NCBI GenBank assembly: GCA_019912885.1
Contig: JAIOHV010000123.1
Span: 1-50,165, forward strand
DNA length: 50,165 nt
Direction of reading: 5' to 3'
Origin: a bacterium
GTDB lineage: Bacteria; Lernaellota; Lernaellaia; JACKCT01
Part shown: piece after piece, positions 1 to 50,165 of the stretch
How the letters are laid out: each line of letters opens with the position of its first letter
Position numbering within the stretch: position 1 is the first letter of the stretch
The notes under the pieces: generated by a model
Seen by the model: the letters and a program-made list of their open reading frames with translations, nothing else
Told to the model about the DNA's origin: nothing
Database searches by the model: none
Position numbers and translations under genes: made by a program

Positions 1-2149
1 GGGGCGGCGGGATGAGCTTGACGGGATCTCGTGGCGCGGCCGGCGGCGCACTCTCGCCAGGCGACAGGACGACGGGTTGGTCCTTCGGAGCGCCGTCCGC
101 GCCGGCGACGGTCTTTTCGAGCGCTTCCTGTTCGGCGAGGATCGCGGCCTGGCGTTCCTCCCAATCCTCCGGCTTGACGCATCCGCCCGGCGCGGGCTTG
201 CCGTCTTTCGAAAACACCGGCTGATACGGCTCGCACCAGGCGGCGATGTCGGCGGTGATCGTGCCGCGTTCGGCCATCTTGCCGAGGATGAACGCGAGCA
301 GCGTCGAGTGCCCGCCGACGTAGCCGCGATCGTAGAAGCGGTGGAAATAGACGGGGTTCGAGATGATGCTGCCGAGAAACGCGGCTTGCAGCGCCGACAG
401 ATCGGACGGGTGCTTGCCGAAATAGTGCCTGGCGGCGGGGCCGATTCCGTAGATTCCCGGACCCCATTCGATGATGTTCAGGTAAATTTCGAGGATCCGC
501 TCCTTGGGAATTTCCTCTTCCATCCACCAGGTCAGCAGCATTTCCTGAAATTTGCGCGACGCGGTTTTTTCTTGCGAGAGAAAAAGGTTTTTTGTCGTCT
601 GCATGGACACGGTGCTGGCGCCGCGCGCGAAGCGCTCCTTTTTCAGATTCGTGACGATGCTGTCTTGCACGTGTTTGAGCACGAATCCGTGGTGGCGGAA
701 GAAGCGGCCGTCCTCGCAGGTCAGCACCGCGCCGACGACGGTGCGGCCGATCGATTCGTAGGGCACGAAGTCGGGATTCTCCGGACCGACGACAAACGTC
801 TTGACCGCCTGGCCCTTCTTGAACGCGGTGTGCGTGAACGGTCCCTTGAGTTTGAAAACGTTCGCCTCGCCGGGCGGCGTCGTCACGCGGAAATTGCGCA
901 CCTCGACCGCGGGCGTGATGCGCGCGGTGCGGGGATTCGCGAAATCCAGAAACAGCGCAAGGCTCGCGTCGATCGCGCCGTCGGCGCGCGCGCCCACGAT
1001 CTTCGGCGCGAAATCGCGCGGCAGGGCGTCCAATAGCGCTTGAACCGGCAAGGCGTCGGCGCGCGCGGTGATATCGACAACCGGCTTTTCGCCCTGGGGC
1101 AGGGACGCGGAGCCGGCCAGGTCCATGAACGCGGGGCCAAGGTAAACGCGCGCGCCGGGAATCTCGACGCGGCGGGTGGCGTGATCGACGCGCAAATCGC
1201 CGGTCGCCTTCAGGCGCACGCCGGTGATCGGCCGCGGGGCGAGACGCGGGTCTTCCACGGTGAGGTTTCGCAATTCGCCGTCGAACCGGACGGGCAGGAC
1301 GGCGTCGCCGTTGCGGCGGGTGACGGTCACATCGCCGTCGAGGCGGCTGTCGTCGCCGACGCGGACGCCTTCGGGAAGATACGGCGCGAGGAACGCAAGC
1401 GAGAGGCCGCGTCCGGACAGTTCCACGCGCTGCGCGTCGCCCGACGCGGACATCACGATCTCAAACGATCCCCCGTCCGGCCCGACGCCGCCTACCGCGC
1501 GGCCGGTGACGCGCCGGCCGACGAGATCAACGAATACGCCGGCGTCGACGTTGTTCATCGTGACGCGGCCGGGCGGCGTGCGCGCGAAACGCTCGTCCAC
1601 GAATTCGACGCGCCCGCGCTTGATCGCCAGCTCCACGCCCATAAGCGAGCCGAGGATGCGATCGGCGACGGAATCGCCGGCGGGCGTTTCCGGCGATTTG
1701 TTCACGCGCACATTCCCCGATTCGGAGAGCAGCTCCAGGGGAATATTCGGCTTGCCGCCGGAGTCGATCGCGAGTCGAATGTCGGTGTCCTCGAGCGATA
1801 CGCCGGTCAGCTTTACCGGAACGGCGAGCGACGGAGCGAGTTCGAACGTAAGCTGTGCGTTCGCCGCGCGGAGGATTTCCGGACCGCCGCCCGAGGGCGA
1901 CAGGCGCAGATCGGTCAGGCGGACATTGGTCGTCATGTCCGTCGTGATCGCGCCGTAGCTGAAGGTCAGGCCGGCGCGCCGGGCGAGCGCCGCGCGGCCG
2001 GCATCGATTTTCGCGGCGAGGTAGCCGTCGCGCGCCTCGCGCAGGCGATCGAAAGCGAAGCCCGCGCCGACACCGACGGCGACGAGGACGAGAAGAACGA
2101 TGCGCGCGCGCCGTTTGCGTCGCCGGATGATTTCGAGATCGAGTGCCAT
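1..2149 (-). CDS. Peptidoglycan glycosyltransferase (GT51) with long N-terminal domain, partial
   Basis: The frame is open from ATG 2149 to the window edge (716 codons, C-terminus missing). The N-terminus is basic, then one membrane segment (residues about 15-32), then roughly 420 residues of AsmA/DUF3971-like character with no catalytic motif I recognise. The GT51 domain follows from about residue 455. All five family motifs are visible in order: CEDGRFFRHHG, RGASTVSMQTTKN, SRKFQE, KERILEIYLN and GPAARHYFGK. The catalytic Glu of the ED motif is present. The expected role is polymerising lipid II into glycan strands at the periplasmic face of the inner membrane. No transpeptidase domain is visible before the window ends; the last residues are Pro/Ala-rich. 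The large N-terminal domain is unlike ordinary monofunctional MtgA (about 240 aa) or PBP1A. Glycosyltransferase call is strong; the N-terminal assignment is tentative. Confidence 0.85.
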   Translation of the reverse strand, partial: MALDLEIIRRRKRRARIVLLVLVAVGVGAGFAFDRLREARDGYLAAKIDAGRAALARRAGLTFSYGAITTDMTTNVRLTDLRLSPSGGGPEILRAANAQLTFELAPSLAVPVKLTGVSLEDTDIRLAIDSGGKPNIPLELLSESGNVRVNKSPETPAGDSVADRILGSLMGVELAIKRGRVEFVDERFARTPPGRVTMNNVDAGVFVDLVGRRVTGRAVGGVGPDGGSFEIVMSASGDAQRVELSGRGLSLAFLAPYLPEGVRVGDDSRLDGDVTVTRRNGDAVLPVRFDGELRNLTVEDPRLAPRPITGVRLKATGDLRVDHATRRVEIPGARVYLGPAFMDLAGSASLPQGEKPVVDITARADALPVQALLDALPRDFAPKIVGARADGAIDASLALFLDFANPRTARITPAVEVRNFRVTTPPGEANVFKLKGPFTHTAFKKGQAVKTFVVGPENPDFVPYESIGRTVVGAVLTCEDGRFFRHHGFVLKHVQDSIVTNLKKERFARGASTVSMQTTKNLFLSQEKTASRKFQEMLLTWWMEEEIPKERILEIYLNIIEWGPGIYGIGPAARHYFGKHPSDLSALQAAFLGSIISNPVYFHRFYDRGYVGGHSTLLAFILGKMAERGTITADIAAWCEPYQPVFSKDGKPAPGGCVKPEDWEERQAAILAEQEALEKTVAGADGAPKDQPVVLSPGESAPPAAPRDPVKLIPPP

Positions 2150-2179
2150 GGCGGGCGCGCCATCGCCGCGCGCGGCGGA

Positions 2180-2674
2180 CTAAACCCGCGCGCGGGGCGT
2201 CGCGAGATCGCCGCCGGGGGGCGTCAGCCGGGAAGCGGCCTGCGTCGTGTCGTCGTCGGCATCATCATCCGCGATGGTGTCGTCGTCATCCGCCGTGTCG
2301 TCGTCGGAAGTGTCGTCGTCCGCCGAATCGTCGTCGAGGCCTTGTTCCTCGGGCGTCCAGAAACCGTGGTCGGGCAGACATTCGACGAACTCGTCGCAAC
2401 TGTCTTCGACGTACCGAAACTTCTTGTAGCAGCGGTACATCTCGCGCCAGAGATTTCCCTTGGCGAACTGGCAGGACTCGTAGGCGTCGGCGCCGGAGGT
2501 CTCGGACTTGTCGTCGAGCGAAATGAGGACGCCGCACTCGGCGACGCGTTCGAGCACGGGCCGGCAGTTGAACCAATGAACCTCGTCGCCTCCGGTGTCG
2601 CCGGCGCAGGATACCGCGACGGCGCCCATCGCGGCGGCGGCCGTAAGCAACGCAAACACAATCACGCGACGCAT
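2180..2674 (-). CDS. Putative lipoprotein with Asp-rich tail
   Basis: This 164-residue protein is not recognised by family. ATG 2674 starts a typical lipoprotein signal (MRR, then a hydrophobic run) ending in the lipobox AVSC at about residue 23; a GTG eight codons upstream is less likely. The mature part has several Cys residues (WFNC, AECG, YESC, RCYK, DSCDE, VECL), suggesting a small disulphide-bonded domain. The tail has repeated DDDT/DDDS units encoded by GAC/GAT runs, the same type of Asp tract found in three other exported proteins of this window. It is followed 30 bp later by the glycosyltransferase gene on the same strand, so the two may be co-transcribed. Function unknown; likely outer-membrane or periplasmic. 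Confidence 0.6.
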   Translation of the reverse strand: MRRVIVFALLTAAAAMGAVAVSCAGDTGGDEVHWFNCRPVLERVAECGVLISLDDKSETSGADAYESCQFAKGNLWREMYRCYKKFRYVEDSCDEFVECLPDHGFWTPEEQGLDDDSADDDTSDDDTADDDDTIADDDADDDTTQAASRLTPPGGDLATPRARV

Positions 2675-2747
2675 CGTCAAATTATCCCCCGAACGCACGC
2701 GCGGTTATAGGCGGGAGGGGAAAGGCGTGTCAACGCAATGGAGAAAC

Positions 2748-2780
2748 GTCCGGAAGTCCGGAAGTCCGGAAGGTCATCGC
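2748..2780 (+). repeat. Octamer tandem repeat with GGTCATCGC end
   Basis: Three perfect GTCCGGAA octamers are followed by GGTCATCGC. The same arrangement (octamers of the type GNCTGGAA/GTCCGGAA closed by GGTCATCGC) recurs at 40395, 40448 and 49667, and with slightly changed ends at 39220, 39386 (inverted) and 40545 (inverted). The element lies between divergent genes and is not coding. Confidence 0.8.
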
Positions 2781-2883
2781 ATTCCACGACGCATCGCGCC
2801 ATGGCCTTCCTGCCTTACGTCTATTTGGTCGGGCATGGGCACGGGCGCGGGATGCGAGTCGATATCGGGTACAATCGAAATCG

Positions 2884-5847
2884 ATGTCCGAGCGCTTTCC
2901 CCGCAAGCTCGCCGCGCTGTCGCCGTTTCGCGTGCGCGACATCCTGCTCGTATCGACGCCGTACGACGCGTTCATGATCGAGGAGGACGGCCCGCTGTTC
3001 GAGCGATTGTGGGCCGAGTTCATGAAGCGCGATCTCACGGCGCCGCCGCGGCTGACGCACGCGCGCACGGGCGAGGAGGCGCTGGCGCAGCTTGGCAAGC
3101 GGCGGTTCGACCTCGTGCTGACGATGGCGCGTTTATCCGACATGGAGCTTTCGCGCTTCGCGCGCGAGAAGGCGAAGGTGGCGCCGGATGTGCCGCTCGT
3201 GTTGCTCGCGTCGGACATCACGCGGACGGGCGGCGAGGAGGAGGCGCGCCGGCCCGAGGGCGTGGATGACCTTTTTTTGTGGCGCGGCGACGCGAGGATC
3301 CTCGTGCCGATCATCCACCTCGTCGAGGACCGGCGGAACGTCGAGCACGACGTGGCGCTCGCGGGGGTGCGCGTCATCATCGTCGCGGAGGATTCCGCGG
3401 CGTTCGCCTCGACGCTTTTGGTCGCGGTGTACGAGGAACTGGCGCGACAGGCGGCCGCCCTTTTCGCCGAGGGCGCGAACGTCGGCGAGCGCATCCTCGC
3501 GACGCAGACGCGCCCCAAGATGCTTCACGCCACGAGCTATGAAGCGGCGTGGGCGCTGTACGAACGCTATCGCGCGAACGTGCTCGCCGTCATCAGCGAC
3601 ATCGCGATGCCTCGCGGCGGGCGGGTCGATCCGCGCGCGGGATTCGCGCTCGCCGAGGCGGTGCGCGAGACCGATCCGCTGGTGCCGATGTTGCTGACCT
3701 CGAGCGAGACGGAAAACGAGGCCGAGGCGGATCGCGCGCGCCTGCACTTTGTAGACAAGAACTCGCCGCGATTCGCCGAAGCGCTTCGCGAATTCATGCT
3801 CGAAGAGTTGGGATTCGGCGATTTCGTTTTCCGCACGCCCGATGGACAGGTGGTCGGCCGCGCGCGGGAGCTTCGCCGGCTCGCCGGCGTCATCGAGAAA
3901 ATGCCGGACGAGTCGATCGTCTTCCACGCGCGCCGAAATCATTTTTCCAACTGGCTCATGGCCCGAAGCGAATTCGCGCTCGCCGAGCGCCTGCGCCCCC
4001 GGCGCATCGAGGAATTCGCGGACGCCGCGGAACTGCGGCGCTTTCTCGTCGAGACGCTGCGCGCGGCACGCACCGCCGCGAGCGCCGGCGTCATCATGGA
4101 TTATTCGCCGGAGGATTTTTCGCGCCACCGCTTCGTGCGGCTGTCGTCCGGTTCCATCGGCGGCAAGGCTCGCGGCCTCGCGTTCCTGAACCAGATGCTC
4201 GCCGAGCGCGGCGACGACGTGTTTGGGGGGCTCACCGTGCGCCTGCCGCAAACGTTCGCGCTCGGCATCGAGACGTATGACGAATTTCTCGCGGCTAACC
4301 ATCTGCACGACCTGGTCGACGATCCGCCGGACGACGACGAGATCGCGAAGCGGTTTTACCGCGCGTCGCTGCCGGCCGATCTGCGCCGCCGGCTCCTTGC
4401 GATCGTCGAGGCGATCGAGCGGCCGATCGCCGTGCGTTCATCGAGCCTGCTCGAGGACTCGCTGTATCACCCCTTCGCGGGCGTGTACCTGACACACGTC
4501 GTGCCAAACGCCGGCGCGTCCGCGCCGCGCCGCGCGGCGGCGCTCGAGGGCGCGATTCGCCTGGTGTACGCGTCGGCGCTATCGCAACACGCGCGCGACT
4601 ACTACGAGGCGTCGGGTTTGTCGGGCGAACGCGAGCGCATGGGCATCGTCATCCAGCCCCTTGTCGGACGCGCGCGGGGCGAGCGGTTTTATCCGACGGC
4701 GTCCGGCGTCGCGCAGTCGTTCAATCATTATTCCACCGGCCGGCAAAAGCCCGAGGAAGGCGCCGCAAACATCGCGCTTGGCCTGGGGCGCCTGGTGATG
4801 GAGGGCGGCGCGGGGTTGCGCTTTTCGCCGCGTCACCCGGACGCGCTCGTTGAATTCGCGTCGCCCGAGGCGATCGTCGAGCGAACGCAACGGGAGTTCT
4901 ACGCGGTCGATCTGGCCGCGAAAATCAAGCGCCGCGAGGACTTCGATCGCATCGTGCGGCGGTTCGCGCTCGAGGCCGCGGAGGCCGACGGGGTGCTCCC
5001 GCTTGTCGGCGGCGTGTACGACGCGGACGATCGGCGCATCCGCGCGGATTTTTCGCGGGCCGGCGCGCGCGTGGTGGATTTCGAGAACATCCTTCGACAT
5101 CGCGCGATACCGCTGGCGGACGCGTTGTGCGAGCTGCTGGAGCTTGCGCGCCGGGGAACGGGCACGGACGTGGAGATCGAATTCGCGATGGAGATGGGCG
5201 ATTTCGGCCGCATGACGCCGCCGGGCGAGGAGCGCCGGCCGCCGATCCTGTATCTCACGCAGCTTCGCCCGCAGGCGGCCGCGCCGGGACTCGACGACAT
5301 CGGCGCGCGGCTTCCGGCGCGCGAGCGGTGCGTCGTGGCGAGCGACGCCGCGCTTGGACATGGCGTGCTGCGCGACATCGGCGATGTCATTTTCGTCGAT
5401 CCGGTCGCGTGGTCGGCCGGCGCGCACAAGGAGATCGCGAAGGAACTTGGCGCGTTGAACGACGATCTCGCGAGCGAAAATCGGCCGTACATTCTGATCG
5501 GCCCGGGCCGCTGGGGTTCGCGCGATCCGTGGCTCGGCATTCCCGTTCGTTTTCGGGAGATTTCGATGGCGCGCGTCATCGTGGAGGCATCGCCCGCGGG
5601 CTACGACGTGGAGCCGTCGCAGGGCACGCACTTTTTTCAGAACCTCGTCGCCTTGAAAATCGGCTACCTGTTCCTGCCGCCGGGCACGGGGCCGGACAAT
5701 GATGCGTCGAATCGCCTCGATTGGCCGTGGCTGCTCGAACAAACGCCGCTCAAACGCACGCCACACCTGCGCAGCCTGCGTTTTGAATCGCCGCTCAAGG
5801 TGACGCTGGACGGGCGGGCGAGGCGGGGGTTCGTGGAGAAGACGTGA
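2884..5847 (+). CDS. Receiver-like / PEP-pyruvate-binding domain fusion protein
   Basis: 987 residues. The N-terminal half holds two response-regulator-like regions. The first (about 15-150) is degenerate. The second (about 160-315) carries ISDIAMPRGG as a possible phospho-acceptor site and ends near HFVDKNSP with a conserved-looking Lys. After a linker comes a PPDK_N/PEP-synthase-type ATP-grasp domain: SGSIGGKARGLAFLN (about 418), RPIAVRSSSLLEDS (about 515) and a C-terminal part with GPGRWGSRDPWLG (about 876). The swivelling phospho-histidine domain and the TIM-barrel PEP domain of true PEP synthase are absent, so a complete PEP synthase reaction is unlikely. Proteins of this layout are usually annotated only as PEP/pyruvate-binding; the receiver modules suggest nucleotide- or phosphate-dependent signalling (inference). 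ATG 2884 has a weak ribosome-binding site. Confidence 0.8.
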   Translation: MSERFPRKLAALSPFRVRDILLVSTPYDAFMIEEDGPLFERLWAEFMKRDLTAPPRLTHARTGEEALAQLGKRRFDLVLTMARLSDMELSRFAREKAKVAPDVPLVLLASDITRTGGEEEARRPEGVDDLFLWRGDARILVPIIHLVEDRRNVEHDVALAGVRVIIVAEDSAAFASTLLVAVYEELARQAAALFAEGANVGERILATQTRPKMLHATSYEAAWALYERYRANVLAVISDIAMPRGGRVDPRAGFALAEAVRETDPLVPMLLTSSETENEAEADRARLHFVDKNSPRFAEALREFMLEELGFGDFVFRTPDGQVVGRARELRRLAGVIEKMPDESIVFHARRNHFSNWLMARSEFALAERLRPRRIEEFADAAELRRFLVETLRAARTAASAGVIMDYSPEDFSRHRFVRLSSGSIGGKARGLAFLNQMLAERGDDVFGGLTVRLPQTFALGIETYDEFLAANHLHDLVDDPPDDDEIAKRFYRASLPADLRRRLLAIVEAIERPIAVRSSSLLEDSLYHPFAGVYLTHVVPNAGASAPRRAAALEGAIRLVYASALSQHARDYYEASGLSGERERMGIVIQPLVGRARGERFYPTASGVAQSFNHYSTGRQKPEEGAANIALGLGRLVMEGGAGLRFSPRHPDALVEFASPEAIVERTQREFYAVDLAAKIKRREDFDRIVRRFALEAAEADGVLPLVGGVYDADDRRIRADFSRAGARVVDFENILRHRAIPLADALCELLELARRGTGTDVEIEFAMEMGDFGRMTPPGEERRPPILYLTQLRPQAAAPGLDDIGARLPARERCVVASDAALGHGVLRDIGDVIFVDPVAWSAGAHKEIAKELGALNDDLASENRPYILIGPGRWGSRDPWLGIPVRFREISMARVIVEASPAGYDVEPSQGTHFFQNLVALKIGYLFLPPGTGPDNDASNRLDWPWLLEQTPLKRTPHLRSLRFESPLKVTLDGRARRGFVEKT

Positions 5848-5908
5848 GCGCGGCTTGTGATTTCAGTGCCGCAGATGTAGCCAAGCGGAGTGCGCGGGTG
5901 GCCCTTTT

Positions 5909-5928
5909 CGCCGATCTTGCGATCGGCG
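5909..5928. terminator. Hairpin between convergent genes
   Basis: CGCCGATC-TTGC-GATCGGCG forms a perfect 8-bp stem with a 4-nt loop midway between the convergent stop codons at 5847 and 5942. No downstream T tract is present for the plus-strand transcript, and the T run on the other side (CTTTT) precedes the stem. It could act as a bidirectional transcript end or stabiliser rather than a classical intrinsic terminator. Confidence 0.4.
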
Positions 5929-5941
5929 GTCCCAGCACCTC

Positions 5942-8467
5942 TTACGACGCGCTTTCGGCCGCGCGTTTCACCGCCTCGACCACCATGTCGCGCGTGACGA
6001 TCTCCGGCAGCAGCACGGGCGCGTCGGCGCGGCCGGGCGCGATGACGACGTAAAGCGGCACGCCGGCCTTGCCGTGGCGCTTGAGATACGCGGTGATCGC
6101 GGGATCGCGGCTTGTCCAGTCGCCTTTCACCGCCGCGACGTTGTAGGTCTTGAACGCCTCGCGAATCTCGTCGGTGTTGATCACGGCGCCTTCGTTGACC
6201 TTGCACGTCCAGCACCACGCGGCGGTGAAGTCGATGAAAACCGTCCGGCCGGAGTCGGCCAGCTCGCGCACGCGATCCTCGGAAAACGCCTCCCACGCGT
6301 GTCCGCCCGACTGATCGACCCCGGCGGCGCTCGCGGGCGCGGGGGTGAAGCGCAGCGTCATCGCGGCTCCGGCAAGAGCGATGATCAGCGCGACGGTGTA
6401 GGCGACGGCGCGCACGCGCGCCGCGCGCATGATGCTTCCGAAGCGGCCGGCGATGAACGCGGCGACCGCGAGGACGCCGAGGAAGATCAGCATGCGCGTC
6501 AGCCCCGCGGCGCCGACCTGTTGGCCGAGGACATCCAGCAGCCAGATGACCGTCGCGACAAGCAAAAAGCCCATGATCGCGCGGAAGGTGTCCATCCAGT
6601 CGCCGGGCTTCGGCAAGGAGCGCGCCCACGCGGGCACGAACGCCAGCGCCAGAAACGGAAACGCGAGGCCAAGGCCGATCGTCATGAAGACGAGCAACGT
6701 CGTGATCAATGGTTGCGAAAACGCGAATCCGAGCGCGGTGCCGAGAAAAGGCGCGGTGCACGGCGTGGCCAATAGCGTGGCGAACGCGCCGCTCGCGAGC
6801 GACCCCGCGATGCCCTCGCGCGAGGAGGCCTCGGCGAACAGGCCGCTCGACGGCGCCTGAATTTCGAACACGCCGAACAGCGAGAGCGCGAAGACGAACA
6901 CCACCGCCGCGAGCAGCGATACGAAAAGCGGCGACTGAAACTGAAATCCCCAGCCGACCGCCTCGCCGCCGGCCTTCAGGACGCCGACGAGCCCCGCCAG
7001 AAGCGCGAAGCTCGCCACGATGCCGACGGTGTACGCGACGCCGTGGACGCGGATCTGGCGCGGCGTCAATTCCGCGTGGCGCATCAGCGTCATGATCTTG
7101 ATCGACACGACCGGCAGAACGCACGGCATGAAATTCAGGATGACGCCGCCGAAAAATCCGAACACGAGCATCAGCAAAAACGGCGGCGCCGCGGCGGGCG
7201 TGCCGAGCGCGCCTTTCATGGGATCGGGTCCGGCCGATCCGCGCGAAATGTCCGTGGACGACAGCGCGTTTTTGGTGACCGCGGCACCGGCGGGCACGCG
7301 CGGCAGCGCCGTTTCAAACGACACGGCCAGCGGCGTCGATTCCTCGCCGCGCACGAGCGATAGCTGAAAGACGCCGCCGACCTTCTCCGATGCGGCGTCG
7401 CCCGGGAAAGTGCGCCCGGTCAGTTTCACGGCGAGCTCCTCGGCCGGGCCCGCCTCGAGCGTCGTGACCGAATCGACCTCGTAGTTTTGCGGCGCGGACG
7501 GGATCAACAACGGCATGTGCGCATCGCGGCGCGCGGCGATCTTCGAATCGCCCGCCGCGCGCACGACAAACAGCGCCGTGAATTCCTCCTCCGGGCGCAC
7601 GGCGCTTGCCGACAGCGTCGCGGCGACATTCACCTGCGTCGCATCGGCGTCGGACACGGGGACGAGCGCCGCGTATCGATCGAAAAGGCTCGCGTGAACG
7701 CCCGCGGTTTCCGCCGGATGCACGGGCAAGGTCAGCGAAAGCTCCTTGTCGCCCGGGATGCACTTTTCTCGGCAGACCAGCCACGCCGCCTTCGCGGTGA
7801 ACGTCACGTCCCCGGGGGCGAGATCGTCGGGCGCGCGCACGTCGGCGAAAAGCAGCACCTCTTTCTCGTATCCGTACCCCGACAGCTCCTCGCCGGTTCC
7901 GCCGAAGCGGATTGGCGCGGGGTATTGCGTTTCGGAGACGGTGAAGCCCTCGGGCGCGCCCCATTCGACGGTGGTCGGAATGCCCGCGTCGCCGGGATTG
8001 GTCCAGTAGACATGCCAGCGGTCGACGAGCTTGAAACGCACGCCGACGCGGAACTCCTCGCCTGGGCCGGCGGAGCCCTGGCTTGCGATCAGTTCCGTCA
8101 CGACAAGCTGGTGGACGTCCTCGCTTTCGTCGTCTTGCGCGAGCGCGGACGCCGCGAAAAGCACGATGAGCACGGCCGCGGCGGCGGCAACCCAGGGACG
8201 TTTCAAGGCGTGCGGGCGCGCGGCGGGCGCCGTGATCGCGAAATAGCGCCCCGCGACGGCGCGCGGCCAGGCGGCAATCGCGAGCGTGGCCGCATCGAGA
8301 CGGCGCGCGATCGACCGGGCCGGGGCGCATTTCAGTACGCGATGGCGAAGGAGCGCGCGCGCCTCGTGGCGGACATACGCCCGCACCACGCGCGGATGCA
8401 GCAGCACGCGCCGCGCCAACGGTCTGCGCAAAAGGCGGAGGAATCGCCGGCGAACGGCGGATTTCAT
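5942..8467 (-). CDS. DsbD/ScsB-like thiol:disulphide interchange protein
   Basis: A membrane electron shuttle that would carry reducing power from cytoplasmic thioredoxin to periplasmic disulphides. Domains in order are a DsbC/TlpA-type N-terminal beta domain (HVYWTNPGDAG near its start), a DsbD transmembrane domain with both hallmark cysteines (FMPCVLP and TPCTAPFLG), and a C-terminal thioredoxin domain with AAWCWTCKVNE (CxxC active site). The length fits ScsB-like proteins better than classical DsbD. The start is uncertain. ATG 8467 gives an Arg-rich 87-residue extension. TTG 8206 gives MKRPWV plus a clean signal peptide ending ASALAQ, which is biologically more attractive, but no clear ribosome-binding site precedes either. 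Convergent with the upstream PEP-binding gene. Confidence 0.88.
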   Translation of the reverse strand: MKSAVRRRFLRLLRRPLARRVLLHPRVVRAYVRHEARALLRHRVLKCAPARSIARRLDAATLAIAAWPRAVAGRYFAITAPAARPHALKRPWVAAAAAVLIVLFAASALAQDDESEDVHQLVVTELIASQGSAGPGEEFRVGVRFKLVDRWHVYWTNPGDAGIPTTVEWGAPEGFTVSETQYPAPIRFGGTGEELSGYGYEKEVLLFADVRAPDDLAPGDVTFTAKAAWLVCREKCIPGDKELSLTLPVHPAETAGVHASLFDRYAALVPVSDADATQVNVAATLSASAVRPEEEFTALFVVRAAGDSKIAARRDAHMPLLIPSAPQNYEVDSVTTLEAGPAEELAVKLTGRTFPGDAASEKVGGVFQLSLVRGEESTPLAVSFETALPRVPAGAAVTKNALSSTDISRGSAGPDPMKGALGTPAAAPPFLLMLVFGFFGGVILNFMPCVLPVVSIKIMTLMRHAELTPRQIRVHGVAYTVGIVASFALLAGLVGVLKAGGEAVGWGFQFQSPLFVSLLAAVVFVFALSLFGVFEIQAPSSGLFAEASSREGIAGSLASGAFATLLATPCTAPFLGTALGFAFSQPLITTLLVFMTIGLGLAFPFLALAFVPAWARSLPKPGDWMDTFRAIMGFLLVATVIWLLDVLGQQVGAAGLTRMLIFLGVLAVAAFIAGRFGSIMRAARVRAVAYTVALIIALAGAAMTLRFTPAPASAAGVDQSGGHAWEAFSEDRVRELADSGRTVFIDFTAAWCWTCKVNEGAVINTDEIREAFKTYNVAAVKGDWTSRDPAITAYLKRHGKAGVPLYVVIAPGRADAPVLLPEIVTRDMVVEAVKRAAESAS

Positions 8468-8599
8468 GCGGGCGTCAAACGACAATGGCTTTCTCGCTGG
8501 TTCCGGCGTCCACGAATCCGGACGCAAACGTACCGCGTGGGGATACGCCTGTCACGCGGGGAGCGTTGCGGGGCCAGGCGATTCCGAACCCGTCCTTCG

Positions 8600-10942
8600 T
8601 CAGTACCCGTACCGTCCGCGGCGGCGTTTTCGGCGCTTTTTCTCCTGGCCGTCGCCGCCGTAATAATAATAGTACTGGTAGTAGCCGTAGTCGTAGCGAT
8701 AGCCGGCGGAGATGTTGTTGGTGACGAGGCCGAGCAGGTTGGCGTTGACCTTGTCGAGCAGGTCGATCGCGCGGTTGACGCCGGAGGCGCGCGAGCGGCC
8801 GAGTTCGACGACAAGCAGCGTCGCGCGGACGAAGCTTGCCAGGATCGCGGCGTCGGTCACGGGCACGACAGGCGGCGAGTCGAGCAGCACCATGTCGAAT
8901 TCCGCGCGCAGGGTGTCGACAAGCTCTTTCATCGCGTTCGACGACAGCATCTCCGTGGGGTTCGGCGGAATCGGCCCGGAGGGGATCACCCACATATTTT
9001 CGATGGCCGTCGGCCGCGCGACCTCGCTCCAGGGCGTGTCTCCCGAAAGGATCGTGGTGACGCCCGGGTCGCGCGAGACGTCGAAGAAATTGTGCACGTT
9101 CGGCTTGCGCAGGTCGCAATCGACGATAACGGTCCTTTTGCCCGTGTTGGCGAACGTCAGCGCGAGGTTCGAGACGATCGTGCTTTTTCCCTCCGACGGC
9201 CCGGCGCTCGTGACGAGAATTTCGCGGATCGAGTGATCCGGATCGGCGAAGTGGATGTTCGTGCGCAGCGTGCGGAACGCCTCGGAGATCGGCGATTTCG
9301 GCGCGTGGTGCGTTACGAGGTTCGCGGAAATCGGCGTCGGCGGCGCCTCCGGCTCGGGCGCGCGCTTTTCGGGGATGCGCGGGATGATCCCGTAGATCGG
9401 CCGGGTGATGAACCGCTCGACCTCCTCGGTCGATTTCAGCGAATCGTCGATGAACTCCAGGAAAAACGCGACGGCGATGGCGAGCAGGATTCCGGAAACG
9501 AAGCCGAGCATCAGGTTCAGGCGCACGTTGGGCTTGATCGGGCGCAGCGGCATCTCGGCGTCGTCGATGACGCGGATGTTGCCGATGGTCGCCGCCTCGG
9601 TGATGCGCGCCTCTTCCCGCTTTTGCAGCAGGAAGGTGTAGATTTCCTGGTTCACCTCGCGCGCGCGGATCAGCTCCGCGAGGCGCCGCTCCTTGTCGGG
9701 CAGCGCTTTCAGCTCCTCGCCGAGGTCATCGAGCACGCGGTCGATCTCGCCCTTGCGCGCCGCGAGCGTCTTGAGCGTGTTTTGCACGACCTCGCGGATT
9801 TTTTCGCCGAGCTCCTCGATCTGCGTCCGCACGGTGACGACCGCGGGGTGACTCTCGGTGTATTGCGAAAGCAGTTCCTGCTTTTTCGTCTGCAATTCCG
9901 AAAGACGCAGGCCGAGGTTGGCGAGCATCGTGTTTTCCATGTTGAGCGACGGCAGGCCGAACGCGGGTTCGCTGCCGCCCGTGAGCGCGGCGAGGATCGC
10001 CTGGTATTGCCGCTCATCGATCTCGATGCGGCTGCGCTCGAGCGCGAACTGCGCGTACGTGTCGATGAGCGCGCTCGTTTCCTCGCCGAGGCTCGTCGTG
10101 TTCTCGCCCATCTTGTAGTCGCGAAGATTCTCCTCGGCGCCGGTGAGATTTTCCTGCACGAGCGAAAGTTGCGAGTTGATGAACTTCAGCGTCTCGCGCG
10201 CCTCCTTCGCGTTTTCGTCGATGTTGCGCGTCTGATAGGTCTCGACGACCGCGTTGACGACCTCGCGGGCGACCCAGGGGCTCGGGTCGACGTAATACAC
10301 GCGCAGGATCTGCGTCTTGTCGCCGACCTGCGCGACGTCCGTCTTGGTCATGACGTTCTGCACGGCGAGGCGGAAGGGCTGTTGCGCGAAGCGGAAATAC
10401 GCGCCCTTCACGTATCCCTTGCCCGTCAGAAGGAACGCGACGCGGCGCTTTTCGTCGTCCTCGTCCGCGGCGAACGGTTTGCCGACCTGCCCCGTGCCGA
10501 GCGCGCCGTCCTTCGAGCTGACCTCGAACGCGCCGTCGTCGCCGGTGATGGTGACGGTGAAGACGTTGCCCTGCCGCCCGGCGCCGACGTCGGCGTCCTT
10601 GAACTTGAGGCCGACGCCGTAAGGAAAGCCCATCAGCACGGTATCGAGACGCAGATTCCTGACGACCTGTTCGGCCACCGAGCGGCTCTTGATGATCTCG
10701 ATCTCCGCGGCGACGGTGTTGGTCTGGTCGAGCTGCACGAGCTCCGAGAGCAGGCTCTTTTTGGTCTGGTCCTTGATCTGGATCGTCGAGGACGCCTGGT
10801 AGATCGGCGTCGCGAGGAAGGTGTGGATCGCGACGGAGACGAATACGGCCAGGAACGCGAGCAGCGCGACGAACCGCCGCCGGTAGAGGATGGAGAGGTA
10901 GTCCCCGATGTGGATTTCGTCGGAGCGCTGCGGTACGGGCAT
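8600..10942 (-). CDS. wzc: Wzc-type polysaccharide co-polymerase / tyrosine autokinase
   Basis: 780 residues. An N-terminal Wzz domain has one membrane segment at about 27-45. A long periplasmic coiled-coil and GNVR-type region follows, with a second membrane segment near residue 480. The C-terminal BY-kinase has Walker A GPSEGKST (about 583), Walker A' VIVDCDLRKP and Walker B MVLLDSPP. The last 35 residues hold a Tyr cluster (YRYDYGYYQYYYYYGG) followed by a Lys/Arg-rich stretch and a final YGY. Such C-terminal Tyr clusters are autophosphorylated in this family and control chain length and export with the Wza channel. It starts 1 bp after the stop of the wza-like gene, so the two form an operon. 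No flippase or polymerase gene lies in the window. Confidence 0.92.
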   Translation of the reverse strand: MPVPQRSDEIHIGDYLSILYRRRFVALLAFLAVFVSVAIHTFLATPIYQASSTIQIKDQTKKSLLSELVQLDQTNTVAAEIEIIKSRSVAEQVVRNLRLDTVLMGFPYGVGLKFKDADVGAGRQGNVFTVTITGDDGAFEVSSKDGALGTGQVGKPFAADEDDEKRRVAFLLTGKGYVKGAYFRFAQQPFRLAVQNVMTKTDVAQVGDKTQILRVYYVDPSPWVAREVVNAVVETYQTRNIDENAKEARETLKFINSQLSLVQENLTGAEENLRDYKMGENTTSLGEETSALIDTYAQFALERSRIEIDERQYQAILAALTGGSEPAFGLPSLNMENTMLANLGLRLSELQTKKQELLSQYTESHPAVVTVRTQIEELGEKIREVVQNTLKTLAARKGEIDRVLDDLGEELKALPDKERRLAELIRAREVNQEIYTFLLQKREEARITEAATIGNIRVIDDAEMPLRPIKPNVRLNLMLGFVSGILLAIAVAFFLEFIDDSLKSTEEVERFITRPIYGIIPRIPEKRAPEPEAPPTPISANLVTHHAPKSPISEAFRTLRTNIHFADPDHSIREILVTSAGPSEGKSTIVSNLALTFANTGKRTVIVDCDLRKPNVHNFFDVSRDPGVTTILSGDTPWSEVARPTAIENMWVIPSGPIPPNPTEMLSSNAMKELVDTLRAEFDMVLLDSPPVVPVTDAAILASFVRATLLVVELGRSRASGVNRAIDLLDKVNANLLGLVTNNISAGYRYDYGYYQYYYYYGGDGQEKKRRKRRRGRYGY

Positions 10943-10943
10943 T

Positions 10944-11966
10944 TCAGCGGGACATCGCGTCGATCGCGGCGGCGTCCACCACGATACGGGAGAGGTTCGG
11001 CAGGATCTGGTTCAACGCGCGGTCCCACTTGGCAAGGCCCGTCGCGGGAACGAACACGATATCGCCGGCCTCGAGCGCGGGCCCGGCGTTTTCCCCCTTC
11101 AGCACGTCGGCGTAGTTCACCTCGACGGCGCGCGCGGCGCCAAGCCCGCCGCGGATGATCTTGATCGCGCGCTTGTTGGCGGTGATCTCGTTGAAGCCGC
11201 CGGCCTCGGCGATCGCCTGCGCGAGCGGAATGCGCCCGCGGCGCACCGGCACCGCCGTCGGCCGCAGCACCTCGCCGAGCACGTACACGCGCGCGAGATT
11301 GATGTTCGGCACGTAGAGCAGGTCGCCGTCGGAAAGCGGCAGGTTTTGCGCCATGCGCCCCTGCGTGAACAGGGCGATGAAGTCGATCGGCACCACCGCG
11401 CCGTCGCGCACGAGATACGCGCCGGCGAGGTTCGCATCCGGTGTCATGCCGCCGGCGTAGCCCATCGCTTCAAGCACGGTGGTCGTCCCCTTGATGGGAT
11501 AGGCGCCGGGCGTGCGGAATTCGCCGTTGGCGAAAAACACCTGGCTGCGATATTCGACGATCTCGAGCCCCACCTGCGGATCGCGCACGAAGCCCGCGAG
11601 CGCGTCGCGCACGGCGTCCTGGGCGCCGGCGACGGATTTCCCGCCCACCGGCACGTTGCCCGCCAGCGGCACAAAGAAGGTGCCGTCGTCGCGCACGACG
11701 CCTTCCTTGGAGATGTCGTCGCGCTGCCAGACGGAAACGCGCAGCAGATCGTCCGGCCCGATGAGGTAGGTGTAGCGCTCGCGCCGGGCCTGCATCACCA
11801 CGCTGTCGAGATTGGCGGCGAGGTCTTCGTCAAACGCGGGGCGCGGCAGTTCCAGAACGGCGGGGTCCTCGACGGCCTCGGCCTTCGAACGAGCGCAGCC
11901 GCTTGCGGCCGCGAGGGCAAGCGCAATCGCGCCTATCGCGGCGGCGGTTCGAATGGTCAAGGACAT
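10944..11966 (-). CDS. wza: Wza-like polysaccharide export lipoprotein
   Basis: 340 residues from ATG 11966, chosen because it begins a lipoprotein signal with lipobox ASGC at about residue 22; the open frame runs 100 codons further upstream without coding character. A poly-export domain begins at YLIGPDDLLRVSVW and runs through PLAGNVPVGGKS. Two SLBB-type beta-grasp repeats follow (FFANGEFRTPGAYP and VYVLGEVLRPTAVP). It would form the outer-membrane channel for capsule or exopolysaccharide. The C-terminus (about residues 315-340) could be the membrane-spanning amphipathic helix. The gene directly precedes the Wzc-type kinase, its usual partner. Confidence 0.9.
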   Translation of the reverse strand: MSLTIRTAAAIGAIALALAAASGCARSKAEAVEDPAVLELPRPAFDEDLAANLDSVVMQARRERYTYLIGPDDLLRVSVWQRDDISKEGVVRDDGTFFVPLAGNVPVGGKSVAGAQDAVRDALAGFVRDPQVGLEIVEYRSQVFFANGEFRTPGAYPIKGTTTVLEAMGYAGGMTPDANLAGAYLVRDGAVVPIDFIALFTQGRMAQNLPLSDGDLLYVPNINLARVYVLGEVLRPTAVPVRRGRIPLAQAIAEAGGFNEITANKRAIKIIRGGLGAARAVEVNYADVLKGENAGPALEAGDIVFVPATGLAKWDRALNQILPNLSRIVVDAAAIDAMSR

Positions 11967-12091
11967 GCGTGCGCTCGGACCCCGGAAAATCAAGGCGGGA
12001 AATGTTAGGAAGATTCGCAACTTCGGGCAAGGCGCCCCGGTATCCGGAAAAAGGCGCACCTTCGGCCAGCCGTCGGCCGGGAAAGGTGTGC

Positions 12092-13168
12092 TCAATCGGC
12101 GGCCAAACCCGGCGCGTAGAAACCGAACGGATAAACCGCTCCGGGGCCGGGAGTGGGCGCCTCGTCGATCACCACGCCGCCGAGCGCGTCGAAGATGATG
12201 TCGGCGTAAACCTGCGCGCCGAGCGGCGAGGGATGCACCTCGTCGATCAGGTAGTCGTCGAGCCACACCCAGGACAGCGCGCCGAGCGTGTCGGCGACGA
12301 TGATGTCATCGAGCGCCGCGGAGCGCTCGCGCAGCCAGTCCATCGCGCCGGCGCCCCACCAGGCGATCATGGGGCCAAGGCCAAGCGCCGGGCCGTACCA
12401 GTAATTGCTGTATGGGAAGTTGGGATAGACGATGTACACGATGTCGGCCTGGGGCGCGGCGTCGCGCACGGCGTCGAGCACCTGAACGACGCGGTCGGGG
12501 ATTTCGAGCGCGTACTCCGGATGCGCGAAGAAGTTTTTCAGGATTCCGATGACGTCGTAGGGGTCGTCGGGGGGCAGAAAGACCTGCATGTCGTTGCCGC
12601 CGATCGTCACGGTGATGAGATCGGCGTCCGCGGCCAGGGGCAAGAACCGGTCTTCGAAGTGCCCGCGCTCGGAGCCGGGCAGCCAGTCGAAGGTCGTGCT
12701 CCCGCCATAATGGATGTTGTGCAACGTCACGTCCGCGAGCCCGGACAGGTGCGCGGCGAGGCGATCGGGATACGGCGGCGATCCTTCGCGGCCGATCGAA
12801 TCGCCAAGCGAGACGACCGTCACGTGCCCCTCGCGCACCGCCTCCGGAAGGCGGCGCGGGCGGTTGTTGGTCGTCGATTCGTACACGCGATCAAGCGAGG
12901 TTTCGAGCAGGTACGTGCCCGGGGGCGCGACGAAGGCGAACGAGCCGTCCGCGACGGTGAATTCCACCGGCAGGCCCGCGCCAAGAAGACGCACGGCCGC
13001 GCCGCCGATCGGTGCGTCGCTTGCGTCGATGGCCTGCTTGAAAGCGGTGCGCGAGCTTTTGTCCGCGTCGTGATAGACGACGCCGGTCACGCTCGCGCCC
13101 GACGCGGGCGCGACGAATAGCGCCGCGACGACGGACAGCGCCGTCGGTATTCGAGCGAATTTCCCCAT
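12092..13168 (-). CDS. Secreted SGNH/GDSL hydrolase
   Basis: 358 residues with a signal peptide ending near APASGAS (residue 25). Residues about 26-105 resemble an SdrD-B/carboxypeptidase-regulatory beta domain (VTGVVYHDAD, GTYLLETSL). The SGNH domain follows, with block I VVSLGDSIG (nucleophile Ser), block II GGST, block III GGND and block V DEVHPS (Asp and His). All four catalytic blocks are intact, so an active esterase/lipase-type enzyme is expected; the substrate cannot be read from sequence. Its position beside the export genes makes polysaccharide O-deacetylation one possibility, as inference only. A 40-codon gene ends 7 bp upstream on the same strand. Confidence 0.82.
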   Translation of the reverse strand: MGKFARIPTALSVVAALFVAPASGASVTGVVYHDADKSSRTAFKQAIDASDAPIGGAAVRLLGAGLPVEFTVADGSFAFVAPPGTYLLETSLDRVYESTTNNRPRRLPEAVREGHVTVVSLGDSIGREGSPPYPDRLAAHLSGLADVTLHNIHYGGSTTFDWLPGSERGHFEDRFLPLAADADLITVTIGGNDMQVFLPPDDPYDVIGILKNFFAHPEYALEIPDRVVQVLDAVRDAAPQADIVYIVYPNFPYSNYWYGPALGLGPMIAWWGAGAMDWLRERSAALDDIIVADTLGALSWVWLDDYLIDEVHPSPLGAQVYADIIFDALGGVVIDEAPTPGPGAVYPFGFYAPGLAAD

Positions 13169-13175
13169 CGAGATC

Positions 13176-13298
13176 TCAGAAGTTCGCGTACAAAAACGAC
13201 AGGTCCGACGCGGAGGCCAGCGCGAGCGCGAGTGCCGCGATCGCGAACAACAAGGCGCCTTTCGCCGCCGTCACGAGAAAGCGTTGCACGTCGCGCAT
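13176..13298 (-). CDS. Small membrane protein (40 aa)
   Basis: ATG 13298 opens a 40-codon frame with a short charged start (MRDVQRF) followed by one hydrophobic helix (residues about 9-33) and a polar tail. It ends 7 bp before the start of the SGNH hydrolase on the same strand, which suggests co-transcription. No family recognised. It may be a signal-anchor microprotein or a chance frame; codon use cannot settle this at such length. Confidence 0.35.
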   Translation of the reverse strand: MRDVQRFLVTAAKGALLFAIAALALALASASDLSFLYANF

Positions 13299-13381
13299 TG
13301 TAGCGCGCGCCTGGCGCGCGGGAAAAGGGGGCGGCGGCGGATTGCTTCTTGTCCGATGTGAACGAAGATTTCCGGTCTCTG

Positions 13382-13412
13382 AAATTGGTGAAATCGGTGT
13401 AATCTGTGGATC
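13382..13412. repeat. 9-bp tandem repeat
   Basis: Three degenerate nonamers (GAAATTGGT, GAAATCGGT, GTAATCTGT) sit between the divergent small membrane gene and the CCA-adding enzyme gene. It resembles the widespread CACAGATTA/CACCGATTT repeat type of other environmental genomes (recollection, not searched). Confidence 0.5.
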
Positions 13413-13431
13413 CCGTTGTGACGGAGGCGTG

Positions 13432-14707
13432 ATGGCCGGTCTGTCCGATAACGCGCGGGCGCTTTTGGTGGCGCTTTGCGTGGAGCGGCCGCTTGTGCCG
13501 CTTGCCGCGCGGATCGCCGCCGAGGACGGCGGGCGCGTGTGGCTTGTCGGCGGCGCGGTGCGCGATGCGTGCCTGGGCCGCCCGCGGACGGACGCCGATC
13601 TTGCCTGTACCGGCGACGCGCGCGATCTGGCGCGCAAGATCGCGGACGCCTCGGGCGGGCGTTTCGTGCCGCTTCACGACGATCCGCCGACGGCGCGCGT
13701 CGTGCTCGAAGGCGGCGAGCACGACATCACCACGCTGCGCGCGCCGACGATCGAGGAAGACCTCGCGGCACGCGACCTTGCGCTGAATTCCCTGGCCGTC
13801 GCGGTGTTCGACGACGGTCTGGGCGATCTGATCGACCCGGCCGGCGGCCTTGCGGATATCGACGCGCGTCTTATCCGCACCGTCGGCGCGGAAAATCTAC
13901 GTTCCGATCCGCTTCGCGCGCTGCGGGTGTATCGGTTCGCCGCGGAGCTCGATTTTTCCATCGACGCGGCGACGCGCGACTGGGCGGGCATCGCGGCAGC
14001 CGGCCTTTCGCGCGTGGCGGGCGAGCGCGTGTTTACCGAGATGACGCGCCTTTTGGAGACACCGCGCGCCGCCGCGGCGATGCGGCTCGCGCTCGACGAT
14101 GGTGCGCTCGCGCCTGTCGCGCGGGAGATCGTTGAGGCCGGGGCGGAGGCGACCGAACGCGCAGGCCGGCGACGCGGTGTCGGAAAAATTCGCCGCGTTG
14201 TTTTGCGCGTTGAGCACCGACGACGACGGCCGCGCGCCCGCGCTGACGGCGCTGCTGTCGCGCTTGAAGGCGCCGACGCGCGTGTCGCGCAAGGCGTCGG
14301 CAACGATCGCGCATCGTTTCGAGTCGGAATCGGCTCGTGTGCGCGTTGATGCCGGCGGCGATTTCGCGCGCATCGTCGCGAGCTACACGGCCCAGGCCGG
14401 CGAGGCGCGCCTGTCCGCGCCGCTGCTCGCGGTGTTCGACTCCGCGGCGGGCGGGGCGCATCGCGGTGCGCTGGCCGAACGCGTGGCGTGGCTTTCGCGC
14501 CTTTCGCGTTTCGATCGCGATGTCGTGCGCCCGATCGAAAACGAATCGCTCGTGACAGGCCACGACCTTACCGAAATCGGCATCTCGCCGGGGCCGGAGA
14601 TGGGGCGTATTCTGGAGGCGATCCGGGTCGAGCGCATCGCCGGCGCGATCGCAACGCGCGAGGAAGCGCTGGCGTTCGCGCGTGAGGCGAGTGCGACGGG
14701 AGGTTGA
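13432..14707 (+). pseudogene. cca: CCA-adding enzyme / poly(A) polymerase family, frameshifted
   Basis: A class II nucleotidyltransferase split over two frames. ATG 13432 follows a good ribosome-binding site (GGAGG). The first part has the head domain with LVGGAVRDACLGRPRTDADL (catalytic Asp pair), RDLALNSLAV and SDPLRALRVYRFAAEL, then goes out of frame and stops at 14349. The second part, open from about 14099 to 14707 in the +1 frame, carries the expected C-terminus (LVTGHDLTEIGISPGPEMGRILEAI). The proteins join naturally around 14150-14175 (ATERAG / AGDAVSEKF), so one extra base (or two missing) lies there. This could be an assembly error, a recent mutation or, less likely, programmed frameshifting. 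CCA addition or repair is normally essential, which makes an error or a second copy elsewhere plausible. Confidence 0.78.
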
Positions 14708-14713
14708 GGCCGT

Positions 14714-14800
14714 ATGGACCTGGTCCGAATATGCAAGCTCATCGTCGTGGCGGCCGTGGTTTTTGTCGTCGTGGCATCGATCGCGCTGTTTCTTTATTGA
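14714..14800 (+). CDS. Micro-membrane protein, 28 aa
   Basis: The frame begins MDLVRICK and consists of one hydrophobic helix ending ALFLY. A GGAGG lies 11 nt upstream. It is followed 12 nt later by a 31-codon gene. The same order (short hydrophobic protein ending in LY, 12-nt gap, 31-codon protein) recurs at 16467-16805, so both frames appear to be real genes in a duplicated pair. The helix resembles the first helix of the 76-residue protein at 16467, of which this may be a shortened version. Function unknown. Confidence 0.45.
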   Translation: MDLVRICKLIVVAAVVFVVVASIALFLY

Positions 14801-14812
14801 CCGGGAGCGATC

Positions 14813-14908
14813 GTGAGTCTGGATGACCGCGCTATTTACATTGGCTGGGTAATTCTCGAGATCGCGACGTTTGTCGGCATCGCTGCGCTGGCGGTGCTGA
14901 CGGCGTAG
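14813..14908 (+). CDS. Micro-membrane protein, 31 aa (copy 1)
   Basis: GTG start with GGGAG 5 nt upstream. The 31 residues have a charged LDDR start and one membrane helix. The core GWVILEIATFVGIA is identical to copy 2 at 16710-16805, where flanking residues differ but length, start and stop positions are kept. 41 bp around the core are identical at DNA level. Copies preserved at the same length with their own ribosome-binding sites support translation. No family recognised. Confidence 0.5.
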   Translation: MSLDDRAIYIGWVILEIATFVGIAALAVLTA

Positions 14909-14923
14909 CGCGTCCCCGCTTGC

Positions 14924-15068
14924 CCAGGGCCGCACCTCCGGCTTTTCGTCCAGTCCGAGTTCGTTGATGCGGCGACAGAGCGTGCGTTCGCTGACGCCGA
15001 GGATCGCGGCGGCGCGCGCGCGGTTTCCTTCCACGTCAGTGAACACGCGGCAGCTATGCCGCCGCTCA
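14924..15068 (-). pseudogene. Truncated duplicate of ntrC-type regulator 3' end
   Basis: The minus strand encodes VEGNRARAAAILGVSERTL and NELGLDEKPEVRP, almost identical to the Fis-type helix-turn-helix at the C-terminus of the sigma-54 regulator at 16821-18176. The original stop codon has become Trp and the similarity ends near 15068, so only about 48 codons remain, without promoter or start. It lies downstream of the micro-gene copy exactly as the intact regulator end lies downstream of copy 2. The remaining bases to 15176 hold no recognisable gene; they are presumably the upstream region of the next one. Confidence 0.8.
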
Positions 15069-15176
15069 GGAAAAACCTGATCCAGAAAATCGGTATAAGC
15101 CCGTCTATACGTTCCCCATCTTTACCGCCTAGGCTTAATTTCGCCGCGAAGTCGCGCTAGCGCAAACGAGCTCGAA

Positions 15177-15569
15177 ATGCTTGAAAAAAATACGGGTTCC
15201 GTAAAATTACTTTTTGCCAACATCCCGTTCGTGGCGGCGTTGCTGATCATTCTGGATGTCGCCACGGTCGATCTGAACATCGTCGGCAACGCGCGTTTGC
15301 TGATGCTGAAGATCGGTTTCGCGCAAGTGCTTCTGATGGCCGTGAACCCGAGGCCCGTATTTTTCAACGCCGTCATGCTCGCGGCCATCATTTTCGCGAG
15401 CCGCTCCGCGGGCGACTACCGCGTCCTTTTTTACAGCTATCCCGTCGTTGCCATAACATTGCTTTGGGCGCTGTCGTCGTTTGCCGCCCTGGCGCGACGA
15501 AGCCCCGCGAAAAGCGCGTTGGTTCCGATGGAGTCGAGCGCCAAGGCGGGGGCGCATGGACACCTATAA
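15177..15569 (+). CDS. Hypothetical membrane protein, 130 aa
   Basis: Predicted membrane segments lie at about residues 11-28, 37-55, 62-78 and 85-105, followed by a polar tail. No family recognised. The 3' end overlaps the start of the next gene by 14 bp in another frame, which suggests translational coupling and a shared role. The ATG at 15177 is preceded by AT-richer sequence but no strong ribosome-binding site. The gene sits between the two copies of the micro-gene/ntrC-end duplication. Confidence 0.6.
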   Translation: MLEKNTGSVKLLFANIPFVAALLIILDVATVDLNIVGNARLLMLKIGFAQVLLMAVNPRPVFFNAVMLAAIIFASRSAGDYRVLFYSYPVVAITLLWALSSFAALARRSPAKSALVPMESSAKAGAHGHL

Positions 15570-16332
15570 GTTCATGCTCACGGGCCCCGCGGCCCTGATG
15601 CTCCTCATCTGCATCTACCATTCCTGGAGAACCAGGGGTGCGCGTTTCACCCTGATCTTTTTCGGGCTGGGAATCGTCATGTTCTGGCTGCGGGAATACC
15701 TGGGGTCTAACCACGACCACTACAAGGGAATGCCACAGTATTTCCATCCTCGGGCGGGATTCAAGATCGCCGGCGTCCCCGCGCCGGTGATCGGCGGGTG
15801 GTTGCTCAACTGCTACATCGGCTGGTCCATATCCGAACGGATCGTTGACCGCGTCGCGGTCTGGCGAGGACGCCTGATGCCGGTGATCGTGGTCGCGGGT
15901 ATCGTCATTTCGTCGATGGCGCTGGCGATCGAGGCGACGGGAATCGAACTCGGCTGGTGGGTCTGGGCGTACCAGGACCTCTACCAATCGACGGATCCTT
16001 TCCGGGAGTTCCTGCAGCGCACACCGCTCGTCGCACTGCAGGGCTGGCCGGTGGTGGCCTTGTGGTTCCTGATCCCGGTGCTGAGTCTCGAATGTTCGCC
16101 GTTGAAGAATCTGTCCGCGTACCGCTGGCTGCTCGCCGTTCCCTGGTGGGTGATCTATTACGTCACGTTGCATTACTTCTTTCTGGAAGTGCGGTTTTTC
16201 CTGTTGCTCGCCTTGGTGCTTCTGACGATCTTCCTGAAAACCGCTTATCTCCCGCCGACAAACCCGTACAAAACGCGACGGCCGATCCGGCTTGCCGCCG
16301 GCGTCCCGGCCTTGCAGATATCGCGCGACTGA
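15556..16332 (+). CDS. CruF/DUF422-like integral membrane protein
   Basis: 258 residues from ATG 15556, placed at the predicted first membrane helix; the frame upstream is a shadow of the preceding gene. It has about seven hydrophobic segments. The stretches FKIAGVPAPVIGGWLLNCYIGW and AIEATGIELGWWVWAY resemble, in spacing, the GVPLLIPLAW and DLAxDPVxVxxGYWxW signatures of carotenoid-biosynthesis DUF422/CruF proteins. The likeness is partial; no other carotenoid gene is in the window. If correct it would hydrate or modify a carotenoid in the membrane; otherwise a membrane protein of unknown role. Coupled to the upstream 130-residue membrane protein. Confidence 0.5.
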   Translation: MDTYKFMLTGPAALMLLICIYHSWRTRGARFTLIFFGLGIVMFWLREYLGSNHDHYKGMPQYFHPRAGFKIAGVPAPVIGGWLLNCYIGWSISERIVDRVAVWRGRLMPVIVVAGIVISSMALAIEATGIELGWWVWAYQDLYQSTDPFREFLQRTPLVALQGWPVVALWFLIPVLSLECSPLKNLSAYRWLLAVPWWVIYYVTLHYFFLEVRFFLLLALVLLTIFLKTAYLPPTNPYKTRRPIRLAAGVPALQISRD

Positions 16333-16338
16333 TCCAGT

Positions 16339-16394
16339 CGTGGCGTGTTTTCGCATCCGCCGCTGTAGTGCGCGAGGGTGACGCGCTCGCGGCG
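16339..16394 (-). pseudogene. Fragment matching the NuoM-like gene at 24447-24502
   Basis: 56 bp match 24447-24502 at 50 of 56 positions, gap-free. On the minus strand both encode the same short segment, here RVTLAHYSGGCENTPRL and in the NuoM-like subunit RVTLARYSGGYENTPRL. No flanking similarity to that gene is visible here, so this is a stranded piece of a NuoM/DabB-like coding sequence lying just after the CruF-like gene. The remaining bases to 16466 contain no gene I can support. Confidence 0.65.
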
Positions 16395-16466
16395 TTTTCG
16401 GTGGCGGACGGATGGTTCGGGTGCCGGAGCGCCGTGCGCGGCGCGTTCGAGGCGGAGGTGGTAACC

Positions 16467-16697
16467 GTGGAAGACATCCTCGCCGCCTGGTCGATCGTCA
16501 AACCGTTTTGCGTCGTCGCCGTGGTCGCGATCATCGTCGGTATCGTGGCGCATCTACTTTCGCTCGTGCGGACGCGGCGTCGGGATGTCTTCGACGTGTC
16601 GCGGGTGGAACTTTCGAGCGGATGGATCGTCCTGGCGGCCATCGGGGCGCTGTTCGTCTGCCTCGTTCTCGCCGGCGGTATATTCATGCTCTATTGA
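16467..16697 (+). CDS. Small two-helix membrane protein, 76 aa
   Basis: GTG 16467 is chosen because GGAGG lies 8 nt upstream and the reading begins MEDILAAWSIVKP; the frame further upstream is a shadow of the CruF-like gene. Two hydrophobic helices (about residues 13-35 and 51-75) flank a basic loop (LVRTRRRD). It ends in MLY, like the 28-residue protein at 14714, and is followed 12 nt later by the 31-codon micro-gene. Function unknown. Confidence 0.5.
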   Translation: MEDILAAWSIVKPFCVVAVVAIIVGIVAHLLSLVRTRRRDVFDVSRVELSSGWIVLAAIGALFVCLVLAGGIFMLY

Positions 16698-16709
16698 ACG
16701 GGGAAGGCG

Positions 16710-16805
16710 ATGCGTTTGGATGACCGCTTTTATTTCGCCGGCTGGGTAATTCTCGAGATCGCGACGTTTGTCGGCATCGCGGTTCTGGTGTTGATGACGG
16801 GATAG
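16710..16805 (+). CDS. Micro-membrane protein, 31 aa (copy 2)
   Basis: ATG start with a GGGGAAGG ribosome-binding site. One membrane helix with the core GWVILEIATFVGIA, identical to copy 1 at 14813-14908. The stop codon lies 15 bp from the convergent end of the sigma-54 regulator gene. Conservation of reading frame and length between the two copies supports a real gene. Confidence 0.5.
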   Translation: MRLDDRFYFAGWVILEIATFVGIAVLVLMTG

Positions 16806-16820
16806 TGCGTACCCGCTCGC

Positions 16821-18176
16821 TCAGGGCCGCACGTCCGGCTTTTCGTCCAGTCCGAGTTCCTTGATGCGGCGGTAGAGGGTGCGTTCGCTGATGCCGAGCA
16901 TCGCGGCGGCGCGGGCGCGGTTGCCTTCGACCGCCGACAGCACGCGGCGGATGTGCCGGCGCTCCACCGTTTCGAGCGTGGCGAAGGGGCCGCCCGCGTC
17001 GTCCGATTCGCGAATCTCCGAAGGCAACATCGACTCGTCGATCGTCTCGCCCGTCGCGAGGATTACCGAGCGTTCCACCACGTGCAGCAGCTCGCGCACG
17101 TTGCCCGGCCAGCGATAGGCGGAAAGGCGCGCCATCGCGCCCGCGGAAAATCGGCGCCGCTGCCCGAAGCGCTCGTTGGCGCGCGAAAGGAAATGCTCGA
17201 CGAGCACCGGGATGTCCGCGGGGCGCTCGCGCAGCGGCGGAACGTCGACGCGGATCGTGGACAGACGAAAGTAAAGATCCTTGCGGAAATAGCCCTTCTC
17301 CATCATGTCGGCGAGGTCGCGATTGGTCGCCGCGACGACGCGCGTGTCGACCGCGATCTCGCGCGTGCCGCCCACGTGCCGGAAGCGCCCGGTCTCCAGC
17401 ACGCGCAGCATTTTGACCTGCGTTTCCAGGTTTACGTCCCCGATTTCGTCGAGGAAAATCGTGCCCTTGTCGGCCACCTCGAACAGGCCGTGCTTGGCCG
17501 CGGTCGCGCCGGTATACGCGCCCTTCTCGTGGCCGAACAGTTCGTTGTGCAGAAGATCGCCGTGCAGCGCCGCGCACTCCACGACGACAAACGGGCTCGC
17601 GCGCCGCTTGCTTCGCGCGTGGATGAGCTTGGCGACGACGTCCTTGCCGACGCCCGTCTCGCCGAGGATCAGCACCGAAGAGTCGGTCGTCGCGACGCGG
17701 TCGATCATCTCGATCACCCTGCGAAACGGCTCGCTCTTGCCGACAAACTCTCCCGCCAGGTCCGGCGGCGCGAATCCGCCGGAGAGGATTTCGTTGCGTT
17801 CGATGAGCAGCTGCCGCTCGCGCGCCTTTTGCAGCGTGACCTCGAGCTCGTCCGTGGGGCACGGCTTGCGCAGGTAGTCGAACGCGCCAAGGCGCATCGC
17901 CTCGATGGCGGTTTCGATGTCGCCCTGGCCGGAGAGCACGATGACCTCGACCGACGGCGCGTGCTCACGCGCGTGACGCAGCACGTCGAGCCCGCTGCCG
18001 TCGCCAAGGCGCAGATCGAGCAGCACGAGGTCGTGTTCGCCGCGCGCCAGTTCCATCTTGGCGGCTTGCACCCCGGCCGCGGGCGTCGGCGCGAAACCGC
18101 GCGAGCGCAACTCCGCGATGGTCAGTCCACGAAAGGTATCGTCGTCGTCAACGACGAGCACGCGGGCGGGATTCAT
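16821..18176 (-). CDS. Sigma-54-dependent response regulator (NtrC family)
   Basis: 451 residues. The receiver domain (1-120) has the acidic pocket VDDDD, phospho-acceptor D54 (LVLLDLRL) and K104. The AAA+ domain (about 145-380) has Walker A GETGVGKD (173-180), the sigma-54 contact loop GAYTGA (220-225) and Walker B IFLDE (241-245). A Fis-type helix-turn-helix occupies about 405-451. All parts needed for activation of sigma-54 RNA polymerase are intact. It overlaps the histidine kinase stop by 4 bp, so they are a coupled pair. The clear -24/-12 promoter at 23833-23848 in front of the redox operon is the obvious candidate target (inference). Confidence 0.93.
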   Translation of the reverse strand: MNPARVLVVDDDDTFRGLTIAELRSRGFAPTPAAGVQAAKMELARGEHDLVLLDLRLGDGSGLDVLRHAREHAPSVEVIVLSGQGDIETAIEAMRLGAFDYLRKPCPTDELEVTLQKARERQLLIERNEILSGGFAPPDLAGEFVGKSEPFRRVIEMIDRVATTDSSVLILGETGVGKDVVAKLIHARSKRRASPFVVVECAALHGDLLHNELFGHEKGAYTGATAAKHGLFEVADKGTIFLDEIGDVNLETQVKMLRVLETGRFRHVGGTREIAVDTRVVAATNRDLADMMEKGYFRKDLYFRLSTIRVDVPPLRERPADIPVLVEHFLSRANERFGQRRRFSAGAMARLSAYRWPGNVRELLHVVERSVILATGETIDESMLPSEIRESDDAGGPFATLETVERRHIRRVLSAVEGNRARAAAMLGISERTLYRRIKELGLDEKPDVRP

Positions 18177-20053
18177 GCGTCTCCGTTTGTCGGGATCGGG
18201 AAATGAACGGTGAAAGTCGTGCCCTCGCCGGGCGCGCTCTCGAGAGTGATGTCTCCGTTCCAGCTATGCGCGAGATTGAGCGAGACGAAAAGCCCAAGCC
18301 CGGTGCCGGCGGCGCGCCGCGAAAAGAACGGCTCGAACACGCGCGGAAGGTCCCCGGGCGCGATGCCGCGCCCGTCGTCGGCGACGCGCGCAAGCAAGCG
18401 GCCGGGCTCGACGGCGAACGTTACCGCGATATGGTGCCCGGACTCGCAGGCGTCGATCGCGTTGAGGATGAGATTCAGGAAAACCTGCTGCACGGCGGAC
18501 TCGTCGGCCACCACCGACGGTCGAGCGGCCGGCTCGACCACCTTAAGCTCCACGCCCGCCGCACGCGTCTTTTGGCGGCAAAGCGCGGCCACCGAATCCG
18601 CGCACGCCACCGGATCGACCGACGAGGCCGAAAGCGACTGCCCCCGCGCCAGGCGAAGGAACTGCTCGGTGATCGCGCCCGCGCGCCGCACCTGCTTGCT
18701 GGCCACGCCGACGTACTCCGCGATCTGCGCGCGCACGCCGTCGTCGAGTTCGGAGTTCGTCGAGGCCACGCGGCCGATGCCATCCAGGCACATGCCGATC
18801 GACCCGAGCGGCGTGTTGACCTCGTGCGAGAATCCGGAGGCCAGCATGCCAAGCGACACCATGCGCTCGGTGTCGGCCAGCTTGGCCTCCTCGCTGCGCC
18901 GATCCGTGATGTCACGCCACACCTCGACGACGTGGCTCACCTGCCCGTCCTCGCCGAACACCGGAGATGCGCGCACCTCCTCATGACGCACGCTTCCGTC
19001 CGGTTGCACGCGGCGTTTGATGGCGGTTTGAACGTGGCCCGCGCCGAAGCAATGCAACGTCGGGCAGAAGCCGTCGTCGTGGCAGCCCAGGCCCCCGCGT
19101 TCGCGATCGCCGCAGCAACGCACGCCGATGAGCGTCGCGTCGCCGATCGGGAAGCGGCGCGCGAACGCCTCGTTCGCGGCGACGACCGTGCGTTCGCGGT
19201 CCAGCACCACCATGCCGTCGTCCACGGAGTTCATGACGCGCTCCAGGTCGGCGCGCTGCTCGCGCACGCGGCCGAGCAGCGCCGCGACCGCGTCAGCCAT
19301 GGAATTGAACTGCGTCTCTACGCGGGTGAGTGCGTCGTCGCTTTGGACCACCGGTACGCGGCTTGAAAAATCGCCTTTCGCGATGGCGCGCGCGGTCTTT
19401 TCGAACCGGCGCAGCCGGCGCACCAGCAAGCGCCGGAAGACGAGGCCCGTACCGGCCAGCAGCGAGAGCCCGATGGCGCTTGACGCGGCGGCCAGCGGCC
19501 CCATCGCCTGGCGAAGATCGTCGAGCGCGCCTTCGAGCGGCACGTCCACGACGACGAGGCCGTTGATGCGGTGGCTCTCGTCGTGGCATCCGTAGCAGGC
19601 CACGCGGTTCGGCACCGGATCGACGACGCGCAGCGTGCGGCCGCCCTCGATCTCGAGCATCGCACTGCGTTCGCGCGACTCGGCGGGATTCTGGTGGCAG
19701 ACCAGGCACGTCGCCGAGTTCTGCTCGAAGTGACGCGCCTCGACGGACGGGTCGCTGGAAAAGCGCACCTCGCCCTCGCGGTCGATGATCATCACGCGCT
19801 GCAGATCGCCGGCGCCGCCGAACGCCTTCACCATGCGGCGGACGAGGTGGTCGTCCTTTTGCGTCATGCCGTCTTCGAGCGCCAGGTGGACAAGGCGCGT
19901 GGCGAGCGCCGCCTGCTGGCGGCTGGCCTCGACCATGCGGTTTTCCGCGTACTGGTACATGACGAAAAAGCCCGCAGCCTGACTGCAGAGAATCAGGATC
20001 GCCACGCTCAAAAAAAAGCGCAGGCTGAGTCGATCGATCCGGGCAAACGCCAC
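18173..20053 (-). CDS. Sensor histidine kinase with two c-type haem motifs
   Basis: 626 residues; GTG 20053 preceded by AAAGGAAG. A membrane helix at about 12-33 is followed by a periplasmic domain with two CxxCH haem-c sites (CLVCH 116-120, CYGCH 153-157), a second helix (about 183-205), HAMP and a PAS domain. The PAS domain has an unusual Cys-rich cluster (CCGD, GLGCHDDGFC, TLHC). HisKA carries the phospho-acceptor in GFSHEVNTPLGS, and HATPase_c has ADDGRGIAPGD and GTGLGLFVS. Haem in the sensor and Cys in PAS point to redox, oxygen, NO or electron-carrier sensing. It is coupled to the sigma-54 regulator and lies 91 bp behind the NrfD-like gene, so the kinase probably senses the state of that respiratory complex (inference). 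Confidence 0.92.
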   Translation of the reverse strand: MAFARIDRLSLRFFLSVAILILCSQAAGFFVMYQYAENRMVEASRQQAALATRLVHLALEDGMTQKDDHLVRRMVKAFGGAGDLQRVMIIDREGEVRFSSDPSVEARHFEQNSATCLVCHQNPAESRERSAMLEIEGGRTLRVVDPVPNRVACYGCHDESHRINGLVVVDVPLEGALDDLRQAMGPLAAASSAIGLSLLAGTGLVFRRLLVRRLRRFEKTARAIAKGDFSSRVPVVQSDDALTRVETQFNSMADAVAALLGRVREQRADLERVMNSVDDGMVVLDRERTVVAANEAFARRFPIGDATLIGVRCCGDRERGGLGCHDDGFCPTLHCFGAGHVQTAIKRRVQPDGSVRHEEVRASPVFGEDGQVSHVVEVWRDITDRRSEEAKLADTERMVSLGMLASGFSHEVNTPLGSIGMCLDGIGRVASTNSELDDGVRAQIAEYVGVASKQVRRAGAITEQFLRLARGQSLSASSVDPVACADSVAALCRQKTRAAGVELKVVEPAARPSVVADESAVQQVFLNLILNAIDACESGHHIAVTFAVEPGRLLARVADDGRGIAPGDLPRVFEPFFSRRAAGTGLGLFVSLNLAHSWNGDITLESAPGEGTTFTVHFPIPTNGDA

Positions 20054-20144
20054 GCGAAACTTCCTTTAGGGGCACGCTCATCGTAGCACGAACCGCCCCG
20101 CCGCGCGCCGGGCGTGACAGGCGCGTGATAGGCGCGCGCGGCCT

Positions 20145-21404
20145 CTATCCCGCCGCCGCCGGCGCCGGCTTCGCCCGATCGCGCGCACGCGCGGGCACGG
20201 GCTGGTCGATATCGAACTCGCCGAGCATCAGCGGCAGGGCCACCTTCAGCATCAGCGTGAAGATCAGAAAGCCGATACCGAACACGCCGACGGCGACCTT
20301 GATCTCCACGGGGCTTGGGGAATATTCGTAGATCTCGCCGAGCGTGGACGGCGTGAAGCCGGGAATGACAAGCGCGATACCCTTTTCGATGTACACGCCG
20401 GCGTAGATGAGAAGCGCGCCGAGGTTCAGCGTCACCGGGTTTTTGCGCGTCGCGGGGATGAGGAAGATGAGGAACGCCGCGACGCTCGCGAATACGGAGA
20501 ACCAGGCGTACGGAACGAGCGCCGTCTTGCCGTCGATTCCCGTGAACAGATATTCGAAAAACAGCAGGTGGTGCGTTCCGGAGTAATATTCCCGGAAGAT
20601 CTCCGCGCCGAGCAGGAACAGGTTGATGAACATCGCGTAGGCCATCAACTCCGCGATCTTCCAGATCGCCTCGTTCTTGATCTCCAGGCGCGTGTATTTT
20701 TTGAGAAGCTGCAACAGCACCAGGATGATCGCGGGCCCGGAGCAAAACGCCGAAGCGAGAAAGCGCGGCGCCAGGATCGCGCTGTTCCAGAACGGGCGCG
20801 CGGGCAGACCGTTGTACACGAACGCCGTCACCGTGTGGATGCTGACCGCGAACGGAATCGACATCAGGATGAGCGGCGTGACGAAGCTCGCCGACGCTTC
20901 GCGTTTCACGAACGCGCAATAGAGCAGATACGTCACGACAACGAGGTTCAGCACGGCGTAGCCGTTCAGCACCAGCACGTCCCACGCGAGGATCGACGAT
21001 GGGAAGTTCAGGTGCCCGATGCCGGGGATGAGATGCCAGAAGCGGTCGGGCCGGCCGATATCCACCGCCACGAAGAGCAGGCACATGATGACCGCGCTCA
21101 CCGCGAGCAGCTCGCCGATGATCACGATCTCCTTGATGGGCTTCCAGTGATAGATGTAGGCGGGGATGACAAGCACTACGGCCGCGGCGGCGACGCCGAC
21201 GAGGAACGTGAAGTTGCCGATGTAAAAGCCCCAGCTCACCGGGTCGCGCATCGACGTGGTGACCAGGCCGCGCTGGAGCTGCTCGGCGTATCCGAACGCG
21301 CCCACCATGACGCACATGCCGAGAAACGCAAGCCACGACCAGTAACCCTTGCCGCCGCTTGTCCAGATCCGGAAGCTTCCCTTGACGAATTCCAGAAAAT
21401 GCAT
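20145..21404 (-). CDS. NrfD/DsrP-like quinone-interacting membrane subunit
   Basis: 419 residues with about ten membrane helices. ATG 21404 is used because GAGAGGG precedes it; a GTG four codons upstream is possible. DPVSWGFYIGNFTFLVGVAAAAV, the charged VDIGRPDRFWH and the overall length are typical of NrfD/PsrC/DsrP subunits, which exchange electrons with menaquinol or ubiquinol in the inner membrane. It starts 8 bp after the Fe-S subunit, its usual partner. The C-terminus ends in an Ala/Lys-rich cytoplasmic tail. The direction of electron flow cannot be decided from sequence. Confidence 0.88.
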   Translation of the reverse strand: MHFLEFVKGSFRIWTSGGKGYWSWLAFLGMCVMVGAFGYAEQLQRGLVTTSMRDPVSWGFYIGNFTFLVGVAAAAVVLVIPAYIYHWKPIKEIVIIGELLAVSAVIMCLLFVAVDIGRPDRFWHLIPGIGHLNFPSSILAWDVLVLNGYAVLNLVVVTYLLYCAFVKREASASFVTPLILMSIPFAVSIHTVTAFVYNGLPARPFWNSAILAPRFLASAFCSGPAIILVLLQLLKKYTRLEIKNEAIWKIAELMAYAMFINLFLLGAEIFREYYSGTHHLLFFEYLFTGIDGKTALVPYAWFSVFASVAAFLIFLIPATRKNPVTLNLGALLIYAGVYIEKGIALVIPGFTPSTLGEIYEYSPSPVEIKVAVGVFGIGFLIFTLMLKVALPLMLGEFDIDQPVPARARDRAKPAPAAAG

Positions 21405-21412
21405 GAGCCCTC

Positions 21413-22336
21413 TCACACGCCGTAGAAGTAGTAGAACTTCGGCTGCGTATTGATTTCTTCCTTCAGGATGAACACGCGCTTGTTCTCGATGACGTAGCGG
21501 ATCTCGCTGTCCTTATCGAGGATATTTCCGAACTTGCGCGCGCCGACCGGGCACGCCTCGACGCACGCCGGGTATCGGCCGTTGCGCGTGCGCTGGATGC
21601 AGAAGGTGCACTTCTCGACGACGCCTTTGTAGCGCGGGCGGTTGCCGAGGTAATGCGTGTCGCGGTTGACCTCGTCATCCGGGATATTCGGTTCCGCCCA
21701 GTTGAAATGGCGCGCGCCGTAGGGGCAGGCGGCCATGCACAGGCGGCAGCCGATGCACCAGTTGTAGTCGATGACGACAATGCCGTCGGGCTCCTGCCAC
21801 GTCGCGCCGACCGGGCAGACCGTGACGCACTGAGGCCGCCGGCACTGCTGGCAGGCAACGGGCACGTAGAAATGGCCCTCTTCGGGAACCTGCTTCGGAT
21901 TGTAGTAAGCCGTCGCGTGGGAGAGGTCGATGCCCTTTTCCTTGTCCATTTGCAGCACGGTGATCCAGTGCATTTCCGGATCGCGCGACTGGTTATTCTC
22001 CTTCACACACGCGTGCACGCAGCGGCGGCAGCCGACGCAGCGCGACAGATCGAGCGCGTAGGCGAACTGCACTCCCTCGGCAGCGGGGGCGGCGTCGACT
22101 GTGAACTCGCCGCCGTACTTGCGGCCGTATTCCGCCTCCAAGCGGTCGAGGATCCGTTCCTTGTCGTCTTGCGTCAGTTCGCGGAAGTGCCGTTGAAAAA
22201 AGGCCTCGCGCGCGGCCGGGCTGCACGAGGCGAGAAGGCCGGTCGCCGCGGCGGCGAGCGCGCCCTTGACGAAACCGCGGCGCGAGAGACCGGTTTCGCG
22301 ATTGTCGCTGATCGTGACTTGCGCTTTCGCCGTCAT
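21413..22336 (-). CDS. Tat-exported ferredoxin-like 4[4Fe-4S] subunit (DsrO/NrfC-like)
   Basis: 307 residues from ATG 22336, which overlaps the cytochrome stop by 4 bp. The twin-arginine signal SRRGFVK is at 18-24, followed by a hydrophobic stretch and a lipobox-like LASC. Sixteen Cys fall into four cluster groups: CVGCRRCVHAC, CQQCRRPQCVTVC, CIGCRLCMAAC, and CTFC plus CVEAC. This is the electron wire that links a periplasmic cytochrome to an NrfD-type quinone subunit in Dsr, Nrf and Psr complexes. Residues 42-85 between signal and first cluster are charged and helical, longer than in NrfC. Confidence 0.9.
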   Translation of the reverse strand: MTAKAQVTISDNRETGLSRRGFVKGALAAAATGLLASCSPAAREAFFQRHFRELTQDDKERILDRLEAEYGRKYGGEFTVDAAPAAEGVQFAYALDLSRCVGCRRCVHACVKENNQSRDPEMHWITVLQMDKEKGIDLSHATAYYNPKQVPEEGHFYVPVACQQCRRPQCVTVCPVGATWQEPDGIVVIDYNWCIGCRLCMAACPYGARHFNWAEPNIPDDEVNRDTHYLGNRPRYKGVVEKCTFCIQRTRNGRYPACVEACPVGARKFGNILDKDSEIRYVIENKRVFILKEEINTQPKFYYFYGV

Positions 22337-22947
22337 CGGATATCTCCCGGCCGGGCCGGCGCGGACAGGGGCTCGATCGGCGCGAAATGCGGCGTATGAG
22401 GGTTGTGGCAATGCGCGCAAAGCAGGTACTGGCGCTTGCCGTTCCATTCGCCGGTGCGTTTGCCGTGAACGCCGACCTTCCAGTCGCGCAACTTTTCGCC
22501 GTGGCACTGTCCGCAGAGCCGATACGATTCCGTGAACGGCACCTCGCGGCCGCCGGCCAGGCGCAGCACGTCGCGGTTGTCGGGGTCGTGGCAGTCAAAG
22601 CACCAGCGATCGCGCGGGCCGTGGTTGAGCTCGATGTCCTCGTGCATCTCGGTCAGTTCGCGGCGCTCCCTGTTTGTTTCCATGTCCGCGTGGCATTCCG
22701 TGCACGGGAAATAGCCCTCGGTGAACGGCGGCGGGGGCACCGGGAACTCGTCTTCCGACGCTGGAGGATCGTGGGTTTCGTCGAGTTCCGCGGTCGCCGC
22801 CGCGCTTTTTGGGTTCGAGTCGTGAACGGATGCCTCGCCGGCCGGAGCGGAGCGGGCCGCGCCGGCCGCCGCAAAGGCGATAAGCGCGAGCGCGCCGATC
22901 GCCAGGGATACCGCGCCGGGTAATTTCGATGGCGCCGGCCGCGTCAT
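22333..22947 (-). CDS. Periplasmic tetrahaem cytochrome c
   Basis: 204 residues from ATG 22947, preceded by GGAGAGG. An N-terminal hydrophobic segment (about 11-33) acts as signal or anchor. A Pro/Glu-rich linker follows, then four CxxCH motifs: CTECH, CFDCH, CGQCH and CAHCH. Additional His residues between them could be distal ligands. The size and spacing suit a small DsrJ- or NrfB-like electron carrier. Its start codon overlaps the stop of the cyclic-nucleotide-binding gene (ATGA) and its stop overlaps the Fe-S subunit, so it is translated as part of one complex. Confidence 0.87.
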   Translation of the reverse strand: MTRPAPSKLPGAVSLAIGALALIAFAAAGAARSAPAGEASVHDSNPKSAAATAELDETHDPPASEDEFPVPPPPFTEGYFPCTECHADMETNRERRELTEMHEDIELNHGPRDRWCFDCHDPDNRDVLRLAGGREVPFTESYRLCGQCHGEKLRDWKVGVHGKRTGEWNGKRQYLLCAHCHNPHTPHFAPIEPLSAPARPGDIR

Positions 22948-23429
22948 TGGTACCTCTCCGCCACCCATCGCTGGAGATTGCGGGCCACCAGCGCCTCGAG
23001 CAGCGTGACGCGGCTTGCGATCACGCGGTTGAGGTTGCCGATGATGACGGGGTGCAGATGCGGGCGCTCGGCAAACAGCCGCTCGATCGCCTCGCGGTCA
23101 AAGCAGTGAAGCTCGGCGGCCGTTTTCGACGTGGCGCCGAGCGTGAACTTGTGAGGCGGCACGAGAGCCGACCACGCGATCACCGAGCCCGGGCCTTTTT
23201 CCTCGAGGGCGATATCGTCGAGCGCGTCCTTGAGCATGATCGGTATCGTCAGCGCGATCGTGCCCGCGGTGACGACAAGCAACGTGCGCGCGTCGTCGCC
23301 CAGGCTGAACACGCGCTCGCCGGCGGTGTATTGGCGAACGAGCGCGATCTTTCGGACGACCTCGAGGTCGTCGTCGGAGATGCCGGCGAACAGCTCGATG
23401 ACGCGCAGGTCGTTGATCGTCGCGGTCAT
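22944..23429 (-). CDS. Stand-alone cyclic-nucleotide-binding-domain protein
   Basis: 161 residues from ATG 23429 (GGGAGG 5 nt upstream). The fold is a Crp-type beta roll: IELFAGISDDDLEVV at the start, GERVFSLGD, LLVVTAGTIAL and a final helix ending IERLFAERP. There is no helix-turn-helix afterwards; the last 40 residues are helical and lack a DNA-binding signature. The canonical phosphate-binding RSA motif is replaced around SVIAWSALVPP, so ligand binding is not certain. It lies inside an operon of respiratory-complex subunits, suggesting a regulatory or structural subunit rather than a transcription factor. Confidence 0.8.
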   Translation of the reverse strand: MTATINDLRVIELFAGISDDDLEVVRKIALVRQYTAGERVFSLGDDARTLLVVTAGTIALTIPIMLKDALDDIALEEKGPGSVIAWSALVPPHKFTLGATSKTAAELHCFDREAIERLFAERPHLHPVIIGNLNRVIASRVTLLEALVARNLQRWVAERYQ

Positions 23430-23443
23430 GGGCGCCTCCCTGC

Positions 23444-23752
23444 TCAGTTGAGCCACAGCGTCCGCATGGACGGGTTACGCGAAAATTCCTGCGCCGCCTG
23501 GCGCTCCTGACGCACGTGCTCCTCGACCGCGGCGACCAGTTCCTCGAGCGAGAGTTCGCGGATCTCGCGACCCGCATTTCCGCTTGGCGCGAACAGCGAC
23601 GAGTTCGGCTGCACGGCCAGAAGGATGCGCTCGCGGACGACGTCCGCCTGGACAGTCTCCTCGCCGGGCGAACGCGCGAACGAAAGCGCGGCCAAGGTCC
23701 CGACAATCAGAAAAAGAACGGGAACTCCAATCAAAACCAGCGTCGAAAACAT
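23444..23752 (-). CDS. Small membrane-anchored protein, first gene of redox operon
   Basis: 102 residues from ATG 23752, chosen for its near-perfect ribosome-binding site (AAGGAGGT). One N-terminal membrane helix (about 3-25) precedes a soluble helical tail rich in Glu and Arg (ELSLEELVAAVEEHVRQERQ). No family recognised. It is the promoter-proximal gene behind the sigma-54 promoter and ends 15 bp before the next start, which supports a role as an accessory subunit of the cytochrome/Fe-S/NrfD complex. Confidence 0.65.
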   Translation of the reverse strand: MFSTLVLIGVPVLFLIVGTLAALSFARSPGEETVQADVVRERILLAVQPNSSLFAPSGNAGREIRELSLEELVAAVEEHVRQERQAAQEFSRNPSMRTLWLN

Positions 23753-23832
23753 GGGTGTACCTCCTTGGACGGGGAAGCGGCCCCCGTCCGCGCGACCGGC
23801 GCGCGTTGCTGTTCGATTCGCTCTGTTGAAAA

Positions 23833-23848
23833 AGCAACACGCGTGCCA
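23833..23848 (-). promoter_or_regulatory. Sigma-54 (-24/-12) promoter
   Basis: The minus strand reads TGGCACGCGTGTTGCT. It fits the consensus TGGCACG-N4-TTGCW at every defined position, with GG and GC ten bases apart. Predicted transcription start is about 12 nt downstream (near 23822), leaving a 5' leader of about 70 nt before ATG 23752. The window also holds a sigma-54 activator with an intact GAYTGA loop at the far end of the same gene run. Confidence 0.8.
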
Positions 23849-23924
23849 GGTTCGATGCACGGATGCAAGCGACTGATTTTGTTGCTTATTTTTGAATTGC
23901 CGGGAATTTTGGTGCTGCAAGCGT

Positions 23925-23943
23925 GCCTGCCAGATTGTCAGGC
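23925..23943. promoter_or_regulatory. Candidate enhancer-binding dyad 1
   Basis: A 19-bp imperfect palindrome of form GCCTGNCANNNTGNCAGGC lies about 80-95 bp upstream of the -24/-12 promoter, the distance range used by NtrC-type activators. A related half, GCCANNTTGTCAG, recurs at 24001-24013. Assignment to the regulator at 16821 is inference. Confidence 0.4.
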
Positions 23944-23968
23944 TCATGCACGGTCGAAATGCGAATTG

Positions 23969-23982
23969 CTGAGTCTATTCAG
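23969..23982. promoter_or_regulatory. Candidate enhancer-binding dyad 2
   Basis: CTGA-N6-TCAG is centred about 42 bp (four helical turns) upstream of dyad 1 and on the same DNA face. Short and therefore weak on its own; it overlaps the last codons of the neighbouring NuoM-like gene. Confidence 0.25.
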
Positions 23983-25465
23983 GCTGTTGGGGCGTGCTCC
24001 GCCAATTTGTCAGCACGTCAGGGTTGGCAGCTCGAACCGGACCGGCACGACGGCGGGGTGCGCGCTCGCCCAGGGACGACAATCGAAACGCCGGCGCCGG
24101 ATCGTCCGGCGACCGGACAACGTGCGCGGCCTTCACGCGCGAAGCGAGAATCGGCTGCGGCCACAGTCCAAGAAGCGCAAGTGCGAAGACAAGGGCCATG
24201 AAACCCAGGTCCTCGCGCCGGCGCAATGCGAGCCGCGGATTGACCGGCACGCGTTCGCCGCAGAACAGGCGAAAATACATCCGCACGACGGCCAGACCGT
24301 TCAACACCGTCGCGACGACGATCGCCATGCCAAGGCCGGGGCGCGTCGTGACGGCGTCCGCGACGAGCAGCTCGGTACCGACAAATCCGAGCGTGCCTGG
24401 AAAGCCGACGGAACACAGGCCGAGCAAAAGGAAGCCCGCCGCCAGGCGTGGCGTGTTCTCGTATCCGCCGCTGTAGCGCGCAAGGGTGACGCGGCCGCGG
24501 CGCGCCTCCAGGGCGGCGAGCGTCATGCCAAGACCGGCGAGCGCCAGGCCGCTTGAAAGGAAAAGGAGAAGACCGCCGGCGAGGCCGGTCTCCGATGCGC
24601 CGGCGAGCGACGCGAAGACGATCGCCGTTTCGCTTACGAACAACCACCCGAACGCGCGGCGCGCGTCAGTCTGCACAAGCGCGATGCCCGCGCCGTAAAC
24701 GCACGTCGCGGCCGTCGCGACGGCGAGCACGGATCCCATGACGACGGGCGCCGCGGGGACCACGAGGCGAAGCGCGGCGAAAGTCCCCCACTGCGGCACG
24801 GCGAACATCAAAACGGCCGGGAGGGGGGCCCGCGCGAATAGATGCGGCAGCCAGGACTGAAACGGCGCCACGCCCTGGCGCACCATCGCGGCGGCGAGGA
24901 TGAGCCCCGCGCCGAACGCCGACGCCGAGCGCGCAAGCGCGACGCCCGCGACAAACAGCGACGCGGCGATAAGGGCGTTGATGCGAAAGCTCGGGCGCAC
25001 GCGCGCGGCGTTCGGAAACGCGCCAAGCTCGAGATCGAGCGGAAGAAACGAAAGCACGAAAAACGCGGCCAGGCCGATGTCGGTCGCGGAGGCGAAACCG
25101 CCGGCGATGAACGCCTCGGCCAGCATCATCCGCGCGGCGCTGCCCTCGCTCCATTTGCGCATCGGCGCGACAACCGCGACAAACAGCGCCACCGTTGCGG
25201 CGAAAACGAACAGCGTCGCGTTGAGTTCGTCCAGGACGAACACCGCCCGCGCACCGAACATCGGGCCGGGATCGAGCGGATCAAGCCACGCACCCCTCGC
25301 GCCGCGCGCACCGCGTTCGATGAGCGCGCCGGCCGACGCCGCGAGAACGAGCAGGTTCACGACAAGCACGACGCGGCGCTGCCGCGCGGGAATCGCGCGC
25401 GCGACGATCGCGCCCGCGACGGGCGCGAGGACCATGATCGCGATCCACGGGACAAAAAACGTCAT
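23975..25465 (-). CDS. NuoM/NuoN-like proton-channel subunit of Dab operon
   Basis: 496 residues, about 14 membrane helices. The proton-conducting-transporter core shows FQSWLPHLFARAPLPAVLM in place of the usual PFHxWLPxAhxxAPtpvSal, and the C-terminus has FPGTLGFVGTELL, as in NuoM. ATG 25465 overlaps the preceding stop by 4 bp. It is the third gene of a translationally coupled dabA-dabB-dabB2 run, so it likely forms part of the membrane proton path that energises inorganic-carbon uptake. Most Dab systems have one such subunit; a second, NuoM-like one is less usual. Alternatively it is a subunit of an Mrp- or complex-I-like pump. A 56-bp fragment of a near-identical sequence lies at 16339. 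Confidence 0.8.
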   Translation of the reverse strand: MTFFVPWIAIMVLAPVAGAIVARAIPARQRRVVLVVNLLVLAASAGALIERGARGARGAWLDPLDPGPMFGARAVFVLDELNATLFVFAATVALFVAVVAPMRKWSEGSAARMMLAEAFIAGGFASATDIGLAAFFVLSFLPLDLELGAFPNAARVRPSFRINALIAASLFVAGVALARSASAFGAGLILAAAMVRQGVAPFQSWLPHLFARAPLPAVLMFAVPQWGTFAALRLVVPAAPVVMGSVLAVATAATCVYGAGIALVQTDARRAFGWLFVSETAIVFASLAGASETGLAGGLLLFLSSGLALAGLGMTLAALEARRGRVTLARYSGGYENTPRLAAGFLLLGLCSVGFPGTLGFVGTELLVADAVTTRPGLGMAIVVATVLNGLAVVRMYFRLFCGERVPVNPRLALRRREDLGFMALVFALALLGLWPQPILASRVKAAHVVRSPDDPAPAFRLSSLGERAPRRRAGPVRAANPDVLTNWRSTPQQPE

Positions 25466-26841
25466 CGCGCGCCCCCGGAGGGCGGGCGCGGGGCGGATTT
25501 TCGCGCCGCGCCGTCGAGCGATATCGCGAAATTCTTCTCGAACCGGTCGAATGCGCGAAACGTTCCGACGAACGGACGCACGACGAAGCGGTCGAGGAAA
25601 TCGTCCAGATGCGCGCGCTCGAGCGCGAAGCGATACAACCGCCGGCGCACGGACGCGGACAGCAGGCGCTCGTAATGCAGCCCGGTGTGGGCCAGATGGC
25701 CGCCAACGGCGTTTTCGACGTTATGAAAATCGTGCAGCAGGCTCGGTGCGCGGAGAAACTGGAGCGAACGAACGCACGCATGCCCGACGGTGTGCAAGAT
25801 GGCGAGCCAATACAGGCCGAGCCCGACCTCGACGAGGATGAGGCTCACCTGCGTCAGCGTGGCGAAAGCAAGGGCGGTCTTGATGTCCGTCTGAACGCGG
25901 CCGACGGTCGTCGCGACCAGCGAGGTGACGAGCGCCATGACGACGATGACCGCCGCCGCGACGGCCGTTTCCTCTAACAGCGGCGCGAAACGCAAAAGCA
26001 GATACACGCCCGCGTGGACCGAGAGCGCGCCGTAGAAAATGGCGCTGGAGGGCGTGGGGCCTTCCATCGCGCGCGGCAGCCAGCCGGAAAACGGCACCTG
26101 CGCGCATTTGCCCATCACCGCGACGACGACAAGCAACATGACGATCGTCGCCTGCGTGCCGGTCAGCGCCGCGCCGGCGCCGGGCCAGGGCGCGTCACCG
26201 AAGATGTGTCCGTATTCGCCGGAGCCCGTCCAGGTGCGCAACAAGATGGCCGCGACAAGGAAGCCCGCGTCGCAAACGCGATAGACGACAAGCGCGCGGA
26301 AGCCATTTTCGACCGCCGCGCGCCGGTCGTGGAAGAACGCGACGAGCAGGCCGGCGGACAGACCGACAAGCTCCCATCCCGCGAACGCCAACTCGACGCC
26401 GCCCGCGAGAACGATGAGGTTCATGCCGGTCGCGAACAGGGCGAGCAGGGTGAAGAAGCGGTTGTAGCCGCGCTCCTTGTGCACGTAACGATGCGCGAAC
26501 GCGCCGACGACGCCGAGCAGCGCGGTCGAAAACAGCGCGAACGGGACGGAGAGACGATCGAAGATGAATTCGATCTCGAAGCGGTAATCGCCGACGTGAA
26601 ACCAATCGGGCAGGCGCAGCGCGACAAGGGTCCGGCCGCCGGCGATCATCATCCCCGCGACGAGCGCGTGGCATAAAAACGCGAAGACGAACGTCCCGCG
26701 CGTCATTCGCCCGACGGCGGTTTCGCCAAACGGGCGGCGCAAGAACCCCGCGCCGCCGAGCACGAGGAAGAGCGCGGGCGGCGCGGCCGCGGCGGCGAGG
26801 GCCAGGCTCTCGGTGATGCCCCATTCCGCGCCGGCGCTCAT
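25462..26841 (-). CDS. dabB: DabB-like (NuoL/ND5-type) proton-channel subunit
   Basis: 459 residues, multi-pass. Near the N-terminus EFIFDRLSVPFALF and then AFAGWELVGLSAGLLVAFF match ND5/NuoL. KCAQVPFSGWLPRAMEGPTPSSA contains the channel Lys and the WLPxAMxxPTPxSA signature. It is shorter than NuoL (about 600 aa) and lacks the long lateral helix, as expected for DabB. It overlaps both neighbours by 4 bp (ATGA), giving strict translational coupling with the DabA-type gene. The expected role is coupling proton flow to CO2 hydration/bicarbonate accumulation by DabA. Confidence 0.87.
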   Translation of the reverse strand: MSAGAEWGITESLALAAAAAPPALFLVLGGAGFLRRPFGETAVGRMTRGTFVFAFLCHALVAGMMIAGGRTLVALRLPDWFHVGDYRFEIEFIFDRLSVPFALFSTALLGVVGAFAHRYVHKERGYNRFFTLLALFATGMNLIVLAGGVELAFAGWELVGLSAGLLVAFFHDRRAAVENGFRALVVYRVCDAGFLVAAILLRTWTGSGEYGHIFGDAPWPGAGAALTGTQATIVMLLVVVAVMGKCAQVPFSGWLPRAMEGPTPSSAIFYGALSVHAGVYLLLRFAPLLEETAVAAAVIVVMALVTSLVATTVGRVQTDIKTALAFATLTQVSLILVEVGLGLYWLAILHTVGHACVRSLQFLRAPSLLHDFHNVENAVGGHLAHTGLHYERLLSASVRRRLYRFALERAHLDDFLDRFVVRPFVGTFRAFDRFEKNFAISLDGAARKSAPRPPSGGAR

Positions 26842-29800
26842 CGTGCGCCTCCCGCGGGCGCGATCGTCGCGCAGGCGATGGGGTCGCGCCGGCCGGCGTA
26901 CCAGCGCGCCGATGACGCGACGATCGGCAGTTCGTCCGATTCGATCTCGTGCGGCACGAAGGCTCCGCTCGCGGCTTCGAAGAGACGGATGTCCACGCCG
27001 CCGGGCGCGAGCGTCGCGAGCGTGATCCAGCGATGACGCACGAGGCGGTCGATCGCGGGCAGGCGCGCAAGCACCGCCAGAAGCGTATCCGGATCCGTCT
27101 CGACGACAATGACAAGGCGGACGGGCTCGTGGATTTCGACCATCTGCCAGGGCAGGCCCGTGCGCAGGTCGCTCGCGTGCCCGTCCATGACGCCGAGCAT
27201 CGCGCTGATGTTATGCGGCAGCTTCGTTCCGCAGCCGTAGCCAATCGGATCGACGAACGAAAAGTAGTATTCAAGGCTGATGCCCGCGCACACCGGCACG
27301 ACCGCCGCGAGCACGCGCTCGAGGATCGCCCCGTCGGCGCCGTCCGTGGACGGATCATACGAAACGAGAAAGGCGCGGCGATCAAGGAACAGCCCGCGCG
27401 TCCTTTCGCGCCGGCCGACGACGCACACCGCGTTCGTGGCGTGGCCGTACTCCGGGCGCGGCTGCGCGAGATCCTCCGTGCGCATTTCCACGTGCTCAAG
27501 CGCCATCGCGGGCGAAATCGCGTCGCCCGCGTGATCGAAGCGCCGGCAGCGCTCGTGCGCGTTTCGCTCGCGGGCCGCATCGAACGCGACGCGCACGGCC
27601 TCGAAATCGGCGCGGTGCGTCGTGGGGACTTCGTCGTCGAAAAAGCTCACGGCGTCGTTGCAACTGTTGTGCTCCGCGCCGACAAATCGCGCCGCCGGCG
27701 GAATTGAAACGCCACGCCGGGCCAGCTCCTCGCGGACGGCCGGGTTGTTGGCCATCAGCGCGAACGCGCGCGCGTTCGGGCCGCCGCGCCCGCCACCGCA
27801 CGCGCCGCAATCGTGCGCCGACTCGTGGGGGTTGTTCAGACTCGACGATCCATGTCCGACGATGACGACGAGGCGCGAAAGCCGCGCGGCAAGCCCTGTT
27901 TCCCGAAGCACGGCCGCGACAATCGACGCCATCTCGGCGATATCGTAGCCCGCGCGTTCGCCGAGCATGGGCGCCGCGTTTTCGTCGCGCTCGACGGACA
28001 GTTGCGTGCGCGCGGGAAGCCGCGTCAGGCGGCCGATCCGATGGCGCACGCGGGCGGCGGTGCGCGGAAACAGAACGCGGGCAATCAGCGGAAACGCGGC
28101 AAGCGCGCCGAGCATCGCGGTGAGGACGGCGCCGCGCGTGAAGGTTCGGCTGCCTACGTCGTAGGAGCGGCGCATGCGGCCGATGCGGCGAAGTAGCGCG
28201 CGGCGCACGCGAGCCTCGGTTTCGTGCGTCTCGAGGATGCGTTCGGTCACTTCGTGCGCGGGACGGATGACGACGGGGCATAACGGGCGCGGGTGCGCGT
28301 CCGATGCGCCGCGGTAATACATGGCGACGCCGAAAAAACCGGCGTAGCCGAAGGTCTCGCACGCGGGCTCGACCTCCTCGAGATGACGGCGGATCGATTC
28401 CTCGCGCTCGTCGATGCAGAACATCGCCTGAAAACGCGGGGGGTCCGCCTGGATTCGCGGCGCGCGATCGTGGTGCGCGGCGAGCGCGTCGAGGATGCCG
28501 ATCCGATGCCGCCGCTCGTACGCGAGATGCCAGAGCCGGCGGCGCTCGATGTCGCCGAACGCCTCGATGTCGTCGAGCACGTCGCGGACCGCCCTGGCGT
28601 CGAGCGCGCCGACCTCGCGCGCGGATCGGCCGGCGAGTTGCGCGACCTGATAAAGCACGTACGCATCGCGAATCGGCGGGCTTGCGGCGTCCCGGGGCGC
28701 ATCGTCCGCCGGAATCGCGCCGGCGGCGTCGCGCAGATCGGCGAGCGGCAGGTCGAATCGCTCTTCCAGCAGCACGTGCGCGCAGGCCGCGCGATCGGCC
28801 AGAAGCCGGAGCGCGAGGAAATCGACGAGCCTCGCGGGCGGCGCGAAGGACGGAACGCGATCCGGGCGCTCCTCGACCTGACGGATCATGCCGGCCCATC
28901 CGCGCAGCGCCAGAAGCGAAGCGGCGACAAACGCATCCCATTCGTCCGCGCCGACACCAAGCACCGAAAGCGAATGCACGGCGGATGCCTCGGCGGATCG
29001 CCCGGCCTCGCGATCGAACGCAAGCAGGCGGGCAAACTCCGCGGGAAAGCCCGGTCCGCGATCGGGCTCGCGGCCATAGAGATCGCGCGTGCCCGCGTAC
29101 AGGCCCGCGTCGCGATCGGGCATGGGCCAATAGGCGATGCCTTGATCCAGGAACGCGGCGCAAACGCGGATGAGTATCGGATGCGCGAGGGCGTCCGCGT
29201 CGCGGCCGGTCAGCACAAGCAGCGCGTCGCGGTGACGCGGTGACGAGGATTGAGGATTGAGGATTGAGGATTGAGGATTGAGGATTGAGGATTGAGTGGA
29301 ACGCAAATTCGCCGAGGCATCATATCCGTCCGTCGCGCGTTCGGCGGCGTGGACGCAAGCGCTCCAGAGGGCGCGAAGGGCGGCGGGTTCGTCGCCGCGC
29401 GACAGGGCGCGCGCGGCGCCGCGATGCGCGTCGATGACGCGCCCACGCGCCTCGTGCGGGGCGTCGTCGCGGAAGCGGCGAAGCAGCGCCGTTTCCTCGA
29501 TCAGCCAGCGAAGTTCGGTTTCGGCGGGCGCGTCGATGCCGCGCGCGAGCGCGGCGAAACGCAGATCGAAGCGCGCGATGAAATCGCCAAGACAGGTATC
29601 GGCGGTGTCGCCGAGGTCGCGGGCGAGAACATCGCGCAGGTCGATTTCGCGGATGCGGCCGGCGGCGAATTCGTTTCGATAGTGTCCTTCGGGCAGAAAG
29701 GGCTCACAGCCGAACAGGCGCCCGGCGGCGACGACGGCATCTTCGAACGGGCGATCCTCGAAGGCGTGCAGCGTATTGTGATGAATGAAGATCGAGATGG

Positions 29801-29924
29801 GGCCCTGAGCGGGCAGGAGATGGGCGGCGTGTCCGATGGCTTCGTGGAGGCGGCGGGCGCGGACTTCCGGCCCGCCTTGATCAGGTCCCGGTTCCGGCTC
29901 CCGCGTTTGATTATCACCCGACAA
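26838..29924 (-). CDS. dabA: DabA-like (DUF2309) inorganic-carbon transport subunit
   Basis: 1028 residues from TTG 29924 (AAAGGG upstream); no ATG gives a better start. IFIHHNTLHAFEDRPFEDAV is the DUF2309 N-terminal signature. Zinc-site candidates are Cys and Asp in MFCIDEREESIR (about 501-503), His in VIVGHGSSSLNNPHESA (about 690) and Cys in HDCGACGGGRGGPNARAF (about 706), the beta-carbonic-anhydrase-like set known for DabA. The protein is cytoplasmic and bound to the DabB membrane subunit, where it is thought to hydrate CO2 unidirectionally. An in-frame heptanucleotide repeat (29245-29296) inserts a low-complexity QSSILNP stretch at about residues 208-226. Divergent from the receiver-like gene at 30251. 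Confidence 0.9.
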   Translation of the reverse strand: MSGDNQTREPEPGPDQGGPEVRARRLHEAIGHAAHLLPAQGPISIFIHHNTLHAFEDRPFEDAVVAAGRLFGCEPFLPEGHYRNEFAAGRIREIDLRDVLARDLGDTADTCLGDFIARFDLRFAALARGIDAPAETELRWLIEETALLRRFRDDAPHEARGRVIDAHRGAARALSRGDEPAALRALWSACVHAAERATDGYDASANLRSTQSSILNPQSSILNPQSSSPRHRDALLVLTGRDADALAHPILIRVCAAFLDQGIAYWPMPDRDAGLYAGTRDLYGREPDRGPGFPAEFARLLAFDREAGRSAEASAVHSLSVLGVGADEWDAFVAASLLALRGWAGMIRQVEERPDRVPSFAPPARLVDFLALRLLADRAACAHVLLEERFDLPLADLRDAAGAIPADDAPRDAASPPIRDAYVLYQVAQLAGRSAREVGALDARAVRDVLDDIEAFGDIERRRLWHLAYERRHRIGILDALAAHHDRAPRIQADPPRFQAMFCIDEREESIRRHLEEVEPACETFGYAGFFGVAMYYRGASDAHPRPLCPVVIRPAHEVTERILETHETEARVRRALLRRIGRMRRSYDVGSRTFTRGAVLTAMLGALAAFPLIARVLFPRTAARVRHRIGRLTRLPARTQLSVERDENAAPMLGERAGYDIAEMASIVAAVLRETGLAARLSRLVVIVGHGSSSLNNPHESAHDCGACGGGRGGPNARAFALMANNPAVREELARRGVSIPPAARFVGAEHNSCNDAVSFFDDEVPTTHRADFEAVRVAFDAARERNAHERCRRFDHAGDAISPAMALEHVEMRTEDLAQPRPEYGHATNAVCVVGRRERTRGLFLDRRAFLVSYDPSTDGADGAILERVLAAVVPVCAGISLEYYFSFVDPIGYGCGTKLPHNISAMLGVMDGHASDLRTGLPWQMVEIHEPVRLVIVVETDPDTLLAVLARLPAIDRLVRHRWITLATLAPGGVDIRLFEAASGAFVPHEIESDELPIVASSARWYAGRRDPIACATIAPAGGAR
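29245..29296. repeat. Heptanucleotide tandem repeat inside dabA
   Basis: Seven perfect GAGGATT units plus GAG lie within the dabA coding region. The unit length is not a multiple of three, so gain or loss of one or two units would shift the frame, while the present number keeps it open. In the minus-strand protein it is read as repeated QSSILNP. Confidence 0.9.
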
Positions 29925-30035
29925 TGTGCGGACCCTTTCGATCTCGCGCGGCTTATAGCGCCAAGACGGGCGCGCGTCGAGGGTTGCGTTGACGCGCGCG
30001 GGATTTCGCGTGGTAATTCAACCTGGCCTAGAATC

Positions 30036-30190
30036 GACCCGCTCCCTAACGGTCGCGGTTCGTATCCGGGAACGGGAGACCCGCTCCCTTACGGTAGCGG
30101 TTCGTATCCGGGAACGGGAGACCCGCTCCCTAACGGTCGCGGTTCGTATCCGGGAGACCCGCTCCCTTACGGTCGCGGTTCGTGTTCAGC
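30036..30190. repeat. 42-bp tandem repeat, about 3.7 copies
   Basis: Units begin GACCCGCTCCCT and continue through CGGTCGCGGTTCGTATCCGGG; they start at 30036, 30078, 30120 (36 bp, lacking 6 bp) and 30156 (partial). Each junction contains GGGAG-acccg-CTCCC, a small hairpin. It lies between the divergent dabA and receiver-like genes, so promoters of both may be near or within it. The unit resembles a repeat I recall from Planctomycetes and Verrucomicrobia intergenic regions (not searched). Confidence 0.85.
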
Positions 30191-30250
30191 GGTTCGTATT
30201 CAAAGGTGGCCGGGCGCGGGCACGGGCACGGAAAAGGGAAAGGAATCGCC

Positions 30251-30583
30251 ATGATCGTGATGTGGTCGAACGACCTGATGTTCAAAAGCAAGGTTCGCGA
30301 ATCCGCGGGCTCGGCGGCAATCGAGTTTGCCGGCACGCTCGATCAGCTCCTGGAGAGGCTGGCGGAGGGCGGCGTCAGGCGCGTGCTCGTCGATATGGAC
30401 GTGCGCTCCGAGGATCTTCCCGCGGATCTGGCGCGCATCGCGGCGGGCGCGGGCGGCGCCCAGCTTGTGATATTCGGTTCGCACAAGAACGTGGAGATGA
30501 TGACGATCGCCCGCGAGGCCGGTTTTCACAAAACGCTCGCGCGCAGTCAGTTCGTCAGCCGATTGTCCGAGTATCTCGGATAA
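30251..30583 (+). CDS. Receiver-like small protein, 110 aa
   Basis: ATG 30251 with AAAGGAA upstream; the open frame before it runs through the tandem repeat. The pattern of beta strands and helices (IVMWSNDLMFKSKV, GVRRVLVDMDV, GAQLVIFGSHK, and a final helix) resembles a response-regulator receiver fold. VDMD sits at the phospho-acceptor position, but the N-terminal acidic pair is replaced by SND and the later Lys is not clear, so it may be a pseudo-receiver. No output domain is present. Function unknown. Confidence 0.6.
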   Translation: MIVMWSNDLMFKSKVRESAGSAAIEFAGTLDQLLERLAEGGVRRVLVDMDVRSEDLPADLARIAAGAGGAQLVIFGSHKNVEMMTIAREAGFHKTLARSQFVSRLSEYLG

Positions 30584-30840
30584 TCGGTATTAAGATCGCG
30601 CCCTTGCGTGACGCGGGATGGCGCCAAGACCCCCGGCGTCGAGACCGATTGATCCGGCACGGCGAAATTCAATTGATCTCGCGGCACGCTTGGCGGATAA
30701 TCCGCGCGGTTCGCATTGAAAATGAGATTCGATTGTCATTGCGATGTCATCCGCCATTGTTGCGGGTTTGTAATCAACTGATATAGCCGCGGGGCCGGGA
30801 AGCGGAACCGTTTGTTCCGCCGTCGTTTGAGGGAGGGACC

Positions 30841-30879
30841 ATGTCGATTCTTGCGGCACGGCGGATTCATGCCGCCTGA
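30841..30879 (+). other. Possible 12-codon leader ORF
   Basis: A strong ribosome-binding site (GAGGGAGGG) precedes ATG 30841, which opens MSILAARRIHAA and stops at 30877-30879, overlapping the ATG 30869 of the large gene in another frame. This may be a translation-coupling leader, or the large protein could instead begin at an upstream TTG (30812 or 30827). The preceding 257 bp (30584-30840) hold no gene I can support. Confidence 0.3.
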
Positions 30880-33800
30880 CGTCCCGCCATCCGATCCGCG
30901 GATCATCGATTCGCGACGCACGGCGGCGCTGGCGTTCGCCGTCTTTCTCGCGTCGTTCGCGTTTTTTGCGTCCAACCTTTCCGGGCGCGAGCCCACGCTC
31001 ATGGAGTCGCAGGATCTGGACATCGCCCATCGGCTGACCTGGCCGAAGGCGCTGCCCATCGACCAGTCGCCGATCTATTACAAGTTCCTGAAATTCTGGC
31101 TCCACTTTCACGGGACGCCGATCTCCAATCCGCGCCTCCCGTCGGCGATCCTCGTTGCGATGGGCGCCGCCGCGCTGTTCCTTCTCGGCCGCAAGTCCAT
31201 CGGCCTTGCCGGCGGTTTGGCCGCGGCGCTGATCTTCACCACCAACGCGGTGGTTCTCGAGAACGCCCGGCTGGCGCGCGCCTACCCGGTGGTGCTGATG
31301 TTCGCGTGCGTCTCGATGCTGTTTGGCGCGCAATACGTCACCTATCGGCGCGCACGCGATCTGCTGGGCTTTCTCGCCGCGACGGTCGCGGGCATCTACA
31401 CGCACTTCTTTTTTCTTCTGTTCGCCGGGTCGCTCGGTCTCGTGGTCATCGCCGATCTCGTGGCGCATTTTCGCTCGCGCCGGCCGCGCTGGTGGTTTTT
31501 CGCGATGGGCGCGGCAGCGATGCTGGCGATCGTTCCGCAACTGTTACGCGTGGAAAAAGCCATTCGCTACTCGGAGGCGCGGCACGGGCTCTATGGCGGC
31601 ATGTCTGCGGAGCCGCTCGCGTTTTTCAAGCAGCTTGGCGCCGACTATTTCCTTCTCGGCACGAAAAACCCGGTCGCGCCGGAATGGGTGCTGATCGCGC
31701 TCGCGGCGGCGATGGTGATGGGGGCGATCGCCCTGCGTTGGCGCGGGACGATCGCCCTTGTCCTTCTTGCGGGGCCGACGCTGTTTGCCGGGTGGCATCT
31801 TTCGAAGACCAACCCGATGCACACGCGGTACGTGCTGTTCCTGCTGCCCGTGTTCGCGTTTTTTCTCGCGGCGGTTTTGCGCGCCCGGCCTCGATGGGTC
31901 ATCGGCGTCCCGATCGTCGCGGGCATCCTGGCGGTGAACGCGCTGGCGCTCGCGAAAAAGCTCGACGAGCCGAACACCGACTGGGGCGATGCCGCCGCGT
32001 ACGTGCGCGAGATGCAGCGCGCGGGCGATGTCGTCGCGGTTTTTCCGCACCACTGGGATCTGACGTTCCGGGAATTTTATGAAGGGGATACGACGGATTT
32101 CACGTTTGTCGAACAACTCGACCGCGTTTTCGCGCGCGGCCGGCGGGTGATCCTCGTTCAGGGGCCGGGACGGCCGTTCGATAACGTCGGGCGGTTCATG
32201 CGCAAACGGGCGCGGGTGACGGGGTCGTTCGGAACGAAGCAGCGTTTCCGGATTCAGGTACACATTCTCGAACCGCACCCGGCGGACCCCGTCGCCATCA
32301 CCGATTTGGGCGCGCCATCGATGTTGTTCGGCGGCATCGTCGGTTCGGGCGGTTACGGGTGGCAACTTGCGCCCGAACCGGAAAATCCGTTCGCGGGTCT
32401 TTCCGATCTCATCGGCGCCGCGGACATGACGATCTTCGCGTATATGCCGCTTCGGCCTCCCAAACCGCTCAGGGACATGGTCGGACGGCCGCTCTATCGC
32501 GCGCTCGGCAACCGCAGCCAGGTGATCGATTTCCTGCGGGAAGCCGGGGTCGATGCCCTCGCGCCCGTGCCGATGATTTCGCGCCGCGTGCGCCCGGGCG
32601 TGAGTGCGATCGGCGGCATCGACGCGGTGCCGGTGAACGCGACGTGGCGGGACGCGGCGGCGCGCGTGTTCGATGTCGCCGGTACGAAGGTGGGTGTTCT
32701 TTATTCGCGGCAACAAGTTTTTTCCGACAAGCCGCAATACAAGCGCCAGCGCGACGCGACGATCGCCGAGTTCGAAGGCGCGGTGGCGCGTGCACGCACG
32801 GTCGCCGGCGAAAACGGCCGACTCGTGGTGCTTCTGCCGCAGCCGCCGGATTTCGACATGCTGTTCACGCCGGAAGATCAATATCTCGCGCGCCGCGCGA
32901 TCGATCTTGGCGCGGACGCCGCGATCGGACTTGGCGGCTTCGCGTCCAAGGAGATCGAGGAGTACCGCGACGGAGTCATCGCGCACGGGCTCGGCACGCT
33001 CGTGCGCCCGCGGGCGATGGCGGGGGCGGATCGATACTCCACCGGGCTTTTATTACGGCTGGCGTTTGGCGGCCGCGAAGGCGCGGCGTATCAGGCGATC
33101 CCGGTGACGTTTGACGACGCCGAGCGGCCCATCCCGGCGGATCGCGAGGCGGCGCGAAACGTGGTGTACGCCCAAAGCAGCGCGGCGCGCGAGCGCCTTG
33201 CCGACGGTCTGCTGTACGCGCGCGCGGGCTACGAAACGAAAGGCGGCGAGCGGCGCGATATCAAACGCTGGAGATCGGCGCCGTCGATGAAACACGTGCC
33301 GGCGAAGATCGAGGACTGGCTGCCCGGCGGCGGCGCGGGCTACGTCGTTCACGATCGCTGGGCCGAGGGCGGCGCGGCCGTGGGCGCGGAAGGCATCGTT
33401 TCGCATGGAATCTTCCGAAGGGCGCTGACACTCGCGCCCGGCGAGCACGGCGCGGTGTCGGTCACGTTTCCGAAGGTGCTGCTTGGCGAGACGATCGAGC
33501 TTGCCTTCGGCGTTGCGGACAAGACGTTCACCGCCCGCGCGCGCCGCCTGAAGGTCCAGCATCTGCGCGTGCAAATCGGCGAGAAGGTCCGCTTCAGGCG
33601 CAAGGTCGAGCACCTCTCCGGCTGGCAGGACGTGTCGGTTCATACGGGGGACCTGGCGGGCACGACGCAGGACGTCACGTTCGTTCTCGAAACGCGGGAA
33701 AAGTCGCGTTTCGCGGTCGCGATCGATCCGGTCGCCGTGCGCGGGCCCGAGACGCTCGCGAAGATCGCCGAGATGCCGTTCGCGTTCGAGGAACATCTGT

Positions 33801-34327
33801 CGGAGGCGCGCGTGTTCGTGCGCGATCGCGGGCGCGACGCGCCCTGCCACGGGCCGGACGAGACGCATCGCTACCTCTACGGAGGCCCGCATCGCGCGGA
33901 AGAGCACGGTCCATTCGGCGAGGGACTTTTGCGCACGCGATGGGTTTGCGGCGCGATGCCGTGGGATTCCGCCGCGCGAACGGTGCAAAAGGCGGGCGGC
34001 GAATTGCGCCGCGCGATCTGGCTGCATCCGCCCGACGCGGGAGAGCGCCACATCGTGTACGGCCCGATGACGGCGCGGCGGCGCATTCATGGCCATGTCG
34101 CGCTGACGGACCTCGCGCTCAAAAAGAACAAGTTGCCGGTGACGTTTTCGATCCTCGTCAACGGCACGCCGATCCTCGTAAAGACCGCGGGCGACACGCC
34201 CGGGTGGCTGCCGTTTGAGGCGAGCATCCCGGACGAGCTGCGCGGGCAGGACGTGGAGATCGCGTTTGTCGCGTCGGCCCAAAAGGCGACGTGGCGGCAT
34301 CTTGTTTTCGACGCCGTTATGGATTGA
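30869..34327 (+). CDS. Membrane glycosyltransferase (GT39-like) / degenerate CapA-like fusion
   Basis: About 1152 residues from ATG 30869. Residues about 15-385 are an ArnT/PMT-like multi-pass domain: SQDLDIAHRLTW after helix 1, ENARLARAYPVVLMF, and SKTNPMHTRYVLFLLPVF near its end. A middle part (about 500-800) resembles the CapA metallophosphoesterase fold (LVVLLPQPP, DQYLARRAIDLGADAAIGLGG, HGLGTLVRPR). The metal-binding GHHPH and WG residues are replaced, so catalysis there is doubtful. The last 350 residues are beta-rich and unrecognised. It would transfer a sugar or polymer unit from a lipid carrier at the periplasmic face (inference). Followed by a GT2 glycosyltransferase and a deacetylase, consistent with a surface-glycan role. 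Confidence 0.7.
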   Translation: MPPDVPPSDPRIIDSRRTAALAFAVFLASFAFFASNLSGREPTLMESQDLDIAHRLTWPKALPIDQSPIYYKFLKFWLHFHGTPISNPRLPSAILVAMGAAALFLLGRKSIGLAGGLAAALIFTTNAVVLENARLARAYPVVLMFACVSMLFGAQYVTYRRARDLLGFLAATVAGIYTHFFFLLFAGSLGLVVIADLVAHFRSRRPRWWFFAMGAAAMLAIVPQLLRVEKAIRYSEARHGLYGGMSAEPLAFFKQLGADYFLLGTKNPVAPEWVLIALAAAMVMGAIALRWRGTIALVLLAGPTLFAGWHLSKTNPMHTRYVLFLLPVFAFFLAAVLRARPRWVIGVPIVAGILAVNALALAKKLDEPNTDWGDAAAYVREMQRAGDVVAVFPHHWDLTFREFYEGDTTDFTFVEQLDRVFARGRRVILVQGPGRPFDNVGRFMRKRARVTGSFGTKQRFRIQVHILEPHPADPVAITDLGAPSMLFGGIVGSGGYGWQLAPEPENPFAGLSDLIGAADMTIFAYMPLRPPKPLRDMVGRPLYRALGNRSQVIDFLREAGVDALAPVPMISRRVRPGVSAIGGIDAVPVNATWRDAAARVFDVAGTKVGVLYSRQQVFSDKPQYKRQRDATIAEFEGAVARARTVAGENGRLVVLLPQPPDFDMLFTPEDQYLARRAIDLGADAAIGLGGFASKEIEEYRDGVIAHGLGTLVRPRAMAGADRYSTGLLLRLAFGGREGAAYQAIPVTFDDAERPIPADREAARNVVYAQSSAARERLADGLLYARAGYETKGGERRDIKRWRSAPSMKHVPAKIEDWLPGGGAGYVVHDRWAEGGAAVGAEGIVSHGIFRRALTLAPGEHGAVSVTFPKVLLGETIELAFGVADKTFTARARRLKVQHLRVQIGEKVRFRRKVEHLSGWQDVSVHTGDLAGTTQDVTFVLETREKSRFAVAIDPVAVRGPETLAKIAEMPFAFEEHLSEARVFVRDRGRDAPCHGPDETHRYLYGGPHRAEEHGPFGEGLLRTRWVCGAMPWDSAARTVQKAGGELRRAIWLHPPDAGERHIVYGPMTARRRIHGHVALTDLALKKNKLPVTFSILVNGTPILVKTAGDTPGWLPFEASIPDELRGQDVEIAFVASAQKATWRHLVFDAVMD

Positions 34328-34341
34328 GGGAATGTTGTTTT

Positions 34342-34406
34342 ACCGCAAAGACGCAAAGGCACGCGCAAAGACGCAAAGAATGAATTTTCTTTGCGCCTTC
34401 GCGGTG
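34342..34406. repeat. Octamer repeat forming an inverted pair
   Basis: Units of CGCAAAGA/CGCAAAGG type (four copies) are followed after a short AT-rich loop by the reverse form (CTTTGCGCCTTCGCGGT). The two arms can pair over about 17 bp with two mismatches, so the spacer between the fusion gene and the GT2 gene would form a long hairpin. Confidence 0.7.
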
Positions 34407-34426
34407 AAATGTGTGGGAGGTGTCGC

Positions 34427-35209
34427 ATGGTGATGATCCCCGTACCGCACGCGAGAAGCCTGTCGGTCGTGATTCCGTATTACAACGAGGAGGCGAACAT
34501 CGAGCCGTCGCTGCATGGCGCGCTCGATTATCTGCGCCGGCGCTTCGACGATTTCGAGATCGTCGCGGTGGACGACAAAAGCACCGACGCCACGCTTTCG
34601 ATCGCGCGGCGAATCGCGGCGGGGGAGCCGCGCGTGCGCGTCGTGGCGCTCGATACGAACACGCGTTTTGCCGGCGCACTGAAGGCGGGCTTCGCGGCGG
34701 CGACGAAGGAGTACGTGTTTTACACCGACGGCGACTGCCCGATCTGCTGGGATGACCTGGATCGCGCGATCGTGGAGTTGATCCGCTACGACGCGGTTGT
34801 CGGATACCGCACGACGCGCGACAAGGAGGGGTGGATCCGCAAGCTCTACACGACGGCGTATCGCCTGACCCTGCGCGCGGCGCTCGGGCTTTCGTTTCGC
34901 GATGTGAATTTCAGCTTCAAGCTGTTTTCGCGCAACGCGCTGGCGGCGGTGATGCCGATCGCGTCGACCGGCTCGTTCATCGACGCGGAAATCCTGTGCC
35001 GCCTGCTCGACCGGGGGCTGGCGATCCGCGAGATACCCGTGCAGTACCGCTCGCGCGTGCGCGGCACCTCCACGCTCGCGACGCCGGCGGTGATCGTGAA
35101 GCTGCTCGGCGAACTGGCCTCGTTCTGGAACGCGCGGCGCAAGACGCGCGGCCTGCGCGGCGTGCGACGGCCGCGCCACGAGCTTCCGGATCTGGTCGAT
35201 CAGGGATGA
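34427..35209 (+). CDS. Family 2 glycosyltransferase
   Basis: 260 residues from ATG 34427, which has GGGAGG seven bases upstream. The GT-A fold shows SVVIPYYNEEANIEPSL, VAVDDKSTDAT (nucleotide-binding Asp) and FYTDGDCPICWDD (DxD-like metal site). VNFSFKLFSR and EIPVQYRSRVRGTST near the end are typical of dolichol-phosphate mannose synthase/ArnC-like enzymes. No C-terminal membrane helices are present, so it is probably cytoplasmic or peripheral. It likely makes a lipid-linked sugar, which the preceding GT39-like protein could use (inference from order). Confidence 0.85.
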   Translation: MVMIPVPHARSLSVVIPYYNEEANIEPSLHGALDYLRRRFDDFEIVAVDDKSTDATLSIARRIAAGEPRVRVVALDTNTRFAGALKAGFAAATKEYVFYTDGDCPICWDDLDRAIVELIRYDAVVGYRTTRDKEGWIRKLYTTAYRLTLRAALGLSFRDVNFSFKLFSRNALAAVMPIASTGSFIDAEILCRLLDRGLAIREIPVQYRSRVRGTSTLATPAVIVKLLGELASFWNARRKTRGLRGVRRPRHELPDLVDQG

Positions 35210-35222
35210 AACGCAAAGAGTT

Positions 35223-35295
35223 CACCACAGAGAACACGGAGAACACGGAGATTTTTTCCATGCATGACTCCGTGCCCTCTGTGTTCTCCGTGGTG
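35223..35295 (+). terminator. Repeat-built hairpin with T tract
   Basis: CACCACAGAGAACACGGAG arms (nonamer AACACGGAG repeated) pair with the reverse form CTCCGTG...CTCCGTGGTG around a loop of about 17 nt; ATATTTTT follows the stem. It lies between the GT2 and deacetylase genes and could end transcription. It belongs to a different repeat vocabulary from those at 34342 and 39220. Confidence 0.6.
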
Positions 35296-35336
35296 CAATA
35301 TTTTTCGGGCACACGCCGTCCATTCGGCGTCGCGTC

Positions 35337-36164
35337 ATGACGCATACGCTCCTCATCGTCAACGCGGACGACTTCGGCATCGCGGCCGGCGTCAACCAGG
35401 CGGTCGCGAAGGCGTTCGACGCGGGTATCCTGCGCTCGGCGACGATCATGGCGGGCGGCGCGCACTTCGACGAAGCGGTGTGCATCGCGAAAGATCGGCC
35501 CGCGCTTGGCGTCGGCGTGCACATGACGCTTACGCAGCTTGCGCCCGTCGCGCCAATCGACGACGTGCCGAACCTCGCGCCCGGCGGAATATTCGCGCCA
35601 ACGCACGTCTCATTCGCGCGACGACTTCTCTCCGGCAAAATCCCGCGCCGCGAAATCGAGATCGAATTTTCCGCCCAGATCGAACGCGTGCTCGCGGCGG
35701 GCATCGACATCACGCACCTGGACAGCAACGGGCATCTGCACGTGCTGCCGCGCGTGCGCGCGGCGTTCGCGGCGGTCGCGAAGAAATTCGGCGTCGCGAA
35801 GATGCGCGTGCCGATGCTCGGCGGGCCAAGCCGAAGCGCCGAGGAATACGTGAAGGCGATCGCGATCGCGGCGACGGCGCGTGCCGCGCGTCCGGCGTTT
35901 CGCGGGCTCGCGCATCCGGATCACTTATGGGGTCTCGCCGCGTCCGGCGACATGAACCGGACGCGCGTGCTCGCGATCATCGAGCGCCTTGTCCCCGGCA
36001 CGCACGAGTTGATGACGCACCCCGCCGATCACGATCCGGATTTTACGCGCGCGTTCCCCTGGGGCTACCACGGCGAGGCGGAGCTGGCGGCGCTGTGCGA
36101 TCTGGAGGTGAACGCGATGGTAGAGAGGCGGGGGGTCGTGCTGGGCAATTATCGGGATATTTGA
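35337..36164 (+). CDS. YdjC/ChbG-family carbohydrate deacetylase
   Basis: 275 residues from ATG 35337. LLIVNADDFGIAAGVNQAV is the family signature with the metal-binding Asp pair. VGVHMTLTQLAP and THLDSNGHLHVLP supply the His ligands. GTHELMTHPADHD near the C-terminus is also characteristic. Members deacetylate N-acetyl groups of chito-oligosaccharides or, as HpnK, hopanoid-linked glucosamine. Position after two glycosyltransferases suggests glycan modification. Possible ribosome-binding site is weak because the repeat hairpin lies just upstream. Confidence 0.87.
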   Translation: MTHTLLIVNADDFGIAAGVNQAVAKAFDAGILRSATIMAGGAHFDEAVCIAKDRPALGVGVHMTLTQLAPVAPIDDVPNLAPGGIFAPTHVSFARRLLSGKIPRREIEIEFSAQIERVLAAGIDITHLDSNGHLHVLPRVRAAFAAVAKKFGVAKMRVPMLGGPSRSAEEYVKAIAIAATARAARPAFRGLAHPDHLWGLAASGDMNRTRVLAIIERLVPGTHELMTHPADHDPDFTRAFPWGYHGEAELAALCDLEVNAMVERRGVVLGNYRDI

Positions 36165-36316
36165 TCGCAGGCCTCACGCGGAGACGCGGAGAGCGCGGAA
36201 CGCGTTGCGATGTCAGGGCCGCAAACGGAGCGAAGCGGAGTGCGCGGTCGGCCACGCCCCGGCAAATTCACCACGTGGTGGCGCGGAATTGAGTCCGTAT
36301 TTTAAATCGATCCAAA

Positions 36317-36438
36317 GCAGGTGAGGACACCTGCGGTCCCGGGGAGCGGCCGTCGCGGGAAAAAGCGATGGTGGTTTTTGGGGGCGCTTCGGGAAGACGT
36401 AATTTTTTCGAAGCGGGCGAGCCGCCTACGGTCCCGGG
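36317..36438. repeat. Two related copies of a GGTCCCGGG-ended hairpin element
   Basis: 36317-36343 (GCAGGTG-AGGA-CACCTGC followed by GGTCCCGGG) and 36412-36438 (GCGGGCGAGCCGCCTACGGTCCCGGG, weaker stem) are two copies about 95 bp apart. They sit in the 625-bp gene-poor stretch after the deacetylase. The first 150 bp of that stretch also hold a CACGCGGAGACGCGGAG repeat remnant (36174-36195) and an AAGCGGAGTGCGCGG element shared with 5880-5900. Confidence 0.5.
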
Positions 36439-36447
36439 AAAGGTCCT

Positions 36448-36478
36448 TGCAAATTTGCATTTGAAATGCAAATTTGCA
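36448..36478. promoter_or_regulatory. Perfect 31-bp palindrome
   Basis: Two copies of the self-complementary 12-mer TGCAAATTTGCA are separated by TTTGAAA, giving 15-bp perfect arms around a single central base. The AT-rich composition contrasts with its surroundings and marks the left edge of the AT-rich island. It may be a repressor operator with two dimer sites or a recombination/insertion site. It lies 312 bp before the AT-rich gene. Confidence 0.6.
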
Positions 36479-36545
36479 CGCTTCACGAGGTATCTAGGCG
36501 TAATTACGTGTATTTTTTGAATCCAATTTCTTGGATACTACGAAT

Positions 36546-36689
36546 GACAAGCTCACCGCCACGCCGAGGCCGGAGATGGCGGCGGGGATTCGGTCATTTC
36601 GCGAGGATCTTGGGAAAAAGGCGGGGGCGGGGTACGTCGTGCATTCGGCGGCCGCGGGCCTTTCGCTTACACCGTTTGACGGGAATTAA
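36546..36689 (+). pseudogene. Relic of a DUF4143-type AAA ATPase C-terminus
   Basis: One frame reads DKLTATPRPEMAAGIRSFREDLG and then AGAGYVVHSAAAGLSL before stop TAA at 36687. This resembles the C-terminal nuclease-like segment of DUF4143/AAA ATPases (a KATATPxxxxGLRxFREDLG...GYVVHxG pattern). Only about 48 codons remain; the ATPase part is missing, so it is a remnant of a gene otherwise lost. Identification is from recollection of the family. Confidence 0.5.
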
Positions 36690-36737
36690 TAGCTGCCGAT
36701 TGGCGCAATGTCACCGTATGGCGCCTTTTCGACGCGT

Positions 36738-36766
36738 TTGAATTTCGCGGCGAAGCGTTGTATTAA
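36738..36766 (+). promoter_or_regulatory. Sigma-70-like promoter of AT-rich gene
   Basis: TTGAAT and TATTAA are separated by exactly 17 bp, and the predicted start (about 36773) lies about 17 nt before the ATG at 36790. GGGAG serves as ribosome-binding site. A vegetative-type promoter contrasts with the sigma-54 promoter elsewhere in the window. Confidence 0.5.
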
Positions 36767-36789
36767 GGTCGTGCTCGTGGGAGTCAATT

Positions 36790-38121
36790 ATGAAAAAGCG
36801 AAGAAATCATAAACAAGAACGCCTTTCGAAAAAGCTCGCTTCGGAGCATCCCAGAAGTAGTTTCGACAAACAATTGCTCGATTTTGTTACGGAACAATTC
36901 TTGATCTCCGGCGATTTTAATGGATTGCCGGTTGCTGCTATTGACCGGGAATTAGATGACGGGATCGATTCGATTAAAAAAGATATCCGATTGCTAGTTG
37001 AATCTGGTAAAGTTGAAATTGTGTACGATGACCGCCATCCAAACCCGCATATACGCGCGTTGCCCGCGATTCCCATTGAAAATCAAATCGCAAAAATGGA
37101 AACGCCGGGGTTCACAAATGCGTGCTTGTATCCAACGCCATCCGTGCTGACAAAAGTTGTAGATAGATCCGAATACGCGTCGCAGCCCTACACTCTTTGC
37201 AGGGCTTTAGGTGAACCGGATCTATCTTTTAAGGCGTTCGATGTGTCAATACTGGAGTGGTACCGCAATGACCCTAGATATTATTATATAAATGACGACG
37301 TCGAAGGCCACATAGCAATAAGCGATACCTTTTACGACAAAGTACGAGATCACGACCAAATCATGTTGCAGACTTTCGGTTTTTGCTACGACAAAGATGA
37401 TTATCGTTTTGTCGCAGTATTTACTGTGTATTTGTCGAAATTGAGCGCTGAACACCAAATTATATGGAAAGCTAGAGAGATGAGCGGCGAATACATAATT
37501 CATCCCGTTTACCTCGAACAATCTTATGGGAATTTTCCTGACAAGATACCGTTGACGGCGGCTTTCGTTGAAGAGCTTCACGTAATAAATCTTATGTGTG
37601 CAGCGATGGGTCGCATTGGTTTGTTTCGGAACACATTTTATGAAAATCCGCCGAAAAAATTTTCGTTTCTAGTCCGCCCAACGCTAGCCGAATTTAATGA
37701 ATTTGTATTATTGATTGACAAGATGATTTCGGACAATATTGACAAGAGATTTTTTCGAGACGATATTTCTTTAGAGATAAGAAACGAACTTGACGGCGGC
37801 GAAGTAAAAATTGATCAAAAGGGAACGCTGGCCGCGCTAGAAGAGTGGATTGGCTATAGATACCGTCCGAAAGATCCAGTCCCTTTAAAACAAGCATTTG
37901 CAACATTTCGTCGAATTCGCAAACTTCGGCAAAAACCAGCCCATTCAATAGACGAAGACGTATTCGATCAAAAATTATTTAAAGATCAGCGTCAACTATT
38001 ATTGGATAGTTATATAGCGATTCGTACAATTAGGTTGTTGTTTGCAAATCATTCTGCGGTTAAGTCGGCAAAAATTCCTATTTCAACGGAATTACGAGAT
38101 GGCCAAATTCGCACTTACTGA
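36790..38121 (+). CDS. Unrecognised AT-rich protein with winged-helix-like N-terminus and HEPN-like C-terminus
   Basis: 443 residues; not assigned to a family. Residues 25-90 look like a winged helix (LLDFVTEQFLISGDF, AIDRELDDGIDSIKKDIRLLVESGKVEIVYD with a beta wing). The middle (100-290) is mixed, with aromatic-rich DPRYYYIND and repeated charged motifs. The last 80 residues are helical with RKLRQKPAH (R380-x4-H385), the Rx4-6H arrangement of HEPN ribonucleases, followed by a long helix ending IRTIRLLFANH. Base composition is visibly AT-rich and uses codons such as TTA, ATA and AGA avoided by all neighbours, so recent transfer is likely. A relic ATPase and a palindrome lie just upstream. A defence or toxin-type role is inference only. 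Confidence 0.75.
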   Translation: MKKRRNHKQERLSKKLASEHPRSSFDKQLLDFVTEQFLISGDFNGLPVAAIDRELDDGIDSIKKDIRLLVESGKVEIVYDDRHPNPHIRALPAIPIENQIAKMETPGFTNACLYPTPSVLTKVVDRSEYASQPYTLCRALGEPDLSFKAFDVSILEWYRNDPRYYYINDDVEGHIAISDTFYDKVRDHDQIMLQTFGFCYDKDDYRFVAVFTVYLSKLSAEHQIIWKAREMSGEYIIHPVYLEQSYGNFPDKIPLTAAFVEELHVINLMCAAMGRIGLFRNTFYENPPKKFSFLVRPTLAEFNEFVLLIDKMISDNIDKRFFRDDISLEIRNELDGGEVKIDQKGTLAALEEWIGYRYRPKDPVPLKQAFATFRRIRKLRQKPAHSIDEDVFDQKLFKDQRQLLLDSYIAIRTIRLLFANHSAVKSAKIPISTELRDGQIRTY

Positions 38122-38220
38122 ATTGTCGAGGTTCTCTAGAGAAACGATTTGCGATGCATTCGCCTTTTCCCTAGAATGCCGCGCCTGCCCGGCGTGGGGC
38201 GTTCGGGGGGTGGGAGATCC

Positions 38221-39225
38221 ATGCTGAATCGAAAGACCAAATTCGCGCTTGCCGCGCTTTTCGTTTTCGCGTTTGCCGCGCCGGCGTTCGCCGAGACGAT
38301 CAACCGCATCGTGGCGATCGTGGATGACGAGATCGTCACGGAGTTCGAGCTCGAGATCAAGAGCCGGCCGCTCGTGCAGGCGTATCTGGCGGGCGTGGGG
38401 GATCTTTCCGCGGCCGAGCGCGAGAGCGCGATTCTGGAGATCAAGAAGCGCGTGCTGCGCGATACGATCGAGCAAAAGCTGCTCGAGACGGAAGTGCGCC
38501 GGTTGGGGCTGCCCGTCGAGGAGACGGACGTGGATGCGTATATCGACCGCCTGATCGCGAGCAACCGCATGACGCGCGCGGACCTGACCGACGTGCTCGC
38601 GCGCGAAGGCAAGACGATGACCGATCTGCGCGACCAGATCCGCAAGCAGATCCTTCGCGAGCAATACGTGAGCTTTCGCCTGAAGGACAAGGTGAAGGTG
38701 TCCGACGAGGATGTGCGTATCCATTATCAGCAGCACGAATCGGACTTCCTCGGCGAGGCGAAGGTGACGCTCTCGGAGATCCGCTTCAATCTCCCGGCGG
38801 AGGCGTCGCCGGATGTCGTGCGCGAGACGTTCGACCGCGCGGCGACGACTTACGAGCAGCTTCTGGCGGGCGCGGATTTCGACGAGACGGCGCGCGCGGT
38901 GTCGGAAGGGCCGACGGCGAAGAACGGCGGGTTCCTCGGCACGTTCGCGATCGACAAGGACCTGCGCGAGGATTACCGCCGCGCGGCGGGCGATCTGAAG
39001 GCGGGCGAGGTTTCCACCGTGTTTCGCGACGCGGCGGGATTTTTCATCCTGAAGTGCCTGGCCCGCGAGACGGCGGATGTGCGTCCGCTCGAGGAGGTCG
39101 AGGACCAGATCCGCATGGACCTGCGCAAGGAGACGATCGACACGGAAATGCGGCGGCTGGCGCGTGAGCTGTACACGAAGAGCTACGTCGATATCAAGGT
39201 GCCGGAACTCGACCCAAGAGACTGA
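38221..39225 (+). CDS. SurA-like periplasmic peptidyl-prolyl isomerase/chaperone
   Basis: 334 residues from ATG 38221 (GGGAG upstream). The signal peptide ends AAPAFAE at about residue 25. A SurA_N domain (INRIVAIVDDEIVTEFEL) is followed by a helical chaperone region. A single parvulin/PpiC domain (about 185-290) has SEGPTAKNGGFLGTF and AGEVSTVFRDAAGFFILK. It would assist folding of outer-membrane proteins. The gene ends inside the first unit of an octamer repeat: the TGA stop is part of a GACTGAAA unit. Confidence 0.85.
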   Translation: MLNRKTKFALAALFVFAFAAPAFAETINRIVAIVDDEIVTEFELEIKSRPLVQAYLAGVGDLSAAERESAILEIKKRVLRDTIEQKLLETEVRRLGLPVEETDVDAYIDRLIASNRMTRADLTDVLAREGKTMTDLRDQIRKQILREQYVSFRLKDKVKVSDEDVRIHYQQHESDFLGEAKVTLSEIRFNLPAEASPDVVRETFDRAATTYEQLLAGADFDETARAVSEGPTAKNGGFLGTFAIDKDLREDYRRAAGDLKAGEVSTVFRDAAGFFILKCLARETADVRPLEEVEDQIRMDLRKETIDTEMRRLARELYTKSYVDIKVPELDPRD

Positions 39226-39425
39226 AAGACTGGAAGGCTGAAAGGCTGGAAGGTCATTCCGGAACGCGGAATGCGGAATAAATCGCAGAATCGCTGGCCA
39301 ACACAAAGCCACAAATGACACAAATTTTGGACGCGATGCGTTTTCTTTGTGCACTTCGTGCTTTTGTGTTGAATTGCGATTCTGTGATGACCTCCCAGAC
39401 TTTCAGACTTTCAGCCTTCCAGACT
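39220..39425. repeat. Inverted pair of octamer repeats, large hairpin
   Basis: The forward arm (39220-39258: GACTGAAA, GACTGGAA, GGCTGAAA, GGCTGGAA, then GGTCATT) is matched by a reversed arm (39386-39425) reading GTCTGGAA, GGCTGAAA and so on to GGTCATCA on the minus strand. Between them a second inverted pair (AATCGCAGAATCGC / GCGATTCTGTGAT, and CACAAA / TTTGTG runs) nests inside. The whole surA-pdxA spacer can fold into one long stem. Confidence 0.75.
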
Positions 39426-39438
39426 ATTCTGCACGTCG

Positions 39439-40416
39439 ATGTCTGACACGCTCCCCCGCATCGCGATCACAATGGGCGATCCGGCCGGGATCGGGCCGGA
39501 GGTGATCGTCAAGGCGCTGCCCGAGGCGCTTTCGTTTTGCCGGCCGATTCTGGTGGCCGATCCGCAGGTGATGCGCCGCGCGGTCGCGCGATTTTCCCCC
39601 GACAACGTGCAACTATTCGCGGAAAAGGCGCCGCTTGTCGCGCCCCCGGGCGCGTCGGCCGCGTCGCCCGTGGTGTTCAACGCAAATCCGGAGATTCGCG
39701 GCGCGATCCAGCGGGCGTGCGTCGAGAAGGCGGTATCCCTGGCGATGGCGGGCGAGGCGGAGGCAATCGTCACCGCGCCGGCGAGCAAGGAGGCGTTCGC
39801 GGCGGCGGGCACTCATGCCGGGCACACGGAACTGTTGGCCGAACTCACGAACACGCACCCGCCGGTCATGATGCTGACGGGGCCTTCGCTTTCCGTCGTG
39901 CCGCTGACGATCCACGTCGCGCTCGCGGACGTGCCGCATCTGCTGACGCGCGAATTGATCGAGGTGCAGGCGATCATCGTCGATCGCGAGCTGCGCGCGC
40001 GATTTGGTATCGCGAAGCCGCGCCTGGCGCTCGCGGCGCTGAATCCGCACGCGGGCGAGGGAGGGCTGTTCGGGCGCGAAGACGACGACATCCTTGCGCC
40101 GGCGGTGGCGGCGCTGCGTGCGCGGGGCATCGACATCACCGGGCCGCATTCCGCGGACACGGTTTTCGTTAAAGCGGTGCGCGGCGCGTTCGATGTCGTG
40201 CTCGCGCCGACGCACGACCAGGCGCTGATACCGCTGAAGCTGTTGCACTTCGACGAGGGCGTGAACATCACGCTCGGCTTGCCGATCATCCGCACTTCGC
40301 CGGACCACGGCACCGCGCCGGATATCGCGTGGAAGGGCGAGGCGAATCCGGCGAGCATGGTGGCGGCCATGCGCATGGCGGCGCAAATCGCGGAGACTGA
40401 AAGGCTGAAAGACTGA
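39439..40416 (+). CDS. pdxA: 4-hydroxythreonine-4-phosphate dehydrogenase
   Basis: 325 residues, normal length for PdxA. RIAITMGDPAGIGPEVIVKAL at the start, the metal-binding His residues in AGHTELLAELT and TIHVALADVPHLL, LNPHAGEGGLFGREDDDI, and SPDHGTAPDIAWKG near the end are all family hallmarks. It oxidises 4-phosphohydroxy-L-threonine in the DXP-independent pyridoxal-phosphate pathway; cytoplasmic. Its order after surA is common in Gram-negative bacteria. The final residues ETERLKD and the stop codon are encoded by octamer repeat units, meaning the repeat has replaced or extended the native end. Confidence 0.95.
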   Translation: MSDTLPRIAITMGDPAGIGPEVIVKALPEALSFCRPILVADPQVMRRAVARFSPDNVQLFAEKAPLVAPPGASAASPVVFNANPEIRGAIQRACVEKAVSLAMAGEAEAIVTAPASKEAFAAAGTHAGHTELLAELTNTHPPVMMLTGPSLSVVPLTIHVALADVPHLLTRELIEVQAIIVDRELRARFGIAKPRLALAALNPHAGEGGLFGREDDDILAPAVAALRARGIDITGPHSADTVFVKAVRGAFDVVLAPTHDQALIPLKLLHFDEGVNITLGLPIIRTSPDHGTAPDIAWKGEANPASMVAAMRMAAQIAETERLKD

Positions 40417-40655
40417 AAGGTCATCGCGAAGGCAAAAAGAGAAAAAGAGTCTGAGAGTCTGGAAGTCTGGGAGTCTGAAAGGTCATCGCAAACGCGAAAA
40501 TTAGCTCGGCGCAATTCACGGCGTCATCGACACGCCAATTTGTGACGACCTTCCAGACTTCCAGACTTTCAGGCTTCCAGACTTCCAGACTTTCAGACTT
40601 CCAGGCTTCCAGACTTCCAGACTTTCAGCCTTCCAGACTTTCAGCCTTCCAGCCT
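40395..40655. repeat. Octamer repeat cluster, two forward and one reversed array
   Basis: 40395-40427 (three units plus GGTCATCGC) and 40448-40489 (four units plus GGTCATCGC) are forward. 40545-40655 is a reversed array of about 13 units (CTTCCAGA, CTTTCAGA, CTTCCAGG). The reversed array begins with GACGACC, the complement of the GGTC end. The 250 bp between pdxA and the convergent small gene are essentially all repeat and could fold back on themselves. Confidence 0.85.
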
Positions 40656-40665
40656 ATTCGGCGAT

Positions 40666-40953
40666 TCATTCGTATCCGGGCGCGAAGACGCGATGCGCGG
40701 GGAGGACCTTCACCACGGGCTCGCCGGGAATGCCGACTTTCTGAACGCCGGGCATCAGGCGGTTGTTCACGAACGAATCGAAATCCTCCGCCGATTCCCA
40801 CACGTCCGTGATGTGCATCGTGTCGCCCTCGAACGCGCAGACATGGTAGACGCCTCCGTTCGGCGCCTCGCGCTCCCATCCCACTTCCTCGCGCACGGCG
40901 TCGTACTGCTCCGGCGTCACGTCGTTCCATTGCATGATCATCATGACGGGCAT
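40666..40953 (-). CDS. Small dimeric alpha-beta-barrel protein (ABM-like)
   Basis: 95 residues from ATG 40953, preceded by AAGGGGG. MMIMQWNDVTPEQYDAVREEVGW, HVCAFEGDTMHITDVWESAEDFDSFVNNRLMPGVQKVG and a final PVVKVLPAHRVF follow the ferredoxin-like beta-alpha-beta pattern of antibiotic-biosynthesis-monooxygenase/YciI-like proteins, which often act as dimers. No catalytic assignment is possible. Convergent with pdxA across the octamer repeats. Confidence 0.65.
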   Translation of the reverse strand: MPVMMIMQWNDVTPEQYDAVREEVGWEREAPNGGVYHVCAFEGDTMHITDVWESAEDFDSFVNNRLMPGVQKVGIPGEPVVKVLPAHRVFAPGYE

Positions 40954-41134
40954 CGCGCACCCCCTTTTCGAGTTGTAAACGGGCGATATCACGATCGCGC
41001 GGCGGCGGCGCCAAAAAGGCGCGAATTCGTTTGCGATCTCGCGAACGCGAAAAAGCGCATCGGAACCGTCCGGGCGAAGTGCTACACTCCGCGCTTCATT
41101 TTTCCGCCGGGTCCGGCGGATGAAGGAGGCATTC

Positions 41135-41557
41135 ATGCGCGGGTTTCGATGGTTCGGCTTGATGGCGTCCGTGATTCTTGCCTTGAGCGTCGTGGCCTTC
41201 GGCTGCGGCGACGACGACGACGATGATGACGACGCCTACGGCGATGATGACGACGATGACGACGACGACGATGGCGGCGATATCGCGGTTGACGCGGAGA
41301 TCTTCGAGTTCGATGTCGATCCGGCGGTCATCGATGTGTTGGTCGGCGAATCCGTGCGCTGGACGAACACGGGCGACGTCGCCCACACCGTGACGAGCGG
41401 CGATCCCGGCGACGGCGATGCGGGATCGGAGTTCGACGGCGAGATGTCGCCCGGCGAAAGTTTCACGCACACCTTCGATACGGTTGGTGAGTTCAGCTAT
41501 TTCTGCGGGTTTCACCCCGACCAGATGAGTGGATTCACGGTGAACGTGAGCGAGTGA
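41135..41557 (+). CDS. Cupredoxin lipoprotein with polyaspartate linker (copy 1)
   Basis: 140 residues from ATG 41135 (GAAGGAGG upstream). The lipoprotein-type signal ends AFGC at about residue 24. It is followed at once by a linker of about 20 Asp with few Tyr/Ala/Gly, then a plastocyanin-like beta domain. Copper ligands are visible: His in VAHTVTSG, and Cys, His and Met in YFCGFHPDQM. This is a type-1 blue-copper site. It should carry electrons in the periplasm from an outer- or inner-membrane anchor, the Asp run acting as an extended, hydrated tether (inference). A related gene follows 112 bp later. Confidence 0.82.
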   Translation: MRGFRWFGLMASVILALSVVAFGCGDDDDDDDDAYGDDDDDDDDDDGGDIAVDAEIFEFDVDPAVIDVLVGESVRWTNTGDVAHTVTSGDPGDGDAGSEFDGEMSPGESFTHTFDTVGEFSYFCGFHPDQMSGFTVNVSE

Positions 41558-41669
41558 TCGCGTTGTTCGCGTCCCGCCGCGCCGAACGGGGTGCCGGGCG
41601 GTATCGCGCCGGGTAAGTCCGGCTAAGTTCCCCGCGCCCATCGCGGGACGCGGAATCGAAGGAGGAAAT

Positions 41670-42191
41670 ATGCGCGGATGGAAGCGTTTTGGAGTTTTGA
41701 TTCTGGCAATCGGGCTGGCGTGCGTTTCGTGGATGACGGCCTGCGGGGACGACGACGATGACGACGATGACGACGCGACAGGCGACGACGATGCGGATGA
41801 CGACGACGCCGATGACGACGACGCAAATGACGACGACGCCGATGACGACGACGATGCCGACGACGACGATGCCGATGACGACGATGCGGGTGACGACGAT
41901 GCGGGTGACGACGACGGTCCGCTCGATGTGGATATCTTCGATTTTGACGTGTCGATCGACCCCGTGATGATCAGCGCCGGCGACACGGTGCGTTGGACGA
42001 ATACGGGCACGGAGGAGCACTCGGTGACGAGCGGGAATCCGGGCGATGGGGATCTGGGATCGCTCTTCGACGAGTTCCTGTCGCCGGGGGAGGATTTCGA
42101 GTTCACATTCGACACGGCGGGCACCTACGACTACCACTGCCAGCCGCACTCGGACACGATGTTCGGCTACAGCGTGGTGGTGAGCGAGTAG
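41670..42191 (+). CDS. Cupredoxin lipoprotein with polyaspartate linker (copy 2)
   Basis: 173 residues; ATG 41670 with AAGGAGG. Lipobox-type TAC at about residue 25, then roughly 55 residues of Asp with interspersed Ala, Asn, Thr and Gly, longer than in copy 1. The cupredoxin domain has His in EEHSVTSGNPGDGD and Cys-His-Met in YHCQPHSDTM. Copies share DTVRWTNTG/ESVRWTNTG and the loop TSGxPGDGD, so they are tandem duplicates that have diverged. The intergenic space contains a CCCGCG-CGCGGG hairpin and no gene. Confidence 0.82.
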   Translation: MRGWKRFGVLILAIGLACVSWMTACGDDDDDDDDDATGDDDADDDDADDDDANDDDADDDDDADDDDADDDDAGDDDAGDDDGPLDVDIFDFDVSIDPVMISAGDTVRWTNTGTEEHSVTSGNPGDGDLGSLFDEFLSPGEDFEFTFDTAGTYDYHCQPHSDTMFGYSVVVSE

Positions 42192-42210
42192 TCAAAAACG
42201 ACCCAAAAAG

Positions 42211-42256
42211 ACGCCGCGCGGCGGGGGATATTCCGGCTCCCGCCGCGGGCGTTTTT
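42211..42256 (+). terminator. Intrinsic terminator after cupredoxin genes
   Basis: A 14-bp GC-rich stem with one bulge (ACGCCGCGCGGCGGG against CCCGCCGCGGGCGT) around a 13-nt loop is followed by TTTTT. It lies 20 bp after the copy-2 stop and before gyrB, separating the two transcription units. Confidence 0.8.
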
Positions 42257-42296
42257 CGGCATGGGCTCGATTGACGAAAACGCAGAAAAATTGTAG

Positions 42297-44903
<2,607 letters not shown>

Positions 44904-44907
44904 TTCA

Positions 44908-45046
44908 ATTGAGAATTGGGAATTGGGAATTGCGAATGGGGAATTCCGTCGCAATTCCATCGCCGTTCAACACGAAGGCACAAAGACACGAAGGCCACAA
45001 ATTGAACTTTGTGCTCTTTGTGTTGTTCGGTTTTTTGTGTTGAAAA
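44908..45046. repeat. Heptamer and octamer repeats with inverted arms after gyrB
   Basis: GGGAATT heptamers (44912-44945) are followed by a reversed copy near GGAATTCCGTCGCAATTCC. Then ACGAAGGC/ACAAAGAC octamers (44975-45001) are mirrored by TTTGTGCTCTTTGTGTTG. A T run (TTTTTTG) lies just beyond. The spacer between the convergent gyrB and haemolysin-III genes may work as a two-way transcription end. Confidence 0.7.
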
Positions 45047-45078
45047 ATTCCGCCGGCCCCGGCCGGTGGAAATTGCGT

Positions 45079-45732
45079 TTACGCGAGAGGCGTCGCGGGC
45101 GGCAGGACGTAGTAAAGCACGCCGAAGAAGTGACAGGCGCTGCCGCCGAGAACGCACAGGTGCCAGACCATGTGGCCGTAGGGCAGGCGGCGCCACAGGT
45201 AGAACACGACGCCGAATATGTAGAAAAGCCCGCCGGCGACAACCCACGCAAGGCCCGCGGCGGACAGCGACGCGACGAGCGGTTTGACGGCGATGACGCC
45301 GATCGAGCCCATACCGACGTACAGGGCGGTGAACAGGACGCGCGCGCGCCCCAGATAAAGAAGCGTCAGCACGATGCCCACGACGGCGATGCCCCACACG
45401 ATTCCGAACAGGGTCCATCCCCACGCGCCGCGCAGGCTGATGAGCGTGAATGGCGTGTACGTACCGGCGATCAGTAGATAGATCGCGGCGTGGTCGATCA
45501 TTCGGAACAGGCGCTTGACGCCGGGCGACTGGAAGCCGTGATACAGCGTGGAGGCGAGGTAGAGAAGCACGAGCGTCACGCCAAAAACGGTGACGCCGGC
45601 CACGTGCAGCGCGTCGCCTCTTAAGGAGGCGAGCGTCGCCAGGATCGCGAGCGCGGCGACGGATAGCGCGGCGCCGATTCCGTGCGTCACGCTGTTGGCG
45701 ATTTCCTCGCCGATGGTCTGTTCGCGAGCCAT
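45079..45732 (-). CDS. Haemolysin III / YqfA (PAQR-like) membrane protein
   Basis: 217 residues with seven membrane helices. NSVTHGIGAALS, YLASTLYHGFQSP, DHAAIYLLIAGTYTPF and the final HMVWHLCVLGGSACHF supply the conserved Ser, His and Asp residues of the zinc site known in PAQR-type hydrolases. The family was named for haemolysis but most bacterial members have no proven toxic role; membrane lipid homeostasis is likelier. ATG 45732. Lies 47 bp from the next gene upstream on the same strand. Confidence 0.88.
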   Translation of the reverse strand: MAREQTIGEEIANSVTHGIGAALSVAALAILATLASLRGDALHVAGVTVFGVTLVLLYLASTLYHGFQSPGVKRLFRMIDHAAIYLLIAGTYTPFTLISLRGAWGWTLFGIVWGIAVVGIVLTLLYLGRARVLFTALYVGMGSIGVIAVKPLVASLSAAGLAWVVAGGLFYIFGVVFYLWRRLPYGHMVWHLCVLGGSACHFFGVLYYVLPPATPLA

Positions 45733-45779
45733 ATTCGACCTCGAATTATCGCATTTTTGCGCGCATCAACGCAAATGCG

Positions 45780-48104
45780 TCAGCACCCGCACCCGTCGTC
45801 ATCGTCGTCCCCCTCCAACGCATCGTCGTCATCGAGCGCGTCGTCGTCCCCCGCATCGGGGGGGCCGTCATCGTCGTCGTCGCCGAGATCGTCATCGAAA
45901 TCGTCGTCGTCCTCGCCGCCGCAATCCACCGAAACGGTCAGGGGAGCCGCGTCGAGGCCGCCGGCCGATGCGCCGATGACGTACGCACCACAATCGAACG
46001 GCGTAAAATACCCGTGATTCATTTCGTGGCCGGCACCGGCCGCGCTCCAGTCGGCCACGGCGGATACGTCCTCGATCGTTCCGTCCAGGTAGGCGCCGAG
46101 CAAGGAAAGCCGCACGGTCTCGCCGACCGCCGCCGGCGCGTCGCCGTCTTCGCGCGTCAACTCGATGGAGACAAGACGCGACGGCAGCGGCGTGACGACG
46201 CTGTGGACCCACAATTGATAAATCGTCCACGGCGTGGGGCCGGTGCGGACAAAGCGCAGTTCGACCTGCGTTTTTCCGGCCGTCAGTTCCGGGGCGATGA
46301 GAAATCGCTCGTCGCGCCAGCGCTTGGAGACGTTTCGCCCGCGCGTCTGCCACGCGCCGGCGTCAACGCCGTCCACGTAAACCTGCGCGCGCTGGGCGTT
46401 GATCGCCGCATCCATCCGGCGGCGAAGGAGAAGCCCTTCGTTGCGCGGGTTGATCGTCACGACGACGGAGATTTCGCCCTCGACGTTGTAACCATCGTCG
46501 GTGAAGGGGATGTCGTCCGCGTCGCCCTCGAAGAATGCGGTCAATGCGACCGGTTCGCCGTCGATGACCTCGCCCTCGAATGCGCGTGCGTTCTTTGCCG
46601 TGCCTTCGCCGATATCCACCTCGGCGTCGAGACGGATCGCGGGGTCGGGCGCGCCGTACCAGAAGGCCGTCGAGAAATAGACGTCGTCGGGCACGAGGTT
46701 GTTGTAGTCGTGCTCGATGCCGAAGCGGAATCCGTCGTGGAACGGGAGCGGATCGGCGACGTGCAACCGGTAGGCGACGGAGGTGTCGGTCGTCGCCCCG
46801 GGGCGGTGCGTCACGAATCCGTGCGCCGGCAGCGTGAAGACGCCGTGCTCGAAGTACCAGCCGGCGTTGAAGTAGTCCTCGGTTCCCGTGCCGTAAAGCG
46901 ACGGCGAGCGCGAACCGTCGATATGAACGCGCTCATCGCCTTCCAGGTAGTAGCGAAGGTGCGTGCCGGTCATGTCCAGAACAAGGCCGACGAAATGCCC
47001 GCGGCCGGTCGCGTCAAGCGCGATGTAGTCGCTTCCGGATGCCGTCAGCGCGCCCTGCGCCGTCACTTGGAAATACGGCGTGTGGATCTCCGGCGCGGCG
47101 GAGTCGATAGGGATGGCGATATCGAACGAGACGGGCGTGTCGCCGATATTCGTGATCGAAAATTCGGCGCCGAGGAAAAACGGCATCGGGAAACGGATGT
47201 ACAGATCGCCGGTCTCATCCACGCCCGCGAGCAAGGCGCGCGTGTCGGCCTCGGCGTATGGCACGGCGAACAAACCGCCGAGCGGCGCCAGGATCTGCGG
47301 CTGGGCCGCGCCGTCAAAGGTGACGGACAAGACGGTCTTGCGCAGGAAGTCGTCGGTCAGCACGAGCGGGGGCGTCACGCGAATTTCGCGAATGACGCCC
47401 GCGCCGTCGTAGGTGAAAAACGCAACGTGATCGTCGCCGGGATCGGCGGTGACCGTACCGTTGAACGCGGGCGGCGGGAGATCGGGCGCCGCCTGCGCCG
47501 GCGTCTCCCAGAGCGCGATCGCGTTTGAAAAATCCTCGAGGCCGGTGAACGATTCGCTCACCGTGCCGGGCGCGAATCGCTCGTATGTGATGTTGTTGAA
47601 ATGGGGCAGGCCGGTCGTCGCGATGCGGACCGCCTGTTTGAAACAGATCGGCACGTAGTTGTAGAAGCCGCCGGAGGAGACCTGGTTGTCGCCGGTGAGC
47701 GGAGACAGAAACGGCGGGACCGCGCCGGACAGAAATTCCTCGATCGGCATGGCGACGACGGGCGCGGGCGCGTCGTCGATGTAGATGCGGATATCGCCCG
47801 ACGTGGCGAGCAGCGTGAACCACATCCTCGAAACGCACCCTTCGCCTTTTTCGTCGAGCAACGTGAATTCACCGGAGATCTGGTCGTAATACAAGAACGC
47901 ATAAGTTCCGAGGAAGCCGTCCTCGTTTCCGCCGGTGCGGTCGTGCGAGGAAACCTGGCGCGCGAGCGAGGGGATGCGCGGCTCGGGAAGGCGGCCCGGA
48001 TTTTGGAGGAGTTCGAGGCCGATCGGAAACGCGCCGGCCGGCGACGCGGCGAGCGCCGCGACGAACGCGCCCATCAACACGCATGCAAACAGGATGCGTT
48101 TCAT
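45780..48104 (-). CDS. Secreted DUF2961/GH172-like glycoside hydrolase with Asp-rich GCGC tail
   Basis: 774 residues from ATG 48104 (GAGG upstream); signal peptide ends SPAGAF (about 25). The DUF2961 core has SSHDRTGGNEDGF, EGCVSRMWFTL and SGGFYNYVPI. YGTGTEDYFNAGWYF carries the acidic residue proposed as catalytic in GH172 (alpha-D-fructofuranosidase / arabinanase enzymes). An additional beta-rich module at about 500-720 resembles carbohydrate-binding sequences. The last 45 residues are almost only Asp with Gly, Ala and Leu and end GCGC. This tail is unusual and may be a surface-sorting signal. Substrate unknown; a fructan or arabinan is possible. Confidence 0.8.
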   Translation of the reverse strand: MKRILFACVLMGAFVAALAASPAGAFPIGLELLQNPGRLPEPRIPSLARQVSSHDRTGGNEDGFLGTYAFLYYDQISGEFTLLDEKGEGCVSRMWFTLLATSGDIRIYIDDAPAPVVAMPIEEFLSGAVPPFLSPLTGDNQVSSGGFYNYVPICFKQAVRIATTGLPHFNNITYERFAPGTVSESFTGLEDFSNAIALWETPAQAAPDLPPPAFNGTVTADPGDDHVAFFTYDGAGVIREIRVTPPLVLTDDFLRKTVLSVTFDGAAQPQILAPLGGLFAVPYAEADTRALLAGVDETGDLYIRFPMPFFLGAEFSITNIGDTPVSFDIAIPIDSAAPEIHTPYFQVTAQGALTASGSDYIALDATGRGHFVGLVLDMTGTHLRYYLEGDERVHIDGSRSPSLYGTGTEDYFNAGWYFEHGVFTLPAHGFVTHRPGATTDTSVAYRLHVADPLPFHDGFRFGIEHDYNNLVPDDVYFSTAFWYGAPDPAIRLDAEVDIGEGTAKNARAFEGEVIDGEPVALTAFFEGDADDIPFTDDGYNVEGEISVVVTINPRNEGLLLRRRMDAAINAQRAQVYVDGVDAGAWQTRGRNVSKRWRDERFLIAPELTAGKTQVELRFVRTGPTPWTIYQLWVHSVVTPLPSRLVSIELTREDGDAPAAVGETVRLSLLGAYLDGTIEDVSAVADWSAAGAGHEMNHGYFTPFDCGAYVIGASAGGLDAAPLTVSVDCGGEDDDDFDDDLGDDDDDGPPDAGDDDALDDDDALEGDDDDDGCGC

Positions 48105-48121
48105 GAAGCCTCGCCGAAAAA

Positions 48122-49645
48122 TCACTTGTTGGCGCGCACGGCGCGGTTGTCGGCCCAACGTTTGGTCTTCGTGATCTGCTCTTTCATCGTGATCGACAGC
48201 GGCACGGTGCGGTCGATGTTGCGATAGATATCCATGAGATCGAGCGACCGATTTTCGGCGAAGCATTCGTACAACGCGGAGATGAGGATCTGTTCGATCT
48301 CCGCGCCGGTGAAGCCCTTGGTGGAGCGCGCGAGGTTTTCGATGGACGTGCGCGTCGGATCCTGTTTCCGCTTTTTCAGGTGGATGCGGAAGATCTCGGC
48401 GCGCTCGTCTTCCTCGGGCAGATCGACGAAAAACACCTCGTCAAAGCGCCCCTTGCGGATAAACTCGGGCGGCAGGCGATCGATGTCGTTGGCGGTCGCG
48501 GCGATGAAGACGGGCTGCGTCTTTTCCTGCATCCACGTGAGGAACGAGGCGAAGATGCGGCTTGTCGAGCCGGACTCGACGGAGTCGGAAAATACGGACA
48601 CGCCCATCTCGATCTCGTCTACCCAGAGGATGCAGGGCGAGACGGCCTCCGCGGTCAGGATCGCGCGCCGCAGCGATTCCTCCGGGCCGCCGGCGATGCC
48701 CGAGAAGATGCGCCCCATATCCAGGCGCAGGAGCGGCAGGTTCCAGTCCTTGGCCAGCGCGGTGATGGCGAGGCTCTTGCCGCAACCGGAGATTCCGGTG
48801 AGCAGGATGCCCTTGGGGATCGGCAGGCCGAAATCGCGCGCCTCGCGCGAGAATCCGCGCTCGCGTACGCGGCACCACTGCTTGAAGCGGTCGAGCCCGC
48901 CGACCTGGGAGAGATCGTCGCGCGGGCGGATGAAATCGAGGATTTCCGTCTTGCGGAGGATCTGCCGCTTTTCCTCGATGACGAAGTCGGCCTGTTTTTG
49001 CGATAGCTCGCGCGAGGCCAGCAGCATCTTGCGCACGGTGCGCCGGATTTCCGCGCGCGTCAGGCCAAGGAACATGCGCAGGAACGCCTCGCGGTCGCGC
49101 TCGACGATTGTCGCGGGCGATCCGCCGCCGTGCGCGTGCGTCCATGCCTCGTTCTCCACGATCGACGCGATCTCGGTCACGTCCGGCAACGCGTAGTCGT
49201 GCACCACGACGTCCTTGACGAGCTCCGGCGGAATTTGGGTGATCGGCGCGAGAAAGACGACCGCGCGATCCGTGCCGCGAAGCGCGGCCGCGGCGTCGCG
49301 GATGCGGCGCACGACATCCGCGCTCTCGCGGATGGGAACGTGAAAATCCTTCAGGACGAACAGCGACGGGGTCGCGTCGTGGATGGCGCGGTCGAGCGCG
49401 GCGATGGGGTCGTTCCGGGCTTGTTCGGGGCCGTCGGGCCGGTCGGAAAAGCCCTCCGTCGCGGACCACGTCACGAACGAGCGCGGCGGATCGAGCGCAA
49501 GCGTGCAAAGTAGGCCGAGGTGTTCGCAAACGCGCTCTTCTTCCCAGGAGACGATGTAAATGATGGGAAATCCCGCGTCGAAGTACTCCTTCGCGGCGAG
49601 CGCCGGCGGCGGAAGCTGTTCGACAAGCGATTCGGCGGTGGTCAT
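48122..49645 (-). CDS. Ycf46-like AAA+ ATPase
   Basis: 507 residues from ATG 49645. The N-terminal half (1-250) begins with YFDAGFPIIYIVSWEEERV and is the alpha-beta domain typical of Ycf46 homologues. The AAA+ domain has Walker A LLTGISGCGKSLAI (about 283), Walker B CILWVDEIEMG, sensor 1 FIAATANDIDRLPPE and the Arg finger in RKGRFDEVFFVDLPEEDER. Close to FtsH-like ATPases but without a protease domain or membrane helix. Role uncertain; cyanobacterial relatives are linked to inorganic-carbon or photosynthesis control (recollection). It starts before the GH172-like gene (18-bp gap) on the same strand. Confidence 0.85.
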   Translation of the reverse strand: MTTAESLVEQLPPPALAAKEYFDAGFPIIYIVSWEEERVCEHLGLLCTLALDPPRSFVTWSATEGFSDRPDGPEQARNDPIAALDRAIHDATPSLFVLKDFHVPIRESADVVRRIRDAAAALRGTDRAVVFLAPITQIPPELVKDVVVHDYALPDVTEIASIVENEAWTHAHGGGSPATIVERDREAFLRMFLGLTRAEIRRTVRKMLLASRELSQKQADFVIEEKRQILRKTEILDFIRPRDDLSQVGGLDRFKQWCRVRERGFSREARDFGLPIPKGILLTGISGCGKSLAITALAKDWNLPLLRLDMGRIFSGIAGGPEESLRRAILTAEAVSPCILWVDEIEMGVSVFSDSVESGSTSRIFASFLTWMQEKTQPVFIAATANDIDRLPPEFIRKGRFDEVFFVDLPEEDERAEIFRIHLKKRKQDPTRTSIENLARSTKGFTGAEIEQILISALYECFAENRSLDLMDIYRNIDRTVPLSITMKEQITKTKRWADNRAVRANK

Positions 49646-49666
49646 CCGGCGATAATATCACGAAGA

Positions 49667-49707
49667 GGCCGGAAGTCTGAAAGTCCGGAACTCCGAAAGG
49701 TCATCGC
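49667..49707 (+). repeat. Octamer repeat with GGTCATCGC end
   Basis: GTCTGAAA, GTCCGGAA and CTCCGAAA units followed by GGTCATCGC, the same closing sequence as at 2772, 40419 and 40481. It lies between the divergent AAA+ gene and the partial gene at 49805; the rest of this 159-bp spacer shows nothing else. Confidence 0.8.
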
Positions 49708-49804
49708 AAATCCCCATCGCCATTCCGGTTCGCGACGCGCGTCGCTGTCCCTGCTGTTTCCCCTTCTGGCGCGCCCAACCCGCGTGTGCTATCCCGAACG
49801 CCGA

Positions 49805-50165
49805 ATGTTCTCGTGGATTTACGCCTCTTCGACGCCTGCCATCATCGCGTTACTCGCGGCGGCGCTTTTTGTCGCGCCGCCGATGGCCTTCGCGGATGAT
49901 GATCCGCCATCCGCATTCGTCGCCGAGATCGACGACCGGGGAGGCCGGTCGATCGCCTGGAACGGCGAGACGATCGCGTTCGCGATCGATCGCGACGGCG
50001 ACGGCCTTGCGGAAATCGGCGCGTGGATATTCGCCGGGCGCGTGCAGCGCGCGACGGTTGACCTGAATCGCGACGGCTCGGCCGATCTGCTCGCGCGTGT
50101 CGACGAGGACGGCCGCGCGACCTGGCACGCGCGGGCGGAGGGGGCGTGGCGGCCGATTCCCGACC
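49805..50165 (+). CDS. Exported protein with Asp-rich repeats, partial
   Basis: Open from ATG 49805 to the window edge (120 codons). The signal peptide has a hydrophobic core (AIIALLAAALFVAPP) and a cut site near AFA-DDD. The mature part begins with a beta-like segment and then shows DRDGDGLAEIG and DLNRDGSADLL, the DxDxDG calcium-loop pattern of VCBS/dockerin-like surface proteins. Secreted or surface-bound; family not determinable from this fragment. Confidence 0.6.
   Translation, partial: MFSWIYASSTPAIIALLAAALFVAPPMAFADDDPPSAFVAEIDDRGGRSIAWNGETIAFAIDRDGDGLAEIGAWIFAGRVQRATVDLNRDGSADLLARVDEDGRATWHARAEGAWRPIPD

Follow-up and report, generated by a model that had tools for sequence, protein, structure and literature searches.

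Does a perfect heptanucleotide array in the coding sequence of dabA turn the gene on and off, or is it a repeat that has entered the gene and happens to stay open? A preliminary description of the window (the whole 50,165-nucleotide stretch analyzed here) had raised both possibilities after counting seven perfect 7-bp units inside dabA, a count borne out by TRF, which calls (GAGGATT)7.4 with exactly the boundaries given in Table 1 (period 7, match 100%) within an open frame. A search of the window for two consecutive units with up to two mismatches returned six occurrences against 0.25 expected, all six of them inside this array, which lies early in the gene, within its first quarter. It is a direct heptamer array and not a palindromic element, with no inverted arms seen in its sequence. 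The wider DNA flank of the array was also considered as a candidate long repeat and rejected, as it gave weak matches only.

Judged from its sequence, the gene that carries the array looks functional, since the zinc-site residues are kept and two membrane partner genes follow downstream with 4-base overlaps (Table 1). The Pfam DabA family (PF10070) matches residues 31–967, on both sides of the array (E 5.3e-237, 789 bits, cut-off 25), and residues C503, D505, H691 and C706 of the zinc site are invariant in the homologue alignment, their counterparts in the solved DabA2 (9rd0) being Cys351, Asp353, His524 and Cys539 (numbering taken off the alignment). The adjoining genes carry Proton_antipo_M domains and supply the DabB-type membrane partner. 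The closest DabA homologue, in the related genome G001, shares 61–62% identity. A RuBisCO-like match was noted elsewhere in the genome.

Table 1 Features of the dabA locus and the other heptamer arrays found inside genes (L numbers denote sampled loci of the same genome)
Feature	Position or locus	Strand	Description
dabA	26838..29924	(-)	intact, 1028 codons, TTG start; Pfam DabA
Heptamer array (genic array in dabA)	29245..29296	(-)	52 bp, 7.4 perfect units; AATCCTC in dabA sense; encodes STQSSILNPQSSILNPQSS; sequence and TRF
Two direct copies of 8-mer GCGGTGAC (as on +)	29229..29244	(-)	adjoining the 3' side of the array (dabA sense); sequence
Degenerate leader copy GCGTTCCA	29297..29304	(-)	GCGATTCCA minus one base; found allowing one indel
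DabB-like membrane partner	25462..26841	(-)	Proton_antipo_M and Proton_antipo_N; 4-base overlap with the dabA end
Second Proton_antipo_M membrane protein, NuoM-like	23975..25465	(-)	4-base overlap with the DabB-like gene
Genic array, sigma-54 activator	L144		
Genic array, GT4/methyltransferase protein	L148		
Genic array, ABC transporter	L156		related unit CAATCTT
Genic array, GT2	L160		
Genic array, ispE	L161		
Genic array, radical SAM protein	L162		

The frame arithmetic of the array is the feature that makes a switch conceivable. The units had been described as lying in frame; dabA is indeed open across the array, but the unit itself is not a multiple of three, and the openness comes from the stop-free character of the sense heptamer. 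Because 7 mod 3 = 1, the dabA sense yields one cycle, SILNPQS, whichever of its three frames is read, and that cycle has no stop; in the antisense direction a TGA stop interrupts every frame. The expectation that slippage by one unit would truncate DabA held up in computed products: loss of one unit brings a stop at codon 235, gain of one unit leaves the wrong frame past the array, with a stop at codon 811, and loss or gain of three units regains the frame.

Comparison with DabA homologues, suggested as a check in the preliminary description, places the array in a part of the protein that varies in length. The insert amounts to 18 additional residues relative to G001 DabA, between the conserved ALWxAC and RHRD motifs, the latter starting at the two 8-mer copies in the alignment. 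Among homologues this linker spans 37–73 residues (63 in the present protein). In 9rd0, whose DabA2 is part of a working complex (PMC13144422), profile positions 81–211 (about 130) align with just residues 94–131 (37), leaving next to none of the linker in a DabA2 complex that works.

The repeat is dispersed through the genome, a draft assembly of 230 contigs. A three-unit pattern gave 42 matches at 25 places, on both strands and on many contigs, with none for the reversed control. Within a 636-kb sample (about one seventh of the genome, chosen in part for heptamer arrays), we counted 38 perfect period-7 arrays of at least three units against none in simulated sequence, and no other period of four or more approached this, making period 7 the outstanding repeat class of the sample. 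Heptamers fall into about 1,170 possible classes, of which AATCCTC alone accounts for 25 of these 38 arrays in a sample chosen in part for that very unit; the 298 kb that were not chosen for the repeat hold three heptamer arrays, all of other units. Most of the 25 perfect AATCCTC arrays are intergenic despite 81% coding DNA in the 636 kb, as called by a simple home-made codon-usage finder that is crude and biased towards intact frames. The longest of the intergenic arrays (C204) measures 73 bp. With a 7-bp unit, many arrays above chance and a mostly intergenic position, the family thus belongs with the dispersed bacterial heptamers (long simple sequence repeats, LSSR, and short tandemly repeated repetitive sequences, STRR).

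Outside this genome, the GAGGATT/AATCCTC pattern was absent from the six other genomes of the class. Each species is represented by one genome, and the family by three, which belong to three different genera. In sampled relatives, other heptamers formed single arrays: AATCCGC in G002 and ACGCCTC in G001. Across 386 genomes, the three-unit pattern had three carriers besides the present one, compared with two for the reversed control, a difference too small to show clear enrichment of the short form among random genomes. For a 38-bp form, matches lay in 102 stretches from many phyla, a count made without a control unit. Runs of the heptamer with at least five units (loci L042–L121) were observed in very distant phyla, often beside the near-variants ATCCACT, AATCCTG and CACTCCT.

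Read in the AATCCTC sense, many of the arrays in the genome have a common leader, GCGATTCCA, ahead of them. Allowing two mismatches at most, leader plus array start was found at 29 places and its reversed control nowhere, and the leader form TGCGATTCCAYTC occurred 25 times (control, 0). The form TGCGATTCCA is followed by differing heptamers (CTCAATC or CTCGATC; CTCGTCA; ATTCCCA; ATTCCGC; TTTCCTA), and at loci L280–L304 it heads no fewer than five different heptamer arrays, itself often following CTCCGTGT-type repeats. The leader was absent from the flanks of 81 arrays of the same heptamer at 80 foreign loci. The shared leader offers a handle on how heptamer arrays spread. Taken furthest, these observations could describe a composite element that overwrites the genome, consisting of the fixed leader TGCGATTCCA and a heptamer changing from copy to copy, with dabA and ispE as in-frame landing sites. 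A leader that stays constant before a changeable unit would suit active copying or templated synthesis better than independent slippage, but we hold this broader idea to be rather unlikely.

At dabA, the leader–array junction reads GCGTTCCA-CTCAATCC, with one leader base missing. This degenerate leader copy ahead of the array links it to the dispersed family and points to a dispersed element rather than to a product of local slippage. A local origin, in which a chance AATCCTC doublet in dabA expanded by slippage with no relation to the intergenic arrays, would agree with the short duplications that adjoin the array (GCGGTGAC twice), but it would leave unaccounted for both the leader copy and the dominance of a single heptamer class in the sample, even one chosen in part for that class, and we judge it improbable.

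Counting as genic only those arrays with coding signal on both flanks and one shared frame, we found seven, including that in dabA (Table 1); this count leaves out many arrays whose long open frame proved to lie immediately before a gene, with one flank devoid of coding signal. All seven are in frame and all seven lie in the stop-free orientation, each adding a peptide of the LNPQSSILNP type. The orientation is forced, because the opposite one has stops. Frame-keeping is not forced by the arrays themselves, whose lengths are 24, 29, 31 and 52 bp (dabA the longest, the other six 24–31 bp), and in the absence of constraint one third of genic arrays would be expected in frame. Within the 636 kb of this one genome we saw no gene disrupted by an out-of-frame array, although the finder could overlook a switched-off gene if both its halves scored poorly. 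Two candidate switched-off genes, at L262 and L276, were set aside, as their frames look like spurious antisense ORFs. At L156 (8223–10616), ABC ATPase and permease domains share a single frame and are bridged by a repeat mosaic with CAATCTT heptamers; this frame is possibly two genes fused by repeats.

The array in ispE is the most telling of these. The IspE protein of this genome scores as a TIGR00154 equivalog (190 bits, cut-off 139) and also matches a solved IspE, and its insert TGTGTGTGTWNRGTTDGDGDSLNPQSSILNPRGSSILNPL, of about 36 residues, is missing in the solved IspE and in the relatives compared (G001 and G004; L185 and L186 were left out). The inserted stretch (L161:600–830) is an in-frame mosaic of a second dispersed repeat, the (CGGGCA)n hexamer, with the AATCCTC heptamer. 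IspE is required for the MEP route to isoprenoids, and a random off switch in its gene would therefore make no sense.

Taken together, we consider it likely that a dispersed heptamer element has invaded dabA in frame and is tolerated there, and that the frameshift it permits is a mutational liability. The alternative of a harmless repeat invasion that stays open, as the preliminary description had phrased it, has thus gained ground from the genome-wide heptamer, its in-frame presence in unrelated genes including ispE, and the length-variable dabA linker. The proposed element would consist of (CTCAATC)n behind the short leader GCGATTCCA, and would have been inserted in, or copied into, the hypervariable linker of dabA. 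Its persistence there may have three grounds: in the dabA orientation the heptamer is stop-free in any frame and always gives the SILNPQS peptide, the linker would tolerate changes of length, and selection would hold the total insert at a multiple of three. A slip of one or two units would then yield occasional dabA null mutants, a liability and not a regulated state; the insert itself is presumably neutral, and frameshifted cells should be infrequent. Two points sit less easily with a tolerated invasion: the dabA array, at 7.4 units, is the longest found in a gene, and its leader is one base short. Its length should also make it the most slippage-prone of the genic arrays.

A phase-variable contingency locus was weighed against tolerated invasion. 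Here replication slippage would turn DabA on and off in the manner of neuO, leaving the population mixed in readiness for high or low CO2. The unit is not divisible by three and lies in coding sequence, as phase variation demands; the units are perfect, fall early in dabA and give a null product upon one unit lost or gained; the array is longer than any other genic one; and the 4-base overlap with the next gene might make a frameshift polar as well. A heptamer switch of such design does exist: neuO of E. coli K1 carries the repeat AAGACTC, is on if the number of units, which ranges over 3–53, is divisible by three, and stands in the off state in 65.6% of genomes (PMC13001214). The dabA array resembles it as a non-triplet heptamer in coding sequence in which a one-unit change shifts the frame, but differs in having 7.4 units, in frame, of a repeat that is not specific to the gene. 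The repeat stands at 25 places, mostly intergenic, and also lies in ispE and other conserved genes; free switching would put about two thirds of genic arrays out of frame, whereas dabA and the six other genic arrays of this one genome included no off allele; dabA is neither a surface nor a restriction gene; and the linker that takes up the insert is dispensable. Contingency control of carbon uptake is accordingly left with the frame arithmetic, nothing about the array being peculiar to dabA and no switched-off array having been found. There is no evidence for a dedicated switch at dabA, and we give this reading little credence; as a caution, a non-triplet repeat in a gene need not be a phase switch.

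An assembly or binning artefact, which a draft genome and the proneness of repeats to mis-assembly might suggest, is very improbable given that a usual short read is longer than the 52 bp of the array, that the frame is intact on both flanks with clear identity to G001, and that the unit characterizes this genome, recurring on many contigs.

Several known systems come close to the present arrays. By the account of Mrazek (2007) given in PMC4679880, heptamers rank first among the long simple repeats of many bacterial genomes, and genic repeat units tend towards divisibility by three. LSSR/STRR examples include TAACTGA in Beggiatoaceae (PMC4679880) and GGGNATC in Xanthomonas and Nostoc (PMC4692102). 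Like these, the present arrays are dispersed, of few to about ten copies and mainly intergenic, have a genome-dependent unit and are scattered over phyla; unlike them, they include several in-frame arrays in conserved genes and a shared leader before different units, and GAGGATT has GG pairs where the Xanthomonas type has GGG tracts. In Borg elements, the units of genic tandem repeats are all divisible by three (PMC9879509). Those amino-acid repeats are likewise perfect at the DNA level, in frame and additive of a low-complexity peptide, but the unit described here is seven, and the frame is kept via the total insert and a stop-free reading independent of frame. Rickettsia palindromic elements are single palindromic elements inserted in frame within genes; they share with the present arrays the tolerance of dispersed repeats in frame in conserved proteins, and differ from them in that ours are direct heptamer arrays lacking a palindrome. 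In this genome, heptamer arrays enter housekeeping genes in frame even though seven is not divisible by three, which the published trend would not predict; the heptamer may escape that rule because it is stop-free in every sense frame.

Other repeats were noted in the window and in the genome. Between dabA and the next gene lie 3.7 copies of a 42-bp repeat, GACCCGCTCCCTAACGGTCGCGGTTCGTATCCGGGAACGGGA (30036–30183), whose core, CTCCCTNACGGTCGCGG, is dispersed over eight sampled loci and reads HPLPDGRGS in a TMEM260-like protein (L150). A further dispersed element, CATCCTGAGCGNAGCGAAGGATC, was present at nine sampled loci of the genome within L144–L183. In the same window, TRF reported an octamer array, CTTCCAGA x12.9 (40550–40652), and a heptamer array, AATTGGG x5.6 (44907–44945), and long GAC/GAT repeat tracts run over two short plus-strand frames at 41209–41916.

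Follow-up and report, generated by a model that had tools for sequence, protein, structure and literature searches.

What might a single protein do when it joins a membrane glycosyltransferase to a CapA-like domain and then to a long run of further beta-rich residues? The question is raised by a gene in a 50,165-nucleotide stretch of DNA from a Lernaellota bacterium (contig JAIOHV010000123.1; the whole stretch is called the window below). The longest reading frame spans 30812-34327, starts with TTG and encodes 1171 aa, and an in-frame ATG at 30869 gives the 1152-residue protein considered here (30869..34327, forward strand). The original prediction described a GT39-like membrane domain, a CapA fold without its ligands and an extra beta domain, and every one of these parts proved right. 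We describe the protein as a GT-C membrane domain followed by a CapA-derived domain (pseudo-CapA) and by tandem jelly rolls that are predicted to be CBM51-like.

Copies and conservation of the fusion

Searches with the window's protein alone were insufficient to assign its domains. They returned two sub-threshold Pfam matches (PMT_2 at residues 65-225, 25.1 bits for a cut-off of 26.1, and PGA_cap at residues 624-712, 24.0 bits for a cut-off of 27) plus a third at chance level, no match in NCBIfam, and a single insignificant match in the PDB (E 2.2). Domain assignment needed profiles built from five full-length copies of the fusion, including the window's, that are found in three genomes, all of one class (probably Ca. 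Lernaellota/FEN-1099); three of the five lie in tandem in one genome. The copies are 35-49% identical to one another in pairwise comparisons and carry no internal stops. Given five full-length homologues across three genomes, a chance origin of the fusion is ruled out.

Mean pairwise identity among the copies is highest in jelly roll 2 (50%), followed by pseudo-CapA (42%), the membrane domain (38%) and jelly roll 1 (about 32%). That pseudo-CapA and jelly roll 2 are better conserved than the membrane domain argues against decay. It is hardly credible that the gene is a decaying pseudogene or an assembly chimera, as might be suspected from the window copy's Pfam matches just under the cut-offs and from an unusual Asn in the neighbouring YdjC protein. 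The homologues contradict this reading, because the same fusion recurs in three assemblies and all five copies, free of internal stops, share conserved positions in every domain.

A profile scan of contigs with the full fusion alignment gave no match, and the C-terminal alignment matched one named record, PMZC01000028.1, which corresponds to contig G006:C298. Two long CapA-containing frames of the class (L045 on G002:C3 and L050 on G006:C72) are not fusions, since matches to the jelly rolls and to the full-length query are absent. Nor is a 1109-aa frame of genome G189 that matches the C-terminal profile, as the stretch examined there holds no GT-C match. Among the titles and abstract openings listed for the literature on CapA-GT39 fusions, CBM51 modules in periplasmic glycosyltransferases and CapA pseudoenzymes, none concerned such a protein, which does not prove that none has been described.

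The predicted membrane transferase and its additional domains

The membrane domain (residues 1-365; 30869..31963, forward strand, as are all features below) matches PMT_2 in all five copies, with a best E of 4.4e-11. When the predicted structure of residues 1-479 was compared with solved proteins, ArnT ranked first in Foldseek (E 7.7e-6) and Pmt4 ranked first by VIA (Z 16.1 over 289 residues, 4.2 A), using a model that is weak (pLDDT 61, and below 50 over most of residues 231-369). The GT-C profile yielded only a chance match to PDB sequences (E 2.5), and so the assignment was decided by fold comparison. GT-C transferases carry a catalytic acidic motif, DE, in their first periplasmic loop. In this loop the five copies keep the E of the pair and replace its D by M, A or V; E46 and D49 are invariant in all five, as are D65, P68, R137 and Y139. 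On its modelled fold, the membrane part is a GT-C transferase of the PMT_2 family (GT39/GT83) with an ArnT/Pmt-like fold and a predicted transferase activity. It continues into a membrane-proximal alpha/beta tail (residues 366-470; 31964..32278).

The same evidence bears on a different role, in which the enzyme would act as a bacterial PMT that O-glycosylates secreted proteins and the additional domains would bind the protein substrate. The PMT_2 matches in all copies and the top VIA score for Pmt4 speak for this role, as does the peptide substrate of the CapA relative MslH, according to the available part of its description (PMC9266682). We nevertheless think it unlikely, given that ArnT ranks first in Foldseek and that the CBM51-like domains and the deacetylase gene described below would suggest that the acceptor is a glycan and the donated sugar an amino sugar.

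The middle domain (residues 480-755; 32306..33133) matches PGA_cap in all five copies (best E 6.2e-15), and the five-copy profile matches a PDB entry of the CapA family (E 3.6e-4). The original prediction hinged on a structural resemblance to CapA, and the model of residues 470-1152 (pLDDT 70.8) superposes on the CapA-family epimerase MslH with a Z of 18.4 over 259 residues (3.8 A). As a reference for its proposed loss of ligands, we used ten D, N, E or H positions that are kept in all eight intact CapA paralogues of the class, in the motifs GD, NLE, NNHxD, HWG, H and GN. These residues, which we take to be metal-binding, are gone from 49 of the 50 positions in the five copies, so that the loss foreseen from the letters holds in every copy except for one E in one of them. 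The NNHxD loop is shortened, with its H and D deleted in all five. With fold and family matched and the ligand motifs gone, the domain is derived from CapA but is not a CapA enzyme. It differs from CapA/PGA_cap proteins and MslH also in being joined to a membrane transferase. Nonetheless, 48 of its 276 positions are invariant, some of them in a Q-V-(D/E)-P stretch that is specific to the family.

A variable linker (residues 756-838; 33134..33382; 24.9% mean pairwise identity) leads to the region that had been described as about 350 unassigned, beta-rich residues. The beta-rich description holds, and by predicted structure the region resolves into two jelly rolls, of which the second is CBM51-like by fold. 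Jelly roll 1 (residues 839-960; 33383..33748) has a mean pairwise identity of 31.8%, which places it below the membrane domain and counts against the explanation that we prefer. Between the two lies a conserved stretch (residues 961-1020; 33749..33928) with an invariant Cys993, for which Cys1027 just downstream is a possible partner. Jelly roll 2 (residues 1021-1152; 33929..34324) is the most conserved part of the protein. The two are related to each other by hhalign (probability 96.2, E 2.5e-9), and jelly roll 2 superposes on the CBM51 structure 7jrl with a Z of 13.6 (126 residues, 2.2 A). The top Foldseek match of the jelly rolls is the tandem CBM51 structure 2ygm (E 7.9e-11), although the two modules together superpose poorly (rmsd 18.8, TM-scores 0.15 and 0.26). 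The likeness to the CBM51 modules of ZmpB and GH98 thus covers the jelly-roll fold and the arrangement of two in tandem, but not the sequence family: the NPCBM/CBM51 Pfam family has no match at E<=1 in the five copies, and a profile comparison (A3) with PDB sequences found none at E<=10. Furthermore, CBM51 modules sit in hydrolases or proteases, whereas the jelly rolls here belong to a membrane glycosyltransferase.

Neighbouring genes and a stand-alone partner protein

Directly downstream of the fusion, in the same order in all three fusion genomes, lie a GT2 gene and a YdjC gene. The GT2 (34427..35209; 260 aa from an ATG, with the longest frame starting from a TTG at 34391) is a candidate ArnC/DPM-like polyprenyl-phosphate sugar synthase whose best PDB relative is ArnC (E 4.9e-11). 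Its best NCBIfam scores are PgfS 65.3, PgaC 63.6, AglJ 50.7 and ArnC 49.4 bits, and like the YdjC protein it stays below every NCBIfam cut-off listed for it. Across the three genomes the GT2 proteins are 59-61% identical and the YdjC proteins 51-58%; the GT2 that scores next-highest in the class has 37% identity. The YdjC protein (35337..36164; 275 aa) is a YdjC/HpnK/NaxD-type carbohydrate deacetylase candidate that matches PF04794 with an E of 6.7e-60, and the operon-type form is limited to the three fusion genomes among the seven of the class. In an alignment of five such proteins, D11, D12, H62, H127, D129 and H135 are all retained. The window's protein stands apart at position 131, where it has Asn; a His is found there in two operon homologues, in two paralogues from the class and in three relatives of solved structure, so deacetylation in the window's genome may be altered or lost. 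A second YdjC is present in G004, G005 and G006. Those of G005 and G004 are beside neither a GT-C match nor an operon-type GT2; near that of G005 lies a stretch resembling GT2, with 32% identity over 135 residues. The protein had been pictured as all-in-one, a view that the separate donor-side genes contradict.

HpnI and HpnK make glucosaminyl hopanoid. The GT2 and an HpnK-like YdjC might do the same here, with the fusion acting on the hopanoid or merely adjoining these genes. The best NCBIfam match of the YdjC protein is indeed HpnK (190.5 bits; cut-off 232.6), and the window's genome (G000) has a squalene-hopene cyclase above its cut-off. However, the cyclase is present in only two of the seven class genomes (G000 and G001). 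No match to it turned up in G005 (96% complete) and G006 (84% complete), which both have the three-gene set; in G001, the cyclase occurs without a YdjC. On this genome distribution we set a hopanoid role aside as improbable; it would also leave a GT-C enzyme with CBM-like domains unexplained.

Elsewhere, the transferase tail and jelly roll 2 occur as a separate single-pass protein. At 57 of the 60 loci that were returned and examined, its gene neighbours a free GT39. By hhalign, the fusion's tail resembles the N-terminal part of this partner (probability 73.7, E 2.9e-5), and jelly roll 2 is related to it by profile; pseudo-CapA showed no relation to the partner profile. Matches to the partner were found in 78 of 96 and 25 of 25 genomes of two other bacterial classes, and a Pfam scan of three examples assigned no family. 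As judged by sequence comparison, what the fusion adds to the partner unit is the dead CapA domain and jelly roll 1.

This comparison allows another role for pseudo-CapA. Instead of being a binding module, it would serve as a structural spacer or in assembly, determining how far the jelly rolls reach or dimerizing the enzyme. In the fusion, it and jelly roll 1 separate the tail from jelly roll 2, two parts that occur together without it in the stand-alone protein, and its motif residues have almost all disappeared. We regard this as rather unlikely, given that conservation above that of the membrane domain, with so many invariant positions, is beyond a spacer's needs.

Proposed acceptor recognition and pathway

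From the observed architecture, predicted folds, motif loss, conservation and three-gene set we infer both a chemistry and an acceptor. With about even confidence, we propose that the protein is a periplasmic ArnT/PMT-type GT-C enzyme with a built-in acceptor-recognition arm, which would take a hexosamine from a polyprenyl-phosphate donor and attach it to lipid A or to a surface glycan. The neighbouring GT2, by its likeness to ArnC and DPM synthases, would load undecaprenyl phosphate with an N-acetylhexosamine, and the YdjC protein would deacetylate the lipid-linked sugar in the manner of NaxD. A flippase would then move the donor to the periplasmic face. The conserved three-gene set holds no candidate for it, and a search for flippases of the GtrA type (PF04138) gave no match in any of the seven class genomes. 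Judging by its fold and family, the GT-C domain would place the hexosamine on a surface polysaccharide or on lipid A, the latter being a possible acceptor because LpxC is present in all seven class genomes. Single-sugar transfer of this kind would fit the fold and the neighbours better than the polymer transfer originally suggested.

Pseudo-CapA and the jelly rolls come after the final membrane helix. They should therefore be periplasmic, where they may bind and position the acceptor without catalysis, as their motif loss, conservation and precedents suggest. In EmbC, AftD and the GT136 enzyme ORF12, all GT-C enzymes, CBMs bind the acceptor, according to the available text of one report (PMC11127046), and with two CBM51-like jelly rolls found here, the recognition function in the original prediction gains support. 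As an interpretation, then, the original prediction stands in its domain reading, is supported on recognition, is wrong on the all-in-one part and fits less well on polymer transfer. The same text states that the CBM of ORF12 bound the acceptor yet was not essential, which counts against our preferred explanation. More broadly, the window's system shares with EmbA/B/C, AftD and the three-component periplasmic glycosylation of GT136 ORF12 a GT-C core and, by prediction, periplasmic beta-sandwich modules able to bind the acceptor and a polyprenyl-phosphate-linked donor, but the accessible parts of these accounts mention no CapA domain (PMC7341804, PMC11127046). It also differs in including a deacetylase gene and in that no flippase was found.

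The three genes resemble the trio of GT2, deacetylase and GT-C enzyme formed by ArnC, ArnD and ArnT, of which ArnC is the best solved relative of the window's GT2. To our knowledge, the GT-C enzymes of the Arn and flm systems have no CapA or CBM domain. The flmF2/naxD/flmK trio is likened to ours by description and not by sequence. In the portions available, NaxD is described as acting on undecaprenyl-phosphate-linked GalNAc and as belonging to the YdjC family, like the window's deacetylase (PMC11279074), and flmF2 and flmK as LPS glycosyltransferase genes that are reduced in variants whose lipid A has less galactosamine (PMC4688374).

Where three diverged transferases lie in tandem with one GT2 and one YdjC, the arrangement suggests that a single donor supplies several acceptors or several positions. 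A wider proposal, which we advance tentatively and as somewhat less probable than the function itself, is that the bacterial GT39 of several lineages is a two-part enzyme, with a membrane catalytic subunit and a single-pass acceptor-recognition subunit made up of the tail, a Cys pair and a CBM51-like jelly roll. The Lernaellota protein might then be the fused form, with a second jelly roll and a CapA domain whose dead active site is rebuilt as an acceptor clamp, and it would attach an amino sugar to a polymer at the cell surface.

Through these comparisons, an odd open reading frame of some 1150 residues, probably from a candidate phylum, becomes a testable three-gene glycosylation cassette, and about 350 unassigned residues gain a candidate function. 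The protein is also a clear-cut case in which a CapA domain stays under constraint after the loss of its ligand motifs. Moreover, a partner gene beside GT39 has been exposed, which makes acceptor choice by GT39 enzymes directly testable.

Fusion gene and its distribution

The open frame in the window spans 30812-34327 on the forward strand and, read from the ATG at 30869, encodes 1152 residues. Our first search of 98 genomes returned full-length copies in three (G000, which carries the window, G005 and G006), all belonging to one class and making up three of its seven genomes; the remaining 95 gave partial matches only, in 14 of them. A profile of the C-terminal third, run against 290 genomes, likewise found full-length matches only in these three, with partial matches in six further genomes. 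Contig C298 of G006 (L023:2584-13280) holds three diverged tandem copies adjoining one GT2 gene and one YdjC gene, which brings the total to five copies, the window's included. The tandem copies are 35-40% identical to the window copy and 38-49% identical among themselves. The G000 assembly measures 4.8 Mb and is 99% complete, with the window as contig C123; it probably belongs to the GTDB phylum FEN-1099, for which Ca. Lernaellota and Podoxiota are other names (PMC11382960).

Domains of the protein

The original prediction of a GT39-like membrane domain joined to a CapA fold lacking its ligands and to a beta-rich C-terminus was confirmed, as PMT_2 and PGA_cap match in all five copies, the ligand motifs are lost, and the C-terminus comprises two jelly rolls. 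The GT-C membrane domain occupies residues 1-365, and its model, of modest quality (pLDDT 61), finds ArnT first with Foldseek (E 7.7e-6) and Pmt4 first with VIA (Z 16.1). An alpha/beta tail at residues 366-470 forms the second part. In a hydropathy scan of the fusion, all hydrophobic segments over threshold fall between residues 17 and 365, so the remaining ~790 residues should lie on one side of the membrane, by analogy with ArnT the periplasmic one.

The CapA fold covers residues 480-755 and resembles MslH (Z 18.4 over 259 residues) in a single 683-residue model (pLDDT 70.8) that also supplies all Z and Foldseek values for the jelly rolls. For comparison, the five fusion domains were put in one alignment with those CapA hits that are complete and have a gene of their own, eight in number. 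Four hits were left aside: L042, at 153 aa a fragment; L044, whose location is that of L040; and the long multi-domain frames L045 and L050. Ten D, N, E or H positions are identical in all eight intact proteins: the D of GD, the N and E of NLE, the N, N, H and D of NNHxD, the H of HWG, a later H, and the N of GN. Only one of the 50 corresponding residues is retained in the fusion copies, the NLE glutamate of L003, and all five copies have a deletion that removes H and D from the NNHxD loop. Mean pairwise identity is nonetheless 42% in this domain, compared with 38% in the membrane part and 36% in the tail. Given lost ligand motifs and conservation above that of the transferase, we infer from these alignments that the CapA domain, although dead, has been retained. 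The omitted long frames L045 (G002:C3) and L050 (G006:C72) each join an N-terminal part, amidohydrolase-like by eye, to a CapA domain that is apparently degenerate also in L050 and partly so in L045.

Two jelly rolls, recognized by hhalign and structure comparison, fill residues 839-1152 and are related to each other (hhalign probability 96.2, E 2.5e-9). In the model, jelly roll 2 is CBM51-like (7jrl, Z 13.6, 2.2 A over 126 residues); the best Foldseek match by E-value is a tandem CBM51, with poor superposition of the pair (rmsd 18.8). Mean pairwise identity reaches 50% in jelly roll 2, compared with only 32% in jelly roll 1 and 25% in the linker.

A separate partner protein beside GT39

Among the partial matches to the C-terminal profile are proteins 307-343 aa long; the four examined each have a single N-terminal hydrophobic segment. 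Their N-terminal part resembles the GT-C tail of the fusion (probability 73.7, E 2.9e-5), their C-terminal part resembles jelly roll 2 (probability 98.1, E 9e-14), and a Cys pair is invariant in both the fusion and partner sets. This combination of GT-C-tail-like region, Cys pair and CBM51-like jelly roll (L061, L062, L063, L064 and L068-L127) carries no Pfam assignment in the three examples scanned. Two other classes were searched with a profile of the four partners, which found a match in 78 of 96 genomes of the first and in 25 of 25 of the second; some of these matches are weak and cover only part of the profile.

Among the 60 loci listed (30 per class), where L110 and L123 are one place and L068, L098 and L099 coincide with places from which the profiles had been built, a GT39-type match adjoins the partner gene at 57, the exceptions being L069, L093 and L097. 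The GT39 profile was itself built from the four first neighbours, that of L063 scoring under the Pfam cut-off. In the matches listed, the GT39 gene lies on the same strand as the partner gene and downstream of it, and at four places read by hand it starts where the partner gene stops. At none of the 60 loci do the two share one frame. The partner protein looks like an accessory subunit. Because it matches both the tail and jelly roll 2 and is encoded apart from GT39, the fusion unites two proteins that are separate elsewhere, and it adds the pseudo-CapA domain and jelly roll 1 to the two-protein form.

Neighbouring genes and a proposed pathway

The GT2 (34427-35209) and YdjC (35337-36164) genes lie downstream of the fusion on the same strand, in an order kept in G005 and G006, with identities to the window genes of 59-61% for GT2 and 51-58% for YdjC. 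By score, the runner-up among the GT2 proteins of the class shows 37% identity. The operon-type YdjC is limited to the three fusion-bearing genomes; G004, G005 and G006 encode a further YdjC at another site, and the two of these that were compared show 31-32% identity. Genes upstream of the fusion, and the three past YdjC, have no match in the 16.6 kb of G005 and the 34 kb of G006 that were searched.

Upstream on the reverse strand (23975-29924) lie DabA (1028 aa) and two Proton_antipo_M antiporter-like subunits, together a DAB-like set for the transport of inorganic carbon; NrfD and 4Fe-4S genes are found slightly farther away. A 42-bp tandem repeat (30036-30183, 3.7 copies) separates DabA from the fusion. 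At 30829-30879, purine-rich GAGGGAGGGACC precedes a 12-codon ORF (ATG 30841) whose end overlaps the fusion start at 30869, making a coupled leader possible. By eye, intergenic repeats of GCAAAGACGCAAAG type and CACAGAGAACACGGAG type occur among the three genes (34340-34380 and 35225-35300).

ArnC, ArnD and ArnT add an amino sugar through undecaprenyl phosphate, and the trio of GT2, YdjC and GT-C domain can be likened to them. The trio also resembles undecaprenyl-phosphate amino-sugar addition by flmF2, naxD and flmK (PMC4688374, PMC11279074). On this resemblance we propose a scheme in which GT2 and YdjC would make the sugar donor, the GT-C domain would transfer the sugar from it, and the pseudo-CapA domain and jelly rolls would recognize the acceptor. 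The best solved relatives are ArnC for GT2 and a chitooligosaccharide deacetylase for YdjC. The jelly rolls are consistent with a polysaccharide as the acceptor, the trio with lipid A; LpxC is present in all seven class genomes.

Several results count against the proposed scheme. The DE motif of the GT-C domain is half changed, GT2 and YdjC score under the NCBIfam cut-offs, and a GtrA flippase was found in none of the seven class genomes. The window YdjC also has Asn131 in its HxDxHxHxH stretch, a position occupied by His in each of the seven relatives compared, of which two are operon homologues, two are class paralogues and three have solved structures. A hopanoid role for the gene set is unlikely, as squalene-hopene cyclase occurs in G000 and G001 but was not found in the fusion-bearing G005 and G006, although this distribution argument does not cover G000 taken alone.

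The suggestion of an all-in-one polymer transfer and recognition protein is partly supported: recognition has support, while all-in-one fails, since GT2 and YdjC are separate genes. The literature searched on CapA or CBM51 with glycosyltransferases yielded no description of a pseudo-CapA part or a CBM51-like pair in such a transferase. GT-C transferases that carry modules for recognition in the periplasm are a known kind, to which the fusion probably belongs; what seems new in it is the pseudo-CapA domain together with the CBM51-like pair.
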